From Facklamia languida CCUG 37842 (GTDB taxonomy: Bacteria > Bacillota > Bacilli > Lactobacillales > Aerococcaceae), in assembly GCF_000245795.1 (NCBI RefSeq), contig NZ_JH601133.1, positions 564,788 through 628,787 on the forward strand: a stretch of DNA of 64,000 bases, given 5' to 3'. Every line of letters begins with the position of its first letter. Positions within the stretch are counted from its first letter, which is position 1. The notes under the pieces are model-generated. The model was given only the letters and a program-made list of their open reading frames with translations. It did no database searches and was not told where the DNA came from. A program made the position numbers and the translations under genes. Positions 1 to 64,000 of the stretch are shown here, one piece after another.

Positions 1-858
1 ATGACTTCAAAGGATTCACTCATTTCCTATTTTATAATGGATAATAAGTTGGCAACTAAAAAGATTCTTGATGAGCACAATCTAAGGACACCTCGCGGTC
101 AGGTCTTTTCATCTCGCAAAAAGGCAATGGCAGCCTATCCCCACTACAGCAATCAAGCTTTTGTGATAAAACCAAAAAATACTAACTATGGTTTAGGGAT
201 CACCCTTTTTAAAGAGGGTGCTAGTCTGGAGGTTTATCAACAAGCTGTTAGCGAAGCCTTCCAACATGACAAGACGATTTTGATTGAGGAATATATCGAA
301 GGGACTGAGATTCGCTTTTATGTGCAAGATGGAAAAGTTCTAGCTGCTTGCGAACGGCAGAGTGCACATGTTATGGGTGATGGAAAGCACACAATTCAAG
401 AATTAATTGACTTAGAGAACAAAAATCCATTACGAGGAATCAAACATATCGCACCACTCACTTATCTTGAATTAGGTCCCATTGAACGTTTAACGCTAAA
501 AGAACAGAATTTATCTGGTGACTCAATTCCTATGAAAGACCAACGTGTCCTCTTAAGAAATAATTCGAATGTCTCTTCTGGTGGTATTGCCATTGACCGC
601 ACCCAAAGTGTACATCCTGATTATCTTGAAATTGCCCAATCAGCCGCGAAATCTCTAGAAACCTTCATTTGTGGCGTAGATATTATCATCAAAAACTCCG
701 CTCTACCTATTAAAGATTCTAGCGACTATGCTATTTTAGAAGCTAATTATAATCCTATGATGTCACTCCATCTTTTTCCAGCCCAAGGCCAAGCACAGCC
801 ATTGAGTCGGTTCTTGATTGAAGCTTTATTCCCAGAATATCCAGCAAAGCCTAGCTAA
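1..858 (+). CDS. gshF: Glutathione biosynthesis bifunctional protein GshAB/GshF, C-terminal part (cut by window edge)
   Basis: This is the ATP-grasp glutathione synthetase half of the fused enzyme, which in Firmicutes makes gamma-Glu-Cys and then adds glycine in the cytoplasm. The 285 visible residues include an ATP-grasp segment EEYIEGTEIRFYV near residue 100 and the metal/ATP-binding LEANYNPMMSLHLFP near residue 250. The end LIEALFPE is typical of GshF. Full-length GshF is about 750 residues, so the N-terminal glutamate-cysteine ligase domain lies to the left of the window and the ATG at base 1 is an internal methionine. The gene converges on the next one across a strong hairpin. A lone cyanophycin-synthetase-like ATP-grasp protein is the less likely alternative. 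Confidence 0.85.
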   Translation: MTSKDSLISYFIMDNKLATKKILDEHNLRTPRGQVFSSRKKAMAAYPHYSNQAFVIKPKNTNYGLGITLFKEGASLEVYQQAVSEAFQHDKTILIEEYIEGTEIRFYVQDGKVLAACERQSAHVMGDGKHTIQELIDLENKNPLRGIKHIAPLTYLELGPIERLTLKEQNLSGDSIPMKDQRVLLRNNSNVSSGGIAIDRTQSVHPDYLEIAQSAAKSLETFICGVDIIIKNSALPIKDSSDYAILEANYNPMMSLHLFPAQGQAQPLSRFLIEALFPEYPAKPS

Positions 859-865
859 AACATTT

Positions 866-924
866 AACACCAAGAAATAAGAACCCAGTTGCGTTATGCG
901 ACTGGGTTCTTATTTCTTGGTGTT
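866..924. terminator. Bidirectional intrinsic terminator between gshF and the MBL gene
   Basis: A perfect 24-bp inverted repeat (866-889 and 901-924) is separated by an 11-nt loop. A/T-rich stem ends let it work on both strands. It sits between convergent genes. Confidence 0.9.
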
Positions 925-956
925 AGCTATTTAGAAAATCTAAATCTAAACCTTTT

Positions 957-1700
957 TTACACCTCATAGACCGCTCCTTGATAGGCTTCCAACAAAGAAA
1001 TATCCCGGTTCAAACTGGCCATTATTTGTTGAACCATCAGAGCATGATCAGTTTGAGGTGGTATATGGACGGGTACAACTTGCTTAACTTTTGCTTCATT
1101 GGCTAGTTTAGCAAGCTGAGAAGCGGTCATATGAAGATCGTTCTCCCCTTCCTCATCTAGAAAATTGCAATCCGCCAAAAGCAAGTCTGCCCCACTGGAA
1201 AATTCAACCAGGTCTTCGCTCCATGCGGAGTCAGCTGTATAAACGATGACTTTCTGAGTCTCCACTTCCTGAATTCTCATAGCATAACACTCGATTGGAT
1301 GGTTCGTTTTTTGAAAACGGATCACATAGGACTGGTCGTGAATAACCGTCTTGGGTCCATAATATTGAAGATGATTACTTTCATTTTCCATTAATAATTT
1401 GGCATATTGCGATTGGTCATGGCAATAAATAGTTAAAGGAGTCGAAGGGGCCTGTGACTGGCGCAACATCGCCACATGCTGAAAAGCACCGACGTCTGCA
1501 GTATGGTCCGCATGGTCATGACTGACGATTAAAGTCTTGACAAGGGTCGGATCGATAATTTTTTCAAGCGACCGCAGGCTCCCGCTTCCCGCGTCCAGAA
1601 GGATGGGGTGTCCCCCTTCACTATTTTGGATCAAATAACTAGAAGTTGCCCGGTCCTGATAAGGATAACCACCTGCACAACCGATAACGGTCAGCTTCAC
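957..1700 (-). CDS. MBL-fold metallohydrolase (YhfI/RNase Z-like)
   Basis: This 247-residue cytoplasmic metallo-beta-lactamase-fold hydrolase carries the metal motif SHDHADH at residues 60-66. Further ligands are seen in LLADCNFL (Asp) and VVPVHIPP (His). It resembles the RNase Z-like YhfI group; the substrate cannot be read from the sequence. It starts with GTG, because AGGAG lies seven bases upstream, and a nearby ATG is out of frame. It follows the M42 peptidase gene by 23 bp, so the two are probably cotranscribed. Confidence 0.8.
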   Translation of the reverse strand: MKLTVIGCAGGYPYQDRATSSYLIQNSEGGHPILLDAGSGSLRSLEKIIDPTLVKTLIVSHDHADHTADVGAFQHVAMLRQSQAPSTPLTIYCHDQSQYAKLLMENESNHLQYYGPKTVIHDQSYVIRFQKTNHPIECYAMRIQEVETQKVIVYTADSAWSEDLVEFSSGADLLLADCNFLDEEGENDLHMTASQLAKLANEAKVKQVVPVHIPPQTDHALMVQQIMASLNRDISLLEAYQGAVYEV

Positions 1701-1723
1701 ATTAACTCTCCTTTCGGATAATC

Positions 1724-2806
1724 CTATGCATTCTCCTTAATTTGTTTCAGCGTTTCCGTATCTAACTCTTTGACCACAGCTTTGACAAGTTTAACCATGT
1801 TTAGGTAATCATCTTCATGAATGACAGAGGTATGGGAGTGTAAATACCGCACTGGAACTGTAATAGCAAGTGAAGGAATCCCGTTGAGGCTTAAGTGTTG
1901 AGAACCTGCGTCTGTTCCACCACCCGGAATAAACTCTAATTGATAAGGAATATTATCTCTTTCAGCGATATCAATCACAAAATCTCTTAGGCCTTTATGA
2001 CTAATCATTGAGGCATCATAGACAATAATTTGAGGTCCCTTGCCTAGGTGACTCGCAGATTCATCTTTCGTCATGCCTGGTGTGTCTCCTGCTGTTCCAG
2101 TATCTAAGGCAAAGGAGATATCTGGGTTTAATAAGTGGGCAGCCGTTCTAGCTCCTCTTAGACCTACTTCTTCTTGCACATTTGCCCCGGAGAAGAGAAC
2201 TGTTTTGTGCCCTTCTTCCGCTAATTCTTTCAATACATCAATCGCAACCGCCATACCGATTCGATTGTCCCAAGCTTTACCTAATAAGAATTTGGTGTCA
2301 TTAAGGCGACGTGTTTCAATATATGGAGTGATCATATCTCCTGGACGGATTCCCCACTTCTCAACTTCTTCTTTTGAAGAAGCGCCTAAATCGATGAAGA
2401 TATCTTTAACTTCCATTGGTTTCTTACGCGCTTCCGCAGTTAAGACATGAGGGGGTTTTGACCCAGTTACCCCATGATACGTCTTTTGGTCGCGAGTCGT
2501 AATGGTGACTTGTTGAGCCAACATAACCTGTGACCACCAAGCACCAATTGTTACAAACTTAATAAAACCTTCATCCGTTATCTCTTTAACCATGAAGCCC
2601 ACTTCATCCATGTGGCCTGCCAACATTACTCGAGGCCCATCTTCAGCACCAGTGTGCTTAGCAAAAATCCCACCGAGACCATCTTGTAGGTACTCTTCGG
2701 CAACATCTTTAGTCTCTTCTTTAAAGAGCTGGCGTAATTGCCCTTCATTCCCTCCAATTCCGTTAGCCTCAGTCAACCGTTTGAGATAATCTTCATTAAC
2801 AGTCAT
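1724..2806 (-). CDS. M42-family aminopeptidase (glutamyl aminopeptidase / endoglucanase-like)
   Basis: This is a co-catalytic dinuclear metallo-aminopeptidase of family M42 that trims peptides in the cytoplasm. Visible metal and catalytic motifs include GHMDEVGFMV, KAWDNRIGMAVAID, EEVGLRGA, FALDTG and the C-terminal LHSHTSVIHEDD. The 360-residue length fits PepA/YsdC/FrvX proteins. I chose the ATG at 2806 because AGGA lies just upstream. Longer in-frame reading to 2869 would place the start inside the -35 box of the promoter at 2845-2873. It is the first gene of a unit with the MBL hydrolase. Confidence 0.85.
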   Translation of the reverse strand: MTVNEDYLKRLTEANGIGGNEGQLRQLFKEETKDVAEEYLQDGLGGIFAKHTGAEDGPRVMLAGHMDEVGFMVKEITDEGFIKFVTIGAWWSQVMLAQQVTITTRDQKTYHGVTGSKPPHVLTAEARKKPMEVKDIFIDLGASSKEEVEKWGIRPGDMITPYIETRRLNDTKFLLGKAWDNRIGMAVAIDVLKELAEEGHKTVLFSGANVQEEVGLRGARTAAHLLNPDISFALDTGTAGDTPGMTKDESASHLGKGPQIIVYDASMISHKGLRDFVIDIAERDNIPYQLEFIPGGGTDAGSQHLSLNGIPSLAITVPVRYLHSHTSVIHEDDYLNMVKLVKAVVKELDTETLKQIKENA

Positions 2807-2844
2807 AGTCATCCTACTTTCTATAAAAAATATTTGATATTGTA

Positions 2845-2873
2845 ATTTTACCAAGCTTTCCTTCAGCAAGCAA
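2845..2873 (-). promoter_or_regulatory. Promoter of the M42 peptidase gene
   Basis: The minus strand reads TTGCTT, 17 nt, then TAAAAT. It lies about 40 nt upstream of the chosen ATG. Confidence 0.6.
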
Positions 2874-2883
2874 AAAAGAATAC

Positions 2884-4170
2884 TTATTTCTTCTGAGGAA
2901 GGATCTGATTTGGACCGGCATATTTATGAAACCAAAAAGGCAGGTAGCCATATAGGATTCCAACTAGAATTCCCACTTCTAACAATAAGACAAGCAATAC
3001 ATCGAGGCTAAAGCCCATAGCTACAACTAAACCAAGCAAGTAGCACAGGGACTGGATCATAAGGATCTGCAAGAGAACTTGCTTAAAAGATCGAATCCGC
3101 AATTGCTCATCTTGAACGGGATAGATTTTTTGAAATGGATGTGAATGGTTGAGTCGCAGAATTGGAAGTAACTGAATCGTCGTCAGTAGGTAACCGATTC
3201 CACCTAATAAGACCGACAAAAGAACCGAATGCTTGACCATTTGGTACATGATAGCAATAAATAGACTCACCCGAATCCAGATTCCGCTATAGATATCATT
3301 GCGCATCATCAGCCGCAAATAATAGTATTGATAACGATTCATTGGTTTAAGGGTCAAAGCTTGAATCAAGGGATCTAAGAACTTGCGTCGCTTAATGGAT
3401 GGAACGACTTCAGGGACATTGGCAAAGAGTGAAACAAATTTGTAAAATCTCGCCCGTTGCTTAAGTGACTCTTGGATCGCATAATGGAAATCCAAGCGTC
3501 CATCCTTCAAGCGCTGATAACGCATCAAAGTGAACAAGCCGAGCCAGAGTATTGTGATTAAATAAAGCCCAATATACCAAGGATGTCCGACCCATAAACT
3601 AAGGAAAATCAAACCTCCTAGGCTAACCATAAAGGCTCCAGCTTTAAACCGATCCTTGGGATGACGAGGGGTTCGCATAACATTTAAATGTAAGTTAAAG
3701 AGCTGAAGCATCTTTAAAAGAAGGATTATCCCTATCAATAAGAGGCTTTGATTTGCTTGCCAGGCAGAGACCGCCGCGATCAAAGGCATCAGTACTACAA
3801 CAACAGGAACAAGCAATAGAGCGGATATGCCCATTGAATAAAAGAGTCCTCTCCGCCAGTAGCTGAGCCACTCTTTCCCACAGCCAAACAAATAGGCATC
3901 ATCTGCTGGTTCATTAAGCCAATAGGGCGATCCGAACTGGATGAATAGGACAAGTGTGAGGGTTATTAAGCTAGTTAATCCTAAGCGAAAGGTTAGGGAG
4001 ACTTCTCCTGAAAGCTGATTTAATAACTGTTGGTAAATCAACAGAAGAAAACCAATCAAGCCAAATAGAATAATCGACAGATGATCATTGAAGATTAGCC
4101 GACTATACTTACCAATCTCTTTCAATCGCTTCATGATGCGATCTTTAAATAAATCCTGCAAGTTATTCAT
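2884..4170 (-). CDS. ecsB: ABC transporter permease EcsB
   Basis: This is the membrane subunit of the EcsAB exporter, which in Bacillus supports secretion, intramembrane proteolysis and competence. The 428 residues show several hydrophobic segments, including LSIILFGLIGFLLLIY and SLITLTLVLFIQF. A basic central region and two further hydrophobic blocks follow near the C-terminus. The ATG at 4170 overlaps the last codons of ecsA by 8 bp and has AGGTG six bases upstream. A GTG three codons earlier is less well placed. The pairing with ecsA and coaBC supports the call. Confidence 0.85.
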   Translation of the reverse strand: MNNLQDLFKDRIMKRLKEIGKYSRLIFNDHLSIILFGLIGFLLLIYQQLLNQLSGEVSLTFRLGLTSLITLTLVLFIQFGSPYWLNEPADDAYLFGCGKEWLSYWRRGLFYSMGISALLLVPVVVVLMPLIAAVSAWQANQSLLLIGIILLLKMLQLFNLHLNVMRTPRHPKDRFKAGAFMVSLGGLIFLSLWVGHPWYIGLYLITILWLGLFTLMRYQRLKDGRLDFHYAIQESLKQRARFYKFVSLFANVPEVVPSIKRRKFLDPLIQALTLKPMNRYQYYYLRLMMRNDIYSGIWIRVSLFIAIMYQMVKHSVLLSVLLGGIGYLLTTIQLLPILRLNHSHPFQKIYPVQDEQLRIRSFKQVLLQILMIQSLCYLLGLVVAMGFSLDVLLVLLLEVGILVGILYGYLPFWFHKYAGPNQILPQKK

Positions 4171-4909
4171 GAGGTTCACCTATCTCTTGACTCGCCATTT
4201 TGAGGTACAGATCATTTAGGCTTGCCTGGTCACTTGCAAAATCTTGTCTTAAATCTGTTAAGCTGCCCATGGCCTTAATCTGACCCTTCTGCAGCAGAAT
4301 AAATTGATCACATAATTCTTGAGCAATGGAAAGAATATGGGTAGTAAAAAGAATCGAACATCCCTTTGAAGCCCTTTCCTTAAGCAATTTAGAAAAATAA
4401 TCAATCGCTAGGGGATCTAAGCCAAGAAAAGGTTCATCAATAATTAATAAGTTCGCATCAGTCACTAAGGCACAGATGATCATCACTTTTTGCTTCATAC
4501 CCTTTGAAAAATGACTTGGAAACCAAGTGAGATGGTGGTCTAAACGGAATTGCTTAAGCATGGGTTGTGCTCGTTCCATAACAATTTCAAGGGGAATGTC
4601 ATAGCCAAGCGCCGTCATCTCTAAGTGCTCCTGTAAGGTTAATTCCTCATATAAAATAGGGGTTTCTGGAATATAGGCTATCTGTTGAGCATAAGCTTGG
4701 TGGTCCTTAGTTATCGTCTCACCATTAAGCGAGATTTCACCTGACATGGGGGTTAACAGACCGAGAATTGTTTTTAAGAGGGTCGATTTCCCTGCCCCAT
4801 TCAAACCAACCAATCCCACAATCTCTCCTTGAGAAATGTTAAAGTCTATCTCTTTAATGACGGGGACTTGACGATAGCCACTGATCAAATTATTAACAAC
4901 TAGTACCAT
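4163..4909 (-). CDS. ecsA: ABC transporter ATP-binding protein EcsA
   Basis: This is the ATPase that drives EcsB. Its Walker A is GLNGAGKST near residue 37. The signature is the variant FSKGMKQK instead of LSGGQ, and Walker B is LLIIDEPFLGLDP. Both variants are typical of the EcsA/antibiotic-export group. The start ATG at 4909 has GAGAGG correctly spaced, formed by the last bases of coaBC. A longer in-frame reading to 4951 runs inside coaBC and lacks such a site. The two genes are therefore tightly coupled, as are ecsA and ecsB. Confidence 0.9.
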   Translation of the reverse strand: MVLVVNNLISGYRQVPVIKEIDFNISQGEIVGLVGLNGAGKSTLLKTILGLLTPMSGEISLNGETITKDHQAYAQQIAYIPETPILYEELTLQEHLEMTALGYDIPLEIVMERAQPMLKQFRLDHHLTWFPSHFSKGMKQKVMIICALVTDANLLIIDEPFLGLDPLAIDYFSKLLKERASKGCSILFTTHILSIAQELCDQFILLQKGQIKAMGSLTDLRQDFASDQASLNDLYLKMASQEIGEPHE

Positions 4910-4914
4910 TTTTT

Positions 4915-6126
4915 CTATCCTCTCAAATCTAGATCTAATACCGCTGACCATATTTGCTCCGCCACTTTAATCTTGGACATGAGCGGCACAAGGCTCTCTT
5001 GACCTTGGGAACCTAGGATCGTTACTTGGTTCTGATCGACATTAAATCCAGCATCCTTTCTGGAAACATCATTTGCAATAATCCAGTCTAAATTTTTGGC
5101 CTTTAATTTCTTCCGAGCATAATCCACAACCTGATCGGTCTCAGCAGCAAATCCAATGACCACTTGCTCTTTCTTCTTTTCAGCAAAATGCTTGATAATG
5201 TCTGGATTTTTCGTGAGATGCCAAGTGACATCGGACCCTTCTTTCTTTATTTTATGTGGTGAGATGTCTTTCATACGAAAATCGCTCACTGCTGCAGCCA
5301 TTACCAGATAGTTTGACGCTTCAAAAACTTGATCAATCGCTTGATACATATCAACTGCCGAAGAAACACTTAGAATATCCATCCCATCTGTCATAATTGA
5401 GGGTTGCTTGGTTGTAATAAGCGTGACATTAGCTCCGAGATAAAGAGCCATCAAGGCAAGGGCTTCTCCCATCTTTCCAGAGGAATCATTACTAATGAAA
5501 CGAACAGGATCAATCCTTTCCTTAGTCCCACCAGCCGTTACAATCACGCATTTATTTTCTAAAACTTGTGGATAAATAATCTTAGCCAGTTCTCTTTCTA
5601 ATTGATGGATTAAGACCTCAACAGCAGGCATTCTTCCAACTGCTTCATAACCTTCCGCTAAAAAGCCAGTCTCTGGACTGATCACTCGATAACCGTCTTT
5701 TTGCAGACAGTCAAGATTTCGACTCACAGCAGGGTGATGAAACATCTTGTCATTCATCGCGGGCGCGATCACCACAGGACAGGTTAGTGCAAGTAAGGTA
5801 GTGGATACAACATCATCCGCGATCCCATTTGCTAATTTTCCAAGAATATTGGCGGTCGCAGGGGCTAAGATTGCAGCATTACACCACTGAGCAAATTCGA
5901 TATGCTGGACGTTTTCGGGGTGATTTTCTGAAAAGGTATCCACAATAACCTCTTCTTTGCTCAAGACTTGAAGTGTCAGTGGCGTAATAAACTTAGTGGC
6001 CGAATCCGTCATCATCACTCTGACTCGCGCCTGCTTCTTGATTAACTGCCTCACTAACTCTGTCACCTTGTAAGCTGCAATTCCTCCCGTTACTAGGATA
6101 CCAATTTTTTTGTTTTCAAGTAACAT
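4915..6126 (-). CDS. coaBC: Bifunctional phosphopantothenoylcysteine decarboxylase / phosphopantothenate-cysteine ligase
   Basis: CoaBC converts 4'-phosphopantothenate and cysteine to 4'-phosphopantetheine for coenzyme A. The N-terminal flavoprotein (CoaC) part has TGGIAAYK at residue 14, LAPATANILGKLANGI and the substrate-clamp PAMNDKMFHH. The C-terminal CTP-dependent CoaB part has VTAGGTKERIDPVR, ISNDSSGKMG and MAAAVSDF. The length of 403 residues is normal. GGGAGG precedes the ATG. It heads a unit with ecsA-ecsB, and a terminator lies just upstream. Confidence 0.95.
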   Translation of the reverse strand: MLLENKKIGILVTGGIAAYKVTELVRQLIKKQARVRVMMTDSATKFITPLTLQVLSKEEVIVDTFSENHPENVQHIEFAQWCNAAILAPATANILGKLANGIADDVVSTTLLALTCPVVIAPAMNDKMFHHPAVSRNLDCLQKDGYRVISPETGFLAEGYEAVGRMPAVEVLIHQLERELAKIIYPQVLENKCVIVTAGGTKERIDPVRFISNDSSGKMGEALALMALYLGANVTLITTKQPSIMTDGMDILSVSSAVDMYQAIDQVFEASNYLVMAAAVSDFRMKDISPHKIKKEGSDVTWHLTKNPDIIKHFAEKKKEQVVIGFAAETDQVVDYARKKLKAKNLDWIIANDVSRKDAGFNVDQNQVTILGSQGQESLVPLMSKIKVAEQIWSAVLDLDLRG

Positions 6127-6205
6127 GCCTTTCCTCCCTTAACGTCTTATCAATATTGTAGCGATCCCTTCTTAATCCTGCAATCCTAATAAGACTAAAA
6201 ATCGA

Positions 6206-6230
6206 AGGCGAAGGTTTTTTCCCTTCGCCT
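6206..6230 (-). terminator. Intrinsic terminator of the YwlG-type gene
   Basis: A 9-bp stem AGGCGAAGG/CCTTCGCCT with a 7-nt loop is followed by a T-run on the minus strand. It lies between the stop codon at 6236 and the coaBC start. Confidence 0.85.
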
Positions 6231-6235
6231 AGGCC

Positions 6236-6775
6236 CTACGCATAATGTGCACGTGCTCCACCTATTAACTTAGGTCTGGAAGTAAGTCCATTCACTCGTG
6301 CATAACCAATCGTATTCTGCTCAAACCGCACTGGAATTTGAACATGTTTAACATGCATTGCAATATGAGTATCTCCAATATCAACTCCTGACGTTGCAAG
6401 GAGGGACTCTACCATGACAGGATCGTCAAACTGCTCATAGGCAGCCACTGCAGAACCCCCGCCCGCATGAAGCGCAGGGACAACTGAAACAATTTCTAAG
6501 TGGTGTTGCGTTGCGGTGGCACGCTCAACAACCAAGGCTCGGTTAATATGCTCACAGCCTTGGACAGCCAGACACAGGTCTAATTCCTTCAATCGTTCTC
6601 TAATCACTTTTACCAAGACCTGTCCATACTCAGGATGAGAATCTTTTCCAATTCTTCCGCCTGCTATTTCAGAGGTAGAAGAACCTAAAACAAAGATATC
6701 GCCAGGAGAGACCTTATCCCGATATAAATCAATCACTTCGTCCATTAATGCATTGACATCTTTTTCAATATCCAA
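6236..6775 (-). CDS. YwlG/TIGR01440-family conserved protein (DUF436)
   Basis: This conserved Firmicutes protein has no established function. Family-like segments are [47 protein letters not shown] and [12 protein letters not shown] chose a TTG start at 6775 because AGGAG lies eight bases upstream. A sigma-70 promoter at 6809-6836 lies inside the longer in-frame reading to 6865, ruling out that ATG. The resulting 179 residues match the family's usual length of about 180. It appears monocistronic. Confidence 0.75.
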
Positions 6776-6808
6776 ATTATCATCTCCTAATTTGTAATCC
6801 CTTCCATT

Positions 6809-6836
6809 ATTATACCACAGTCTAATCACCTGCCAA
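6809..6836 (-). promoter_or_regulatory. Promoter of the YwlG-type gene
   Basis: The minus strand reads TTGGCA, 16 nt, TATAAT, which gives a 5' leader of about 27 nt to the TTG start. Confidence 0.75.
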
Positions 6837-6970
6837 AAATCTTTGTTTAATAAACCATTAAGCAAATTAAACAGGACTTAAGCGACTGAGCGGCCCGTTT
6901 TGTTTCTTCAAAAATATGATATAGCAAGGTTTTTACATGAACCCTATAAATGACAGAACTATTTAAAAAG

Positions 6971-6996
6971 ACGCAGTAGTATTTACACTACTGCGC
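6971..6996 (-). terminator. Terminator of pstS
   Basis: A CGCAGTAGT/ACTACTGCG stem with a 6-nt loop is followed on the minus strand by a T-run. It lies about 60 nt downstream of the pstS stop. Confidence 0.85.
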
Positions 6997-7054
6997 CTCA
7001 TTTCTATTGCTCTAAAGGGCCTTTCTGTCAGGCCAGCTAGACTCTAGAGTTAAA

Positions 7055-8158
7055 TTATTTAGCGTCTGCCCAATCAGTAATTTCTCCTAAGAAGATTCCA
7101 CGAATTGTTTCAAGAGATAATTCTTCAACAGGGTTTTCGTTGTTCACTACGACTGCGATTCCGTCTGTAGCAATTACTTTTTGCTCAAGTGCTGCTGCTT
7201 CTTCTTCTTTTAACTCACGTGAAGCCATTCCTAAGTCAGCTGTTCCATTCATAGCAGCTTCCATACCAGCAGATGAACCATTTGAAGTAACGTTAATTTC
7301 AACGTTAGGTTGTACAGCCTTGTAAGCTTCAGCTAATTTTTCAATTAATGGAGAAACTGAAGTAGATCCAACAACTTCAATTGTTCCTTCTAATTCTTCA
7401 GTTGCTTCATAAGCAGGAAGGCTATCAATGCGTGAACCTTCTTCAGCTGCTTCTTCTGTTTCTTCTTCAGCCGCTGCTTCTTCTGTTTCTTCTTCAGCCG
7501 CTGCTTCTTCTGTTTCTTCTTCAGCCGCTGCTTCTTCTGTTTCTTCTTCAGCTGCTGCTTCTTCTGTTTCTTCTTCAGCTGCTGCTTCTTCTGTTTCTTC
7601 TTCAGCTGCTGCTTCTTCTGTTTCTTCTTCAGCTGCTGCTTCTTCTGTTTCTTCTTCAGCTGCTGCTTCTTCAACTACTGCAATGTATCCTTCTTCTTCA
7701 ACAATTGTTTGTCCATCTTTAGACATGATGAAGTCTAAGAAATCAGCTGTAACATCTGATAATTCTTCTTCCTTATTCCAAGCCACGTTAAATGGACGTG
7801 CGATTGGGTAAGAACCAGCAGTGATTTCTTCTGGAGTTGCTTCAGCTCCATCAACCTTAACAGCTTTAACTGAATCATCTAATGAACCTAAAGAAATGTA
7901 ACCAATTGCAGAAGGATCTCCTGCTACAGTTGTAATAACACCTGAAGTTTGGTTTTGGATTGCTGCAGATGAAGTTGTTAAGTCATTTCCATCTTCGTCT
8001 GTTACTTCAACGATCTCAACGAATGCTCCACGAGTTCCTGAACCATCTTCACGAGAGATAACATTAATTGCGCCTTCTTGTGCGAATGCTGGTGTTACTG
8101 CAGCTACGCCAAGACCTGCAACTGCTAATAATGGTAAAGCCTTCAATGATTTTTTCAT
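7055..8158 (-). CDS. pstS: Phosphate-binding protein PstS, circularly permuted, with acidic repeat linker
   Basis: This is the extracytoplasmic phosphate receptor for PstCAB. Residues 1-26 form a signal peptide ending TPAFA, and there is no lipobox cysteine. Residues about 30-160 (INVISREDGSGTRGAF to IMSKDGQTIVEEEGYIAV) match the half that is C-terminal in ordinary PstS. Residues about 163-240 are eight copies of EEETEEAAA. Residues about 255-367 (GTIEVVGSTSVSPL to FLGEITDWADAK) match the usual N-terminal half, with phosphate-contact motifs GSTSVSP, SNGSSAG and ASRELK. The chain is thus a circular permutation. I used the ATG at 8158; the upstream in-frame GTG overlaps the AAGGAG site. A Pho-box promoter lies upstream, and the gene follows phoU. 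Confidence 0.9.
   Translation of the reverse strand: MKKSLKALPLLAVAGLGVAAVTPAFAQEGAINVISREDGSGTRGAFVEIVEVTDEDGNDLTTSSAAIQNQTSGVITTVAGDPSAIGYISLGSLDDSVKAVKVDGAEATPEEITAGSYPIARPFNVAWNKEEELSDVTADFLDFIMSKDGQTIVEEEGYIAVVEEAAAEEETEEAAAEEETEEAAAEEETEEAAAEEETEEAAAEEETEEAAAEEETEEAAAEEETEEAAAEEETEEAAEEGSRIDSLPAYEATEELEGTIEVVGSTSVSPLIEKLAEAYKAVQPNVEINVTSNGSSAGMEAAMNGTADLGMASRELKEEEAAALEQKVIATDGIAVVVNNENPVEELSLETIRGIFLGEITDWADAK
7446..7661 (-). repeat. Tandem 27-bp repeat, eight units, inside pstS
   Basis: Eight contiguous 27-bp units encode EEETEEAAA each. They are identical except for one silent position, C in the units at the low-coordinate end and T in the rest. No frame has a stop codon across the array, which creates spurious open frames on both strands. 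Confidence 0.95.
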
Positions 8159-8241
8159 GAATTCATACACTCCTTATGATATTGTCAGATTTACAATGAA
8201 ACATATGCCGACGCTGAACTCACTCAACGTTGCACATTTTC

Positions 8242-8284
8242 ATCATACACCACAATTGTAAATTTAGTGTAAATTTAATGTAAA
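8242..8284 (-). promoter_or_regulatory. Pho-box promoter of pstS
   Basis: On the minus strand three TTTACA repeats (8279-8284, 8268-8273, 8257-8262) recur every 11 nt. A -10 TATGAT (8242-8247) follows after a 9-nt gap. This is the PhoP-activated layout known from Bacillus. Confidence 0.8.
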
Positions 8285-8302
8285 ATTAAAGTTAAGAATA
8301 CA

Positions 8303-8962
8303 CTAGAGGTTCAAATCAACGATCGTTGCATCCTCTAAATAGATGATCCGCTCACAAATATTGGTGACATAATCCCCAATTCTCTCTAGCGAATTACCAA
8401 TCGACAAGTAATTAATTCCAGAGTTAATGATATCCCGATCATTTTCCATACGTGCAGCAGATTGTTTATATAATTTCTTAAGATTTGCATCTAACTGCTC
8501 ATCTTTTTCAGCAATGATACGCGCCTGATCTTTATCACGATTAATAAAGGCCGTCATTACTTGGTCCATCATTTCTAAAGTTAATTGTGCCATTTCATTA
8601 ATAATAGCTGCTAAGCTGTCTACTTTCTCTACTTCTCCATCTACACGTTCAATATTCTTTGCAATGGATACGGCGTGGTCTCCCATCCGCTCTAGGTCAC
8701 TCGAAATATTGATAACAGAAAAGATTAATCGCAAATCTTCAGCAACTGGTTGTTGAAGAGCGATCAAGCGGTAGGCCTCTTTTTCAATTTCATTTGCCAA
8801 ACGATTGACATTCTCATCTTCTGCTGATACTTTCGCCGCAATTTGTGTGTCGACTTGATTAAAAGCATTGATTGCTTGGTGCACTTGATCATTCACAGCT
8901 GTTGCTTGTTCAGACAACTTATTAGTGAATGCCTCTAAATCGCGCGTATAGATTTCTCTCAT
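8303..8962 (-). CDS. phoU: Phosphate transport regulator PhoU
   Basis: PhoU links the Pst transporter to the PhoR kinase and restrains phosphate uptake when phosphate is plentiful. The 219 residues contain the two expected three-helix PhoU repeats, marked by SSDLERMGDHAVSIAKNIER and GNSLERIGDYVTNICERI, which hold the metal-binding E/D positions. It is the last gene of pstC-pstA-pstB-phoU, 34 bp after pstB. A GGGGG-type ribosome site precedes the ATG. The Pho-box promoter of pstS begins just past its stop codon. Confidence 0.95.
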   Translation of the reverse strand: MREIYTRDLEAFTNKLSEQATAVNDQVHQAINAFNQVDTQIAAKVSAEDENVNRLANEIEKEAYRLIALQQPVAEDLRLIFSVINISSDLERMGDHAVSIAKNIERVDGEVEKVDSLAAIINEMAQLTLEMMDQVMTAFINRDKDQARIIAEKDEQLDANLKKLYKQSAARMENDRDIINSGINYLSIGNSLERIGDYVTNICERIIYLEDATIVDLNL

Positions 8963-8996
8963 TTTAATCCCCCTTAAGGTCTAATATGGATGACAA

Positions 8997-9758
8997 TTAA
9001 CCGAAACGTCCAGAGATATAATCTTGAGTTTGGGCATTAGCAGGATTTGAGAAGATCGTCTCCGTCTCATCAAACTCTACAACAACCCCTTCATAGAAGA
9101 AAGCTGTTTTATCTGAAATACGTGCCGCTTGCTGCATGTTATGCGTCACAATCACTACTGTATATTTTGATTTGAGATCGTGAACGAGATCTTCGATCTT
9201 ATTTGTTGAGATAGGGTCTAAAGCGGATGTCGGTTCGTCCATCAGGATCACTTCTGGCTCATTCGCGATCGCACGGGCGATACAAATCCGTTGTTGCTGC
9301 CCTCCTGATACAGCGGTAGCATCTTGATGAAGCTTGTCCTTTACTTCATCCCAGATCGCCGCTCCTCGTAGAGACTCTTCCACGATTTGATCCAGTCTAT
9401 CCTTATCTTTAATCCCATGTGTCCTTGGACCATAGGCAATATTATCATAGATAGATTTAGGGAATGGATTAGGCTGTTGGAAAACCATCCCAACCCGCTT
9501 TCTTAAATCATTGACATCCATTCTTTTGTCATAAATATCCATGCCATCTAATTGAACAGATCCTTTAACTTTCGTACCAGGAGTCAGATCTTGCATACGA
9601 TTTAAAATTTTTAGAAAGGTTGATTTCCCACAACCAGAAGGACCAATAAAGGCCGTTACTAAATTCTCTTGAATATCCATGCTGATATTTTTTAAAGCGT
9701 GAAAATCGCCGTAATAGAAGTCTAGGTCTTTAATTAAAAATTTTGTATTATTTGCCAT
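8997..9758 (-). CDS. pstB: Phosphate ABC transporter ATP-binding protein PstB
   Basis: This is the ATPase of the high-affinity phosphate importer at the inner face of the membrane. Walker A is [14 protein letters not shown], the Q-loop is [16 protein letters not shown], the signature is [15 protein letters not shown] and Walker B is [14 protein letters not shown]. The switch histidine is in VVIVTHNM. The ATG at 9758 has AGGAGG eight bases upstream, giving 253 residues, the normal PstB length. A longer frame to 9809 would run into pstA. The spacing from pstA is one base, so translation is probably coupled. Confidence 0.95.
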
Positions 9759-9759
9759 A

Positions 9760-10575
9760 TTATTTTCCTCCTGCTCCCAACTTATTACCCAACCATGTTG
9801 ATAGCCCATTTATCAGTAGCACTAAAATAACTAAAACTGCACCTGTCGCATATGCTTCCTTCACGTGTAAACCTTCCGATGTTAGGACGTACATATGCGT
9901 AGCGAGTGTTCGCCCTGAACTAAGAAAGTTTTTGACCATTCCTGAAGAGGTTCCCATTGTATAAAGTAATGCAGCCGATTCTCCCACAATCCGTCCTGTT
10001 GCTAAAATCACACCAGATAGGATACCTGGCATGGCAACCGGTAGAACGACCGTAAAGATCGTTCTTAGTTTGCCGGCTCCTAGAGCCAAGGACCCCATTC
10101 TCAGCGAATTATTCACTGACAATAAGGCTTCTTCAGTCGCTGAAATGATAATCGGTAAGATCATAATCGTCAGCGTCAAAATCCCGGCAATATGAGAATA
10201 GGTCTTGAAAATCGTATTAACAAAGAATAACATCCCGAACAAACCGTAGACGATGGAAGGAACCGCCGCAAGGGTATCCGTTGCAAGTCGGATCCAGTAA
10301 ACAAAACGGTTTCCACGATCAGCATACTCGACTAGGTAAAAGGCAGTAAAAATCCCAATTGGCGCTGCTATTAAGAGAGAGAAAAGAATCATGATGAGCG
10401 TTGAAATAATAGCTGGCATCATCGAAACATTACTGGTCGTATAATTCCAGGCAAATAAGCCGGGATTCATAGCAGGCAAGCCATTCCAAAGAATAAAGGC
10501 CACGATATACAAGAGCATCCCCAAGGTGAAGAGGGCTGCTAGCCAAACTAAAAACCGTGTCAATTTAGCGCTCAT
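9760..10575 (-). CDS. pstA: Phosphate ABC transporter permease PstA
   Basis: This 271-residue membrane protein is one of the two channel-forming subunits. It has about six hydrophobic segments, beginning [20 protein letters not shown]. The permease (EAA-like) loop is [24 protein letters not shown]. The start codon overlaps the pstC stop in TAATG, showing translational coupling. It lies between pstC and pstB. Confidence 0.95.
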
Positions 10576-11483
10576 TAGTCTCGGTCTCCTTTCGCTTTAA
10601 TCCACATGAAGGTACTATTAATAATTAAAATAAAGATGAACAAAACAGAAGCGGTCATGATGAGAGCATGCTGATGATCACCAGAAGCATAGCCCATTTC
10701 AAGCACAATGTTCGTCGTCAATGTTCGCGTACCTTCAAAGATACTTGTCGCCAACCGTGGCTGATTTCCTGCAACCAGAACGACCGCCATGGTTTCACCG
10801 ATGGCACGACCGATCCCGAGAATAACCGCAGATAAAATCCCCGACTTAGCCGCTGGCACAATTACCCGCATGACTGACCGTTCATGAGTCGCACCCAGTC
10901 CCATAGAAGCATTATAATAATGTTTAGGCACCGCCCGAATAGCCGCCTCAGACAAGCCAATAATGGTAGGCAAGATCATAATACCCAAAAGAATCGAAGC
11001 CGTTACAATATGCATCCCATTATTATTCGGTAGAAACTTCAGATTTCTGAAGAAAGGAACAAAGATCTGGAGAGCAAAGAAACCATATACGATCGACGGG
11101 ATAGCCGCCATCATATTAACTGCTGGCTTGAGAATCTTATAGAGGAAAGGTGGGCAGAAATAAGCCATGAAGACTGCCGTTAGAACCCCAATTGGAACCC
11201 CTACAATAATCGCCCCAATTGTGACATAGATAGACCCTAGAATAAAGGGCATGATCCCGTATAAAGGCTCCTTCCATGAGGGCTGCCATTGTTGTCCAAG
11301 TAAGGTCTTAAGGAAACCATGGTCCATTAGGAAGGGGAGCCCGCCATCAAATTCCCAACCCGCTTTGGTCTTAACTCCACCAATAAAGATGAAATAAAAG
11401 ATCAAGAGTATAGATAAAATTGATAAAAGTGCACAAATCATGAAAACATATTTCATGATTTTCTCAACCGCTTTGCCTTGCAT
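10575..11483 (-). CDS. pstC: Phosphate ABC transporter permease PstC
   Basis: This is the partner permease of PstA, with 302 residues and about six membrane segments. The EAA-like coupling loop is ASMGLGATHERSVMRVIVPAAKSGI, preceded by PTIIGLSEAAIRAVP. The large second loop with many aromatic residues (EFDGGLPFLMDH) is typical of PstC. The ATG at 11483 has GGAGGAG seven bases upstream; extending in frame to 11540 would overlap the -10 region. It is the first gene of the pst operon behind a Pho-box promoter. Confidence 0.95.
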   Translation of the reverse strand: MQGKAVEKIMKYVFMICALLSILSILLIFYFIFIGGVKTKAGWEFDGGLPFLMDHGFLKTLLGQQWQPSWKEPLYGIMPFILGSIYVTIGAIIVGVPIGVLTAVFMAYFCPPFLYKILKPAVNMMAAIPSIVYGFFALQIFVPFFRNLKFLPNNNGMHIVTASILLGIMILPTIIGLSEAAIRAVPKHYYNASMGLGATHERSVMRVIVPAAKSGILSAVILGIGRAIGETMAVVLVAGNQPRLATSIFEGTRTLTTNIVLEMGYASGDHQHALIMTASVLFIFILIINSTFMWIKAKGDRD

Positions 11484-11542
11484 CTCAAAACTCCTCCAAT
11501 AATCAGTTTGTACTAGCATTTGCTGGATACTCATACGCATTC

Positions 11543-11585
11543 ATTGTACTCGAATTATGTAAATTATTTGTAAATTTAGAGTAAA
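11543..11585 (-). promoter_or_regulatory. Pho-box promoter of pstCAB-phoU
   Basis: The minus strand carries TTTACT, TTTACA and TTTACA at an 11-nt period (11558-11585). A 9-nt gap precedes the -10 TACAAT (11543-11548). The geometry is identical to the pstS promoter. Confidence 0.8.
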
Positions 11586-11641
11586 TCTTGTTACAAAACG
11601 ATTACATTTAATAGAGGGCTTCCATTCATTGCAGCAAAAAT

Positions 11642-11672
11642 AAAGACCTCTCTCAGGTCAAGAAAGGTCTTT
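11642..11672 (-). terminator. Terminator of phoP-phoR
   Basis: The stem AAAGACCT/AGGTCTTT is followed by ATTTTT on the minus strand. It lies 35 nt past the phoR stop. Confidence 0.75.
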
Positions 11673-11706
11673 GGGTATCTAAATCAGATTAAACAGGATG
11701 AGTGGA

Positions 11707-13479
11707 TTAATTGTAGGGAAGTGTAACGGTGAATCGCGTACCCACCCCCACTTGACTTTCGACTTCAATCTTACCATTCATGGTTTTGACTAGATTTCGA
11801 ACAATCGAAAGACCCAAACCGGTTCCTCCAGAATTCCGACTTCGATCCTTATTGACCCGATAAAAACGCTCAAAAATGCGATCAAGCTCATCTTCAGGAA
11901 TTCCGATTCCAGTATCTGCGACGATAAGCTCTACTTTCTTCTTCTTACCCTTAATCTGGATCGTAATGCGGCTATTCGCTTCTGAATAATTGATGGCATT
12001 ATCAATTAAGTTGGTCAAAATTTGTTCGAGTCGATGCTGATCACCTGTGTAGAGGGTAGACCCTTCGCTGACTAGCTTCACCTTAATATTCTTTGCCTTT
12101 AGCTTCTGTGAAAGAAAATCAACCATGTTTTGGGCAGCTTCGACTAAGTCGAAGGTCGCTCGCGCTTGAACATGGTTTTGCTTTTCTACACGGGACAACT
12201 CTAAAATATCCTCAACAATCATCTCTAACCGCTGACTTTCTTTGGCGATGATCCGGATAAATTTCTCGGATAACCCAGGTTCTTTAATCGCCCCATCGAG
12301 TAAGGTCTCAGCAAATCCTTTTATGGCAGTGATTGGCGTTCGCAATTCGTGCGAAGCATTGGCAACAAATTCAGAACGGACAGTCTCTAGCCTTCTAATT
12401 TCTGTAATGTCATACAATAGAACCAAGATAAACGGTTCAGACCGCTCACTTTCACGATAAGGTAAAATCGTTGCCTCTACAAACTTGGCCTGCGGCACAT
12501 AGATCTCAACTTCTTCTTGAATCGACATATGAGAACGTATCACATTATTGATTAAGTTGATCAATTGAAAGGATTTAATGACGCCTTGATAGGGCCGTCC
12601 CAATACCCCCGATTCGATCAATAAGATATCTTGTAGGGCAGGGTTAAACATATCAATATGGCCCTGAGGATCAATTACCAGTACCCCTAAGTTAATATTC
12701 TCTAAAAGCAGGGAGTATTGTTGCTGACCCGCATAGACTTCGTTCCGTTCTTGGTCGAGATATTCGACCAATTGGTTCACCTGGTGGCCAAGCCGATTGA
12801 CTTCTGGAATAGAGTGACTAATATACTCATACGAATAATCTTCTTGCAGTAGCCCCCTAACCCCTTCTTCAATCGACCGCAGGGGTTGGGAAACCTTTCG
12901 GGTAAAAATTCTGAGCAAGACGACAATCGTGACCCACTCAATCACAAAACTTATTAATAAGGTCGTCCAAAATTTTATCCAGAGGGGCCGGTAAAAAGTA
13001 GTCGGACGATATTCAATCATCCAGATCCGATCTTTGCCTTCATCTACCACCGGCATTGCATTAAAATAATGAGAACTTGTCCGCCAGTTAATAATGGGGT
13101 CAGAAGTCGTGTTTTTTTCTTTAAGGTGGTCACGGATCGGCTGATAGTTCACTTGACCCTTACGGTAATTGTAATTGGTCCACAGGGGTTCGCGGATGGT
13201 CTGTCCATCGGTAATCTGGTCTTGACTAATCAGAATCGCATATATATCTTCGCTTCCAATCTGGTTAGTCTCTTGCAATAAGTCATGAGAAGGGGCGTCA
13301 TAGTCCAAGCCCTGCATGGTTCGAAGGACTTGCACTTGATTGGCCAGATGCTGATTTAAACCCTCTAGGATCATGTGGTTGATCTGGTCTTGCCAGACCC
13401 AGAAGAAAAAGATGGAAGCCAGCAAGGCACTGATCATGGCGACCATGACCTGATTGCCGCGTTTTACGTACAATCTCAT
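11707..13479 (-). CDS. phoR: Phosphate-sensing membrane histidine kinase PhoR
   Basis: This sensor kinase is inferred to phosphorylate the response regulator encoded just upstream. The 590 residues run in order: membrane segment near 12-30, extracytoplasmic region to about 165, second membrane segment TTLLISFVIEWVTIVVLL, HAMP linker, PAS domain (LLENINLGVLVIDPQGHIDM), HisKA with NASHELRTPITAIKGFAE, and HATPase with DNAINYS, DTGIGIPEDEL and GGTGLGLSIV. The start overlaps phoP by 4 bp. The Pho function rests on the adjacent pst operon and its Pho boxes; by sequence alone it could be another PhoR/WalK-type kinase. Confidence 0.85.
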   Translation of the reverse strand: MRLYVKRGNQVMVAMISALLASIFFFWVWQDQINHMILEGLNQHLANQVQVLRTMQGLDYDAPSHDLLQETNQIGSEDIYAILISQDQITDGQTIREPLWTNYNYRKGQVNYQPIRDHLKEKNTTSDPIINWRTSSHYFNAMPVVDEGKDRIWMIEYRPTTFYRPLWIKFWTTLLISFVIEWVTIVVLLRIFTRKVSQPLRSIEEGVRGLLQEDYSYEYISHSIPEVNRLGHQVNQLVEYLDQERNEVYAGQQQYSLLLENINLGVLVIDPQGHIDMFNPALQDILLIESGVLGRPYQGVIKSFQLINLINNVIRSHMSIQEEVEIYVPQAKFVEATILPYRESERSEPFILVLLYDITEIRRLETVRSEFVANASHELRTPITAIKGFAETLLDGAIKEPGLSEKFIRIIAKESQRLEMIVEDILELSRVEKQNHVQARATFDLVEAAQNMVDFLSQKLKAKNIKVKLVSEGSTLYTGDQHRLEQILTNLIDNAINYSEANSRITIQIKGKKKKVELIVADTGIGIPEDELDRIFERFYRVNKDRSRNSGGTGLGLSIVRNLVKTMNGKIEVESQVGVGTRFTVTLPYN

Positions 13480-14249
13480 TCTGTTGGCACCTCAAATTTG
13501 TAGCCGAAACCGCGAACTGTCTTAATATATTCAGGTTTTTTGGTGTCTCTTTCAATCTTCTCACGTAAATGGGAAATATGAACGTCCACGATCCGAGTCT
13601 CCCCAGCATAATCAAAATTCCAAATATTATTCAGGAGCTGGTCGCGACTCAAGATTCTTCCCTTTCTCATCGCCATATACATCAAGAGTTCAAACTCTTT
13701 GGGGGTCATTTCAATGAGTTCCCCTCTAACCTTAACTTCATACCGATCCGGATGAATCTCAATTTCACCAAAGGTCATCTGTTGGTCTTGACTGATCGGA
13801 CTATCGTCTGCATCCAGAGGGATAATGGTCAAACGCTCACCCTCTTCCGCTCGTCCTTCCTCTTCCCGTCTTGAAGCTCCTTCAATTCCGACCCGTCGTC
13901 CAATAGCCTTAATTCGAGCAATGACCTCTCTAGGACTAAAAGGCTTGGTCATATAATCATCCGCACCAAGTTCCAGACCGATGATTTTATCGTACTCGTC
14001 GTCTTTAGCAGTAAGCATAAGAATAGGAGTTTCAATTTTTTCTTGCCGGACGCGGCGGCAGACATCCATCCCGTCCATCTTAGGTAGCATAATATCTAGG
14101 ATAATAAAATCGAAATTGCCTTTTTTTATCAACTTGTAAGCCGTCTTCCCATCTTCTGCTGTCACAACCTCGTACCCTGCTTGAGTCAGATTATATTCTA
14201 AAAGCATTAAAATCGACTGCTCATCATCTACAACCAGTATCTTTTTCAT
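13476..14249 (-). CDS. phoP: OmpR-family response regulator PhoP
   Basis: This DNA-binding regulator likely binds the TTTACA Pho boxes in front of pstC and pstS. The receiver domain has LVVDDEQSILML, the phosphoacceptor in DFIILDIMLPKMDG and the switch lysine in DDYMTKPFSP. The C-terminal winged helix includes LTPKEF-like MTPKEFELLMYMAM, the recognition helix DVHISHLREKIE and VRGFGYKF. A charged linker of about 40 residues (GASRREEEGRAEEGERLT) is longer than in Bacillus PhoP. The promoter is weakly visible: an extended -10 TGTTAGAAT lies near 14290. Confidence 0.85.
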   Translation of the reverse strand: MKKILVVDDEQSILMLLEYNLTQAGYEVVTAEDGKTAYKLIKKGNFDFIILDIMLPKMDGMDVCRRVRQEKIETPILMLTAKDDEYDKIIGLELGADDYMTKPFSPREVIARIKAIGRRVGIEGASRREEEGRAEEGERLTIIPLDADDSPISQDQQMTFGEIEIHPDRYEVKVRGELIEMTPKEFELLMYMAMRKGRILSRDQLLNNIWNFDYAGETRIVDVHISHLREKIERDTKKPEYIKTVRGFGYKFEVPTE

Positions 14250-14370
14250 AGCGAGACCTCCTGGCCTAATCCGAAATTCTTTCTCTTCTATTCTAACAAA
14301 ATCACTGCACTACTAAAAGCCTTTATAAGGTCTGTCCAATGATCTAATAAAGTAAGGGGGAAAAGAAAAA

Positions 14371-14418
14371 GACCCTATCCTAACTTGTTCTAGGAAGAGC
14401 AATCATTGGGATAGGGTC
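14371..14418 (-). terminator. Terminator of ftsE-ftsX
   Basis: The 10-bp stem GACCCTATCC/GGATAGGGTC is followed by TTTTTCTTTT on the minus strand, downstream of the ftsX stop. Confidence 0.9.
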
Positions 14419-14446
14419 CATTCAATAAAAGAAACGATCTGATCGA

Positions 14447-15331
14447 TTATTTTAAATGCTTTCTAACTGCCCGTCGAGCGGCCAAATATCCGATCACACA
14501 AGCAAGGGCTAACATAATCCCCATAATAATCACCAGATCTGGCCAGAGGGGCAAAGCGTACTTCGGATTAAAGGATAAATACTTTTGCGATAGGTTTAAC
14601 AAAGTCTGATAAGAAACAAACAAGAGGAAGGAGGCCAATAAGCTTCCGATAACTCCGATGATAAATCCTTCAATTGTGAAGGGCGCTCGGATGTAGCCTC
14701 GCTTGGCTCCAACCAGTCGCATAATATTAATTTCTGCCGACCGGGCATTGATGGTCATACGGATGCTGTTGGAAATCAGCAAAATCGCAATAATAACAAA
14801 AGAGCCAGCCAGTATCGCAAGCACGTAGCGTCCGATGTCAATTGTTTTGATGAAGCCTTTGAGGTCGAGGCTCCCTATATTAGCACTTAAGACATAATCC
14901 ATCTGCTCAATACGGTGAGAGATCGATTCAATATTCTTAGCGGATTTAACATTCACAAGGAACATATCATTCAATGGATTTTGATCATTTAGAACATCAA
15001 AATCTTCCGTAATAAACTCTTTATAGGTCTCTAGTTCCTCTTCTGCCGTCTGGAAAGTGACCTGACTGACTTCATCGAGCTGACTAATTTCTCCTTCCAA
15101 AGCCTTGATCTCTTCAGGACTCGCAATGGGATCAATCAGAACTCGGACCTGAATTTCACCTTCAACAGCCTTTGTTAACCGGTCTACATTCCCAACAAAA
15201 ACCATTAACAAACCCGTAAGAAAGAGTGTGAGTGTCATCATAAGAATAGAGGCAGAAGTCATCCAGCCATTTCGAAATAAGTAACGGTAGGCATCGCGCT
15301 GATGCCGGAAAAAACTTCTTATCTTTCGCAC
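14447..15331 (-). CDS. ftsX: Cell division ABC-type permease FtsX
   Basis: With FtsE this activates peptidoglycan hydrolases at the division site or side wall. The 294 residues show the FtsX topology: one N-terminal membrane segment (ASILMMTLTLFLTGLLMVFVG), an extracytoplasmic domain of about 120 residues, then three membrane segments starting YVLAILAGSFVIIAILLI. The conserved RLVGAKRGYIRAPFTIEGFIIG loop is present. It starts with GTG, preceded by GGAG, and overlaps ftsE by 13 bp. Confidence 0.95.
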   Translation of the reverse strand: MRKIRSFFRHQRDAYRYLFRNGWMTSASILMMTLTLFLTGLLMVFVGNVDRLTKAVEGEIQVRVLIDPIASPEEIKALEGEISQLDEVSQVTFQTAEEELETYKEFITEDFDVLNDQNPLNDMFLVNVKSAKNIESISHRIEQMDYVLSANIGSLDLKGFIKTIDIGRYVLAILAGSFVIIAILLISNSIRMTINARSAEINIMRLVGAKRGYIRAPFTIEGFIIGVIGSLLASFLLFVSYQTLLNLSQKYLSFNPKYALPLWPDLVIIMGIMLALACVIGYLAARRAVRKHLK

Positions 15332-16005
15332 GATTTGCCACTCCTTCCTAGGTCTCGGACTAACTTACCTTGGTGCAGTTGTAACAAGCGGTGAGGATGC
15401 GAATTAACAATGCTGTCATTGTGTGTTCCCATCAAAACAGTTGTTCCTTGCTTGTTTACAGCTTCTAAAGCATGCATAATCTCTACTGCATTCGTTGGGT
15501 CTAAGTTCCCTGTCGGCTCATCAGCTACCAAGATTTGAGGCTTATTCGCTAAGGCGCGAGCAATCGCCACCCGCTGCTGTTCACCACCAGATAACTCATG
15601 CGGTAATTGGTGCATTTTTGCTTTCATGTTGACAATCGCAAGAACTTCATCGACCCGGTGTTTGATCTCCTTACGACTCGCTCCTGTCACCTCTAGGGCA
15701 TAGGCAATATTTTCGAAGACTGTGTAGGTTGGAAGTAAGCGAAAATCTTGAAAAACAACGCCAACATGACGGCGAAGTTGGTGGACATTGCGTGCCCTCA
15801 CCTTATTCAAGTTAAAATGATCGATTTGAATGCTACCGGTCGTTGGCGCTTCTTGCTTGTTCAAAAGCTTCATGAGTGTTGACTTGCCCGACCCACTCGG
15901 CCCTACAATATAAACAAATTCTCCTGTTTGAATGGTCAAGTCAATGTCCTTTAGAGCCCAAATTCCATTGGGATACTGCTTACTTACTTCTTTTAATTCA
16001 ATCAT
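15319..16005 (-). CDS. ftsE: Cell division ATP-binding protein FtsE
   Basis: This is the ATPase partner of FtsX. Walker A is GPSGSGKSTLMKLL, the Q-loop is VFQDFRLLPTYTVFEN, the signature is LSGGEQQRVAIARALA and Walker B is ILVADEPTGNLDP. The length of 228 residues is standard. It follows prfB by about 20 bp, a common order in Firmicutes, and precedes ftsX with overlapping ends. Confidence 0.95.
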   Translation of the reverse strand: MIELKEVSKQYPNGIWALKDIDLTIQTGEFVYIVGPSGSGKSTLMKLLNKQEAPTTGSIQIDHFNLNKVRARNVHQLRRHVGVVFQDFRLLPTYTVFENIAYALEVTGASRKEIKHRVDEVLAIVNMKAKMHQLPHELSGGEQQRVAIARALANKPQILVADEPTGNLDPTNAVEIMHALEAVNKQGTTVLMGTHNDSIVNSHPHRLLQLHQGKLVRDLGRSGKSCER

Positions 16006-16024
16006 TTATCTTCACCTTCATTCT

Positions 16025-17141
16025 TTAGGTATCCTGTTGTCCTTCTAACTGCCATTTTAGATAGGCATCAATGAAGCCATCGATCTCTCCATCTAAGACC
16101 GCCTCTGCATTCCCTGTCTCATAGCCTGTTCGATGGTCCTTGACCATTGAATAAGGATGAAAGACATAAGAGCGAATTTGTGATCCCCAGGCATTCTCTA
16201 GCTGGTCACCCTTAATTGCGGCCAATTCTTTCTGCTTGCGCTCTTCCTCTAATTGATAGAGCTTGGCCTTAAGCAGATTCATAGCCTGGTCTTTATTATG
16301 GATTTGCGACCGCTGAGATTGACTCTGGGTGACAATCCCAGTTGGGAGGTGAGTAATTCTTACAGCAGAAGAAGTCTTATTGATATGCTGACCTCCTGCC
16401 CCACTCGCTCGATAAGTATCAATTCTCAAATCATCCGGATTTATTTCAACCTCAATTGAATCGTCGATCAATGGGGTCACATCAATAGAGCAGAAGGAAG
16501 TATGGCGTTTCCCATTGGAATCAAAAGGAGAGATTCTAATTAACCGATGGACGCCTTTTTCGGATTTGAGATGCCCATAAACCTTGTTTCCAGCGACCTC
16601 TAAAGTGACGCTCTTGATCCCTGCTTCCTCACCATTCTGATAATCAATCACCTTGACCTGATAGCCCTTTTGGTGTGCCCATCGATCATACATTCTAAGC
16701 AGCATTTCACCCCAATCCTGTGATTCGGTCCCACCTGCACCAGGGTGGATCTCGATGATGGCATTGGCGGAATCATGAGCTTGCGATAGCAAGAGTGACA
16801 GCTGATAGGATTCTAACTCTTGTGAAAAAGTGGTCTGGAGTGTCTGCAACTCCTCCCACAGGCTTTGATCTTCCGTCTCTTCGTACAGTTCGACCACCAC
16901 CTGCATGTCTTCAAGCTTTTGCTCAATTTGAAAGAATGTATTAAGTCGCTCCTTGAGGTCATTGCTTGTTTTGATCACCGCTTGCGCTTTTTGTTGGTCA
17001 TCCCAAAATCCCGGTTCATTCATAGCCAATTCATTCTCTGCCAAGTCAGCCTTCATTTGATCAATGTCAAAGAGACCCCCTAATTGATGCAAGTTCTTGG
17101 TCTGCTTCTTGGATCAGTGTCTTTATTTCATGTAACTCCAA
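16025..17141 (-). CDS. prfB: Peptide chain release factor 2, programmed +1 frameshift
   Basis: RF2 releases polypeptides at UGA and UAA. A first short frame starts at TTG 17141 (GAGGTG upstream; MELHEIKTLIQEA resembles known RF2 starts) and ends after 24 codons at TGA 17067-17069. The site is the classical AGGGGG spacer followed by CTT TGA C, after which the +1 frame runs to 16025. The main part has the catalytic GGQ loop (ASGAGGQHINKTSSAVR) and the stop-recognition region. Total length is about 371 residues. Regulation is autogenous: low RF2 favours the frameshift. It precedes ftsE-ftsX. Confidence 0.95.
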
Positions 17142-17175
17142 GTCTAACACCTCATTCCGTCTGTTGATGAATTTG

Positions 17176-17209
17176 AAAGACCCTTAAGACAGATGTCCCA
17201 AGGGTCTTT
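17176..17209 (-). terminator. Hairpin downstream of secA
   Basis: The 10-bp stem AAAGACCCTT/AAGGGTCTTT lies 16 nt past the secA stop. The T-tract is short, so some transcription may continue into prfB. Confidence 0.6.
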
Positions 17210-17224
17210 GACAACTCCCCATTT

Positions 17225-19684
17225 TTAGCCTTTTAAAGTTTTTACCGTTTGGTTCAATGGCATGGATCCATTATCCACTCTTCTAACTGGCTGGTTCACT
17301 TGTTCGCGCTCAACATTTTGACGAATTTGCGCCTTCATGATATAGCGTGTAACATCTTTTTCGATTGCAGCAATCATTTCCTGGAATCGCTCGTAACCTT
17401 CTGTTTGATATTCAGTAAGCGGATTCGTCTGAGCATATGCTCTTAACCCAACTCCTTGACGCAAGTGATCCATTGCATCGATGTGATCCGTCCACTTCGA
17501 ATCAACAACTCGTAGGATGATAACCTTCTCAAACTCAAGGGCTTGCTCAGGGCCATTTAACAAGGCTAACTTCTCATCATAAGCAGCGACCGCCTGGTTG
17601 TATAAATAATCAATAAGTTGCTTAGCAGACTTATTCTCTAGATCGGATCGTTGCAGATTATCTGGGTGGGTCAAATAATTATGAGCAAAATCTAACAACC
17701 CATCTAATTTCCAGTCTTTCTTTTTATCTGCTTCTGTCGCGAATGCCACTTCCCGCTCAATTGTCCGGCGAATCATCGCTTTAATATAAGGGGTCAGGCT
17801 CTCCTCTTCGTTGATTACCTGGAGACGTTGACCGTAGATCACCTCACGTTGTTCACGCATTACCTCATCATACTCAAGGACACTCTTACGGGTATCATAG
17901 TTATTCCCTTCAACCCGCTTTTGAGCTGACTCCACTTGACGAGAGAGCATTTTACTTTGGATGGCCATATCTTCTCCTTCTTGAGAATCATCCGCTAAGT
18001 TCAAGCGTTCCCAAACGGCCTGAACTCGGTCAGACCCAAAGCGGCGCATCAAGTCATCTTCAAGCGATAGGTAGAACTGAGAAGCGCCTGGGTCCCCTTG
18101 ACGTCCAGCCCGACCGCGTAATTGGTTATCGATCCGTCTCGATTCATGTCGTTCGGTCCCAATAACAGCTAAACCGCCTACTTCTTTGACGCCTGACCCT
18201 AACTTAATATCGGTCCCCCGACCTGCCATGTTTGTTGCAATGGTCACTGCTCCACGTTGACCTGCTGACATCACAATCTCGGCTTCTTTGAAGTGGTTCT
18301 TGGCATTTAAGACTTCATGCGGGATCCCTTCTCGATCAAGTAGTCGAGATAGGTACTCAGAAGTCTCAACTGCTACTGTCCCGACCAAGACTGGCTGTCC
18401 CTTTGCATGACGTTGTTTGATCTCTTCTACCACCGCAGCAAATTTAGACTTGAGGTTCGGGTAAAGAAGATCCGCCTGATCATCCCGAATCACAGGGCGA
18501 TTAGTTGGAATGGATACAACGTTAATATTATAAATCTCTCTAAATTCTTCTTCTTCCGTCTTAGCAGTCCCCGTCATACCCGAAAGCTTCTTGTACATCC
18601 GGAAATAATTCTGGAAAGTAATCGTCGCCATTGTCTTTGATTCATCTTGGATTTCAACATTTTCTTTGGCCTCGATCGCTTGGTGAAGACCATCAGAATA
18701 GCGTCGTCCATCCATAATCCGTCCGGTAAAGGGATCGACAATCTTGACTTCCCCTTCATCAACCACATAATCAATATCGTAGAGCATAATATAATTAGCG
18801 CGCAAAGCTTGGTCAATGTGGTGGACAAGCGCTGAATTCTCAACATCATATAAATTATTTAAACGGAAGATTTTTTCTGCTTTATCCACGCCCAAATCGG
18901 TTAGAGCAATCGATTTAGCCGTTAAATCAATGGTATAATCTTCGTCCTCGCGCAGACCCTTTGCAAAATAGTCCGCCCGGTTATAAAGCGCTGTCGACTT
19001 CTCCGCCTGACCTGAAATAATCAGGGGTGTCCGCGCTTCATCAATAAGGATTGAATCAACTTCATCGACGACCGCAAAATATAAGGGTCTTTGAACCATT
19101 TGAGACTTATAGACCACCATGTTATCCCTTAAATAGTCAAAGCCTAGCTCGTTATTGGTTGAATAGGTAATATCACATGCATAGGCTGCCCGTTTCTGTT
19201 CCGCATTCATAGAGTTTAAGTTTAACCCAACTGTGAGACCTAAGAAATTATAGAGTTCCCCCATTTCCTTAGAGTCCCGTGTAGCGAGATAGTCATTGAC
19301 GGTTACCACATGCACACCTTTACCAGATAAGGCATTCAAGTATACCGGCATCGTTTCGGTCAAGGTCTTCCCTTCACCGGTCTTCATTTCTGCAATATCG
19401 CCATTATGAATAACAAATCCACCTTGGATTTGAACCTTATATGGAAATAAACCTAGCACTCGGCGAGCCGCTTCTCGCACGACCGCAAATGCCTCAATCT
19501 GAATATCATCGAGTGATTTCCCTTTGGCTAATTGCTCCTTAAAGATCGTCGTTTGAGCACGTAATTCTTCATCCGTCATCTCCTGGTATTTTCCTTCTAA
19601 TGCCATCACTTGATCGGCTAATTTACCAGTCCGACGTAATTCTGCATTATCATTCTCGATTAAATTTTTAAGAAAGTTGGCCAT
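17225..19684 (-). CDS. secA: Preprotein translocase ATPase SecA
   Basis: SecA is the motor that pushes unfolded preproteins through SecYEG. Motifs in order are [17 protein letters not shown] (Walker A), [50 protein letters not shown] and [17 protein letters not shown]. The 819 residues end in [18 protein letters not shown]. The cysteine-rich zinc-binding SEC-C tail found in many Firmicutes SecAs is missing. The ATG follows AAAGGAG. The minus-strand promoter region is AT-rich, with a TACAAT -10 near 19760. Confidence 0.97.
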
Positions 19685-19915
19685 CGATATACTCCTTTTA
19701 TTTCACAATAATTTACTGCCTATGCTCATTTAGACAAAAGCATTCACTCAACCATTGTACCACTAAAAGTTTGATATTTAAAAGACATTTTACAATTATG
19801 ATCAATTCGATTCAAACATAGACAGATTGAGCAGGATCCGAGCTGGTAACTCATTCAATCCAGCAAAGCCTTTCTAACAATCCCGTAACAAATAAGTCAT
19901 TTCATTAACAAGATC

Positions 19916-19942
19916 TTGATTATCGGTTCTTTGAAGTATAAT
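19916..19942 (+). promoter_or_regulatory. Promoter of the sortase-like gene
   Basis: TTGATT, 15 nt, TATAAT, followed by AGGAGG at 19962 and ATG at 19974. Confidence 0.6.
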
Positions 19943-19973
19943 AGATCTATCCCTTACTCACAGGAGGTCCATT

Positions 19974-20768
19974 ATGAAAAAGTGCATCGCGCTTCAGCTG
20001 GCTGCTTGTATTTTAGCTCTAACTTTATACCAAAAGCCTCTATCTTCTATTCAGGCACAAGAACAAAAGGCAGATGAGGCCCCTTCATTATCAATTGAAG
20101 GCAGTGGCTTACAAAGCAAAAAAAATAAGCCCCAATCTTCTGCACTTGAAAAACAAGAAAAAATTATTAACCAACTCATCAAAGAGGATGTTCCAATCGA
20201 CCTGTATGATCCCGAAGATGATTCTTTGATTAATTTTGACCCCATTTATCCAGCCTCTTATGAGAATGGCCAGGCTCCCACCTTTTCAACTAAAGGAAAA
20301 AAATTGGGTCATCCAGCCAACACCCTGATCGTCAGCGAGGTAGCCTTCCCCTTTATTCCAGCTTATGGCAATACGGGTACTTCAAAAAATGGCGACGCGG
20401 AAGCACTGGAACAACTCTTAAAGAATGATGTCCCCTTTGCTGTCGGTCAAAATAACATCCACACCCTTTTTGGTCATTATGACCATACCGGGGGACGGAT
20501 GGCATTTAATCCACTGGCTGATGATGGCCTCTTATATGAAGGGGGTACAGTGATTTTAACCGATCAGGACGGTTACAGTAAGGGTTACGAAATTACTCAA
20601 ATGGTCTTTGTAGACCGTCCGAACCAATACAGCTATTTTTACAATAAAATGTCCCTTCCCTATCTAGCCTTTCATGGGAATGGTCAAGATATGATCTTTA
20701 TTCAATTCTGTCGTGAGGATATTCAACTAGGACTCTTATCGATTAACTTCGGTTACCGTATTTGGTAA
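19974..20768 (+). CDS. Secreted or membrane-anchored sortase-like cysteine transpeptidase
   Basis: This 264-residue exported protein has an N-terminal hydrophobic signal or anchor (residues 5-22). A low-complexity polar stretch follows, then a sortase-like C-terminal barrel. Evidence for the barrel is the histidine motif NIHTLFGHYDH (His168), the EGGTVILTDQDG and KGYEITQMVFV strands, a cysteine at the end of MIFIQFC (Cys246) and Arg262 in FGYRIW. Order and spacing fit the sortase His-Cys-Arg triad, but the usual TLxTC is not kept. Substrates are unknown. No LPxTG protein lies nearby. It is divergent from secA. Confidence 0.6.
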   Translation: MKKCIALQLAACILALTLYQKPLSSIQAQEQKADEAPSLSIEGSGLQSKKNKPQSSALEKQEKIINQLIKEDVPIDLYDPEDDSLINFDPIYPASYENGQAPTFSTKGKKLGHPANTLIVSEVAFPFIPAYGNTGTSKNGDAEALEQLLKNDVPFAVGQNNIHTLFGHYDHTGGRMAFNPLADDGLLYEGGTVILTDQDGYSKGYEITQMVFVDRPNQYSYFYNKMSLPYLAFHGNGQDMIFIQFCREDIQLGLLSINFGYRIW

Positions 20769-20783
20769 TCAGGTCGAAGACAT

Positions 20784-20813
20784 TAAAAAAAGACCCAGGC
20801 AAGCCCTGGGTCT
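20784..20813. terminator. Terminator between the sortase-like gene and hpf
   Basis: AGACCCAGG/CCTGGGTCT stem with a 5-nt loop. The T-run (seven A on the plus strand) serves the minus-strand hpf transcript best; on the plus strand the tail is weaker. Confidence 0.85.
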
Positions 20814-20833
20814 TCTACACTTTATCCGTCAAT

Positions 20834-21406
20834 CTATTCAATTGTTTCGGTCTCAATTAAACCATACCGACCATCTTTACGACGGTATACAATATGAATT
20901 TCGTCACTTTCTGCATCCTTGAATACGAAAAAGTCATGGCCTAACATGTTCATTTGGAGAACAGCTTCTTCAGAATCCATTGGTTTGAGGTGAATGTGTT
21001 TTGAACGCACAATCTTTAAATCAGACTCCTGAGTATCCTGATCCTCCTTGACCTCGACTTTATCAGGGCCAATCGCTTCGTTAATTCCTTCAAAACCTTT
21101 TTCTCTTGATTTACGATTTATTTTGGTCTTATATTTACGTACTTGTCTTTCTAATTTATCCACTACAAAATCAATGCTAGCATAAAGATCAGGTGTTGTT
21201 TCTTCTGCTCGAAGAACCAAGAATGATAATGGAATGGTAACTTCTGCTTTTGCAGTCTTATCAGGATAAACCTTAAGGTTGACATAAGCTGTCGCATTCG
21301 GCACGTCGGTAAAGTATTTTTCTAATTTAGAAACCCGCTTCTCAGCATATTCCCGAATGGCTTGTGTGACCTCAATATTTTCTCCACGAACATTATAGTT
21401 AAACAT
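20834..21406 (-). CDS. hpf: Ribosome hibernation-promoting factor, long form
   Basis: Long HPF drives 100S dimer formation of idle ribosomes. The N-terminal ribosome-binding domain (residues 1-100) starts MFNYNVRGENIEVTQAIREY and contains the basic segment KYKTKINRKSREKGF. The C-terminal dimerisation domain includes IVRSKHIHLKPMDSEEAVLQM and FFVFKDAESDEIHIVYRRKDGRYGLIE. The length of 190 residues marks the long form. A cre-like site overlaps the promoter region. Confidence 0.95.
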   Translation of the reverse strand: MFNYNVRGENIEVTQAIREYAEKRVSKLEKYFTDVPNATAYVNLKVYPDKTAKAEVTIPLSFLVLRAEETTPDLYASIDFVVDKLERQVRKYKTKINRKSREKGFEGINEAIGPDKVEVKEDQDTQESDLKIVRSKHIHLKPMDSEEAVLQMNMLGHDFFVFKDAESDEIHIVYRRKDGRYGLIETETIE

Positions 21407-21463
21407 ACTTATCCCTCATTTCCGATCTATTCTTCTCCACCAAATGAGGCGGAGGTCCTCAAA

Positions 21464-21525
21464 AGCTAAAATATTTAGCTTTTACACATTATAACACATC
21501 CCCCATTTCATTGAAAGCGCTACCC
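21464..21525 (-). promoter_or_regulatory. hpf promoter with cre-like site and leader hairpin
   Basis: The -10 TATAAT is at 21488-21493, and a weak -35 lies within 21511-21516. TTGAAAGCGCTACCC at 21511-21525 matches the CcpA cre consensus except for the last base. A near-perfect palindrome around AGCTAAATATTTTAGCT (about 21463-21481) would form a hairpin at the start of the leader. The rest of the 308-nt gap (21407-21714) holds a C/T-rich second hairpin in the hpf leader and no clear gene. Confidence 0.45.
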
Positions 21526-21714
21526 CTTGATTCCTTAAAATGCGGCCAATCACAAAGAGCCTTCTCTCGATAATGCCGATCAAAGTGAGCCTCAATCCAT
21601 AATCATTTTATAATGACAAAGGAGGGGGAGGAGCTTGTGATTGTATGTATCCATTCGGAACCAACTGTTTTTGCGTGGCTAAGACCTTGGTCGGTTAAAT
21701 CATAAAAAGATAGA

Positions 21715-22530
21715 TTATTCTGTATAGCTGCTATCAGTGGTCGCGCTCATCTCCTTAAGTGGGTCACGTCCCAATGAAAGACTGCTGACCTGCCAATCCA
21801 TGGTGCCCGCTAATTTTAAAACCCTCATTAACTCCTGCTTGGCTTGGATCATTGTTGCCCCAGTGGTATAGACATCATCGAAAACCATAAATTTATTTTG
21901 CCTGGTGGTCTGAAGAAATTCAAGTTGATCAATCTTGAAGGGCTCCGACAAATTTAACCGCTCTTCACGGCTTTTACTTGCTTGACGGACACCATCACCA
22001 ATATAAGTATAAGGGGATAGGAAAGGAATCCCAGCCTGAGTTAAAATGCTAGCAGTCGGGTGGAAAAGACGCTTTTGTAGACTCTGTGGGGATGAAGGAA
22101 GGACCAGCCAACAATAATCCTGGTAAGAAGCATAAAGGGATCGAAGATCCCTAGCTGGAACTTTAGCTAGTCGATAATCCCCCAGATATTTATAGCGATA
22201 AATAAAAGACCGAAAGAAATCATTGTAGACATAGATTGCTTGATGATTGAGTAAAGAGCGTGAAACCGTTCGCTCCCTTAACCAACGATAACAGTCCCAA
22301 CAAAAGATCTCTTGCTTCCATTTATAGATTCGGTTGAAAGGTGTCTGACTATTTGCATCCAAGGCTCGACCACAACCAGCACAAGGTTGGTCAAAGCATT
22401 GATAATTGATAAAACCTGCCTGACAAATCGGACAGACCACTGGCTTGTCCATGCACTTGAATGAAAAAAGCTCTTGCCAGGTTAATTCTTCAATGATGGG
22501 CTGTTGGCAAAGATAACATTCTCGATTCAT
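21715..22530 (-). CDS. comFC: Competence-associated phosphoribosyltransferase-like protein ComFC
   Basis: ComFC is a late competence protein needed for efficient DNA uptake, partnering ComFA. Zinc-finger cysteines are arranged CYLCQQ, CPICQAG and CAGCGR in the first 60 residues. The PRPP-type loop is FMVFDDVYTTGATMIQAKQEL near the C-terminus. The SREERLNLSEPFKID segment is typical. I use the ATG at 22530, six bases after AAGGGG; a GTG one codon earlier is possible. The gene follows comFA with almost no gap. Confidence 0.9.
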   Translation of the reverse strand: MNRECYLCQQPIIEELTWQELFSFKCMDKPVVCPICQAGFINYQCFDQPCAGCGRALDANSQTPFNRIYKWKQEIFCWDCYRWLRERTVSRSLLNHQAIYVYNDFFRSFIYRYKYLGDYRLAKVPARDLRSLYASYQDYCWLVLPSSPQSLQKRLFHPTASILTQAGIPFLSPYTYIGDGVRQASKSREERLNLSEPFKIDQLEFLQTTRQNKFMVFDDVYTTGATMIQAKQELMRVLKLAGTMDWQVSSLSLGRDPLKEMSATTDSSYTE

Positions 22531-22533
22531 CAC

Positions 22534-23913
22534 TTACCCCTTCAAGAGTCCGGCGGTCCTCGCCAGCTGATTCATCTGTTTAATCTCCTTAGCCGCTTCC
22601 TCCATTGCTCTTGTAATACCGTAGTGTCCATAAATTAAGACCCCGGTTGGAAACTTTTCCTTTCTCCCGACTCGACCACTCATCTGAACTAGAGAGGCCC
22701 TGTTAAAGAGCGGATCTTCTGCTCCCAAAACAAAGACATGACAATTTTCAAAAGTCACTCCGCGTTCCAAGATCGTTGTTGTAATTAAAATGCGGATTTT
22801 ACCAAGTCTGACGTCACGCACTTTCGCTTCTCTATACGGATCTTGAGCATGAACAGACCGAATCGAATCGTCAGGAAATAATCGACTCAGCCATGCCGAT
22901 AGTTTCTCGGCGTAAGAAATGTTTGCCATAAAAATGAGACAAACCCCTTCAAGCTGGATGAATTTCACTAACTCTGCCAAGAGGAGAGAATCCATTTGTT
23001 CTTTTTCAATGGCTTGCTGCCACCTCCCTATCCAGACCATCCGGACTTCCGGCAGAGGATACCCGTGAAAACGCGCCGGCAAGAGAGTATGGGTCACTTT
23101 ACCTTGTTTGATCGCCTTTTTTAAGACATCGTCAGGCGTCGCTGTTAAGAAGATTAATTTACCTTGGTCCTTAATTGAACGGTTCACTGCAAAATGTAAA
23201 CTATCACTATTGACATAAGGGAAAGCATCGACCTCATCAACAATTAATAAGTCAAAAGCCTGTTTAAACCGCAAGAGTTGATGAGTTGTTAAGATTAAGA
23301 TCGGTTGGGGCAGGTAACGCTCCTTACTTCCCCCATATAAGAGGCACAGATCCAACCCTGAAAAGGCAGACCGGATTCGAGGCGCTAATTCTAAGCAAAC
23401 ATCAATTCGTGGCGAAGCAATCGCCACTCTCCCTCCCCTCATTAGAACATGGTCCATCACAGCAAAGAGCATCTCCGTCTTCCCTGCTCCAGTTACCGCA
23501 TGGATTAAATGAGGGCGTTGGCAATCATTCAAGGAATGAATGGCCTGCTGACTGGCCTTCTCTTGTTGGTCAGAAAGACTACCATCCCAGGTTAGACAAG
23601 ACTTTCCGGGCCGATAAAAATCGGACGCCTTCAAGAAATAAAGTAGGTCTTGGGTCGTCACACGCCCCATCTGTATGCAATTTAAGCAATAGAAATTCCT
23701 ACCATCAGGAAGAGGGTAGAAACGATTCTTGTCTTGATTATGACACCGCTGACAGCAAACGGATCGACCTCTGACTAGGATCCCAGCTATGCTGAGCAAT
23801 TGACCTTTTATTTCATCCAAAGAGACTTCTCGGTCCAAATGATTGATTTTCCAAGTTGCTTCAACCTCATGCTCTGTTAAAAGTCGTCCCCTATAATAGT
23901 CTTGCCAGCCCAC
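22534..23913 (-). CDS. comFA: DNA uptake helicase-like ATPase ComFA
   Basis: ComFA is a membrane-associated DEAD-like ATPase that pulls single-stranded DNA inward during transformation. A four-cysteine zinc motif (CCQRCHNQDKN to FYCLNC) precedes the motor. Walker A is AVTGAGKTEM, Walker B is LLIVDEVDAFPY, motif III is LTATP and the second RecA domain has GRVGRKEKFPTG. Start is GTG with GGGAGG upstream. Length of 459 residues is normal. With comFC it suggests that the organism has, or had, a competence system; the pilus genes are not in this window. Confidence 0.93.
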   Translation of the reverse strand: MGWQDYYRGRLLTEHEVEATWKINHLDREVSLDEIKGQLLSIAGILVRGRSVCCQRCHNQDKNRFYPLPDGRNFYCLNCIQMGRVTTQDLLYFLKASDFYRPGKSCLTWDGSLSDQQEKASQQAIHSLNDCQRPHLIHAVTGAGKTEMLFAVMDHVLMRGGRVAIASPRIDVCLELAPRIRSAFSGLDLCLLYGGSKERYLPQPILILTTHQLLRFKQAFDLLIVDEVDAFPYVNSDSLHFAVNRSIKDQGKLIFLTATPDDVLKKAIKQGKVTHTLLPARFHGYPLPEVRMVWIGRWQQAIEKEQMDSLLLAELVKFIQLEGVCLIFMANISYAEKLSAWLSRLFPDDSIRSVHAQDPYREAKVRDVRLGKIRILITTTILERGVTFENCHVFVLGAEDPLFNRASLVQMSGRVGRKEKFPTGVLIYGHYGITRAMEEAAKEIKQMNQLARTAGLLKG

Positions 23914-23967
23914 AAAAAAACCTCCCTTATCGTGTCTATAAATTACACGAAAGGCAGGTAAAACGCG

Positions 23968-24843
23968 CTATTTAGATGGATCATATTCAGGCATTACGGC
24001 CAATCCAAGACACCTCTCACCGGTGTGGGTTCCGATAACAGGGCCTACTCTCCCGATATAAATCGGTATCGAGTGATCATGTTCCATGACCATCTCTTTA
24101 ATTCGTTCTGCATCTTCAAGGTTATTGGCATGTGTGATTAAGACCATCACACCCTTGGGATAAGCGGCTTGTTTTTCCTTGATAAGTTGAATCCAGCGTT
24201 GGAATACTTTTTTATTGGTCCGTATTTTCTCAAAGAGTACAATCTTTCCTTCTTCATCAAATCGTAAAACCGGCCGAACCTTTAAGAGACTTCCAACAAG
24301 AGCTAATCCACTACTTAACCGGCCACCCTTGGCTAAATTATCCAAGGCTTCGACCATCATATAAGTATCCGTATGGTCCTTCTGCCAATCAAGGATTTGT
24401 GCAACTTCTTTGGGCTCCTTACCGCATTCAAGCAGATACAGTGCTTGACGAACTAAGACTTCTTCAACGATACAAGCGGACCTCGAATTGACCGCATAGC
24501 CTTCAATTTGATCCGCATACTCACTCAATACCATGCGAGAAAGCTGGTAAGTCCCAGATATCCCAGCGGACAAATGAATGGTAATAATTGCTTCATACCC
24601 CTTATCAACCAGAAGATCCATGGTTTGATAATAAAAACCAGGCTGAGGCTGAGAGGACTTCGGAAGGCTAGGAGACTCCTGAAGCGCTCGATAGAAGGCA
24701 ATATGATCTTCTAAAGAGGCAGAATCCTTCATCAATTGGCCGTCCTCAAAGACAACACTCAAATCCACTTGATAAATATCGGGATGCTGAGCCAGTTCTT
24801 CCGGCAAATATGCTGTTGAATCGACAATGATTGCTGTTTTCAT
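23968..24843 (-). CDS. DegV family fatty-acid-binding protein
   Basis: DegV proteins (FakB-like) bind fatty acids for the FakA kinase. The start IIVDSTAYLPEEL is the family hallmark (DSTADL). HLSAGISGTYQLSRM and VNSRSACIVEEVLVRQAL are the lipid-headgroup region, and GRVGPVIGTHTGERCLGLAV is the typical C-terminal motif with the phosphate-contact histidine. Length of 291 residues is usual. The particular lipid partner is unknown. It is divergent from the IMPACT-family gene. Confidence 0.9.
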   Translation of the reverse strand: MKTAIIVDSTAYLPEELAQHPDIYQVDLSVVFEDGQLMKDSASLEDHIAFYRALQESPSLPKSSQPQPGFYYQTMDLLVDKGYEAIITIHLSAGISGTYQLSRMVLSEYADQIEGYAVNSRSACIVEEVLVRQALYLLECGKEPKEVAQILDWQKDHTDTYMMVEALDNLAKGGRLSSGLALVGSLLKVRPVLRFDEEGKIVLFEKIRTNKKVFQRWIQLIKEKQAAYPKGVMVLITHANNLEDAERIKEMVMEHDHSIPIYIGRVGPVIGTHTGERCLGLAVMPEYDPSK

Positions 24844-24967
24844 ATGATCTTCCGTTCCTAAATGTGCTTATTTTTTATCCTATTAGCCTAATACAAGACT
24901 ATGCTACAATAAAATTAAAAATAATTCTATCTTTTAGACAGATTGAATCGATTAGAAAGGATCTTCT

Positions 24968-25615
24968 ATGCCAAATTATATTAGTATTCAATCCCCAGTG
25001 TCGGATCAGATTGAAATTAAAAAATCAAATTTTCAAACTTATCTTTTTCCTGTCAAAACCGAAGCAGACTGTTCCACTCACCTACAAGCCTTGCGCAAGG
25101 ATCATCCCAAAGCCAACCATCACTGCTTCGCTTATATTCTTGGTGAAGACCAGAACATCCAACGCATGAGCGATGACGGAGAACCCGCTGGAACCGCTGG
25201 CCCCCCCATCCTCGAGGTGCTCAAGCAAGAAGACTTAACCAATCTATTAGCGATAGTCGTGCGGTATTTTGGCGGTGTTAAGCTTGGCGCTGGAGGCCTA
25301 ATCAGAGCCTATACAACAGCAGTCAGTCAAGCACTTAAAAAAGCGCACTTGATTCAAAACATCAACCAGATGCTAGTCAATGTGACACTCGCCTATCCTC
25401 AAGTGGATCGTTTCAACTATGAATTATCGCTCTTAAAGGGGAAAGTCACCCCGATTGATCAATCTTTTACGGACCAAGTCACCTTCAAGCTGGCTATCAA
25501 AGAGGCCGCAGTTGAAGAGGTAAAGCAGCACTTGAATAATTGCTTAAACGGCCAGCTGACTTGGCAAGAATTAGGCATCCAAACCATTGATATCCCCTTC
25601 ACTAAAGACTCCTAA
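24968..25615 (+). CDS. YigZ/IMPACT-family protein
   Basis: This conserved protein of the YigZ/YvyE family has an N-terminal IMPACT domain. Visible motifs are IEIKKSNFQTYLFPV, DHPKANHHCFAYIL, RMSDDGEPAGTAGPPIL and VVRYFGGVKLGAGGLIRAYTTAVSQAL. The C-terminal DUF1949 half is present. Function is uncertain; a link to translation regulation is inferred from eukaryotic IMPACT. Length is normal at 215 residues. It is convergent with nadE and stops 15 bp from its end. Confidence 0.9.
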   Translation: MPNYISIQSPVSDQIEIKKSNFQTYLFPVKTEADCSTHLQALRKDHPKANHHCFAYILGEDQNIQRMSDDGEPAGTAGPPILEVLKQEDLTNLLAIVVRYFGGVKLGAGGLIRAYTTAVSQALKKAHLIQNINQMLVNVTLAYPQVDRFNYELSLLKGKVTPIDQSFTDQVTFKLAIKEAAVEEVKQHLNNCLNGQLTWQELGIQTIDIPFTKDS

Positions 25616-25630
25616 CTACCCGTCTTCCTT

Positions 25631-26461
25631 CTATTGGCGCCAGAAGTCGTCAAAAACCGTAATCGGAAGATGGCGTTTGTGTTGGGTCTTCCTATACCAA
25701 CCTTCAATACACTCCGCTTCCTGGTCCGAGACTGCTTGCCCCGTAAGATACCGGTCAATCGCTTGGTAAGATACCCCAAGCGCTTCTTCATCAGGCTGCA
25801 TGGGCTTGTCCTCTTCAAGGTCTGCTGTCGGAATCTTTTCGTAAAGTTCCTTTGGGCAATCTAACCAGCGTAAGAGTTGCCGGCCTTGTTCTTTTGTGAG
25901 ACGCCAGAGGGGCATTAGGTCTGCTGCTCCATCGCCAAATTTGGTAAAGAAACCTGTAACACTTTCTGCAGCATGGTCGGTCCCAATCACGACACCCGCG
26001 TAATGCCCCGCCACAGCGTATTGCATCACCATCCGTTGTCTCGCCTTAATATTCCCCTTATTATAGTCCGAAATGGTGATACCTGCCTGACTAAGGCTAG
26101 AAACAAGCCCATCTGTACCTCCTTTGATATTGAGATCAAAGACTTGATCAGGTTGAATATAGTCGAGCGCTTTTTGAGCATCGGCTTCATCCTGTTGACT
26201 GGCATAGGGTAACCTTAATGCGATCAGCTGATAGCCCGTATCGTGCGTCTGTTGGCGGAGCTGGTCGATTGCCAGCTGTGCTAATTTGCCGGCCAGGGTC
26301 GAGTCCTGCCCCCCACTGATACCCAACACGTACGTCTTCAATCCAGGGGAAGCCAATAGATAGTCCACCAAGAATTGAACCGTTCTTTGCACCTCATATT
26401 CGGGGTCAATCTGGGGTGAGACCCTCAAGGCTTGGATAATTTCTTTTTGCATGGACCGCAT
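25631..26461 (-). CDS. nadE: Ammonia-dependent NAD+ synthetase
   Basis: NadE amidates nicotinate adenine dinucleotide to NAD+. The PP-loop is [16 protein letters not shown]; other family motifs are [28 protein letters not shown]-like [16 protein letters not shown] and [28 protein letters not shown]. Without a glutaminase domain it uses free ammonia. The ATG at 26461 has GGAG nine bases upstream; alternatives at 26476 and 26452 are in frame. It directly follows pncB, so two consecutive NAD steps are co-expressed. Confidence 0.95.
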
Positions 26462-26477
26462 TTTCTTCATCTCCATT

Positions 26478-27959
26478 CTACTTGGCCACTTGCTGGTCCT
26501 TTTGACTAACCCGGTCTCGGATTTCCTTAATGCTGTTCATCTTCAAGTCATATAATTTCTGTGACAAGTCTACCGGATAAATCTGAGGGTTCAAGATCCG
26601 TTTATGTTCTTCCCATAAACAATCAAAGTTCTTTTTGGCATATGCCTTCGTTTCTTCTAGACTAGGGAGGTCATAGACGAATTGACCATTTTGATAAATG
26701 GTTTGCAAGAGCGGACGTGCATCAAAATCTTTGACTGTCTTATTAATATAGGTATGAACCGGGTGGAACATAAAGAGTTCGTCTAACAGGTCGGGGCGCT
26801 CGTCTACTAGTGCGATATAATCCCCTTCTGACTTTCCATCGTGCTTGCGGGTTATGCGCCAGACTTGCTTCTTACCAGGGGTTGAAATTTTACTTGTATT
26901 GGCCGATATCTTCATAGTCGGAACCATCTCACCTTGGTCATCTTCAATCGATACAAGCTTATAAACGGCCCCTAGGGCTGCTTGATCAAAGGAGGTAATT
27001 ATCTTAGTTCCTACTCCCCAATCATTGATCTTGGCCCCTTGCATTCTTAAGTTAAGGATTGTTTTTTCGTCCAAGTCATTTGAAGCAATAATCCGTGCAT
27101 CCGTAAAGCCTGCCTCATCTAACTGTTCGCGAATTTTTTTGGAAAGATAGGCCATGTCGCCTGAGTCGATCCGCACCCCGATAAAATGAATGCGATCCCC
27201 CATTTCCTTAGCCACTTGAATGGCAATCGGCATACCTGAACGTAAGGTGTCATAGGTATCAACCAAAAAGACAACATCCCGGTGCGTCTCAGCATAGGCT
27301 TTGAAGGCTTTATACTCATCCCGGTAAGCTTGAACGAGGGAGTGTGCATGGGTTCCAGTAATGGGAATCCCAAAGAGCTTGCCTGCTCGAACATTTGACG
27401 TCGAATCAAAGCCTCCAATATAAGCGGCCCGAGCTCCCCAAAGAGCGGCATCCATCTCCTGGGCCCGACGTGCCCCAAATTCAGAAACCTGATCTTCCTC
27501 TCCAACAACGGAACGAATCCGAGCCGATTTGGTGGCAATAAGGGTCTGATAGTTGACAATATTCAAGATCGCTGTCTCAACTAATTGGCATTGGCCCAAT
27601 GGCCCTTCAACCTGCATCAAGGGTTCATTGGCATAACATAATTCGCCTTCAACTAATGACCGGACCGACAATTCGAGCTTCATATCGCACAGGTAATCGA
27701 GAAATTCATCCGGATAAAGGTCTAGACTGGCCAGATAGTCGAGGTCACTTTGAGTAAATTTAAACTGATTAAGATACCGAATCACCCTTTCAAGGCCAGC
27801 AAAAACTGCATAACCATTCTGAAAGGGGTTTTCGCGAAAGTAGACTTCAAAAACCGCCCGTTTATGGTCAACTTTCTTCTGCCAATAGGTTTGAAGCATA
27901 TTGATTTGGTATAAGTCTGTATGTAACATGAGTCCATCGTCTGGATACTGATCGTACAT
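26478..27959 (-). CDS. pncB: Nicotinate phosphoribosyltransferase
   Basis: PncB converts nicotinate and PRPP to nicotinate mononucleotide, the entry to NAD salvage. Family features are [15 protein letters not shown] at the start, the [10 protein letters not shown] segment, SEFGARRAQ and the catalytic-histidine motif [14 protein letters not shown], plus VRIDSGD. The 493 residues are normal. Start follows AGAGG. The upstream -10 is an extended TGCTATAAT (27997-28005). Nicotinate salvage and the nadE partner suggest the organism relies on an external NAD precursor (inference). Confidence 0.95.
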
Positions 27960-27996
27960 TGAAAAGTCCTCTCCATCCTTAAAAGTTATTAGACCT

Positions 27997-28005
27997 ATTA
28001 TAGCA
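27997..28005 (-). promoter_or_regulatory. Extended -10 promoter of pncB-nadE
   Basis: TGCTATAAT on the minus strand, about 40 nt upstream of the pncB ATG; no good -35 is visible. Confidence 0.5.
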
Positions 28006-28124
28006 TATACTGAATCGAATCCCTACATGTCACACTCTATGCATGCGTTAGACCACAGATCTTGGTTCAAAGGCAACCTCTTGCCTTATCGCCTTAAATG
28101 ATTCATTAAAATCTATCATAATAC

Positions 28125-28199
28125 AAAACACCGACTGTTCTTTTCACAAGAAGCCGCCGATAGGCAGAGACTCTCAAGTGATTAGACAATCGGTATTTT
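28125..28199 (-). ncRNA. Structured intergenic RNA element A (unknown)
   Basis: A 14-bp closing stem joins 28125-28138 and 28186-28199. Two positions are C-A mismatches on the plus strand but G-U pairs on the minus strand, so the minus strand is the likely transcript. Inside lies GCCTATCGGCGGC. It starts 50 nt after the DUF6612-like gene and ends near a T-run, so it may be a complex terminator or 3' UTR RNA. Confidence 0.35.
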
Positions 28200-28249
28200 T
28201 TATTCTGTCGGTTCATTTGAAGGGGGATCACCAGGTCTTAAATGAGCTT

Positions 28250-29218
28250 CTATTGGTCCTGATCCTCAACTTCTTGTAAATCTAAAGCTTCAGCTGGAAT
28301 CTCAACGGGCGGCAGCTGGTCGTTACGTTCGAAGGTGAGGTCGACTTGAATACCCAATGGCCGAGTGCTTCCTTTTTGCGATTGAATCGGGTGCGAACTT
28401 TCTAACAATTTCTCTGCTTGTTTGACCGAAAAGTGGAGCTGATGAATCAGGCCATTCGTTCTCTGAAAGCTCACTCGAAAAGTAGGTTGGTGATCAAAGA
28501 AAGCAGCAAAGCTTTCCGGCTTCAATACTTCCTTCATCAAGGGACCATATTCCTCATCCATTTCGATCCCTAACTGGTCCGCTTGCTGTTGAGTGGCAGC
28601 CACGGAGTCATCAATCATTTGGTTAAAATCAATGAACTGATTAAGTGCCTCAAAAAAGGCGCGCCCATCAATATCTTGCTTCAATTTAAATACATAATTT
28701 GTCTCAGTCGTCTCAAGTTCAAAATAATCATCAATAAATGCCTTTAAATCTTCTGATAGTGGACTCGCCATCAAATCTGAAGCGGACGAAGAGGATGCAG
28801 GAGCAAGATCCAGCAGGTCGACTTGGTCCTTTTGCCATGGAGTCACTTGCCATTCGCCAAGCGCTGTACTGTATCGGTAAGAATACCCCTCTTTACCATA
28901 AACCTCAAAACCTAGTGTCTCCCCTTGCATAAGCGGGGTTTGCAGATTATAGAAGATCTGAAAGCTAACAGGATTCTCCACTAAATAAGCTTGGAGCGTT
29001 AATTTCCCAAGTTCAAGCGGTTGACCGTCTCCTTGAAGATCAAAGACCACTTCTCCTTCAACTTGATTAATCCCCTTATCTGATTCCGCAGTCAAGTGAG
29101 TCAGAGTTTGCCATGCCTTGGATGCACTGGCTTCAACACTTAAAGGTCTTGTTATAATAAGTAAAAGAATCGTAGCAAAAAAGACAGTTACCCACTTCTT
29201 ATAATTCCTCTTCTTCAT
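28250..29218 (-). CDS. Secreted DUF6612-like protein, function unknown
   Basis: An N-terminal signal peptide (KKWVTVFFATILLLIITRPLSVEASA) without lipobox is followed by about 290 residues of mixed strands and helices. The layout resembles the LolA/LppX-like DUF6612 lipid-pocket proteins of Firmicutes: an early LTAESDKGINQVEGEVVF, a central YSYRYSTALGEWQV and a late VDLTFERNDQLPPVEIPAEA. No catalytic motif is seen. It may bind a hydrophobic envelope ligand; this is inference. It is adjacent to a priming sugar transferase, 19 bp away, and probably cotranscribed. Confidence 0.55.
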   Translation of the reverse strand: MKKRNYKKWVTVFFATILLLIITRPLSVEASASKAWQTLTHLTAESDKGINQVEGEVVFDLQGDGQPLELGKLTLQAYLVENPVSFQIFYNLQTPLMQGETLGFEVYGKEGYSYRYSTALGEWQVTPWQKDQVDLLDLAPASSSSASDLMASPLSEDLKAFIDDYFELETTETNYVFKLKQDIDGRAFFEALNQFIDFNQMIDDSVAATQQQADQLGIEMDEEYGPLMKEVLKPESFAAFFDHQPTFRVSFQRTNGLIHQLHFSVKQAEKLLESSHPIQSQKGSTRPLGIQVDLTFERNDQLPPVEIPAEALDLQEVEDQDQ

Positions 29219-29237
29219 AATGTCCCACCCCTTAGAT

Positions 29238-30632
29238 TTAATCCATTAGGATCGTCAATTTGTCCTGGTAATCTCGCCAAGAAGAAGCAACAGTCTCTTC
29301 CTCGTCTACACCACGCGAGGACACCTTATCAAATAAGATCTTGATCGTTTGAAAGAGCAGCTTAAAATCGAAAGCCAGGGAATAATTCTTGATGTAAAGC
29401 AGATCAAAATTTAATTTACTATTGAAATCCGTTGTATATTTACCATAAACTTGCGCATAACCTGTAATACCTGCTCGCACATGGTGGCGAAGATTATAGT
29501 AGGCATTCTTTGCTTGAAATTGATTGACAAAAAAAGGACGCTCTGGACGGGGCCCCACCAAGGACATCTCCCCTTTCAGCACATTGATCAACTGGGGAAG
29601 CTCATCGACACGAATCGCCCGAATGATCCGTCCCACTCGTGTAATCCGCTGATCATTCGAACTCGCGAGTACGGGTCCAGACAAAGCCTCAGCCGTTTGC
29701 GACATGGATCGAAACTTTAATATTTTAAAGACTTTTTGATCTTTAGTGATTCGTTCTTGCCGATAAAAAATCGTTCCGGGACTGTCTAACTTAATCGCAA
29801 TCGCTGTTACAAGCATGACAGGAGATAAAATAACTAGCATCCCTAAAGAAACCAAAATATCAAAAGCTCGCTTCAAAATAGCTTGCTCAAAAGGAATCGC
29901 AAAGGTCGAAACTTCGATTAAGCTCTCATCTTCAAAACTCATGATATTCGGATTCACCATCATTAAGTTGGCAAAGTTGGGACTTAAGAACAACTTTTTG
30001 TTATGGCGCATTAAGTAGTCATAAATCTTAAGCCGCTCTTCCTCTTCAATAAAGCCAGTCAGATAAACAATATCCACTTCCGCTGAATAAGCGACCACAT
30101 TCTGATAATAATTGGAAAGGGCCACGTGTGTCACTTGGTGACGACGGTTGGTCATTCTTTCAAAGTTGACAACAGCCTGCAGCGCCTTATCCGATTCACC
30201 CACAATCAAAATCCGTTTTTGTCCAGATAAATGGTGGTAGAGAAAATAGGCAAAGGCATTATAGGCATAGAGTAATAAGGTCCCAGTGAAAAGATTCAAC
30301 AAGATAACTGAACGTGGAAAGGTTAACCAAGAACCAGCATAGGTCAAAGCCATCATAAACAAGCTCAAGAAAAACTGACCCAGCAAGGTAAAGTAAAAAA
30401 GATCGAGATAGGTCTTATTATAAAAGATATAGGTTCCAAATAAGAAATGGATCACCATAAATCCTAGCACAATCCACAAATAACTGGACTCAAAAGCCGC
30501 AAAGTTACGGGCAGGGACATCCCCCATAAACTTCAGATAAAAGGCCAAGATAATGCTTAAGAGGGAGACCCCCGCCCCAATCAGGACGACAACCACTCGT
30601 AATAAATTATTCCACTCTTTGCGTTGACTCAT
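29238..30632 (-). CDS. Undecaprenyl-phosphate sugar phosphotransferase (exopolysaccharide-priming family)
   Basis: This membrane enzyme transfers a sugar-1-phosphate to the lipid carrier to start a surface polysaccharide. Four hydrophobic segments occupy residues 10-135. A Rossmann-like CoA-binding domain follows (KRILIVGESDKALQAV), then a further membrane segment (FDILVSLGMLVILSPVML). The catalytic domain has FYRQERITKDQKVFKILKFRSM, DELPQLINVLKGEMSLVGPRPERP and RAGITGYAQVYGKY. Length 464 fits the WcaJ/CpsE group. No glycosyltransferase cluster, Wzx or Wzy lies next to it. Confidence 0.9.
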   Translation of the reverse strand: MSQRKEWNNLLRVVVVLIGAGVSLLSIILAFYLKFMGDVPARNFAAFESSYLWIVLGFMVIHFLFGTYIFYNKTYLDLFYFTLLGQFFLSLFMMALTYAGSWLTFPRSVILLNLFTGTLLLYAYNAFAYFLYHHLSGQKRILIVGESDKALQAVVNFERMTNRRHQVTHVALSNYYQNVVAYSAEVDIVYLTGFIEEEERLKIYDYLMRHNKKLFLSPNFANLMMVNPNIMSFEDESLIEVSTFAIPFEQAILKRAFDILVSLGMLVILSPVMLVTAIAIKLDSPGTIFYRQERITKDQKVFKILKFRSMSQTAEALSGPVLASSNDQRITRVGRIIRAIRVDELPQLINVLKGEMSLVGPRPERPFFVNQFQAKNAYYNLRHHVRAGITGYAQVYGKYTTDFNSKLNFDLLYIKNYSLAFDFKLLFQTIKILFDKVSSRGVDEEETVASSWRDYQDKLTILMD

Positions 30633-30732
30633 ACGATTCCTACTTTCATTGAAACTCTTTGATCTCTATTATACCTACATCCCACATAAAAAACACGCAA
30701 GAACAGCAGAAACCGTTTTTATTATCCAATAT

Positions 30733-30764
30733 AAAAAGAGGAAGCAATGATCATTCTTCCTCTT
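30733..30764 (-). terminator. Terminator of purR-glmU-prs
   Basis: AAGAGGAAG/CTTCCTCTT stem with a T-run on the minus strand, 18 nt past the prs stop. Confidence 0.85.
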
Positions 30765-30781
30765 GTTTATCTTTAAGGCGA

Positions 30782-31765
30782 CTAGTCAATCAAGGTGAAG
30801 GTCTCATTGAACAATGGTGAGACAGAACGGTTTTCATAGATCCGCTTAATCGCTTCCCCAATCAATTGGTCAACCGAAACCACATCAATCTTGTCAATCT
30901 TCTTATGGTCTGGCAGACGGATAGAATCGGTCACAATCACTTTCTTGATGATTGAATTTTCTAACCGTTCAATAGCTGGGCCGGATAGGACCGCATGCGT
31001 ACAACATGCATACACTTCTTTAGCTCCCAATTCAATGAGGGCTTGGGCCGCAATGGTAATCGTCCCTGCAGTATCAATCATGTCATCAATGATTACAGCT
31101 GTCTTGCCTTTTACATCCCCGATAATATTCATTACTTCCGCCACATTGGGCTTAGGTCGTCTTTTATCCACAATGGCAATCGGTGATTTTAAGAATTCGG
31201 CTAATTTACGGGCACGTGTCACGCCACCATGGTCTGGAGACACAACAACCACTTCATCTCCCACCAAGTCCCGGTCAATAAAATAATTAGCTAATAAAGG
31301 AGCTCCTAACAAATGGTCCACGGGTATATCAAAGAAGCCTTGAATTTGGGCTGCATGCAAGTCCAAAGCAACCACCCGACTCGCACCTGCATTCTCAAGC
31401 ATATTCGCAACTAATTTAGAGGTGATCGGTTCACGGGACTGAGCTTTGCGGTCTTGACGGGCATAACCATAGTAAGGCATCACCACATTAATGGTCTTAG
31501 CTGATGCCCGCCGTAAAGCATCGATTGTAATCAGTAACTCCATCAGATGATCATTGACTGGATTTGAAGTCGATTGAATCACATACACATGGGACCCCCG
31601 GATCGACTCATCAATATTGACACGAATTTCACCATCTGCAAATTGTGATAAGGTAATCTTACCTAATTCTACTCCCATCGATTCGGCTACTTTAGTGGCT
31701 AGCGGTTCATTCGAACTTAAAGCTAACACCTTTAACATTGGATCTGCATAATGATTATTAGACAC
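30782..31765 (-). CDS. prs: Ribose-phosphate pyrophosphokinase (PRPP synthetase)
   Basis: Prs makes PRPP from ribose 5-phosphate and ATP. ATP-binding elements are [19 protein letters not shown] and the flexible-loop segment [18 protein letters not shown]. The PRPP loop is [18 protein letters not shown]. Histidine 140-region [19 protein letters not shown] is intact. GTG start with GAGGG upstream; length 327. It is third in purR-glmU-prs, 21 bp after glmU, and its product is both the effector of PurR and the substrate of PncB. Confidence 0.97.
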
Positions 31766-31786
31766 CCATATCCCTCTTTCTTTTTA

Positions 31787-33154
31787 TTATTTGTTTAAAA
31801 ACTTCTTCCAATAATCAGCTTTTTGAACCTGCTGACTTCGGGCAATGGCCAAGGCCTCCGCTTCCACATCCGATACAATCGTGGACCCGGCCGCAATAAA
31901 GGCTCGGTCTTCAATCGTAATGGGCGAAACGATATTGGCATTACTCCCAATAAAGACTTGGTCACCAACTTTAGATCGATGCTTCTCCTTACCATCATAG
32001 TTACAAAAGATAACCCCACACCCGACATTGACTTCCTGACCCAGGTCTGCATCCCCAATATAAGCTAAGTGGCCTGCCTTACTTCTAGCACCAATACTGG
32101 CATTCTTTACTTCGACAAAGTTTCCAATATGAACGTCCTCTGCCAAATGAGCCTTGGGCCTTAGGTGAGCATAGGGTCCAATACTTGCCCTTGGACCGAT
32201 GGTCGATGATTCAATAACAGATTGCTTAACCGTCACGTGATCCGCCAATTGGCTATCCACGATCTGCGTTTGGGCACCAATCATGGCACCTGAGCCAATG
32301 ATGGTTTGTCCTTTTAATTGGACCCCTGTTTCAATTAAGCTGTCCGGACCGATCTGGACATCTACCTCAATATAGACACTTTCAGGATCCGTAAAAGTCA
32401 CACCGTTTTGCATATGATAGGCATTAATACGGTCTGACATCAATTTCTGTGCGCTTGCTAAAGCTTGTCGGTCATTTACACCCATGCCTTCATCACGGTC
32501 AGGCATTTGGTGGGCACAGACGAGCCCCCCTTGGTCGCGAATAATTTGGATAACATCCGTCAGATAATACTCTCCCTGTTTGTTATCGTTATTCACTTGT
32601 TCTAGGGCTTTAAACAATAAACGGTTATCAAAGACATACGTTCCAGTATTAATTTCTTGAACTTGGGCTTCTTTCTCAGAAGCGTCTTTCTGTTCAACAA
32701 TCTTTTGGACGGCCCCCTCTTGGTCACGGATCACGCGTCCATAGCCGGTCGGATCCGGCATCACAGCCGTTAGGATCGTTGCTTTAGCTTGCTGGTCATC
32801 ATGCACCTTAAATAATTCTGCCAGGGTCTCCCCTCTTAATAGCGGCGTATCACCGCAGATCACCAATGTTTGCCCATCAGCATCGCCAATTTGTGCCCTG
32901 GCTTGAGCCACTGCATGACCCGTTCCTAGCTGGTCTTCTTGCATGGCAAAGTGACATTGGTCAACTAGCGTCTCCTTGACACGTTCAGCTTCATTTCCAA
33001 TAATTGTCACAATGTCTTCTACCTGGCACTGGTTCACGGCGCGAACTACATGCTCTACCATCGAAAGTCCACTAATTGGGTGGAGCACTTTGGGAAGGGC
33101 TGATTTCATTCGTGTTCCTTTACCAGCCGCCAAGATTACTGCCATCCGCTTCAA
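31787..33154 (-). CDS. glmU: Bifunctional GlcN-1-P acetyltransferase / GlcNAc-1-P uridylyltransferase
   Basis: GlmU makes UDP-GlcNAc for peptidoglycan and teichoic acids. The N-terminal uridylyltransferase has VILAAGKGTRMKSALPKVLHP-type nucleotide loop, LGTGHAVAQA and VICGDTPLL. The C-terminal left-handed beta-helix has hexapeptide repeats (LRPKAHLAEDVHIGNFVEVK and VGCGVIFCNYDGKEKHRS). Length of 455 is normal. A TTG start is likely, with GGTGG six bases upstream; the ATG three codons later is the alternative. It lies between purR and prs. Confidence 0.96.
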   Translation of the reverse strand: MKRMAVILAAGKGTRMKSALPKVLHPISGLSMVEHVVRAVNQCQVEDIVTIIGNEAERVKETLVDQCHFAMQEDQLGTGHAVAQARAQIGDADGQTLVICGDTPLLRGETLAELFKVHDDQQAKATILTAVMPDPTGYGRVIRDQEGAVQKIVEQKDASEKEAQVQEINTGTYVFDNRLLFKALEQVNNDNKQGEYYLTDVIQIIRDQGGLVCAHQMPDRDEGMGVNDRQALASAQKLMSDRINAYHMQNGVTFTDPESVYIEVDVQIGPDSLIETGVQLKGQTIIGSGAMIGAQTQIVDSQLADHVTVKQSVIESSTIGPRASIGPYAHLRPKAHLAEDVHIGNFVEVKNASIGARSKAGHLAYIGDADLGQEVNVGCGVIFCNYDGKEKHRSKVGDQVFIGSNANIVSPITIEDRAFIAAGSTIVSDVEAEALAIARSQQVQKADYWKKFLNK

Positions 33155-33204
33155 ACATTACCACCCCTTTGGTTTTTGAGAAGTTATTCACTAATATTAT
33201 ACCA

Positions 33205-34068
33205 CTAAGAGGAACTTTTACTATGGTCGATTATACTTTTGAAGAAATTCCCAGGTTTGGTTGCTAATAGATAGTGTCGTAATTTCTCATCATAAACGAG
33301 CTGGGTCTCAAATAAGGCTTGATAATGTGGCAGTTCTAACCGGTCATTCGCTTTGTTTTCTGCAAAGACACATATTCCAACTGCTTTCGAATCAAATTCT
33401 TCGACCAGATTCAAAAGACCAAGCATGGTCCCACCATTACGTAGAAAATCATCAACAATCAAGACACGACTATTTGGGGACAAGCTGGCCTTGGAAAGTT
33501 CCATCTTCCGAACGTTCTGATGAGACCCTGATAAATAATTAACCGAAATGGTTGATCCTTCTCCCGCACTGGCCTCTCGCCGGACAACTACATAAGGTTT
33601 ATTTAGAAAATTAGCCACCATCACTGCCAGACCAATTCCTTTAGCTTCAATGGTGAGGACTGCATCTATTTCTTGATCTAAATACAGCCCGGCAATTAGT
33701 TGACCACACTGTCTTAAAATTTGCGGGTCCTGCAGGAGGTCATTCACATAAATATAATTTCCCGCTAAAATCCGCTTACCTGTTTGCATCCGCCGACTAA
33801 CCTCTTCTTGGAAGTGGCTAATTTCTGACTGCGAAAGCGTCGGATGGTAGATCACCCCTCCTGACTTGCCAGTCAAAGTTTGAATCTTCCCTAAGTCATG
33901 CTCATCAAATAAATGACGAATAATGTCCAGATCCTCACTAATTGATGACTTGGCACAGCCTAATTGACTGGCAAAAGTCTGTAGATTCAATAATCGATTT
34001 GGTGACTGTAAAAGCTCTTTTGTAATGACTACCAACCGCTGATTGCGTTTTAACTTCTTGGCTACCAT
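33205..34068 (-). CDS. purR: Purine operon repressor PurR
   Basis: PurR of Firmicutes is a PRPP-responsive repressor of purine genes. The N-terminal winged helix (RNQRLVVITKELLQSPNRLLN, QLGCAKSSISEDLDIIR) is followed by a phosphoribosyltransferase-like domain with the PRPP loop SRVLIVDDFLRNGGTMLGL. The ATG at 34068 has AAGGGG eight bases upstream and gives 287 residues, the usual length. Reading further upstream would pass through its own promoter at 34103-34131. Purine-box-like CGAA elements near that promoter suggest autoregulation. Confidence 0.93.
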   Translation of the reverse strand: MVAKKLKRNQRLVVITKELLQSPNRLLNLQTFASQLGCAKSSISEDLDIIRHLFDEHDLGKIQTLTGKSGGVIYHPTLSQSEISHFQEEVSRRMQTGKRILAGNYIYVNDLLQDPQILRQCGQLIAGLYLDQEIDAVLTIEAKGIGLAVMVANFLNKPYVVVRREASAGEGSTISVNYLSGSHQNVRKMELSKASLSPNSRVLIVDDFLRNGGTMLGLLNLVEEFDSKAVGICVFAENKANDRLELPHYQALFETQLVYDEKLRHYLLATKPGNFFKSIIDHSKSSS

Positions 34069-34087
34069 CTTAACCGCCCCTTCATAC

Positions 34088-34131
34088 CCGAATGTTAATG
34101 ATAATATACCATTATTCGTTCGTTTAATCAA
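34088..34131 (-). promoter_or_regulatory. purR promoter with PurBox-like elements
   Basis: TTGATT (34126-34131), 17 nt, TATATT (34103-34108). Divergent CGAA cores, ACGAACGAAT in the spacer and CCCGAATG at 34087-34094, resemble the inverted PurBox pair, but the spacing between cores (22 or 26) is not an exact fit. Confidence 0.5.
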
Positions 34132-34140
34132 TAGAGTCAA

Positions 34141-34170
34141 AAAAAGCTCCTTCATTTAAAAGGAGCTTTT
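34141..34170 (-). terminator. Terminator of the zinc-type ABC transporter genes
   Basis: AAAGCTCCTT/AAGGAGCTTT stem with a T-run on the minus strand, directly after the permease stop at 34173. Confidence 0.9.
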
Positions 34171-34172
34171 CC

Positions 34173-35000
34173 TTACTTCTGATGGGCTTTACGGATCCAT
34201 GTTTGAATGGTCTGCCCCAGGGTCACCAAGATAAAGATAAACACAAAGGCCAAAGTAATTGAGGCCCCGGGCGGTGTGTCGAAGTTAAAGGAGGCATAGA
34301 GTCCCCCTAAAATACCCACCAAATTAATCACCATGCCTATAATAATCGCTTGCATAAAAGATTTGGCCAATTTAATAGCGGTCGCTGAGGGGATAATGAT
34401 GAGGGCGGATACCAATAAAGCCCCCACAATCGGCATCATAATTGAGATGGCGACCCCTGTTAAAACCGAAAACGTAGTCGATATCAGCTTAACAGGCAGC
34501 CCCGACGTTTGGGCCGTTGCCTCATCGAATGAAACCACATACAGCGGCCGATGGAAAATGACATACAGAACCACCATCACCAGTGCCAGCATGATTAACA
34601 ATCGCACTTCTTGTTCTTGGATTAGGATGATTGAACCAAATAAGAACTGGTCCACTTTGAAGACACCGCTGGCTGAATTCAGCCCAAGAAGGACCAAAGC
34701 CAAAGCCATACCAGAAGACATCATAATGGCAACCGATACTTCTGAAAAGTTCTGGTAAATCGTTCTTAAATATTCAATCCCTAATGAAGCAAGGACCACC
34801 ACACCTAAGGTGGTTAAGGTGGGGCTGACCTGCAAAATCAAGCCCAATGCCACCCCCGCTAATGAAATGTGAGACAAGGTATCCGATAACAAGGACTGCT
34901 TACGTAAAATCAAAAACAAACCTAGTATGGGTGTGATAAATGACATGGCTATTCCTGCCAGGAATGCGCGTTGGATGAAGTCATACTGAAACATCTCCAT
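34173..35000 (-). CDS. Metal (probably zinc) ABC transporter permease, ZnuB/AdcB type
   Basis: This 275-residue ABC-3 family permease has about eight hydrophobic segments. Its start FQYDFIQRAFLAGIAMSFITPILG and the LLSDTLSHISLAGVALG and VVSFDEATAQTSGLPVKL motifs are typical of zinc/manganese importers. AGGAG lies eight bases before the ATG at 35000. That start overlaps the ATPase gene by 52 bp. Zinc rather than manganese is suggested by the Zur-like box upstream of the pair. No binding protein is encoded beside it. Confidence 0.88.
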   Translation of the reverse strand: MEMFQYDFIQRAFLAGIAMSFITPILGLFLILRKQSLLSDTLSHISLAGVALGLILQVSPTLTTLGVVVLASLGIEYLRTIYQNFSEVSVAIMMSSGMALALVLLGLNSASGVFKVDQFLFGSIILIQEQEVRLLIMLALVMVVLYVIFHRPLYVVSFDEATAQTSGLPVKLISTTFSVLTGVAISIMMPIVGALLVSALIIIPSATAIKLAKSFMQAIIIGMVINLVGILGGLYASFNFDTPPGASITLAFVFIFILVTLGQTIQTWIRKAHQK

Positions 35001-35653
35001 GGCGAGTTCTCCTCTCTAACCAATCGAATTTCTCGATCATAATATCCTTCGATCTCATCGTCCGCATGCGTGACCATCATAATGGCTTTACCATGGTGGT
35101 CTGCCAAATGCCGTAATAGCTTGTAAAACTTCCGCCTTGAATAGGTATCCATTCCAGCTGTGGGCTCATCTAAGACATAGAAATCAGGATCTAAAGCAAA
35201 GACCCTTGCAAGGACCACACGTTGCTTTTGACCACCGGACAATTGCCCAATCAATTTATGGCGCATGGCCTCCATCCCAACTGCCTCAAGTGCTCGCTTA
35301 ACATGCTCATGATCTCGATCATCCAGCGGCTTAAACCAGCGTCCTTTGGAATAGCGACCGGATTCAACAAACCGCTGAACCGTGCTTGGAAATCCTGCAT
35401 TAAAGGCATTAATGTCTTGCGCCACATAGCCAAGGGATAATTTGTCACCTAGCGCATTTCTTTCAGCTAGCTTCACCTGGCCTGTTGCCGGTTTGAGGAT
35501 GCCAATCACATTCTTGATCAGCGTCGATTTCGCCGCCCCATTCTCTCCAGTCAGAATGACAAATTCCCCGTCATGTATTTCAAAATCAATATTATTTAAA
35601 ACTTTTTCTTCATCATAATAGAAAGATAGATCTTTAACGCTTAATACTTTCAT
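34949..35653 (-). CDS. Metal (probably zinc) ABC transporter ATP-binding protein, ZnuC/AdcC type
   Basis: The ATPase partner of the ZnuB-type permease. Walker A is a slightly unusual GENGAAKSTLIKNV (Ala where Gly is common). The signature is LSGGQKQRVVLARVFA, Walker B is FYVLDEPTAGMDTYS and the H-loop is MMVTHADDE. Length is 234 residues. A sigma-70 promoter and Zur-like box lie 40-90 nt upstream. It comes first in the pair. Confidence 0.9.
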   Translation of the reverse strand: MKVLSVKDLSFYYDEEKVLNNIDFEIHDGEFVILTGENGAAKSTLIKNVIGILKPATGQVKLAERNALGDKLSLGYVAQDINAFNAGFPSTVQRFVESGRYSKGRWFKPLDDRDHEHVKRALEAVGMEAMRHKLIGQLSGGQKQRVVLARVFALDPDFYVLDEPTAGMDTYSRRKFYKLLRHLADHHGKAIMMVTHADDEIEGYYDREIRLVREENSPWRCFSMTSSNAHSWQE

Positions 35654-35690
35654 TAATTCGCTTCACCTCTTCCCTTCACTTTTATTAAAG

Positions 35691-35745
35691 GTAATAATTA
35701 CTGTTTACGACCACTTATCTTATCTTGTCATTCCTATTCTGTCAA
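35691..35745 (-). promoter_or_regulatory. Promoter with Zur-box-like operator
   Basis: TTGACA (35740-35745), 17 nt, TAAGAT (35717-35722). Just downstream of the start site is the exact palindrome GTAATAATTAC (35691-35701), identical to the core of the Firmicutes Zur box. Confidence 0.65.
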
Positions 35746-35856
35746 GAAGTAAATGTTTCCAACAAAGTGAGCGCACAATGACAAAAACCGTTAAGTGATG
35801 AGCGGGATTGAGCTTAACTCTTTCTGATTACAATTTCACCAAGTCTGGGCTAACAA

Positions 35857-35976
35857 AAAACACCGAATCGCTCACTCTGCTAAGGCAGGACCGCCGAGAG
35901 ACAATACCTTGTCCCGCAGATCCAAAGCGTCTGCACGTTGGCAGCCCCCCCTAAGCCTATAAGGATTCGATGTTTT
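35857..35976 (-). ncRNA. Structured multi-branch RNA element B (unknown)
   Basis: A 13-bp closing stem (35857-35869 with 35964-35976) encloses three clear hairpins: CTGC/GCAG near 35877-35888, GACAA/TTGTC at 35900-35913 and GCAGA/TCTGC at 35916-35934. One stem position is C-A on the plus strand but G-U on the minus strand. On the minus strand a T-run follows the stem. It lies 50 nt after the GTPase gene in a 371-nt gap whose remainder holds the znuC-type promoter. No known RNA family is recognised. Confidence 0.45.
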
Positions 35977-36024
35977 GATTGTTTATTTTAACTTTGCTTA
36001 ACCGCCTATCTCATAGGCAAACGT

Positions 36025-37245
36025 TTATCTGGATCGCTTTGATCGATCCAAAAAGGATTCAAACCAGTCCGGCAGGATTTCCTTGACCTTGTTCTGACCA
36101 CCCCGTTGACTCATCGCTTGCAATTGGCTTGAGAAATTACGGTTCATAAAGGTCTGTAATTCCTTTAAAGGAAATTCCTTTCCCTTTAGGTCGGCCAGCG
36201 CAACTTGCTTGAGGACTTCGATATACGAATAAGCCAAGGCCAAAGTCAAACTAGCTGCTGTCGTCCCGCTTACGACCCCTCCTTTGAAGGTTCCAACCCC
36301 AGGAATCAATTTAAGGGCGGATGATGCAAGATACTTACCCAATAAGGTTGTGCCGCTGGTGCCTCCGATTCCTGCTATGATCGAAAGAATCTGGGCCCGG
36401 TCAAGCGCCAGACCAAAAATGGAAGTAATTTGGGCAAGCATGGTAATTTGCATCGGGACCAATAAAGCAGAGTCAGCAATTGGAATTGGAATAAAGCCGA
36501 TACCAAAGGCGGATGAAATATAGGTGTGCGCCCAACTCCTAGCCTTTTTGACCTTTAGGTCAAGGTCTACTTGTTGGGCGTTGATAAAAGCCTCCTGCAC
36601 CTCATCCGGTAAGACCGCCATCGATTCTTGAACAACCCGATCGAGTCCAAAGGCTTGAATCCTTTGTCCTTGACCCAGCACAAAGTCTTGAGCTAAGACG
36701 GGAATCACCTTGGCCACACGCGGCAAGTGAGCCTGGATAGTCTCTTTAAAGCGGGTGACCTCTTCGCCAATCGCTTGGGTCAAGATGACCATTACAGGTA
36801 CCTGCTCGGTGAGCGCCTCGATCAGCGCCATTTCCTGAGGTTCAATTCGGGCCATGCTCGCATTAATGCAATAATAAACGAGATGAATGGCCTCTTTTTC
36901 ACCTTTAGCTTTTTGCTGTTGAATCAAGGATAGCAGCTGGTTCATGCTCTCCCTTTGCACGCTCGTATTCAACTCCAAGCCACGCGTGTCATAAAGGGTC
37001 ATGGGGATCCCTTCCTTGGTAATCTTGCGAATCCCCTGCGTGATGGGTAAGCCCACCCCTGTGTCCGCAATCTTCTCGCGAAACAAGGCATTAACCAGGG
37101 TGCTCTTGCCTGAACCAGTCTTACCCACCAGCAAGATATTGAGCGGAGGCATTTCAGAAACGGCCGACTGAGATTGTTGAAGGAGGTCTCCAGCTAAGCG
37201 TGTATCCACCTTAAAGGGATTAAACTTCTGCCAAAAGTTCATCAT
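36025..37245 (-). CDS. Membrane-associated GTPase with YcjF/DUF697-like C-terminus
   Basis: The N-terminal G domain has LLVGKTGSGKSTLVNALF (G1), a GVGLPITQGI switch region and TLYDTRGLEL (G3). The usual NKxD is replaced by ILTQAIG, a departure shared by some Era-like relatives. The C-terminal half has hydrophobic helices SSAFGIGFIPIPIADSALLVPMQ and SIIAGIGGTSGTTLLGKYLA, like DUF697 proteins. About 405 residues. Role unknown, perhaps envelope stress or ribosome-linked. Start is one of three consecutive codons; I use the ATG at 37245, six bases after GGAG. It follows the yugP-like gene. Confidence 0.8.
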   Translation of the reverse strand: MMNFWQKFNPFKVDTRLAGDLLQQSQSAVSEMPPLNILLVGKTGSGKSTLVNALFREKIADTGVGLPITQGIRKITKEGIPMTLYDTRGLELNTSVQRESMNQLLSLIQQQKAKGEKEAIHLVYYCINASMARIEPQEMALIEALTEQVPVMVILTQAIGEEVTRFKETIQAHLPRVAKVIPVLAQDFVLGQGQRIQAFGLDRVVQESMAVLPDEVQEAFINAQQVDLDLKVKKARSWAHTYISSAFGIGFIPIPIADSALLVPMQITMLAQITSIFGLALDRAQILSIIAGIGGTSGTTLLGKYLASSALKLIPGVGTFKGGVVSGTTAASLTLALAYSYIEVLKQVALADLKGKEFPLKELQTFMNRNFSSQLQAMSQRGGQNKVKEILPDWFESFLDRSKRSR

Positions 37246-37254
37246 CACCCACTC

Positions 37255-37950
37255 CTAATCTCTTCGACGGTTGGATAAAAGCACCAGACGGAAGATCTGC
37301 AAGGCTGTCGACAATGTCGCTGCAATATAGGTAAAGGCAGCAGCCCGTAGGACTTTTCGTGCTGCAGGAATTTCTTCACTTGAGAAAACCTGATAGGATT
37401 CTAATACATTCAAGGCGCGGCGGCTGGCATCAAATTCAACCGGCAAAGTCACGCATTGAAAAAGGAGGGCCAATGAAAGAGCAATAATCCCAATCGTCAC
37501 CAGCCCCATCATTTGCAAGATAAAACCTAAAATAATCAAGGGCATCCCAATGCTTGAACCAAATTGAGAAATTGGCACCAAGAAAGACCGCAACTTAAGC
37601 ATCGAATAACCTTCAGCGTCTTGAACAGCATGACCACACTCATGGGCAGCTACAGCGACAGCTGCAACCGAAGTTTCATTATAAGTAGCGTCTGACAAGC
37701 GCAAGATTTTCTCATTTGGGCTGTAATGATCGGTTAAGTTGCCAGGAACATGTTCAACCCGGACATCCTGAATCTGGCTAGCTTGCAGAATCGCTTCAGC
37801 TGCTTGCTTGCCGGTGACCTGCTTTATCGTTTGAAACTCACTATATTTAGCAAAAGTCGATTTCACCTTCCACTGGGCAAAGGCAACCAATGCCATGCCG
37901 ATAATAACTAGCAGATAGGTGGAATCAAAATAATAACCATAGGAACCCAT
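37255..37950 (-). CDS. Zinc metallopeptidase YugP-type
   Basis: This membrane-embedded zinc protease of the YugP family has the HExxH-type motif AAHECGHAVQDAEGY, an N-terminal membrane segment (YLLVIIGMALVAFAQW) and later hydrophobic segments (GMPLIILGFILQMMGLVTIGIIALSLALL). The DASRRALNVLESY region is characteristic. The ATG at 37950 has GGAG eight bases upstream, giving 231 residues. Substrates are unknown. It is cotranscribed with the GTPase gene. Confidence 0.9.
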   Translation of the reverse strand: MGSYGYYFDSTYLLVIIGMALVAFAQWKVKSTFAKYSEFQTIKQVTGKQAAEAILQASQIQDVRVEHVPGNLTDHYSPNEKILRLSDATYNETSVAAVAVAAHECGHAVQDAEGYSMLKLRSFLVPISQFGSSIGMPLIILGFILQMMGLVTIGIIALSLALLFQCVTLPVEFDASRRALNVLESYQVFSSEEIPAARKVLRAAAFTYIAATLSTALQIFRLVLLSNRRRD

Positions 37951-38070
37951 CGGATCCTCTCCTCTCAATCATGAAATTACTTTAATTCTATCAAACCTCT
38001 AATCAAAATACTATTAACAGCCCCCCTTTGATCGGTAGCGCCTTTATCGCACCTAGGTAAAAGATCATAC

Positions 38071-38102
38071 AAAAAAAGGGCCTGATAAGGGCCCTAAAAA
38101 AA
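38071..38102 (-). terminator. Terminator of uraA
   Basis: AGGGCC/GGCCCT stem with T-runs on both sides, so it can act on either strand; it ends the minus-strand uraA transcript. Confidence 0.85.
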
Positions 38103-38119
38103 TTTAAACCACGTCCATT

Positions 38120-39415
38120 CTACTCTTCAGATTTAGGTGAAGAAGACAAAATCAAATTCAAGATAATTCCGACCAAAGCACTTAAAGCGGTACCAGACAG
38201 CACAAAGGACCCGCCAAAATCTAGGACTGCCCCTCCTAAACCGATCACCAGCATAGCTGAAGCAATGATCAGGTTACGGGATTGGGAGAAATCAGTCCGA
38301 TCTTTAATTAAGACTTTCAAGCCATTACTCGCAATCACGCCATACAAGAGAATCGCCATCCCACCTATCACCGGAGTAGGAATTGTTGAAATCAAGGCAT
38401 TGAACTTCCCTAAGAAACTAGTTGCAATCGCAATCAGAGCCGCATTTCGGATCACATTAACGGAAGCAATGCGGGTCAATGCAATCACGCCAGTATTCTC
38501 ACCGTATGTTGTATTAGCTGGCCCTCCAATCAAAGCAGAAAGAAAGCTTGCTAGACCATCGCCCATCAAGGTCCGATGCAGACCTGGTTTTGAAATGAAA
38601 TTCTCACCGCAGATCTCACCTAAGACTACATGATCACCTGTATGTTCAGCAATTGTCACCAGAGCAATCGGCAGAATCGCCCAGGCTTCAGGCCCGAAGT
38701 AGAATTGGTAGTGTCCCCAATTCGCGATACCGGTCTTAAAGGGTAATGATAGGTCTGGCAATTGGAACCAAGCCGCTTCTAATACAGGAGTGAAATCAAC
38801 CAAGCCCAAGACCAAAGCCACCAAATAGCCACCCACTATCGCCACTAAAAATGGGATGACCCGCCAAAACCCCTTACCATAGACCTGCACAAAAACGGCA
38901 AATAATAAAGTAGAGATGGAAACGACCAGCTGTCTCCAATCGCCTTCGGCCACAAATCCTGCGTTAGTGACGGCAGACGATGCCAGCCCCAACCCGATCA
39001 CAATAATCATCGGTCCAATCACAATAGGAGGTAATAAACGATTTAGCCAGTCCGTTCCCGTCATTTTTATAATCGCCGCAATCACGACATACGCGATCCC
39101 AACTAGCATAATCCCTGTTTGTGCAGCTGAAATATCCCCTTCTCGCTGCTGCATGGCTAATGACATAGCTGTAATATAGGCAAATGAAGACCCTAGATAA
39201 ACAGGAACTTCCCCTTTTGTACATAAGATGTACACCAAGGTCCCAAGTCCACTGGCCAAGAGGGCCGTCGAGACAGAGAGACCCAAGATTAAGGGCACCA
39301 AAATGGTTGCCCCAAACATCGCAAAGACATGCTGAAAGCTCAGCAGTAAGCCCTTTAACAGAGACGGCTTGTCTTTTGGCTTTAAGAGCAGGTAAGACGT
39401 AGTTGAATTTTGCAT
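38120..39415 (-). CDS. uraA: Uracil permease
   Basis: A 431-residue nucleobase:cation symporter-2 protein that imports uracil. Hydrophobic segments number about 12-14. Family motifs are QHVFAMFGATILVPLILGL, the VTIAEHTGDHVVLGEI substrate-site helix and GGPANTTYGENTGVIALTRIASV. GGAG precedes the ATG. Expression is controlled by a PyrR-type attenuator in a 130-nt leader, which supports uracil over xanthine or urate as substrate. Confidence 0.95.
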   Translation of the reverse strand: MQNSTTSYLLLKPKDKPSLLKGLLLSFQHVFAMFGATILVPLILGLSVSTALLASGLGTLVYILCTKGEVPVYLGSSFAYITAMSLAMQQREGDISAAQTGIMLVGIAYVVIAAIIKMTGTDWLNRLLPPIVIGPMIIVIGLGLASSAVTNAGFVAEGDWRQLVVSISTLLFAVFVQVYGKGFWRVIPFLVAIVGGYLVALVLGLVDFTPVLEAAWFQLPDLSLPFKTGIANWGHYQFYFGPEAWAILPIALVTIAEHTGDHVVLGEICGENFISKPGLHRTLMGDGLASFLSALIGGPANTTYGENTGVIALTRIASVNVIRNAALIAIATSFLGKFNALISTIPTPVIGGMAILLYGVIASNGLKVLIKDRTDFSQSRNLIIASAMLVIGLGGAVLDFGGSFVLSGTALSALVGIILNLILSSSPKSEE

Positions 39416-39446
39416 AGAGATTCTCCTTTTCTTATGTTTTGGGCAT

Positions 39447-39571
39447 AAAAAATAGCCCTCTTTTGAAAATAAGGGCTTAGAATCAAATGAGACTTTTGTG
39501 CCCTCTCTGGAGCACTTTAAAAGACCTTAATTTCTACCAAGCATTCTACCACACCCACCTCTTAATGTCAG
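39447..39571 (-). promoter_or_regulatory. uraA promoter and PyrR-dependent transcription attenuator
   Basis: Promoter: CTGACA (39566-39571), 17 nt, TAGAAT (39543-39548). The leader then holds the PyrR-binding hairpin GTGCTCCAGAGAGGGCAC (39498-39515), which contains the consensus TCCAGAGAGG loop. An intrinsic terminator follows (stem AGCCCT/AGGGCT, 39454-39477, with a T-run to 39447). PyrR with UMP should bind the first hairpin and permit termination. pyrR itself is not in the window. Confidence 0.85.
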
Positions 39572-39617
39572 TACTTTATATGAATTAATAGGGGATTTGC
39601 TATACGCAAATAAAAAA

Positions 39618-39656
39618 GGAGGCGATCCCAATGCTTAATCAAAGGAGACCGCCCTC
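39618..39656 (-). terminator. Terminator of the DUF218 gene; member of a repeated hairpin family
   Basis: On the minus strand GGCGGTCTCC pairs with GGGATCGCC across a loop TTTGATTAAGCATT and is followed by TCCTTTTTT. The loop and flanks match both arms of the element at 48247-48359 at roughly three quarters of positions. Confidence 0.75.
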
Positions 39657-39666
39657 GCACTTAAAC

Positions 39667-40386
39667 TTACCAGCGAGATTCTAAGTCAGATTTCCGATTC
39701 GTTAAATCACCACTCTGGCTGAAATCAATCGCATAGTCTTTCTCTGAGGCTTCTTGGAGGGGAAGATTCAAATGGGTGCTCAGGAAATCCTTAATGCGGG
39801 CGAGTACTTCTCTTGCCTCGCGGTAGGCCTGATTATGTTTCCGATCGGCAGCCGGGACCCCTACCGCTTGGATGCCAAGCGCCCTGGCTAGCATCAAGGC
39901 TCTCGGTAAGTGATACCTTTGGGTCACGATAACTGCTTTATCTTGCTGATGAACGGTCTTCAGCCGCTTTAAGGACTGATAAGTCGAATAACCCGCATGG
40001 TCTAAATAGATTTGGCTAGAAGGAAGGCCATGGTCTTCTAAATACTGCTTCATGACCAGCACCTCATTATAATTATCTTCCTTATGGTCTCCAGACATAA
40101 TCAGGGGATGGCGAGGGTTCCTTTGATAGATCTCAAGGGTCTTATCCAATCGATTGGCGAGGATTGGACTGGGAAGTTGATTATTAATCACGCCCGCTCC
40201 TAAAGTTAGGACCGGAACATGGTCATCCAGCCAATCCATTTCTGATAATTCTTGGACGGTGATGATTTGACGCTCCGCGGTAAAGAGGACCCATCCATTA
40301 ATCAGGACGACTAAACATGACCCCACAAGCAAAAGCCCGCCCAATGATTTAACTATTTTTAAGGCTATTTCGAATATCATGCCCAT
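39667..40386 (-). CDS. SanA/YdcF-type DUF218 membrane protein
   Basis: An N-terminal membrane segment (LLLVGSCLVVLINGWVLF) precedes a DUF218 domain facing outside. Conserved parts are LTLGAGVINNQLPSPILANRLDKTLEIY, MSGDHKEDNYNEVLVMKQYL, HAGYSTYQSLKR and VTQRYHLPRALMLARALG. Such proteins are linked to envelope barrier function, and the enzymatic activity is not established. I use the ATG at 40386, preceded by AGAGGTGG. Appears monocistronic with its own terminator. Confidence 0.85.
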   Translation of the reverse strand: MGMIFEIALKIVKSLGGLLLVGSCLVVLINGWVLFTAERQIITVQELSEMDWLDDHVPVLTLGAGVINNQLPSPILANRLDKTLEIYQRNPRHPLIMSGDHKEDNYNEVLVMKQYLEDHGLPSSQIYLDHAGYSTYQSLKRLKTVHQQDKAVIVTQRYHLPRALMLARALGIQAVGVPAADRKHNQAYREAREVLARIKDFLSTHLNLPLQEASEKDYAIDFSQSGDLTNRKSDLESRW

Positions 40387-40553
40387 CCTATCCACCTCTT
40401 TACTCAATTTAATGGTCCTATCTTAACAAAGGGCTGACAGAGAAAGCAAATCCCATCCCCCATTCCAGCCAATAATAATTGTTATACTTTTGTTACCTAC
40501 TGCGAGGATATTTCTGATAGAATGTGAGAACAACTTGACAAAGGAGCCCTTGA

Positions 40554-41174
40554 ATGATTAAAAAAATATCTTTACCTGTAATTCTCTTATTTCTAACCGG
40601 CTGTCACTTATTCTCAAAGGATCAAGAGCCTTCGCCTGCGACTAGCCAAGAAAGCACAACAACGACCGTCCTTGTCGATCAGTCAACGGACCGGACCTTC
40701 CTGAATGAAAAACTTGACGAAAAGGCCGACTATCCTGAGCTGACCCTCCCAAAAAATGCCCCTCAAGACTTAAACCAAGCTATCCAAGTCTACTATCAAG
40801 AGAAATTCACACAAACTCAGAAAGAAAACAGTCAGAAACCCTTAACCCAATCTCAACTAAAGGCACTTAAAAAAAGCCTGAATACAGAAGAAGAATTAAA
40901 GGAGCTCGATCTGGCAGTCGATCAATCCCAGCTTAAAATTGGCTCGGATACGCTTTACGTGCCCCGCCTAATTGTCCCAATGAGGTATTCACAGGCTGAA
41001 AAGAAATGCCAAGATAATGACACGAAAATGATCAATGCGGCTTTGAGCGAATTAGGCAACCGTCTTCTCATTGTCGCTTACTACGATGAGGCCGAACAAA
41101 TCTTGCGGCCTATGCACTTAGTGAATTCGACTGAGTCCCTTTATTTTGATGATGCACAAGCCGAAGATCAATAA
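40554..41174 (+). CDS. Predicted lipoprotein, function unknown
   Basis: The signal ends in a lipobox LTGC with Cys17, so the mature protein should be lipid-anchored outside. The 206 residues have a Ser/Thr-rich stretch (ATSQESTTTTVLV) and a globular part ending with VPMRYSQAEKKCQDNDTKM and LLIVAYYDEAEQILRPMHL. No family is recognised. AGGAG lies before the ATG and a strong terminator follows. Confidence 0.75.
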   Translation: MIKKISLPVILLFLTGCHLFSKDQEPSPATSQESTTTTVLVDQSTDRTFLNEKLDEKADYPELTLPKNAPQDLNQAIQVYYQEKFTQTQKENSQKPLTQSQLKALKKSLNTEEELKELDLAVDQSQLKIGSDTLYVPRLIVPMRYSQAEKKCQDNDTKMINAALSELGNRLLIVAYYDEAEQILRPMHLVNSTESLYFDDAQAEDQ

Positions 41175-41182
41175 TAAAACTT

Positions 41183-41228
41183 AAGCAACCAGCTCTCTAT
41201 TTAGAAGTGACTGGTTGCTTATTTTTTC
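41183..41228 (+). terminator. Terminator of the lipoprotein gene
   Basis: The 10-bp stem AAGCAACCAG/CTGGTTGCTT is followed by ATTTTTT. Confidence 0.9.
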
Positions 41229-41235
41229 TAAAGGC

Positions 41236-42525
41236 TTAGTCTTGCTTCATATCGTCTTGCTTGGACTGGTTCTGTCGGTAACGCCCTACCAACTGAGGGC
41301 TAATCATAATCTGTTGTTGACTGAGTTTGTCTACAATGTCCTCATTCGTGAGGGGCCCCTTGGCTTGACTGAGGATGGATTGGATATTGGCTTGAATATT
41401 CAGAGCAGACAAACCACTTCGTCCAACCTTGCCGGAAACATTGATAAAGTCATTAAAGGCATAAACAACATTACCAATCTTCAAATGCTTATTCATCACG
41501 ACCAGACGCGTAATCGACACAGGCAAGTTCAATGAATTGGCAATCTCCTTCAATAACAAGGGTTGAGGATGGGCCTGTTCGCCCTTGAAGAAGTCGATTT
41601 GTTGGTCCACGATCATCCGAGCGACTGCCAACATCAAGGCCTCACGAATCTTGAGGCACTCCGATACATCCTCATACATTTTTTGATGCATCTGAATATA
41701 GTTCATGAGCTCCGCATCTTGCCTAGCTGACATCTCGTCATAATAGACTTGGTTGAAGCGAAGTTTCGGGTGATATTGCCGGTTATAGACCACTTGCAAA
41801 CCCTCCTTCTCCTGAACAACTTGGACATCCGGAATTAATTGATCCTGGTGGGGCCGGTCGAATAAAGAGGCTGGTTCTGGACGAAGGGTCTGATAGTAAG
41901 CAACACACGCTTGAATCGTTGGGTCGGATAGGCCCGACTGCTGGGCAATTGCTTGATAGTCCTCCCGCTCTAATTCTTCAAAATAATCCGCTAACAATTG
42001 ATAACTCGCTTCTGGCGCATGGGAATCTTGTTCGGTCTGTAGCATCAAGCATTGCTGGAGGTCATAGGCCGCTAGACCAGCTGGTTCTAGCTGCTGCAAA
42101 AGCGTTATCGCATCCAAGACCATGATGGGATCCTTTTGAAACTTTAAGGCCAAATCTTGATAAGACTGTGGCAGATAGCCACGCTCATCCAGTTCATCAA
42201 CCAGATCCATCATAATATCTCGAATCGGGGTCTGGCGATAGAGCATAATTTGTTCATAAATAAACGTTTCAAGATCCTGAGCGACACTAGGACCCGTTTG
42301 GTCCGATCCTGAATGGACTGAGACCACCTGATTCACCGTCCGCGTCATATCTGAAACACGCCGCTCCATTGGATAATCAAATTCAATAAAGGGATTCTCA
42401 ATTAATCGGTCCTCAAAATAGAAAGTAAGCTGCTCCCCATTCAGTTCTAACAAATCCAATAATCGAGGATGACTGAGGATCTGGTCTTTGGTATAGTCTG
42501 CAGGTTTTCTTATTCCACTTTGCAT
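41236..42525 (-). CDS. rpoN: RNA polymerase sigma-54 factor, divergent
   Basis: Sigma-54 directs transcription from -24/-12 promoters with activator ATPases, in Firmicutes often for PTS operons. The N-terminal region I ends in the typical LIENPFIEF. The core-binding part has LEPAGLAAYDLQQCLMLQ and IPDVQVVQEKEGLQVVYN. The DNA-binding end is degraded: the HTH reads LKEIANSLNLPVSITRLVVMNKHL where STVSR is usual. The RpoN box at 409-418 is SPQLVGRYRQ instead of ARRTVAKYRE. Length is 429. The gene is intact, so altered promoter recognition or partial decay are both possible. Confidence 0.85.
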   Translation of the reverse strand: MQSGIRKPADYTKDQILSHPRLLDLLELNGEQLTFYFEDRLIENPFIEFDYPMERRVSDMTRTVNQVVSVHSGSDQTGPSVAQDLETFIYEQIMLYRQTPIRDIMMDLVDELDERGYLPQSYQDLALKFQKDPIMVLDAITLLQQLEPAGLAAYDLQQCLMLQTEQDSHAPEASYQLLADYFEELEREDYQAIAQQSGLSDPTIQACVAYYQTLRPEPASLFDRPHQDQLIPDVQVVQEKEGLQVVYNRQYHPKLRFNQVYYDEMSARQDAELMNYIQMHQKMYEDVSECLKIREALMLAVARMIVDQQIDFFKGEQAHPQPLLLKEIANSLNLPVSITRLVVMNKHLKIGNVVYAFNDFINVSGKVGRSGLSALNIQANIQSILSQAKGPLTNEDIVDKLSQQQIMISPQLVGRYRQNQSKQDDMKQD

Positions 42526-42554
42526 TTTTTCACCTTCTCTCTTAACTCCTCTTT

Positions 42555-42576
42555 ATTATACAGAATACGTTTTCAC
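42555..42576 (-). promoter_or_regulatory. rpoN promoter -10 and overlapping cre-like site
   Basis: TATAAT at 42555-42560 is directly preceded by GTGAAAACGTATTCT (42562-42576), which fits the CcpA cre consensus at all positions but the first. TTGACA lies too far upstream (23-nt spacer) to be a normal -35. Confidence 0.5.
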
Positions 42577-42592
42577 CCGTCTATGTCAAAAT

Positions 42593-42622
42593 ACCTCCTA
42601 CTATTTAATCAATAGAGGAGGT
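42593..42622 (-). terminator. Terminator of the ypfJ-like gene
   Basis: ACCTCCT/AGGAGGT stem, extended by AT pairs, followed by ATTTTG on the minus strand, 11 nt after the stop codon. Confidence 0.7.
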
Positions 42623-42632
42623 TGTTAAACCC

Positions 42633-43580
42633 TTAATCAATCGTCGCAGAAAAGGTGTCTGCTTGTTCGAAGGATCCTTTATATTGATAACCACGCGCAA
42701 ACCATTCTTGTCGCTGCTTAGAAGTCCCGTGTGTAAAGGAATCGGGGACAACATAGCCATAATTCTCCTTCTGCAAGGTATCATCCCCGACAGAATGGAC
42801 TGCTTGCAAGGCTTCATCTAAGTCTCCCTGCTCTAAGACGCCTTGCTCCTCAGCAAACCGCGCCCAGCCCCCAGCAAAATAATCGGCTTGTAATTCTAAA
42901 CGTACGGTTAATTGATTTTGCATCGAAGGCTTGCGACGAATCGTTGCTTGAAATTGATCCATCGTCCCCACTAACTGCTGGACATGATGTCCGACCTCAT
43001 GCGCTAAAACATAAGCCATGGCAAAGTCGCCCGGTGCACCATACTTATTAGCTAACTCCCGCATAAAACTCAAATCAATATACACAGACTGGTCAGCTGG
43101 ACAATAGAAAGGACCCGCAGTGCTTTCGCCAAAACCACACCCACCTGTCATGGTTCCTTCATTATAAATGACGAGTTTTGGTGGGGTATAGTTTAAGTTG
43201 TTAGCTTGAAACTGTTTTGTCCAATAATCTTCAGTGCTTGCTAAGACGGCACTCAAGAAATCTGCTTCTTTATCGGTCGCTTGATCTTTCGATACTTGAC
43301 CTTGCCGGGTCTCTTGTTGGGTTATTTCAGAGTTGCTGGGGTTCTGAGTCAAACCACCATTGAATAGGCCACTTCCTCCTCCGATGAAGAAGAGGGCTAA
43401 GAGAAGAATCAGGATCCACTTGCCCCTACCTCTAGACATCAAGAGCATTAGAATAAGGTTTCCCAGTCCTCCGCCACCTCTGCGGCCAGGAAACATCCCT
43501 CGACCAGCCCCTCGCATGCTGGGGCGCTCACCGCGCCGGTCTTCCACGTTTCGACTTCTTCTCATGTCTTCCCATTTCAT
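42633..43580 (-). CDS. Neutral zinc metallopeptidase, YpfJ type
   Basis: A membrane-anchored predicted zinc protease of the YpfJ/KPN_02809 family. The N-terminus is arginine- and glycine-rich and followed by one membrane segment (WILILLLALFFIGGGSGLF). The catalytic motif is VLAHEVGHHVQQLVG; GCGFGESTAGPFYCPADQSVYIDLSF and LELQADYFAGGWA supply the other family hallmarks. Length 315 is normal. Substrate unknown. It follows the cardiolipin synthase gene by 18 bp. Confidence 0.9.
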   Translation of the reverse strand: MKWEDMRRSRNVEDRRGERPSMRGAGRGMFPGRRGGGGLGNLILMLLMSRGRGKWILILLLALFFIGGGSGLFNGGLTQNPSNSEITQQETRQGQVSKDQATDKEADFLSAVLASTEDYWTKQFQANNLNYTPPKLVIYNEGTMTGGCGFGESTAGPFYCPADQSVYIDLSFMRELANKYGAPGDFAMAYVLAHEVGHHVQQLVGTMDQFQATIRRKPSMQNQLTVRLELQADYFAGGWARFAEEQGVLEQGDLDEALQAVHSVGDDTLQKENYGYVVPDSFTHGTSKQRQEWFARGYQYKGSFEQADTFSATID

Positions 43581-43598
43581 CTCAAATCTTCCTTTCTT

Positions 43599-45152
43599 TT
43601 AGACAAAAGGCGCTAGCAATCGTAGGAGGGAATCAATTAGCTTCCCCCAAAAGCTACGTCTTAAATGCTTTCCACGAATAAATTCACTGACTTCTTGCGC
43701 TTCAAGAAAATCCTTCTTAATCGCTTGAATTTCAGGATGATAATAAAGTAAAGTGGCCGTCTCAAAGTGCAAATAAAGTGAGCGATAATCAAGGTTAATG
43801 GTGCCGACAATCGCTATCCGATCATCAGACACAAAGGACTTGGCATGTAAAAAGCCGGGTGTATACTCATATATCTTAACGCCTCCTTCGATCAAGGGGC
43901 GGTAATAAGACCGGGTCATCCGATAGACCATTTTTTTATCAGGTATACCAGGCGTCATCAAACGCACATCCACTCCTCGCTTAGCTGCAAGCGTCATGGC
44001 CGTTTGCAACTCGTATGAAATCACTAAATAAGGGGTGAAAATATAAACATAATCTTGGGCAACGTTTAATATCTCTCGGTAAACATTCTCACCCAACGGC
44101 TCGTTATCCAAGGGCGAATCCGTAAAGGGCTGAACAAATCCACTGATTTCTTGGGATTTTAATAAGGCCCTTTCTTTTTGAAATTCAGCTTCATTATTAA
44201 ATCGACGAAAATCGAGCTCAGCCGGAAGGTAGGCATTCCAAAGAATCAAAAAGGACTGGGCTAAATTCCAAACAGGCCCTCCTTGAATCTTGACCATGGT
44301 ATCTTTCCAATAGCCAAAACGCTCCTTCACATTAATATACTCATCCGCAATATTCAGGCCACCTGTATAGGCAATGTCATGGTCAATAATAATATATTTA
44401 CGGTGGTCGCGCGTATTATAAACCAGTGAAACAATCGGGCGGACAGGATTAAATTTCAATGCCTTGATACCATACTCTGCCATTTGCTCAACAAAATCTT
44501 CTGGCAACCGCAGTAAACACCCGAAATCGTCATAGATGAGCCGGACCTCGACACCCGCTTGGGCCTTTTGCTTAAGGATATCGAAGATCTGATCAAACAT
44601 GACGCCATATTCGATGATAAAGAATTCCAAGAAGATATGACTCTTGGCCTGTTCTAAATCGTGCAATAAGTCCGACATCATCGACTCACCATTCGCGTAA
44701 TACTTCACCTGGTCGCTAGCCATTACAGGTCGGTCTGCATAGTCATTCACATATTGAGCAATCGCAGCGAGGCGAGGGTCTAACTTTTTGAGCTGGGGCA
44801 AGCCATCGGGAATCTTCAACCGGTCCGGTTGGTGGTGACGAATTTGTCGGTTAATCCGCCGCGACATCTCCTTGACTGGTCGCTTATTCCCGGCAAAGAG
44901 GTAGAAAAGCGAACCAAAGACCGGGAAAACTGCGACTAAAATAATCCATGATAAACGATAGGCGGGACTGGCATTCTTATCTAAAAGATACAAGATAATC
45001 CCTAAAGACAGAACGATCATAAGGACGTTCATGGTAATCGTATAGCGAACTAAATTCGTTACCAGAATGAACATCCAGACCACTTGTAAAAGAATAAGCA
45101 GTCCAATAATTGTTAAACGAATAATCAAGGCTGTCCGTTCACTGGACCTCAT
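43599..45152 (-). CDS. cls: Cardiolipin synthase
   Basis: A membrane phospholipase-D-type enzyme that joins two phosphatidylglycerols. Two N-terminal membrane segments (LIIRLTIIGLLILLQVVWMF and following) precede two HKD motifs, HRKYIIIDHDIAYTGGLNIAD and HAKSFVSDDRIAIVGTINLD. ATG 45152 has AGGTGG upstream, although close; an in-frame ATG at 45176 lacks a ribosome site. About 517 residues. It lies between the transketolase and ypfJ-like genes. Confidence 0.93.
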   Translation of the reverse strand: MRSSERTALIIRLTIIGLLILLQVVWMFILVTNLVRYTITMNVLMIVLSLGIILYLLDKNASPAYRLSWIILVAVFPVFGSLFYLFAGNKRPVKEMSRRINRQIRHHQPDRLKIPDGLPQLKKLDPRLAAIAQYVNDYADRPVMASDQVKYYANGESMMSDLLHDLEQAKSHIFLEFFIIEYGVMFDQIFDILKQKAQAGVEVRLIYDDFGCLLRLPEDFVEQMAEYGIKALKFNPVRPIVSLVYNTRDHRKYIIIDHDIAYTGGLNIADEYINVKERFGYWKDTMVKIQGGPVWNLAQSFLILWNAYLPAELDFRRFNNEAEFQKERALLKSQEISGFVQPFTDSPLDNEPLGENVYREILNVAQDYVYIFTPYLVISYELQTAMTLAAKRGVDVRLMTPGIPDKKMVYRMTRSYYRPLIEGGVKIYEYTPGFLHAKSFVSDDRIAIVGTINLDYRSLYLHFETATLLYYHPEIQAIKKDFLEAQEVSEFIRGKHLRRSFWGKLIDSLLRLLAPFV

Positions 45153-45188
45153 CCGACCACCTACTCTCTGACTCATTCATTGTGATGT

Positions 45189-47186
45189 CTAAGCGAAAGC
45201 CTTCAGGTAAGCTTGGGCAATTTGGCTAGCCGTAAAACCAAAGTCTTCCACTACTACTTGTCCTGGACCTGATTGACCAAAGCGATCAATAGCATAGGTC
45301 ACCCCTTCTAAGCCGACATATTTGTGCCAGCCAAAACTTGCTCCCATTTCAATCGACATCCGATGGTTGATACCCCGGGGCAGGATAGATTCTTGATAAT
45401 CTTTAGACTGTTGATCGAAGAGCTCTTGACAAGGCATTGAAACCACCGCTACATCGACTCCTTCTTGGCTGAGAAGCGATTGAGCTTCAATCGCCAGCGC
45501 CACTTCAGACCCTGTTGCAATTAAGAGGCCTGATGCCTCTTGTTTAGCTGGTGAAATAATGTAAGCCCCCTTGCGGACCCCTTCTTCAACCAAGCTTTGA
45601 CTATTCGCGAGAACGGGTAAATTTTGCCGACTCAAGGCCAAAAGGCTAGGCGTTTCTTGCGATTCAACCGCCAACTTCCAAGCAACCATGGTTTCGTTCG
45701 CATCAGCAGGTCTTATAACATTCAAGTTTGGCATGGCTCGAAAGGCTGCTAAGTGTTCAATTGGCTCATGAGTGGGCCCATCTTCTCCGACTGCGACGGA
45801 ATCGTGCGTCAGAACATAGGTTACGGGCAGCTTAGAAAGAGCGGATAATCGGATCGCTGCCTTGAGATAATCTGAGAAGACGAAGAAGGTTCCACCGTAG
45901 ATCCGGTTCCCCCCATGCAAAGCTGCACCATTCATCATGGCCGCCATAGCAAACTCACGCACCCCGAACCAAATATTGCGTCCTTGACGCGTCGTCGGCA
46001 TAAAGTCCTGGTCGTCTTTGATCATGGTCTTGTTCGAACCTGATAAATCCGCAGACCCTCCCCAGAAATAGGGGATGGCGCTGGCTAATGCATTAATTGC
46101 TCGACCACTTGAACTCCGACTCGCCTCTGCCTTAGCTGTCTCATCTTGGAAAGTGATTCCTTGATCATAACCAGCTGGTAATTCATTAGCAAAAGCGCGC
46201 TCAAGTTCTTGTGCTTGTTCTGGATAGTCTGCTTGGTAGCGGTCAAAGAGTGCCTTCCACTCTTGGTAGGCTTGCTGTCCCCGCTGGGAGACCCTTGTAT
46301 CAAACTGTTCTTGAGCTTCTGGAGCAACTTCGAAAGCCCCAAGAGAATATTGGTAATTTGTTTTCGTGTGGTCCCATGCTTCCTGACCAATCGGAGCCCC
46401 GTGCACCTTAGAAGTTCCTTGTTGAGGAGACCCATATCCGATGATGGTCTTCACTTCGATCATTGAAGGTTGGTCTTTGATAGCTTTGGCTTGACTGATT
46501 GCTTGAGCAATGGCCGCCAAGTCATTACCATCTTCAACACGCTGATAATGCCAATTTTGACTTTCAAACCGCTGTTGGATATCTTCACCAAAGGCTTGAT
46601 CAAGGTCCCCGTCTAGCGAGATATTATTTGAATCATATAGAACAATCAACTTACCTAATTTTTGACGGCCAGCAAATGAACAAGCCTCATAGCTGATCCC
46701 TTCCATTAGATCGCCATCGCCCACTAGCGTATAGGTATAGTGGTCGATCACTGGATAGCCTTCGCGATTGTAGAGGGCTGCCAGATGGGCTTCAGCCATC
46801 GCCATTCCGACAGCTTGAGCAATTCCTTGCCCTAGGGGACCCGTTGTGGCTTCCACACCATCCGTATGACGGTATTCAGGATGCCCTGGGGTCTTCGATT
46901 TTAATTGGCGGAAATCCTTCAAATCTTCAATCGACACATCAAAGCCAGATAAATGCAACAAACTATAAAGCATTGCCGAACCATGCCCTGCTGAAAGAAC
47001 AAAGCGGTCGCGGTTCATCCAATCGCTGACTAAGGGATTAACCTGTAAATGGTCTGACCATAGTGCATAAGCCATCGGGGCTGCACCTAAGGGGAGTCCA
47101 GGATGCCCCGAATTTGCACGTTCAATCTGCTCAATACTTAAAGCTCGAATGGTATTAACAGCCAGTTGATCTTTCTCGTTAAACAT
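45189..47186 (-). CDS. tkt: Transketolase
   Basis: TPP-dependent enzyme of the pentose phosphate pathway. Motifs are [14 protein letters not shown], the TPP-binding [18 protein letters not shown], the phosphate-binding [26 protein letters not shown] and [21 protein letters not shown]. The 665 residues are standard. A TATAAT lies upstream near 47215. Because it follows no other gene closely it is probably transcribed from its own promoter. Confidence 0.97.
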
Positions 47187-47321
47187 GAATTTACTCCTTT
47201 TTTATGATCTACTCTCATTATAACATTTCAATTAGGATTTAGGGGCTTTGAACTTGTCTCCTCGATCAATTTGATCCATCTTTAGCAATACTGAGACTTG
47301 GTCTCTCTCAGCTCCAGCTCA

Positions 47322-48053
47322 CTATTTCATCATGACGAATAAGGCATTCAATTGATAGTTGGGACCTTCTTGGCGACTCGAATGGAGCTGATCACTGGTA
47401 TAAGTAGACTCTGTCGCCACTTCGATTCGATGGGAAGGAAGGCCCGCATCCTCCAGCACTGCAAGATTGGCTTGAGTCATTGAGAGTTGATACTTGCCTT
47501 CTTTTTGGCCCGGTGCCATAAATTGGTCAACTTGTGGATGGCTGGCAAAGGCTTGATAGACTTCTTCCCCCACTTCATAATGCGCTTGGTCAATCGAAGG
47601 ACCAATATAAGCATAGAGGTCTTCAACCCTTGAACCAAATTGATACTGCATCTTTTCAATCGCTCGCTTGGAGATTTCTTGAGCTGTTCCCCTCCAACCA
47701 GAATGCAGAGACGCCAGCACACCTTGAACCGGATCATAGAGAACGACCGGTGTGCAGTCCGCAAACTTAGTCATCAGGACAATGCCCTTACGATCTGTTA
47801 GGAGTCCATCGGCTTCTTGGAATTGGCGGCCAATGAGCCCTTCATCCCCATTTGACCCATCCGCATAAGCCACCTGCGTCCCATGAACTTGTTGCAGGGA
47901 ATAGATGACTTGACCCTCAAATCCGCCCGCTCTTCTAACTCTTTCTACCTGATGACTGACCGCCTCAGGATCCAGCTGACCTGTGCGAAAGTTATATGAA
48001 CTTCCCGCTAAGAACATCCGGATCCCCAGTCCTTGTAAAAGCTTTGAAACCAT
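47322..48053 (-). CDS. pgeF: PgeF-type polyphenol oxidase / peptidoglycan editing factor (YlmD-like)
   Basis: A purine nucleoside-degrading or peptidoglycan-editing cytoplasmic enzyme of the laccase-domain family. The metal/catalytic motifs are QVHGTQVAY, KFADCTPVVLYDPVQGVLASLHSGWRGTAQEI (His and Cys ligands) and AYIGPSIDQAHYEVG. ATG 48053 has GAGG nine bases upstream; the in-frame GTG at 48068 overlaps the ribosome site. About 243 residues. Confidence 0.88.
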   Translation of the reverse strand: MVSKLLQGLGIRMFLAGSSYNFRTGQLDPEAVSHQVERVRRAGGFEGQVIYSLQQVHGTQVAYADGSNGDEGLIGRQFQEADGLLTDRKGIVLMTKFADCTPVVLYDPVQGVLASLHSGWRGTAQEISKRAIEKMQYQFGSRVEDLYAYIGPSIDQAHYEVGEEVYQAFASHPQVDQFMAPGQKEGKYQLSMTQANLAVLEDAGLPSHRIEVATESTYTSDQLHSSRQEGPNYQLNALFVMMK

Positions 48054-48246
48054 CTTATCACGCCTCACCTTTCAAGCTATTATTATGAAGACTTATTAAT
48101 ATTTTTTTGAACGGAATAAATCTTCTCAAGCTTTTTATTAGTTTACTGATTGTAGAACCCTTCCGTCAACTATCAGCACGTCTCTCTAATAGTCCCCTAT
48201 TTGTCTTATCCCTTTCTACTTCTAAAAAGAAGCGTATAAACTCAAA

Positions 48247-48359
48247 GGAGTCGTCCCTATGCTTAATTAAAGGAAGGCGGACGGAGCTACCTAGCGGATC
48301 GGACCTTGAAAAGCTGTCCTTTGGAGGGCGGTCCCCTTTATTTAAGCTTTGGGGCTGCC
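48247..48359. repeat. 113-nt inverted hairpin element, no gene
   Basis: Two inverted copies (48247-48282 and 48324-48359) of the hairpin unit also found at 39618-39656 flank a central region with its own GGAC/GTCC stem. The arms pair through GCTTAATTAAAGG with CCTTTATTTAAGC. It lies in a 515-nt gap (48069-48583) between pgeF and rpmE2. I see no convincing gene in the gap, only this element, the rpmE2 promoter and AT-rich sequence. Confidence 0.55.
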
Positions 48360-48480
48360 TTCTTTTGGTCGCCTGGTCACTCATCATTAGATGATAATGG
48401 CGTAAAGACAGTTTGATCGACCTTGAATGAGATAGGATCATTGAAGATAGACAATTCACACATAAATCTTAATTTAAGTC

Positions 48481-48532
48481 TTGCGATCACTTCTATTTTT
48501 TGCTAATATGTCAATGTTGCACTTTGTGCAAA
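48481..48532 (+). promoter_or_regulatory. rpmE2 promoter and leader hairpin
   Basis: TTGCGA (48481), 17 nt, TAATAT (48504-48509) with an extended TGC. The leader then has TTGCAC/GTGCAA (48517-48532), a small hairpin that could serve leader-mediated control of L31. Confidence 0.6.
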
Positions 48533-48583
48533 GAATAACTGTAGTTTAGCAAATAAATTACGGCAGAAGGGAAGTTAACAAAC

Positions 48584-48853
48584 ATGAAACAAGGAATTCA
48601 TCCTGAATATCATCCTGTCGTGTTTATGGATACTTCAACCGGATTCAAATTTCTATCAGGATCTACTAAGACCTCTCAAGAGACAGTAGAGTGGGAAGAT
48701 GGTAATACCTATCCCCTAATTCGTATGGAAGTGACATCCGATTCTCATCCATTCTACACAGGACGTCAGAAATTCACTCAAGCCGATGGTCGAGTGGACA
48801 AATTCAACAAGAAGTTTGGTTTTACGGATAAAAACGCTAAACCTGAAGACTAA
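48584..48853 (+). CDS. rpmE2: 50S ribosomal protein L31 type B
   Basis: The 89-residue zinc-free L31 variant. It begins [19 protein letters not shown], has the [19 protein letters not shown] insertion of the B type and [20 protein letters not shown] near the end. It has no cysteines, in contrast to the zinc-binding A type. Elsewhere this paralog is often induced on zinc starvation, but I see no Zur box here. Followed by a strong bidirectional terminator. Confidence 0.96.
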
Positions 48854-48863
48854 TACATCACAC

Positions 48864-48903
48864 AAAAAGACCAGCCCCTCATTAACGAGCGGCTGGTCTT
48901 TTT
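48864..48903. terminator. Bidirectional terminator between rpmE2 and the FAD/NAD(P) gene
   Basis: AAAAAGACCAGCC and GGCTGGTCTTTTT form a 13-bp stem with T-runs on both strands, between convergent genes. Confidence 0.9.
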
Positions 48904-48907
48904 CCTA

Positions 48908-50377
48908 TTAAAGCGAACTTGACCTATATTTTGCCATAAAGCGTTCCGCTACTTTCTGACTCACCGACAGGATCGAACGAAAATCATTATTGCGATAATG
49001 CGTATGCGTTAGCCACATTCCTTGGATATATAGGTTGTCCAATACACCGTAACGCTGGCTCATGACCTGACATTCTGGCCATTTAGCCAGGATCCCCTCA
49101 TTTTGCCTAGCGGGTTGAATAACCCCTTGTTCATAGAGGTCCTTTAACAGGGGATGGGTCGCAAGGTTATCCATCAGGTCGAAATTAAAGCCTGTGGCAT
49201 TCACAATCGTGTCCACTTTCTCTTGGTCAACCCCCTTGACTATAAAGCCCTGATCGATCGGATCAATCGCATGGATTTCATCAACTAGTCCGGCTCTTCC
49301 TGCTGCAAGCTCCTCTATGATCCAGCGGTTAGTCTGGGCAGGAGTGAAAGTCCGAAAGAGGTCCAAGAAGGGTTCGTAATCAGAAACATACCGCTGGCGG
49401 TCACTACTTCTTAAACTTTGATAGAGGTAAGGATAAAAAGGAACCATTTCCTCAAAATATTGAATGACCGCTGCGACTTCTTGGTCATTTGACTCAATCA
49501 GGGCCAATTGATCCTCAAACGCTAATTCCTTAGCCCGGTCATAAATGGACCAGGCTTCCAGATGATTCTTATCAAAGTCAGCCTGAATGAGGTCTAAGAT
49601 CTTGTCCAAGGGAATAAAGCCTTGCGGGTCTAACGCTTGTTGATCTTGAAGCCATTGCCAGGTCATTGAAAAGACCAATTTTGGCCCTTGATAAGGAATA
49701 CCTGACAGCTTCAGGAAGACCTCATTGTTCAGAAACACCGGAGGTGTTTGAAGTGTTCTCTCTTGAACCAGATACCGGTATATATCAATCCCTGTCGGCC
49801 CAGTTCCCAATATCCCAACCCGGTGATCACGCGGTATCGAAGAAAGTTTCAACTCAAGTGGATAAGGGTCTTGAATATAGTGGTCAAGAGACCTTAGGTG
49901 ATAATAATCTTGGTAGTCGGGGTGTCCAATACAGAGAAAGACGACTTCATAACTGCCATAATCCTGGTCTTCGCTCCCTAACTGATAGACCTGGTCTTGT
50001 GGATCATAAAAGAGGCGGGTAACCTCCTCCTGGAACCAGGTCACTTGTGAATGATGGTAATAAGGAGCCATCCGGTCTTGAATATAATGGCCACAATCGA
50101 CTCGTGACGCCAACCCCTCAAAATTCAGGGGACATTCCCTATTCTCTGCCAACCATTCCGCAAAATCATCAGGATTGTTTGGATCAAGCGAAATCTCTTG
50201 ATGAGGAATGTTCAGACGCTTGACTCGACTATCCTCCTCAAAGGCCTTCCCAACCCCTAACTGATCACGCGGTTCAAATAAGTGAATCTTAAGAGCTGAA
50301 TCAAAGTAGCAAGAATCAAGGATTGTCCGCAAAATATTGCTTCCAGCCAGTCCAACACCCACGATCGCAATTTTCAA
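48908..50377 (-). CDS. FAD/NAD(P)-binding oxidoreductase-like protein
   Basis: An N-terminal dinucleotide fold (IAIVGVGLAGSNILRTIL) with DQLGVGKAF and a second nucleotide site (VGILGTGPTGIDIYRYL) suggest a flavin-dependent oxidoreductase of the FAD-NAD(P)-binding family that includes HpcL-like proteins. The C-terminal VDTIVNATGFNFDL motif fits. Substrate unknown. A TTG start at 50377 is preferred because AGGAGG is eight bases upstream; the GTG two codons earlier is only two bases from that site. About 489 residues. Confidence 0.8.
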   Translation of the reverse strand: MKIAIVGVGLAGSNILRTILDSCYFDSALKIHLFEPRDQLGVGKAFEEDSRVKRLNIPHQEISLDPNNPDDFAEWLAENRECPLNFEGLASRVDCGHYIQDRMAPYYHHSQVTWFQEEVTRLFYDPQDQVYQLGSEDQDYGSYEVVFLCIGHPDYQDYYHLRSLDHYIQDPYPLELKLSSIPRDHRVGILGTGPTGIDIYRYLVQERTLQTPPVFLNNEVFLKLSGIPYQGPKLVFSMTWQWLQDQQALDPQGFIPLDKILDLIQADFDKNHLEAWSIYDRAKELAFEDQLALIESNDQEVAAVIQYFEEMVPFYPYLYQSLRSSDRQRYVSDYEPFLDLFRTFTPAQTNRWIIEELAAGRAGLVDEIHAIDPIDQGFIVKGVDQEKVDTIVNATGFNFDLMDNLATHPLLKDLYEQGVIQPARQNEGILAKWPECQVMSQRYGVLDNLYIQGMWLTHTHYRNNDFRSILSVSQKVAERFMAKYRSSSL

Positions 50378-50540
50378 ATCCACCGCCTCCTCTCATCCTA
50401 CTTATCCTACCGATTCAAGAGACCGAGGTCAATCCTTAAAAAACTATTAGAATCTTTTTCTCAATTTTCTGCTCCATCCAGCTAGCTTACATATTGATAG
50501 ATCGGCCTCCCCCTTCACCAAGCTCGCCGATGCCTATTAA

Positions 50541-50569
50541 TTGTTGTTATCAAAAAAATATTGTATAAT
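50541..50569 (+). promoter_or_regulatory. Promoter of the His-rich membrane protein gene
   Basis: TTGTTG, 17 nt, TATAAT. It gives a leader of about 165 nt that contains the palindrome ACGACCTGGTCGT. The 358-nt gap 50384-50741 holds only this promoter and leader. Confidence 0.7.
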
Positions 50570-50741
50570 TATAAGCAACGAATCAGCAATAGGGTGTGTT
50601 TTTAATAGGTCGAGCGAGATTAATGAGCTATTTTTTTGTAAAAAATTGCATGCTTTATGCTTATTTTATCGAGCATTTACCCAGATCTACCGCCACCACG
50701 ACCTGGTCGTTAATTATTTCAAGATAGAAAGTGGGAAAAAA

Positions 50742-51851
50742 ATGGAAAAAGAAAAGAATCATACACTGAATCAACCCCAAACAGATGTCCATGTCACAGA
50801 AGTTGACCATGTGGGACATGACCACGACAGCCACTATGACGCTAATTATCATCGTCACCATGGCCGGATCGTTGGCAACAATATCTCCTGGAGCGCAATC
50901 CTTGCAGGTCTGGTAACATTCATCGCTTTAAGTATTTTATTCTCCCTAATCGGTGCAGCAATCGGCTTAGGCGTTACAGACCTAACAGCAGCTAAACCGC
51001 TTGAGGGCGTAGGAATGGGACTAATCATCTGGTCAATTATTTCCCTCATCATCTCCTTAGCGGCAGGGGGCTATGTAGCCGGCTATACCGCAAACCGCGC
51101 AGGGATCTTACACGGCTTCTTAACCTGGGCAGTCGGCGTCATCGCTGCTTTGGTCTTAGCAACTTCAGCTGTAACAGGTGCCTTTAACACTGTTGGTGCC
51201 ATGTTAGGAATGGCTGGTAACGCTGTGGCGGACTCCGCATCCACCATTGGAGGAACTGTCGCTGACTTGTCGCAAGCGTCTTTCGACAAGATCACTGAGA
51301 ATCTTAACCTTGATACATCTGACTTAGATGAAGATGTTAAGAAAGCACTTGAGCAAAGTGATATTCCAGAATTACAACCAGATTACTTACAAGCACAATT
51401 AGATGATACCGTCTCAGACATCCAAGCAGCTGGTAAATCAGTCTTAGTGGATGGTCAATCAGCTGAAGAAGCCTTCCAAGGTGTATATGACAACATTCAA
51501 GACCGTCTCGATAACATCGGTCAAGAATTAGATGAAGAAGAACTCACCAAGGTGATTGCAGATAACACGGACTTGACCGATAAGGAAGCTGATCAAGCAG
51601 TTGAAAATGTCAAAGCAGCTTACGAGGAAAGTCGTAAAAATGCCGAAACCCTCTTAGACAATGCGGAAAAAGAACTCAATCAATTATCCGCCCAAGTGAA
51701 TGAAGGGGTTGAAGAAGGCGTCGAAACAACAAACGATGTGATGAATGAAGCATCTAAATACTCAATCTATGCTTTCATTGGTCTCTTACTTGCCCTCTGC
51801 CTAACCGCTTATGCAGGTAAGCTCGGTGCAGAAAAAGACCTTAAATACTAG
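50742..51851 (+). CDS. His-rich membrane protein with long helical domain, function unknown
   Basis: The 369 residues start with a histidine-rich tail (HDHDSHYDANYHRHHGR around residues 26-42). Three membrane segments follow: SAILAGLVTFIALSILFSLIGAAIG, MGLIIWSIISLIISLAAGGYVAG and a third at GFLTWAVGVIAALVLATSA. A long, charged, mostly helical region of about 180 residues then leads to a last membrane segment (SIYAFIGLLLALCLTAYAG). It may bind metal through the tail, by inference only. ATG 50742 follows GTGGGA weakly; reading further upstream would run into the -35 box. Confidence 0.65.
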   Translation: MEKEKNHTLNQPQTDVHVTEVDHVGHDHDSHYDANYHRHHGRIVGNNISWSAILAGLVTFIALSILFSLIGAAIGLGVTDLTAAKPLEGVGMGLIIWSIISLIISLAAGGYVAGYTANRAGILHGFLTWAVGVIAALVLATSAVTGAFNTVGAMLGMAGNAVADSASTIGGTVADLSQASFDKITENLNLDTSDLDEDVKKALEQSDIPELQPDYLQAQLDDTVSDIQAAGKSVLVDGQSAEEAFQGVYDNIQDRLDNIGQELDEEELTKVIADNTDLTDKEADQAVENVKAAYEESRKNAETLLDNAEKELNQLSAQVNEGVEEGVETTNDVMNEASKYSIYAFIGLLLALCLTAYAGKLGAEKDLKY

Positions 51852-51890
51852 ACCAAACCCGCTAGACTACAGCTAGCATTAATAGATAAT

Positions 51891-51932
51891 AAAAGTCCTT
51901 GACTCCCCTCTGAATGGGTGCCAAGGACTTTT
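51891..51932 (+). terminator. Terminator of the His-rich protein gene
   Basis: AAAAGTCCTTG/CAAGGACTTTT stem followed by ACTTTTG; can also act on the minus strand. Confidence 0.8.
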
Positions 51933-51987
51933 ACTTTTGAAGATTCCAGCACATCGAATGGTCTTTAAGCAGACGATTCCGCCTTTC

Positions 51988-53451
51988 CTAATCGCTCTCA
52001 GTAATTCCTTCATAAAGATAATCAAAGTGTAACTGCTCATCTAAATTAACTTGTTCGTTGTAATCATCTAAGATCTTCTTGGCTTGTCTTACTAAGAAGA
52101 TCAGACCGATCACGTTCGGAATGACCATCAGACCATTCATCATGTCCGCTACTTCCCAGATCTTACCAATATCAATGGTAGTCCCCACAATAATAAATAG
52201 GATGACTAATACTTGATAGATCCGAAGGGCCACTTTGGACTTGAAGAGGTACTTGATATTGGACTCACCAAAGTAATACCAACCAATGACTGTTGTAAAG
52301 GCAAAGAAGAGCAGGGAAATGGCTAGGAATTGACCACCCAAGTCGCCAAAGGCGTGGATAAAGGCTTGCATGGTAACCTGGGCCCCTTGATAACCTTCTT
52401 CGAGGGCAGTTATATTTGCTCCAGAGACAAGGATGATCAGCGCTGTCGCTGTACAAACAACAATCGTATCAATAAAGACCCCGACCATCGCAACGGATCC
52501 TTGAATTACAGGATGTGGAACGTCTGCAACCCCATGAGAGTTCGGTGTAGACCCCATCCCTGCTTCATTCGAGAAGAGCCCCCGGGCAACCCCGTAACGG
52601 ATAGCAGTCTTAATACTATAACCAACCGCTCCTCCCCAGACTGCTTTCGGTGTAAAGGCTGCTGAGAAGATATCGCTGATGGTTGGGATGATGTGATCGC
52701 TAAATTTAACCAACATGGCAATCGCCCCAATAATGTAGATCAAGGCCATGATGGGGACTACTAATTCAGTAAACTTGGCAATCCGCTTCATCCCCCCTAC
52801 AAAGACTAAAGCAGCAAGGGTTGCTAAGATAAGCCCTATCAATAGGGCAGGAGATACCTCGAAGCCAATCCTTAGTGTGGGAATACTAAAGGCCTCTGTC
52901 ATCACCGATGAAATCGAATTTGATTGAACCGCATTTCCGACCAGACCAAGTGCCAGAATAATCAGGACCGCAAATATCGCCGCTAAGACTTTACCTAAGC
53001 CTTTTAAGCCATGCTCCTCGAGACCTTTACTGATATAATAGGCAGGTCCGGCTACCAATTCCCCTTCCCGTGTTTGCCGGTAACGTTGGGCAAGAACGGC
53101 TTCTACGAAGATAGTGGCCATTCCCAAGAGTGCAGTCATCCACATCCAGAAGATCGCTCCTGGTCCCCCAGTTAGAATGGCACCCCCGACACCCCCGATA
53201 TTACCGGTTCCGACTTGCGCCGCCACCGCGGTCGCTAAGGACTGGAAGGAGGACATTGATCCTTCCTTATTCTTATTTTTTTGCGAGAATAATTGCCCAA
53301 ATGAATTTTGCCAACCTAATTTTAATTTAGAAAATTGCGGAAAACCTAAATAAATGGTCGCTAAGACCCCAAAACCTAATAAGACCACCATCATAGGAAC
53401 TCCCCACAAGAGGTCGTTCATGACTTTGACAAAACTTTCAAAAGCTTGCAT
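51988..53451 (-). CDS. Sodium:alanine symporter family (AlsT/AgcS) amino-acid carrier
   Basis: A 487-residue membrane carrier. Family motifs are ATAVAAQVGTGNIGGVGGAIL, GPGAIFWMWMTALLGMATIFVEAVLAQRYR, RYGVARGLFSNEAGMGSTPNSHG and FFAFTTVIGWYYFGESN. The amino acid carried is alanine, glycine or glutamine by family. A cre site overlaps the -35, so expression is probably repressed by CcpA on preferred sugars. Confidence 0.93.
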   Translation of the reverse strand: MQAFESFVKVMNDLLWGVPMMVVLLGFGVLATIYLGFPQFSKLKLGWQNSFGQLFSQKNKNKEGSMSSFQSLATAVAAQVGTGNIGGVGGAILTGGPGAIFWMWMTALLGMATIFVEAVLAQRYRQTREGELVAGPAYYISKGLEEHGLKGLGKVLAAIFAVLIILALGLVGNAVQSNSISSVMTEAFSIPTLRIGFEVSPALLIGLILATLAALVFVGGMKRIAKFTELVVPIMALIYIIGAIAMLVKFSDHIIPTISDIFSAAFTPKAVWGGAVGYSIKTAIRYGVARGLFSNEAGMGSTPNSHGVADVPHPVIQGSVAMVGVFIDTIVVCTATALIILVSGANITALEEGYQGAQVTMQAFIHAFGDLGGQFLAISLLFFAFTTVIGWYYFGESNIKYLFKSKVALRIYQVLVILFIIVGTTIDIGKIWEVADMMNGLMVIPNVIGLIFLVRQAKKILDDYNEQVNLDEQLHFDYLYEGITESD

Positions 53452-53560
53452 TTCCTTAATCCTCCTTATTTATTCAAAGCAGCCACTTCATCAGCAACAT
53501 TTAAACTCGCCACCTCCTCTTTTCGTTAAAGACCGATTTATTACCATTTGTGATAAGTTC

Positions 53561-53589
53561 ATCATACTCGAAAAAGTAAACGTTTTCAA
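53561..53589 (-). promoter_or_regulatory. Promoter of the AlsT-type gene with overlapping cre site
   Basis: TTGAAA (53584-53589), 17 nt, TATGAT (53561-53566). TTGAAAACGTTTACT (53575-53589) matches the cre consensus fully and covers the -35. The 354-nt gap 53452-53805 otherwise holds the start of the plus-strand transporter transcript and no gene. Confidence 0.8.
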
Positions 53590-53805
53590 CATCTTTTTTT
53601 AATAAGATTTGCATTATTTGTTCATTTTCTAAGAAAACGTTATAAAATGCGTTTCCTCCATCAACAGCTAACAGCCTGCAGCTTGTCCCATTTCGTCCAA
53701 ACAGAGTGCGTTAATCTTTAAGAATAAAAGTCGGGGCCGAGCTCCTATTAATCCTTTTCTCAGTTTGATACAATACAACTAATTTGAATAAAGAAGGGAA
53801 TCGTA

Positions 53806-55410
53806 ATGAAAGTCATTAAATCGCTCACACTCCTAGTCCTCATCCTCTTCACCCTGGCCCTTCCAAGTCCGACAGGCTTGGCACAAGTTAAGACCTATGT
53901 CGTCGGTACCTCAGGATTGACCAAACCGCTCAACTATTTTGACGACCAGAAAAATTTGACGGGCTTTGAGATTGAGCTGATCAAAGAAATCGATCATAGA
54001 CTGAGTGATGTCCAATTCAAATTCGAAATTGCTGACTATCCTAGTCTCTTTGCAGGCTTAGACTCTGGTAAATTTGACCTGGTCGCTAATAATTTGGGCG
54101 AAAATCCGGAAAGACGGGCGAAGTTTCTCTTTAGCCACTTGCCCTATGTCCTCACCCATAATGTCCTGATTACTTCAACCGACTCACCTGATTCATTGAC
54201 CCTAGCCGATATGACCGGTAAGACCTTCGGTGTCGTACCTGCGTCTCCCAATGCCCTCTTTCTTGAAGAATGGAATCAATCCAACCCAGACCTAGCAGTC
54301 CAAATCAAATATGCGGACTCTGACCCATCTACTCTGATCCGAGAAGTTTATAATGGTCGGATTGATGCTACGATTTATGCAACAACTTACCTTAAAGATG
54401 TTGAAGAGAGTTTTGGTATCAAACTTAAAGCCCATCCGATCGAAAATGAAGAAAAAATCCGCATCCCTGGGTCCTACTTTGTCTATCAAAAAAGCCACGA
54501 AGACCTCCGTCACAAAATGGATCAAGTGATTGCAGAAATGCGGGAAGATGGCAGCCTTAGTGACTTAAGTCAACGTTTTTTTGGAGAAGACCTGACCGAC
54601 TTACCTCAAGACCTCATTCAACGCAATAACCAGCTTGAAAGAGACCGTCAAGCAAGCCCTACCAGTCAATTGGAGGCCAAACAAGAAAACCAGGAAGTCC
54701 TTTTTTCCTTAACTGCCCTATATCAAGCCTTCGGGCCCGTCTTACAAAAATTGCCCTTGACCCTACTGATGACTTTGGTGGCAGCCCTCATCGGCTTGGG
54801 TCTAGGATTTATCATGGCGATCATCAAAATGAAGCAGATCCCTATTCTCACCCCCCTAACCCAAGCCTGGGTCTCCTTTCTCAGGGGTACCCCCCTCTTG
54901 GTCCAACTCTTCCTCGCCTATTATGGGTTACCCATTCTCATAAAGATCATCAACCAACAATTTCACTTAAATTGGGATATCCATCAAGTTCCAGCCCTCC
55001 TCTATGCCTTTCTTGCCATGGGGCTCTACACCGCCGCTTATAATTCCGAAACCATCCGTTCTGCCTTACTAAGTGTCAACCCTAGTGAAATGGAGGCAGC
55101 CCATTCGATTGGCCTGACTAAGAAACAGACATTATTGCGGATTATCATTCCCAGTGCGGTCATTGTTGCGATTCCTAATTTAGGCAATAGCTTGATTAAC
55201 TTACTTAAGGGAACCTCACTGGCCTTTACGATCACGATTGTGGATATGATGGGACAAGCAAAGATCCTAGCAGGGGCTAACCTGCGTTACTTTGAAAGCT
55301 ACATTGCCGTTTCCATTATCTATTGGGGACTCTGTCTAATTCTTGAATGGGGCTTAGCCAAGCTAGAAGCCTATTACCAGGTGGACCGTCCCGACCCAGC
55401 GTCTAAATGA
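53806..55410 (+). CDS. Amino-acid ABC transporter, fused substrate-binding and permease protein (GlnP/ArtQ-like)
   Basis: An N-terminal signal peptide (SLTLLVLILFTLALPSPTGLAQ) leads a polar amino acid binding domain (residues 28-265; VGTSGLTKPLNYFDDQKNLTGFEIELIKEI). A permease with EAA motif MEAAHSIGLTKKQTLLRIIIPSAV fills residues about 300-534. Fused binding-permease chains are known in Lactobacillales GlnP. Unlike GlnP there is a single binding domain. The substrate is probably a polar amino acid or cystine. The ATPase gene follows. Confidence 0.92.
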   Translation: MKVIKSLTLLVLILFTLALPSPTGLAQVKTYVVGTSGLTKPLNYFDDQKNLTGFEIELIKEIDHRLSDVQFKFEIADYPSLFAGLDSGKFDLVANNLGENPERRAKFLFSHLPYVLTHNVLITSTDSPDSLTLADMTGKTFGVVPASPNALFLEEWNQSNPDLAVQIKYADSDPSTLIREVYNGRIDATIYATTYLKDVEESFGIKLKAHPIENEEKIRIPGSYFVYQKSHEDLRHKMDQVIAEMREDGSLSDLSQRFFGEDLTDLPQDLIQRNNQLERDRQASPTSQLEAKQENQEVLFSLTALYQAFGPVLQKLPLTLLMTLVAALIGLGLGFIMAIIKMKQIPILTPLTQAWVSFLRGTPLLVQLFLAYYGLPILIKIINQQFHLNWDIHQVPALLYAFLAMGLYTAAYNSETIRSALLSVNPSEMEAAHSIGLTKKQTLLRIIIPSAVIVAIPNLGNSLINLLKGTSLAFTITIVDMMGQAKILAGANLRYFESYIAVSIIYWGLCLILEWGLAKLEAYYQVDRPDPASK

Positions 55411-55423
55411 AAGAAGGAAAGTT

Positions 55424-56164
55424 ATGCTGCAATTAACGAATTGGTCAAAATCTTATCAAGAGCAGCTTGTGCTCGATCACCTCTCTCTCCAAGTCGCTAC
55501 CGGAAATGTGCTCACAATTATCGGAGCGTCAGGGTCTGGTAAATCTACCCTCTTGCGAACGATTAATTTCTTGAGCCCAGCGGACCAAGGGCAGATCCAG
55601 ATCGGCGATTATGGTTTAGATGTCCAGACCGCCCGCCCCAAAGAGATAGTTACCCTCTGCCGTAAGACCGCCATGGTCTTCCAGAACTATGCTCTTTTCT
55701 CCAAGAAGACTGCACTGGAAAATGTGATGGAAAATCTGTTGATCGTCCAGAAATTAGACCCCCAACTAGCGAAAGACCGGGCAGCCCATTATCTAGACCA
55801 AGTGGGAATGGGAGACTTTCTATCAAGCTATCCGCATCAATTGTCCGGAGGCCAGCAGCAAAGAGTCGGGATTGCGCGGGCCATGGCCATTGAACCGGAA
55901 GTCATGCTCTTAGATGAACCCACTTCAGCTCTCGATCCTGAACGTGTGAATGGCATCTTAGATCTGATTCAATCGATTGCCCACCAAGCGATCACCATGG
56001 TCCTCGTCACACATGAAATGGAATTTGCTCGGCATGTTTCCGACCAAATGATCTTCCTAGACCACGGGCGTATCCTGGAACAAGGCAATCCTGACCAGCT
56101 ATTTAACCATCCCCAGGAAGAAAGAACCCGCCAATTCATCCAAGGTTTTAAACGTTTTTCTTGA
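55424..56164 (+). CDS. Amino-acid ABC transporter ATP-binding protein (GlnQ-like)
   Basis: Partner ATPase of the fused permease. Walker A is IGASGSGKSTLLRTI, the Q-loop VFQNYALFSKKTALENV, the signature LSGGQQQRVGIARAMA and Walker [14 protein letters not shown], with the switch histidine in LVTHEMEFARHVSD. Length 246 is normal. It is 13 bp from the preceding gene and ends at a terminator. Confidence 0.95.
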   Translation: MLQLTNWSKSYQEQLVLDHLSLQVATGNVLTIIGASGSGKSTLLRTINFLSPADQGQIQIGDYGLDVQTARPKEIVTLCRKTAMVFQNYALFSKKTALENVMENLLIVQKLDPQLAKDRAAHYLDQVGMGDFLSSYPHQLSGGQQQRVGIARAMAIEPEVMLLDEPTSALDPERVNGILDLIQSIAHQAITMVLVTHEMEFARHVSDQMIFLDHGRILEQGNPDQLFNHPQEERTRQFIQGFKRFS

Positions 56165-56174
56165 TAAGACCCAT

Positions 56175-56210
56175 TAAAGAGGCCCCCCTTAAAAAGGAAG
56201 GCCTCTTTAA
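56175..56210. terminator. Terminator of the amino-acid transporter operon
   Basis: TTAAAGAGGCC/GGCCTCTTTAA stem. It sits between converging genes, and A- and T-rich flanks let it act on both strands. Confidence 0.85.
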
Positions 56211-56220
56211 AAAATGCTTC

Positions 56221-57285
56221 TTACTTTTCTGCTTGCAGTAGCTGGTCTTTTAAGGCTGAATCGCCACTAAAATCCAAAGTCTGTTGATCACCCTTGACTA
56301 GGGTCACTTCGATCGGCCGGCTCTGAACCACTTGATGATTATATTCAGCCATGAAACTCACTTGGAAGACTTGGCCTGTATAACCCGCAAGAATCACTTC
56401 ATCTTGGAAGTAAGTTTTGCCATCTATCGTTAATGACTGGATCGCAAAAGGAAAGTTAGGCCGTAAGCCAAGCTGGCGCTGATCCACCAGCAGGCGGTTC
56501 TCAACTGGATAAAGTGAGAGTGGGATATGTCCTTGGTTAAACTGCTGATAGTCAATTGGAACTTCAACTTCTTCCTGGTGCCCTTGGTGGCGAATGGTAA
56601 GACGCACCTCTTGAACACTGGGATTGATCGCTAAGGGCGCTTGCCCTGTAAAGTCTTGGCTGGCTTGCCCTTGAGTCTTTAAGCTTAGGATTGATAGCTG
56701 GTTAGGGGTCAAAAGATCCAGCTTTATAGGATGGAAGACGACACGATACTGAGGCAAGAATAAAAAGTGACCCGACCGCTCGAGAGACAGCAGGCAGTAT
56801 TCCCTAGCATACACGCCCTCATCCAGCGATTGCTGCTGGACTTCGTCCACCAGATCTACCCCAGTTGCTTGATAATTAGCCAGGCATTGGCTCAGTTCAT
56901 CCTCTGTCCACCGCCGGTTTACCAGCGGACTAGTGACAAATCGGGCAGCTCCCGCATAGTCTCCTCTTCTCATGGCTGTTTGAAAATGACGGGAAACCAT
57001 GGGCTTAGAATCATTAAACCAATAGTGACAGCCTAATAAGACCAAACTCGTCACAATCAAGCTAATCCCTAAAACCAGCTGCCAGGTCAATCTTTTCGGA
57101 TTCCTTCTACTTGATTGCAACTTTTGCTGGTGATAATCCATACGTGTCTGGGACTGGACCCGGTCTTTTGGTGGCCGTCCTTGATCCGTATCATCAAGCA
57201 CTAGACTTTCAAGCAGGCCGCCGCAAACTTGACATTCTTGCGCCGTTTCATCGTTCATCTGGCCACAGTATTGACACTTCTTCAT
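56221..57285 (-). CDS. TcaA-like zinc-ribbon membrane protein
   Basis: The N-terminus carries a zinc ribbon (C4xxC7 and C18xxC21), then a charged linker, one membrane segment (WQLVLGISLIVTSLVLLGCHYWF, residues about 69-91) and an outer region of about 260 residues of mixed strands. This layout resembles TcaA proteins of staphylococci and relatives, linked to glycopeptide response. Function here is unproven. ATG 57285 follows GGAGGAG. It is 14 bp from ybaK's start side and in the same direction. Confidence 0.7.
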   Translation of the reverse strand: MKKCQYCGQMNDETAQECQVCGGLLESLVLDDTDQGRPPKDRVQSQTRMDYHQQKLQSSRRNPKRLTWQLVLGISLIVTSLVLLGCHYWFNDSKPMVSRHFQTAMRRGDYAGAARFVTSPLVNRRWTEDELSQCLANYQATGVDLVDEVQQQSLDEGVYAREYCLLSLERSGHFLFLPQYRVVFHPIKLDLLTPNQLSILSLKTQGQASQDFTGQAPLAINPSVQEVRLTIRHQGHQEEVEVPIDYQQFNQGHIPLSLYPVENRLLVDQRQLGLRPNFPFAIQSLTIDGKTYFQDEVILAGYTGQVFQVSFMAEYNHQVVQSRPIEVTLVKGDQQTLDFSGDSALKDQLLQAEK

Positions 57286-57298
57286 CAGGTCTCCTCCT

Positions 57299-57784
57299 TT
57301 AAGAAAGGCTTATGATATCCGCGACCTGCAGGTCTGGTATCATTTGCTGCAAAGATGAGAGGGATAAATCCACTGAATAGCCGACCCTACCAGCTGAAAA
57401 GGCAATCGTTTCGTAGAGACTCGCCACTTCATCAATTGTCGTTAAAAAAGCTTTCTTCATGCCAATCGGTGAACAGCCCCCATGGACATATCCTGTTAAG
57501 GGGAGCAAGTCCCTTTCCTTAATCATGGCCACACTCTTCTCACCCACTCCATGCGCCGCTTTTTTGAGGTCCAAGGTCTCGTTGATGGGAATCATAAACA
57601 CATAATAATCCCCTGACTTCCCCTGGGTGACCAGGGTCTTAAAAATCTGGTTGGCAGGCTTTGCCTGACCCTGGCAAGGACCAGCTGATCCTTGAGCAAG
57701 GAACCGCTGGTCCTTTAAAACTTGGTAGGAAAGACCCGCTTGATCCAATAATCGCATGACATTTGTCTTGGTCTCTTTGGTCAT
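57299..57784 (-). CDS. ybaK: Cys-tRNA(Pro)/Cys-tRNA(Cys) deacylase YbaK
   Basis: A trans-editing hydrolase that removes mischarged cysteine from tRNA-Pro. The 161 residues start TKTNVMRLLDQAGLSYQVL and contain VFKTLVTQGKSGDYYVFMIP-like IFKTLVTQGKSGDYYVF and HGGCSPIGMKK, which hold the invariant lysine and glycine motif. The ATG at 57784 has AGGAGG well placed; extending to 57877 would pass through the murA terminator. It follows murA after a terminator. Confidence 0.88.
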   Translation of the reverse strand: MTKETKTNVMRLLDQAGLSYQVLKDQRFLAQGSAGPCQGQAKPANQIFKTLVTQGKSGDYYVFMIPINETLDLKKAAHGVGEKSVAMIKERDLLPLTGYVHGGCSPIGMKKAFLTTIDEVASLYETIAFSAGRVGYSVDLSLSSLQQMIPDLQVADIISLS

Positions 57785-57838
57785 TATGCTCCCCCTCCTT
57801 TCCCGTTGATCCGCTATCCTGAGTTGCAATCGACTATG

Positions 57839-57866
57839 AAAAAATTCCGAACCCCTACGGGTCCGG
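57839..57866 (-). terminator. Terminator of murA
   Basis: CCGGACCC/GGGTTCGG stem with a T-run AATTTTTT on the minus strand, 50 nt after the murA stop. Confidence 0.8.
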
Positions 57867-57916
57867 ATCCGCCTCACTTGTTAGCGAGCAAGTCTTTGAT
57901 TCACTTGTGCGTCTGG

Positions 57917-59188
57917 TTATTCCTCAGATTCATCGTCCTCGACCATTTCAATCTCGGCGCCCACAGCTCTCAGCTTCTCGACAATATTCGAATAGCCGCG
58001 CAGAATATTCTCGACACCCGTGATCACCGTCTCACCTTCTGCCATTAATCCGGCAATCACTAAGCAGGCTCCCGCTCGAAGGTCACTCGCCCTCACCGGG
58101 GCTCCCGTCAATTGAGCAGGACCTTCAATCCGAATAATGTCCCCATCCACTTTAATATTGGCCCCCATCCGGTTTAATTCCGGAATATGCTTTACCCTTT
58201 GTGGGTAAATGGTATCTGTAATGGTTCCTTTCCCATTGGCCTTCATCAGAAGTGGGGTAATCGGCTGTTGCAGGTCAGTCGCAAAACCTGGATAAGGTTG
58301 AGTCTTTAAGGAGACCATCTTCAAATTGTCTGACTGGTGGACCAGAATACTATCTTCGCCAATTTCCATCTTGGCACCCATCTCATCCAACTTGGCAATA
58401 AAACTTTCAATATGTTCAAAAATAACATTATTGATTTTAACTTCTTGTCCCATAGCGACCGCAGCAGATATATAGGTCCCGGCTTCAATCCGGTCCGGAA
58501 TGATCGTATGGGTCACGCCATGCAGCTGGTCAACGCCTTCGATCCGGATCACCGAGGTACCAGCTCCACGAATCTTCGCCCCCATTTTGTTCAAGAGGGT
58601 GACAACGTCGATAATTTCTGGTTCTCTAGCAGCATTCTCAATAATGGTCTTACCTTCGGCTCGGACAGAAGCTAAGATCGTATTGATAGTGGCACCGACC
58701 GATACCACGTCCATATAAATCCGTGAGCCCTTGAGACCATCAGGAGTCGTCAGGGTAATCACGCCATACTCGTCTTCAATAGTCGCGCCCAAAGAACGAA
58801 AGGCCTTAATATGTTGATCAATCGGTCTCGGTCCCAAGAAGCAGCCACCCGGAAGACCAATGACACCCTCTCCGAACTTAGACAAGGTGGCACCCATGAA
58901 ATAATAGGAGGCACGCAGACTTTGAATCTTACCAGTCGGCATCGGAATGGACTGCATATGGGTCGGATCTATCTCCAGGATATTATTCTCAAAGTGGGTC
59001 TCAACGTGGAATTCATTTAAAATCTCCAGTAGCGAATAGACATCTTGAATATCTGGCACGCCTTCAAGTACGACCTTAGAGTCAGCCAGAATCGCAGCTG
59101 GGATTAAGGCCACTGTCGAATTCTTAGCCCCATTGATATTGATTTCTCCTGTCAAGGGCTTGCCACCTTGAATTACTAATTTCTTCAT
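57917..59188 (-). CDS. murA: UDP-GlcNAc 1-carboxyvinyltransferase (MurA)
   Basis: First committed step of peptidoglycan synthesis, transferring enolpyruvate to UDP-GlcNAc. The start [16 protein letters not shown] and the catalytic-cysteine loop [16 protein letters not shown] (Cys116) are intact, so fosfomycin sensitivity is expected from this enzyme. [12 protein letters not shown] and [19 protein letters not shown] complete the fold. Length is 423, nearer MurA2/MurZ than MurA1, but the paralog cannot be assigned with certainty. Confidence 0.95.
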
Positions 59189-59218
59189 CCTTCTAATAAC
59201 TCCTTTAAATCACTGTTT

Positions 59219-60064
59219 TTATTGGTCTGATCCATTCAAGAAGACGGCAGCTAATTCCTGGTCAATCGCTTCCTGGATCTTAACAAGTCCTTGCCACTGC
59301 TGTGCATCAGTTAGACCGGCGACTTGATTTAATTGCATCAATAATTGATGAATATCTTGACCATTCATACCCAAGCGATACTCTAACCAATGGTCATCTA
59401 CGAAGACAAGCTCATGTGCCACAATATTGCGTGCATACTTCTCAACCTTACGCATCCTACCAGCGACTTGCCGAATAGTTGGATCTTCAACATGGTCATC
59501 AATGATCTTCAACAAATGACTGGATGACACATAGTGTGAATAATTGAAATAATCGCCATAATATCGTTTCCAAGTTTCCTGAATAGGATTGGGTTCCTCC
59601 TCAATCAGGGCCTGATTCCATTGCAACCCCCGATAAAGCGGCTTGCCATCCACGGTCTCTTTAACAACTTCCGTTAAATAACGATCAAGATCGGGCAGCA
59701 GGGTCGTTTCAATGACTAAGCGGAGAGTATCCACTAATAAAGGGGTCAAAGCGCGAAGATAGTCATCATATTCATGCACTTCTAACTTGATCGCTAAGCC
59801 TTGGGTATATGAATAGACCCGTCTTTGAAGCAAGGATGGCCGTGTTAAGAAAGTCATACCGACCTTTGGAGCCAGAATTTCAATTGATTTTAAGTCGGTA
59901 TGCACATAGGCATGAGCCAAACTAAGGAGGTCATCGAGTCGGTCAGAGTACCACCGTCTGTGTTGGCGAATGAACTGCTTAAAGGGTTGATAACGCTGGT
60001 AATCAAGCATTTGCTGCAATAAGATTCGCCTGGTCTCATCCTGGTCGCTGATGGATCTTGCCAT
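59219..60064 (-). CDS. HEPN-motif protein, possible ribonuclease, function unknown
   Basis: The 281 residues are mostly helical. The central block YLRALTPLLVDTLRLVIE is followed by KYARNIVAHELV, whose RNxxAH at residues 212-217 is the HEPN ribonuclease signature. A similar RNxxAH occurs in Csm6, but no CARF domain or CRISPR gene is present. The gene lies between murA and rpoE, with GGAGGG before the ATG. It could be a stand-alone RNase or a nucleic-acid-binding HEPN scaffold. Confidence 0.55.
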   Translation of the reverse strand: MARSISDQDETRRILLQQMLDYQRYQPFKQFIRQHRRWYSDRLDDLLSLAHAYVHTDLKSIEILAPKVGMTFLTRPSLLQRRVYSYTQGLAIKLEVHEYDDYLRALTPLLVDTLRLVIETTLLPDLDRYLTEVVKETVDGKPLYRGLQWNQALIEEEPNPIQETWKRYYGDYFNYSHYVSSSHLLKIIDDHVEDPTIRQVAGRMRKVEKYARNIVAHELVFVDDHWLEYRLGMNGQDIHQLLMQLNQVAGLTDAQQWQGLVKIQEAIDQELAAVFLNGSDQ

Positions 60065-60190
60065 GAGGACCCTCCCTCCTTACTCACATTCAATATATGC
60101 GTATTTTAACACAATCGCCCATCCTTTTCGAACCGCAAGCGCTTTTGTTAATAAATAGTAATCTTGCCTTGCTATCAGGATGTAAACAAG

Positions 60191-60233
60191 AAAAAAGAGA
60201 CTAGGGATCGGAGGAAATTCCTCCCCTTCCTAG
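60191..60233 (-). terminator. Terminator of rpoE
   Basis: CTAGG/CCTAG outer and GGAGGAA/TTCCTCC inner stems followed by TCTTTTTT on the minus strand. Confidence 0.85.
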
Positions 60234-60250
60234 CCTTTAACTTTTTGGTC

Positions 60251-60916
60251 TTAATCGTCTTCCTCTTCATCGGCTTCATCCGACTCATCATCGAGGTCCT
60301 CTTCTGAATAATCTTCATCATCCGAATCTTCAAAGTCATCCTCTTCATCCAAATCAATCTCATCATCGCCTAATTCAGATAAGTCAGAGGCATATTCATT
60401 GAGCTCTTGGTCTTCCTCGTCATCCTCTTCTTCAACATCTGCGACAAGAACTTCCATGGTATCATCGTCCTCATCCTCATCGTCTTCGTCATCCTGGTAG
60501 TCCTCTTCTTCATAGGAAGTCTCACCATCTTCAGGGTCATCATCGTTATAATTGGTGACATCGTCCTGGTTATCTGCATACGCGTTGTACTTACCAGAAG
60601 ATTTCTTCTGGGCTTTAGGCGCTTCTTCTTCTGAAGATGTGATAATCTCTTCATCGATTTCGTCAACCGCGAACCAGGCCCGCAATCCCCATTGGTTCTC
60701 GCCCAGGGAGATGAAACGGCCATCGATATTCAAGTCCGTATAGAAACGAATCATCTTGGCTTCAACTGTTTCTTCTGCCAGATTTAAATAGTTTTGGACC
60801 GCGATTAACAACTCGGTAAAATCAATAACGGTCCCCTTCTCCTCTAGAATCGCATGCGCGACTTCAATTAAGGAAAGTTCTTCCTTAATTTGATGGTCAA
60901 ATTGTGATAGTTCCAT
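60251..60916 (-). CDS. rpoE: DNA-directed RNA polymerase subunit delta
   Basis: The delta subunit raises polymerase specificity and recycling in Firmicutes. The N-terminal domain (residues 1-90; LIEVAHAILEEKGTVIDFTELL and IDGRFISLGENQWGLRAWF) is followed by a long tail of Asp and Glu with few other residues. Length 221 is slightly longer than Bacillus delta because of the long acidic tail. Terminator follows. Confidence 0.95.
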   Translation of the reverse strand: MELSQFDHQIKEELSLIEVAHAILEEKGTVIDFTELLIAVQNYLNLAEETVEAKMIRFYTDLNIDGRFISLGENQWGLRAWFAVDEIDEEIITSSEEEAPKAQKKSSGKYNAYADNQDDVTNYNDDDPEDGETSYEEEDYQDDEDDEDEDDDTMEVLVADVEEEDDEEDQELNEYASDLSELGDDEIDLDEEDDFEDSDDEDYSEEDLDDESDEADEEEDD

Positions 60917-60953
60917 GCTCAGCCTCCTTATTCTTCTTCCTTATCCTATCCTT

Positions 60954-61370
60954 TTAATCGCTGAATTTCAATTGAAAATAGTAATCCCCCAGCAAATGGT
61001 CCCCCTGTTTAATTTGATAGGCCACACTGAGACTTGAGGGGGCCGGTGCCACCCCCTTGACGTCTTGCGTCAAGATCGTTAAAGGCCACTCTCCTTGAGG
61101 GGTTTGATAGCGGGAGAAGGTCGGCCTTAAGGGATTAAAGACCAATTGGTGGTGGGGTTGGTGTATTTCGACGTAAGGGGTCCCTGGTCTTGCTTGCGGA
61201 TACCATTTGATGGTGATTTCAACACCGTCTTGATCGTAATAGGTTAAGCACGAATAGGTTCTCAGAACAAGCAGGTCTCCTTCTGTCTCCAGATGAAAAG
61301 TATCTTTTTCTTGACTATGTGCATAGTGAATCCTTTGGTGGACTTGGATCTTGATCCTCTTACGTTCCAT
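60954..61370 (-). CDS. DUF1934 family protein (YwiB-like)
   Basis: A small beta-barrel-like protein of 138 residues, widespread in Firmicutes and usually near rpoE. Segments are KIQVHQRIHYAHSQEKDTF, LVLRTYSCLTYYDQDGVEITIKW and a C-terminal LSVAYQIKQGDHLLGDYYFQLKF. Function unknown. Start follows GAGAGG. Confidence 0.85.
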   Translation of the reverse strand: MERKRIKIQVHQRIHYAHSQEKDTFHLETEGDLLVLRTYSCLTYYDQDGVEITIKWYPQARPGTPYVEIHQPHHQLVFNPLRPTFSRYQTPQGEWPLTILTQDVKGVAPAPSSLSVAYQIKQGDHLLGDYYFQLKFSD

Positions 61371-61398
61371 AATACCCTCTCAATCTTATCTAATCCAT

Positions 61399-61470
61399 AC
61401 ACCAAGACGGACTCGAACCATCATCTTTCGCTTAGGAGGCGAGAGCTCTATCCCGTTGAGCTATTGGTGC
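61399..61470 (-). tRNA. tRNA-Arg (anticodon CCT)
   Basis: Folds as a cloverleaf of 72 nt. Acceptor GCACCAA/TTGGTGT, D-arm GCTC/GAGC, anticodon stem CTCGC/GCGAA with loop CTCCTAA, T-arm GATGG/CCGTC with loop TTCGAGT. CCA is not encoded. The outer anticodon-stem pair is C-A and the first acceptor pair is G-U. It sits between the DUF1934 and lipL genes, with no tRNA neighbours. Confidence 0.85.
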
Positions 61471-61525
61471 AACATACAAAGTAAGCCCCTTTAAGTCTTT
61501 CATATAATTATAAAACAAAATTTGT

Positions 61526-61531
61526 TATAAT
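61526..61531 (+). promoter_or_regulatory. -10 box upstream of lipL
   Basis: Extended -10 TGTTATAAT about 50 nt before the lipL ATG; no clear -35. Confidence 0.45.
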
Positions 61532-61580
61532 AAAAGAGCAAGAGCATTGAACAATTTATCAATTTAAGGAGCGTTCGTCA

Positions 61581-62450
61581 ATGTCCCAAATTAATGACCA
61601 AATATTTATTCAAGACCATCAGTGGTTAATTTTTCAAGAACAAGAGAATCCTCGCAAGGACCAACGGGATGTGGCCTTGGCCTATCAAGACGCCTTCTTA
61701 CGTTATATCTTAGACTATAATGACCGCCATCCAGAAGGGTGTCCTCATGCCATTCTTCACTTCTATCCAATCTTCACACCCACTGTTTATCTAGGGGCCA
61801 AGGACAAGCTCCTAAAGAACTTTCCAGCGGCGGTTGACTACTTAAACCAAGCAGGTCATACGGTCTCGCTTAGACCCCATGGTGGCCTTGCTGTGGTTGA
61901 GGATGAAGGAATTATTAACCTTGGGATCGCAACTGACAGCCGCCACATTGACCTTTCGATTGACGCTGCCTATCAGTTGTTTATCGACATCGTCCAACGC
62001 ACCTTAACCGATTATGACTTAAAGGTAGAAGCCTATGAAATTATCGACTCCTACTGCCCAGGTAAGTATGACATTGTCGTAGCTGGCAAGAAGATCGGGG
62101 GCATTGCCCAACGCCGCTATAAAGAAGCCGTGACCACCGCTGCTTATATCGGCTTAAACGGCGATCAAATCCAGCGGGGAGAAATGATTAAACAATTCTA
62201 CCAGATCGGTGAATTTGATGACCGGTATCCAAGGATCAACCCCCATTCCATGACCACCTTGTCGGACTTGACAGGTCAGGAAATAACGGTTGCTCACTAT
62301 CAAGACCAGGTCATACAGACCTTCCAGCAGCTCTCACAAGTAAGGCTAGGCGACTACCAAGACCCAGTGCTTGAAGCCTTCTACCAGCCCCTCTATGAGA
62401 AGGCTTATCAAAAGAGCCAGAAAATCCAAGTCAACGAAGTCAATGCTTAA
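61581..62450 (+). CDS. lipL: Octanoyl/lipoyl transferase of the LipL/LplA family
   Basis: A cofactor-transferase of the BPL/LplA/LipB fold, 289 residues. The catalytic-type cysteine is in SYCPGKYD (Cys159), as in LipL (octanoyl-[GcvH] transferase), with the lysine in GKKIGGIAQRR. RPHGGLAVVEDEGIINLGI is the conserved octanoate/AMP region. LipL amidotransfers octanoate from GcvH to E2 proteins; LplA activates free lipoate with ATP. LipL is favoured by the SYCPG motif but not proven. GGAG precedes the ATG. Confidence 0.8.
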   Translation: MSQINDQIFIQDHQWLIFQEQENPRKDQRDVALAYQDAFLRYILDYNDRHPEGCPHAILHFYPIFTPTVYLGAKDKLLKNFPAAVDYLNQAGHTVSLRPHGGLAVVEDEGIINLGIATDSRHIDLSIDAAYQLFIDIVQRTLTDYDLKVEAYEIIDSYCPGKYDIVVAGKKIGGIAQRRYKEAVTTAAYIGLNGDQIQRGEMIKQFYQIGEFDDRYPRINPHSMTTLSDLTGQEITVAHYQDQVIQTFQQLSQVRLGDYQDPVLEAFYQPLYEKAYQKSQKIQVNEVNA

Positions 62451-62464
62451 GAGAGGTGATGAAG

Positions 62465-63868
62465 ATGTCGACTTTTCAAGATAAGTTAGCGGCACAGCGG
62501 TTGTCCCGTGAGAAAGTCTTTCGCGATCCAGTCCATGACTATATACATATCCGTGACCGTCTCATCATAGAATTAGTGGATACACGAGAATTTCAACGCT
62601 TAAGAAGAATCAAGCAATTAGGGACGTCTTCCTACACCTTCCATGGTGCTGAGCATTCCCGGTTTAACCATTCTATGGGAGTTTACGAAGTCACCCGACG
62701 GATTATCAGCCAGTTTGACCGTAATTATCCTTCGACGTCGGCCCACGATGGCCTCTGGCGCCAGGAAGAACGCATGGTCGCCCTCTGCGCAGCCCTCCTC
62801 CATGACATCGGCCACGGCCCCTTCTCCCATACCTTTGAAGGAATCTTCAATACCGATCATGAGGCATTAACCCAACAGATCATCACCTCGCCACAAACAG
62901 AAGTCAACCAAGTGCTACGACAATTAGGCGAAGACTTCCCTTTCAAGGTTGCCAGCGTCATCAATAAGACTTATCCCAACCAACAAGTCGTTCAACTCAT
63001 CTCCAGCCAACTGGATGCCGACCGCATGGATTACCTCTTAAGGGATGCCTTTTATTCTGGAGTATCCTATGGGGCCTTCGATCTGGACCGCATTTCCCGG
63101 GTCATCCGGCCTTTTAACCATAAGATCGCCTTTGATTTTTCTGGTATGCATGCCGTTGAAGATTACATTACCAGCCGTTACCAAATGTATATGCAAGTCT
63201 ACTTTCACCCTGTATCAAGGGGGATGGAGCAAGTCCTGAAAGGTCTACTGGCAAGAGCTAGGGACTGCTACCTCGGCCTCCATGGTGCCCTGGCTATTCA
63301 AGGTCCCCTGAGGCTCTTAGAGCCTTTTCTCAAGGGGCAGTGGACATTAGAGGATTATCTGAAATTAGATGACCATGTCATGAACGCATACTTCATTCAT
63401 TGGTTAGACGAAGCAGATCCGGTCCTACAAGACCTGGCCTACCGGGTGATCAATCGTAAGCCTTTCAAGTCAATCATCACCACCAAGGAAGACCAAGAAG
63501 AACTCCGCCTAGCCCTTTATCAGGAGCTCTTTGCCGCTGGCTACAATGCTGATTATTATCTGAATGATGACTCAAGCTTCGACTTACCTTATGATTATTA
63601 CCGTCCCTTCCACCAGAGTAATCGAATCCAGATCGACTTAGTCACCAAGACCAACCAGGTCGTCGAATTATCACAGGTTTCTAGCCTGGTCCACTCCTTA
63701 GCCGGTCAAGTACGGGGCGACCGCCGCCTCTTCTTCCCTAAGGAATTAATCAAACACCTGGAACAAATCCCAGCAGACCAACTCAATGAACAACAGAAAC
63801 TGATTCTAGTTGCCTACATTAATGAACGAAATGACGTGACCCATAATATTCAAGAACGGCTGTTCTAG
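62465..63868 (+). CDS. HD-domain phosphohydrolase, YwfO-like
   Basis: A metal-dependent phosphohydrolase of about 467 residues that shares the dNTP-triphosphatase-like HD fold. Motifs: EFQRLRRIKQLGTSSYTFHGAEHSRFNHSMG (first histidine ligand), ALLHDIGHGPFSHTFE (HD) and QLDADRMDYLLRDAFYSGV. The ATG at 62465 has GAGAGG eight bases upstream; the GTG and ATG slightly earlier lack one. Follows lipL by 14 bp and is followed by a NUDIX gene, so likely one operon. Confidence 0.9.
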   Translation: MSTFQDKLAAQRLSREKVFRDPVHDYIHIRDRLIIELVDTREFQRLRRIKQLGTSSYTFHGAEHSRFNHSMGVYEVTRRIISQFDRNYPSTSAHDGLWRQEERMVALCAALLHDIGHGPFSHTFEGIFNTDHEALTQQIITSPQTEVNQVLRQLGEDFPFKVASVINKTYPNQQVVQLISSQLDADRMDYLLRDAFYSGVSYGAFDLDRISRVIRPFNHKIAFDFSGMHAVEDYITSRYQMYMQVYFHPVSRGMEQVLKGLLARARDCYLGLHGALAIQGPLRLLEPFLKGQWTLEDYLKLDDHVMNAYFIHWLDEADPVLQDLAYRVINRKPFKSIITTKEDQEELRLALYQELFAAGYNADYYLNDDSSFDLPYDYYRPFHQSNRIQIDLVTKTNQVVELSQVSSLVHSLAGQVRGDRRLFFPKELIKHLEQIPADQLNEQQKLILVAYINERNDVTHNIQERLF

Positions 63869-63879
63869 AAAGGACCCTT

Positions 63880-64000
63880 ATGAAACACGAAAAATCCTGT
63901 GGTGCCATCCTCTATCAAACGACAGACCAAGGACCTCTTTATCTACTGATCAAACACCAAAATGGCGGCCATTGGGCCTTCACTAAAGGACACGTAGAGG
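63880..64000 (+). CDS. NUDIX hydrolase, N-terminal part (cut by window edge)
   Basis: Forty residues are visible, starting MKHEKSCGAILYQ and containing HWAFTKGHVE, the start of a NUDIX box of the diadenosine-tetraphosphate hydrolase type. AGGA lies eight bases upstream. The rest, including REUXEEXGU, is outside the window. Confidence 0.8.
   Translation, partial: MKHEKSCGAILYQTTDQGPLYLLIKHQNGGHWAFTKGHVE

Follow-up and report, generated by a model that had tools for sequence, protein, structure and literature searches.

The window (the whole 64-kb stretch of DNA that was analysed) carries a pst operon on its minus strand. The genes follow one another in the order phoP, phoR, pstC, pstA, pstB, phoU and pstS, and it is the last that is unusual.

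13476 to 14249, minus strand: phoP-like response regulator, named by its position beside pst
11707 to 13479, minus strand: phoR-like histidine kinase, named by its position beside pst
11558 to 11585, minus strand: PhoP-box-like repeats upstream of pstC, with one mismatch
10575 to 11540, minus strand: pstC, permease (BPD_transp_1), named by position
9760 to 10575, minus strand: pstA, permease (BPD_transp_1), named by position
8997 to 9809, minus strand: pstB, ABC ATPase (ABC_tran), named by position
8303 to 8962, minus strand: phoU
8257 to 8295, minus strand: PhoP-box-like direct repeats upstream of pstS, TTTACA-type hexamers with 11-bp spacing
7055 to 8158, minus strand: circularly permuted pstS, 367 aa from the ATG at 8158 (the GTG at 8170 adds 4 residues)
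8081 to 8158, minus strand: signal peptide, residues 1-26, AFA/QEG, of the signal-peptidase-I type by eye and without a lipobox cysteine
7673 to 8074, minus strand: native C-terminal half, residues 29-162, with the SREDGSGTR loop
7439 to 7672, minus strand: acidic repeat linker, residues 163-240, net charge -44, low pLDDT
7058 to 7393, minus strand: native N-terminal half, residues 256-367 (GSTSVSP ... NGSSAG ... MASRE ... EITDW)
6972 to 6995, reported on the plus strand only: hairpin 3' of pstS, a candidate terminator (1 found, 1.1 expected)

The pstS gene is a single open frame on the minus strand from 7055 to 8170, with a GTG at 8170, the first ATG at 8158 and the stop at 7055. There are two numberings for the protein, one of 371 residues from the GTG and one of 367 residues from the ATG. 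From the N terminus the order is signal peptide, REDGSGTR half, a 78-residue acidic repeat, and then the GSTSVSP half, which ends at ITDW. The first-pass annotation had claimed that this is a circularly permuted PstS, with the REDGSGTR half first and the GSTSVSP half last. Profile and sequence matches bear this out. In a phmmer comparison with the ordinary PstS 4q8r, residues 263-369 pair with 5-112 and residues 32-165 pair with 117-245 (371 numbering). The pieces are crossed relative to the ordinary protein, therefore the halves are swapped. Against 4H1X the match is colinear. Pfam PBP_like_2 scores 124.3 bits against a cut-off of 27 in two stretches, so both halves match. The best of these stretches is residues 258-369 (371 numbering) against positions 6-125 of the 267 in the profile. 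A search of the genome gives the same picture, since in the direction of coding the match to the end of the PBP_like_2 profile (128-266) precedes the match to its start (6-126).

The protein does not reach the cut-off of TIGR02136 (205.3 against 206.6 bits) because its match is split in two stretches. All 5 of the permuted proteins tested against this model fall below 206.6 bits, with a range of 142.9-205.3. This cut-off is a naming threshold for a model of the ordinary order, and the window protein is filed as a permuted PstS and not as an ordinary one.

It is conceivable that the order is an artefact of assembly or annotation, or that the gene is broken. We found nothing that supports this. 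The gene is one open frame, and an assembly error is unlikely because a match in the same order covers the query in 5 of 5 genomes of the genus, its own included (in G004 as two overlapping pieces). The order is also that of the best 80 named loci and of the crystal structure 4H1X, so we give an artefact a negligible probability. The first-pass annotation had allowed that a second, ordinary PstS might be used instead. No ordinary PstS was found in the 1.72-Mb single-contig genome, where the two Pfam matches above cut-off are one and the same permuted protein. A third match, below cut-off, was considered as a second PstS and rejected; it is a LysR-type regulator by sequence.

An AlphaFold model was built on an alignment of 44 permuted sequences. 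Its mean pLDDT is 83.2. The block means are 95-98 in the first half (31-160) and 93-98 in the second (251-367), and the low values are in the signal peptide and the linker. We are confident that the two halves, as modelled, join into one binding-protein fold. The earlier concern that they might not do so has fallen away, given a confident single-fold model that matches 4H1X from end to end. VIA-align puts the model on 4H1X with a Z of 35.9, at 1.4 Å over 254 residues with 50% identity. The second match is 1twy (Z 12.1, 136 residues), and among the listed matches ordinary PstS proteins align over 79-141 residues. The top Foldseek match is again 4h1x (E 1.3e-32, TM 0.95 by target), and among the matches listed there ordinary PstS proteins align over 52-144 columns, about half the length or less. 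The best phmmer match in the PDB is 4h1x_A (pstS 2), in one order, with 31-168 paired to 7-145 and 257-368 paired to 151-262 (371 numbering). Alignment from end to end with one structure and half at a time with the others is, for a predicted model, the signature of a circular permutation.

The model also suggests where the chain was cut. It has a long strand at 324-339, a helix at 349-357 and the chain end at 367, and the new N terminus leads into a strand at 32-36. In the ordinary CpPstS the hinge is made of strands beta4 and beta5 (PMC12421899). We take strand 324-339 to be the counterpart of those hinge strands. The new ends would then lie within lobe 2, about one helix or about 28 residues beyond this hinge strand. 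Both chain ends would contribute to lobe 2, and lobe 1 would run uninterrupted through the linker and hold the joined native ends. The first-pass annotation had put the new ends at the domain-crossover loop, and this has to be corrected, as the model places them about one helix past the crossover. Its other suggestion, a possible change in the docking of the receptor to PstCA, is likewise not borne out.

The ligand loops appear to have come through the rearrangement intact. R36, E37, G39, S40, G41, T42 and R43 are invariant in 44 of 44 aligned permuted sequences, the window's included, and so are G264, S265, S267, S295, S313 and R314. The key residues are thus kept in the SREDGSGT, GSTS, SS and SR loops. 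The residues matching R36, S40, G41, T42, S267 and S295 presumably contact phosphate in E. coli PstS. We would expect phosphate to sit in the cleft and the two lobes to close as in ordinary PstS.

The linker is a different matter. Its DNA is a 27-bp unit repeated 8.4 times with 99% matches (7446-7672), and it contributes -44 to the net charge of -79 of the mature protein. The first-pass annotation had called the long acidic linker unusual, and it is: the junction is lengthened in 7 of 138 distinct permuted PstS (more than 155 residues; L033 only slightly, at 159). The distance between motifs across the junction is 228 in the window protein against a median of 146 in its relatives. Such a linker could let the halves of different chains pair, which would make the protein a domain-swapped dimer. 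The 88 residues that separate the aligned stretches (169-256, 371 numbering), against 5 in 4H1X, would give room for this. However, the relatives have short junctions, 4H1X included, and the single-chain model is confident, so we consider a domain swap very improbable. We prefer a single chain in which the linker is probably a tolerated, fast-changing insertion at a permissive surface joint, although it may perhaps help to keep an unlipidated PstS near the cell surface.

By eye, no lipobox cysteine was found after the signal peptide of the window PstS. Across 138 distinct permuted PstS, with one more frame set aside for lacking the motif, a regular expression detects a lipobox in 109 and none in 29, a rule that misses some, for at least L163 and L169 look like lipoproteins by eye. 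The 29 without a lipobox include 7 with a junction above 155 and 3 with an acidic C-terminal tail (L026, L031 and L035), which makes 10. None of the 109 with a lipobox has a long junction and none has an acidic tail. It must be said that all ten come from the window's own family, which means these counts are not independent. The association of acidic linker and lipobox loss may be one historical event, because the acidic linker is limited to relatives within one family. Our reading is that, after the permutation, the junction of this lineage gained an acidic repeat and the lipid anchor was lost. In L026, L031 and L035, which belong to a related genus, the acidic stretch of PstS is a C-terminal tail and not an internal linker.

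The loss of the lipoprotein pathway was considered as the cause of the missing lipobox and rejected, since genes for both Lgt and LspA are in the genome. The linker DNA is similar to 10 other places in the same genome. Seven proteins encoded there have Glu-rich C-terminal tails, a signal-like N terminus and no lipobox, the last two judged by eye.

L209, 269-2431: Glu-rich-tailed protein
L209, 2709-4868: Glu-rich-tailed protein
L211, 279-1874: Glu-rich-tailed protein
L212, 1256-2311: Glu-rich-tailed protein
L213, 736-1902: Glu-rich-tailed protein
L214, 1423-2454: Glu-rich-tailed protein
L216, 941-1894: Glu-rich-tailed protein

By Pfam the seven are two SBP_bac_5 proteins, an alkaline phosphatase, an NlpA-family protein, a transglutaminase-core protein, a PPIC-type isomerase and one protein with no Pfam match. 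The remaining three places are a lipoprotein-like frame (L210), a protein with an S1 domain and no visible signal (L207), and one with no comparably acidic frame (L215). Glu-rich segments are not confined to unlipidated exported proteins, because L210 and L207 match as well. L207 had been a candidate for FtsY, and this was rejected when Pfam found S1 domains. All six SBP_bac_5 proteins found in the genome (L217-L222) lack a visible lipobox, the Lgt and LspA genes notwithstanding. Three of the six have acidic tails, two of these being among the tailed seven. The acidic linker and the missing lipobox are traits of this lineage.

A protein with a signal sequence, no lipobox by eye and a net charge of -79 once mature might be released from the cell. 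It would then be a secreted phosphate scavenger or a surface protein and not the receptor of an importer. The location of the gene speaks against this, since it is next to the pst operon, and no other PstS was found in the genome. The SBP_bac_5 proteins speak against it too, since with 6 of 6 lacking a visible lipobox unlipidated receptors look normal in this genome. PhoP-box-like repeats also lie upstream of both pstS and pstC. We consider a released scavenger unlikely and return to a receptor for the adjacent importer.

The repeats are of the TTTACA type, which we take to resemble the B. subtilis PhoP box. The site upstream of pstS (8257 to 8295) holds one exact three-hexamer match and an overlapping one with two mismatches. 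With the site upstream of pstC this makes three matches with at most two mismatches (two of them overlapping), and they are the only ones in the 64-kb window, where 0.01 is expected by chance. Exact matches occur in 16 of 222 loci, several of which are copies of one place. Transcription of pstS is probably under PhoP control, judging from the sequence, because the box-like repeats are accompanied by adjacent two-component genes. Consensus scans of the window for promoters and terminators gave no excess over chance.

Gene order around permuted pstS was examined in the best 80 named loci. The next pst gene downstream is pstC in 76 of the 80 (75 of them have it no more than 450 bp away, and in L121 the distance is 992 bp). 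In two, L073 and L074, pstS comes after phoU as in the window, and in all three of these pstS is last in the operon. Genus members G004 and G009 have permuted PstS proteins identical to those of Facklamia sp. 7083-14-GEN3 (L073) and Ignavigranum ruoffiae (L074), respectively; both genera belong to the Aerococcaceae, and on this basis the window is described as Facklamia-like. No pst genes were found near the permuted pstS in the last two, L128 and L143, the latter at a contig end. In L128 (Intestinimonas butyriciproducens) the gene lies at 7794-8852, and no pst genes were detected within about 8 kb on either side. Two further loci have more than one pstS. In Desemzia sp. (L138, 7905-13321) a permuted pstS operon comes first, and behind it lies an ordinary pstS that has a pstC, a pstA and a pstB of its own. 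Anaerococcus jeddahensis (L085, 7818-9771) has two tandem permuted pstS before pstC.

The first-pass annotation had suggested that a similar order probably exists in other Firmicutes, which was correct and too modest. Split and reversed pairs of Pfam matches, judged by eye from the match coordinates, put a permuted PstS in 43 of the 60 genomes of the family (44 proteins). With a threshold of E 1e-5 for calling no match, 42 of these genomes have the permuted form only, one has both (G018), 9 have the ordinary form only and 8 have no match. In the order, a permuted-PstS profile (E 1e-45 or better) matches 54 of 198 genomes and 22 of 55 genera, the window's own included. In the sample of the class it is 5 of 299, again with its own, and one of these (G241) lies outside the order. 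In the sample of the phylum it is 21 of 398, own included, or 18 when two double PstS and one partial match (G759) are taken away. Two further class searches were centred on other genomes. Around G825 there were 5 matches in 31 genomes at E 1e-75, and around G523 the Pfam family matched in 24 of 27 genomes, 10 of them with a reversed pair by eye. Some groups thus have the permuted form often, and many others have it rarely or not at all.

In a scan of named genomes at least 592 stretches matched, at least 428 of them relatives, and the best 80 were kept. All 80 have the permuted order, but since the ranking was by likeness to a query that is itself permuted, this is not a prevalence. Among the names in their titles are Streptococcus mitis, S. 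agalactiae, Blautia, Dorea and other Lachnospiraceae, as well as Slackia, Adlercreutzia and other Eggerthellaceae, Anaerococcus, Peptoniphilus and Treponema, although many of the records are MAGs whose labels may be wrong.

For the trees, 196 frames were found, of which 162 are permuted, 28 ordinary, 2 double and 4 other. The 4 others, L031 and L042 (one permuted protein), short pieces and exact duplicates were dropped. This left 169 rows, made up of 137 permuted (four from Streptococcus, L090, L097, L110 and L131, with 4H1X itself left out), 28 ordinary and 4 copies from the doubles. The permuted rows, all 137 of them, fall in one clade with a moderate local support of 0.896, although the comparison set is small, with 28 ordinary rows that come almost entirely from genomes of the window's own phylum. 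An IQ-TREE run on 40 permuted rows (the window and 39 random ones) and 32 others gives the permuted clade an ultrafast bootstrap of 99. We infer that the permuted family arose once within the sampled sequences.

Another route to the same order would be a chimera, in which halves from two different PstS paralogues were fused in swapped order. Some genomes of the family, such as G054 and G008, do have two ordinary pstS genes that could have supplied the material. Against this, trees made from each half give the permuted proteins as one clade (0.818 for the N half and 0.899 for the C half), and we regard a chimera as quite unlikely.

For the permuted family the simplest origin is that pstS was duplicated in tandem, the copies fused and the outer halves were then lost, and we suppose that this is what happened here. 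Tandem PstS-PstS fusions do exist. There is one in each of two genomes of one genus, L170 (1105-2697, minus strand, 531 aa) and L171 (1105-2736, minus strand, 544 aa), and a pstC-like gene is next in both. Each of the two encodes a pair of complete PstS in a single frame. Pfam was run on L171, whose two copies are 79% identical over 186 residues in their aligned parts. Going by its sequence, the middle of a double PstS reads as a permuted PstS, which is the stage expected on the way to permutation. The doubles were considered as direct ancestors of the permuted clade. This is not supported, as their copies group outside the clade in both the full tree and the IQ-TREE run. L170 and L171 are a parallel case, showing that the step happens and not that it was the route.

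Taking sequence and model together, we argue that this pstS very probably encodes the permuted receptor of the adjacent PstCAB phosphate importer, and we mean this for the explanation as a whole. A broader reading can be proposed in which permuted PstS would be an unrecognised class of phosphate receptor, of single origin, spread across gut and mucosal bacteria. In the Facklamia lineage, several receptors would have given up the lipid anchor and be held at the cell surface by a polyanionic, Glu-rich segment instead. This segment would be internal in PstS because the permutation joined the native C and N termini. We put this broader reading forward as speculative, and as a whole it is doubtful.

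The permuted receptor is of interest apart from this. The Pst importer amounts to a natural experiment on chain order, since the same type of transporter has receptors with lobes threaded in opposite ways. In 42 of 60 genomes of the family the permuted form is the only PstS found. That 5 of 5 tested fall below the NCBI cut-off for PstS may be why the permuted form went unremarked. With the fusions in L170 and L171, a duplication route to permutation becomes directly testable.

Our search of the open-access literature found no paper that describes a permutation of PstS and none that names 4H1X. The string 'permut' occurs 0 times in the excerpts of PMC4913102 and PMC12421899 that were available. 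The order itself is not new. It has been in the PDB since 2012 and is widespread, and what we did not find is a description of it in the literature.

The closest known system is 4H1X, the crystal structure of S. pneumoniae SP_2084 (PstS2), released by the PDB in 2012. SP_2084, which we take to be a lipoprotein, has the same permuted order as the window PstS and is colinear with it in sequence and structure. It differs at the junction, where only 5 residues separate the aligned stretches and there is no acidic repeat. The pneumococcus also has a second phosphate system, Pst1 (PMC4913102). Ordinary PstS proteins (TIGR02136 and TIGR00975; 4q8r, 4gd5, 4exl and 1ixh) share the two halves and the type of binding loops, and differ in the order of the halves.

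Permutation is known elsewhere among binding proteins. TpMglB-2 (Tp0684) of Treponema pallidum, classed as 'Type Ic / Cluster Bc', is a naturally permuted binding protein of an ABC importer, and according to its authors the topology also occurs in other treponemes and in Gram-positives (PMC4990184). As the excerpted text of that paper has it, TpMglB-2 binds sugar, has a type I fold and is permuted in its N-lobe, which makes it a case independent of permuted PstS. The tether strain proposed there was considered as a reason for the PstS permutation and set aside. It fits poorly because the mature N terminus is about 10 residues from the SREDGSGT ligand loop, and because 29 of 138 permuted PstS have no lipobox by our rule. 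Relations by permutation among two-lobed binding proteins have also been reported for OpuAC of B. subtilis and the glycine-betaine-binding proteins (PMC2395249). OpuAC (2b4m_A) aligns with the PstS model at a Z of 9.8 and 4.4 Å over 215 residues with 12% identity, and its ligand is a different one.
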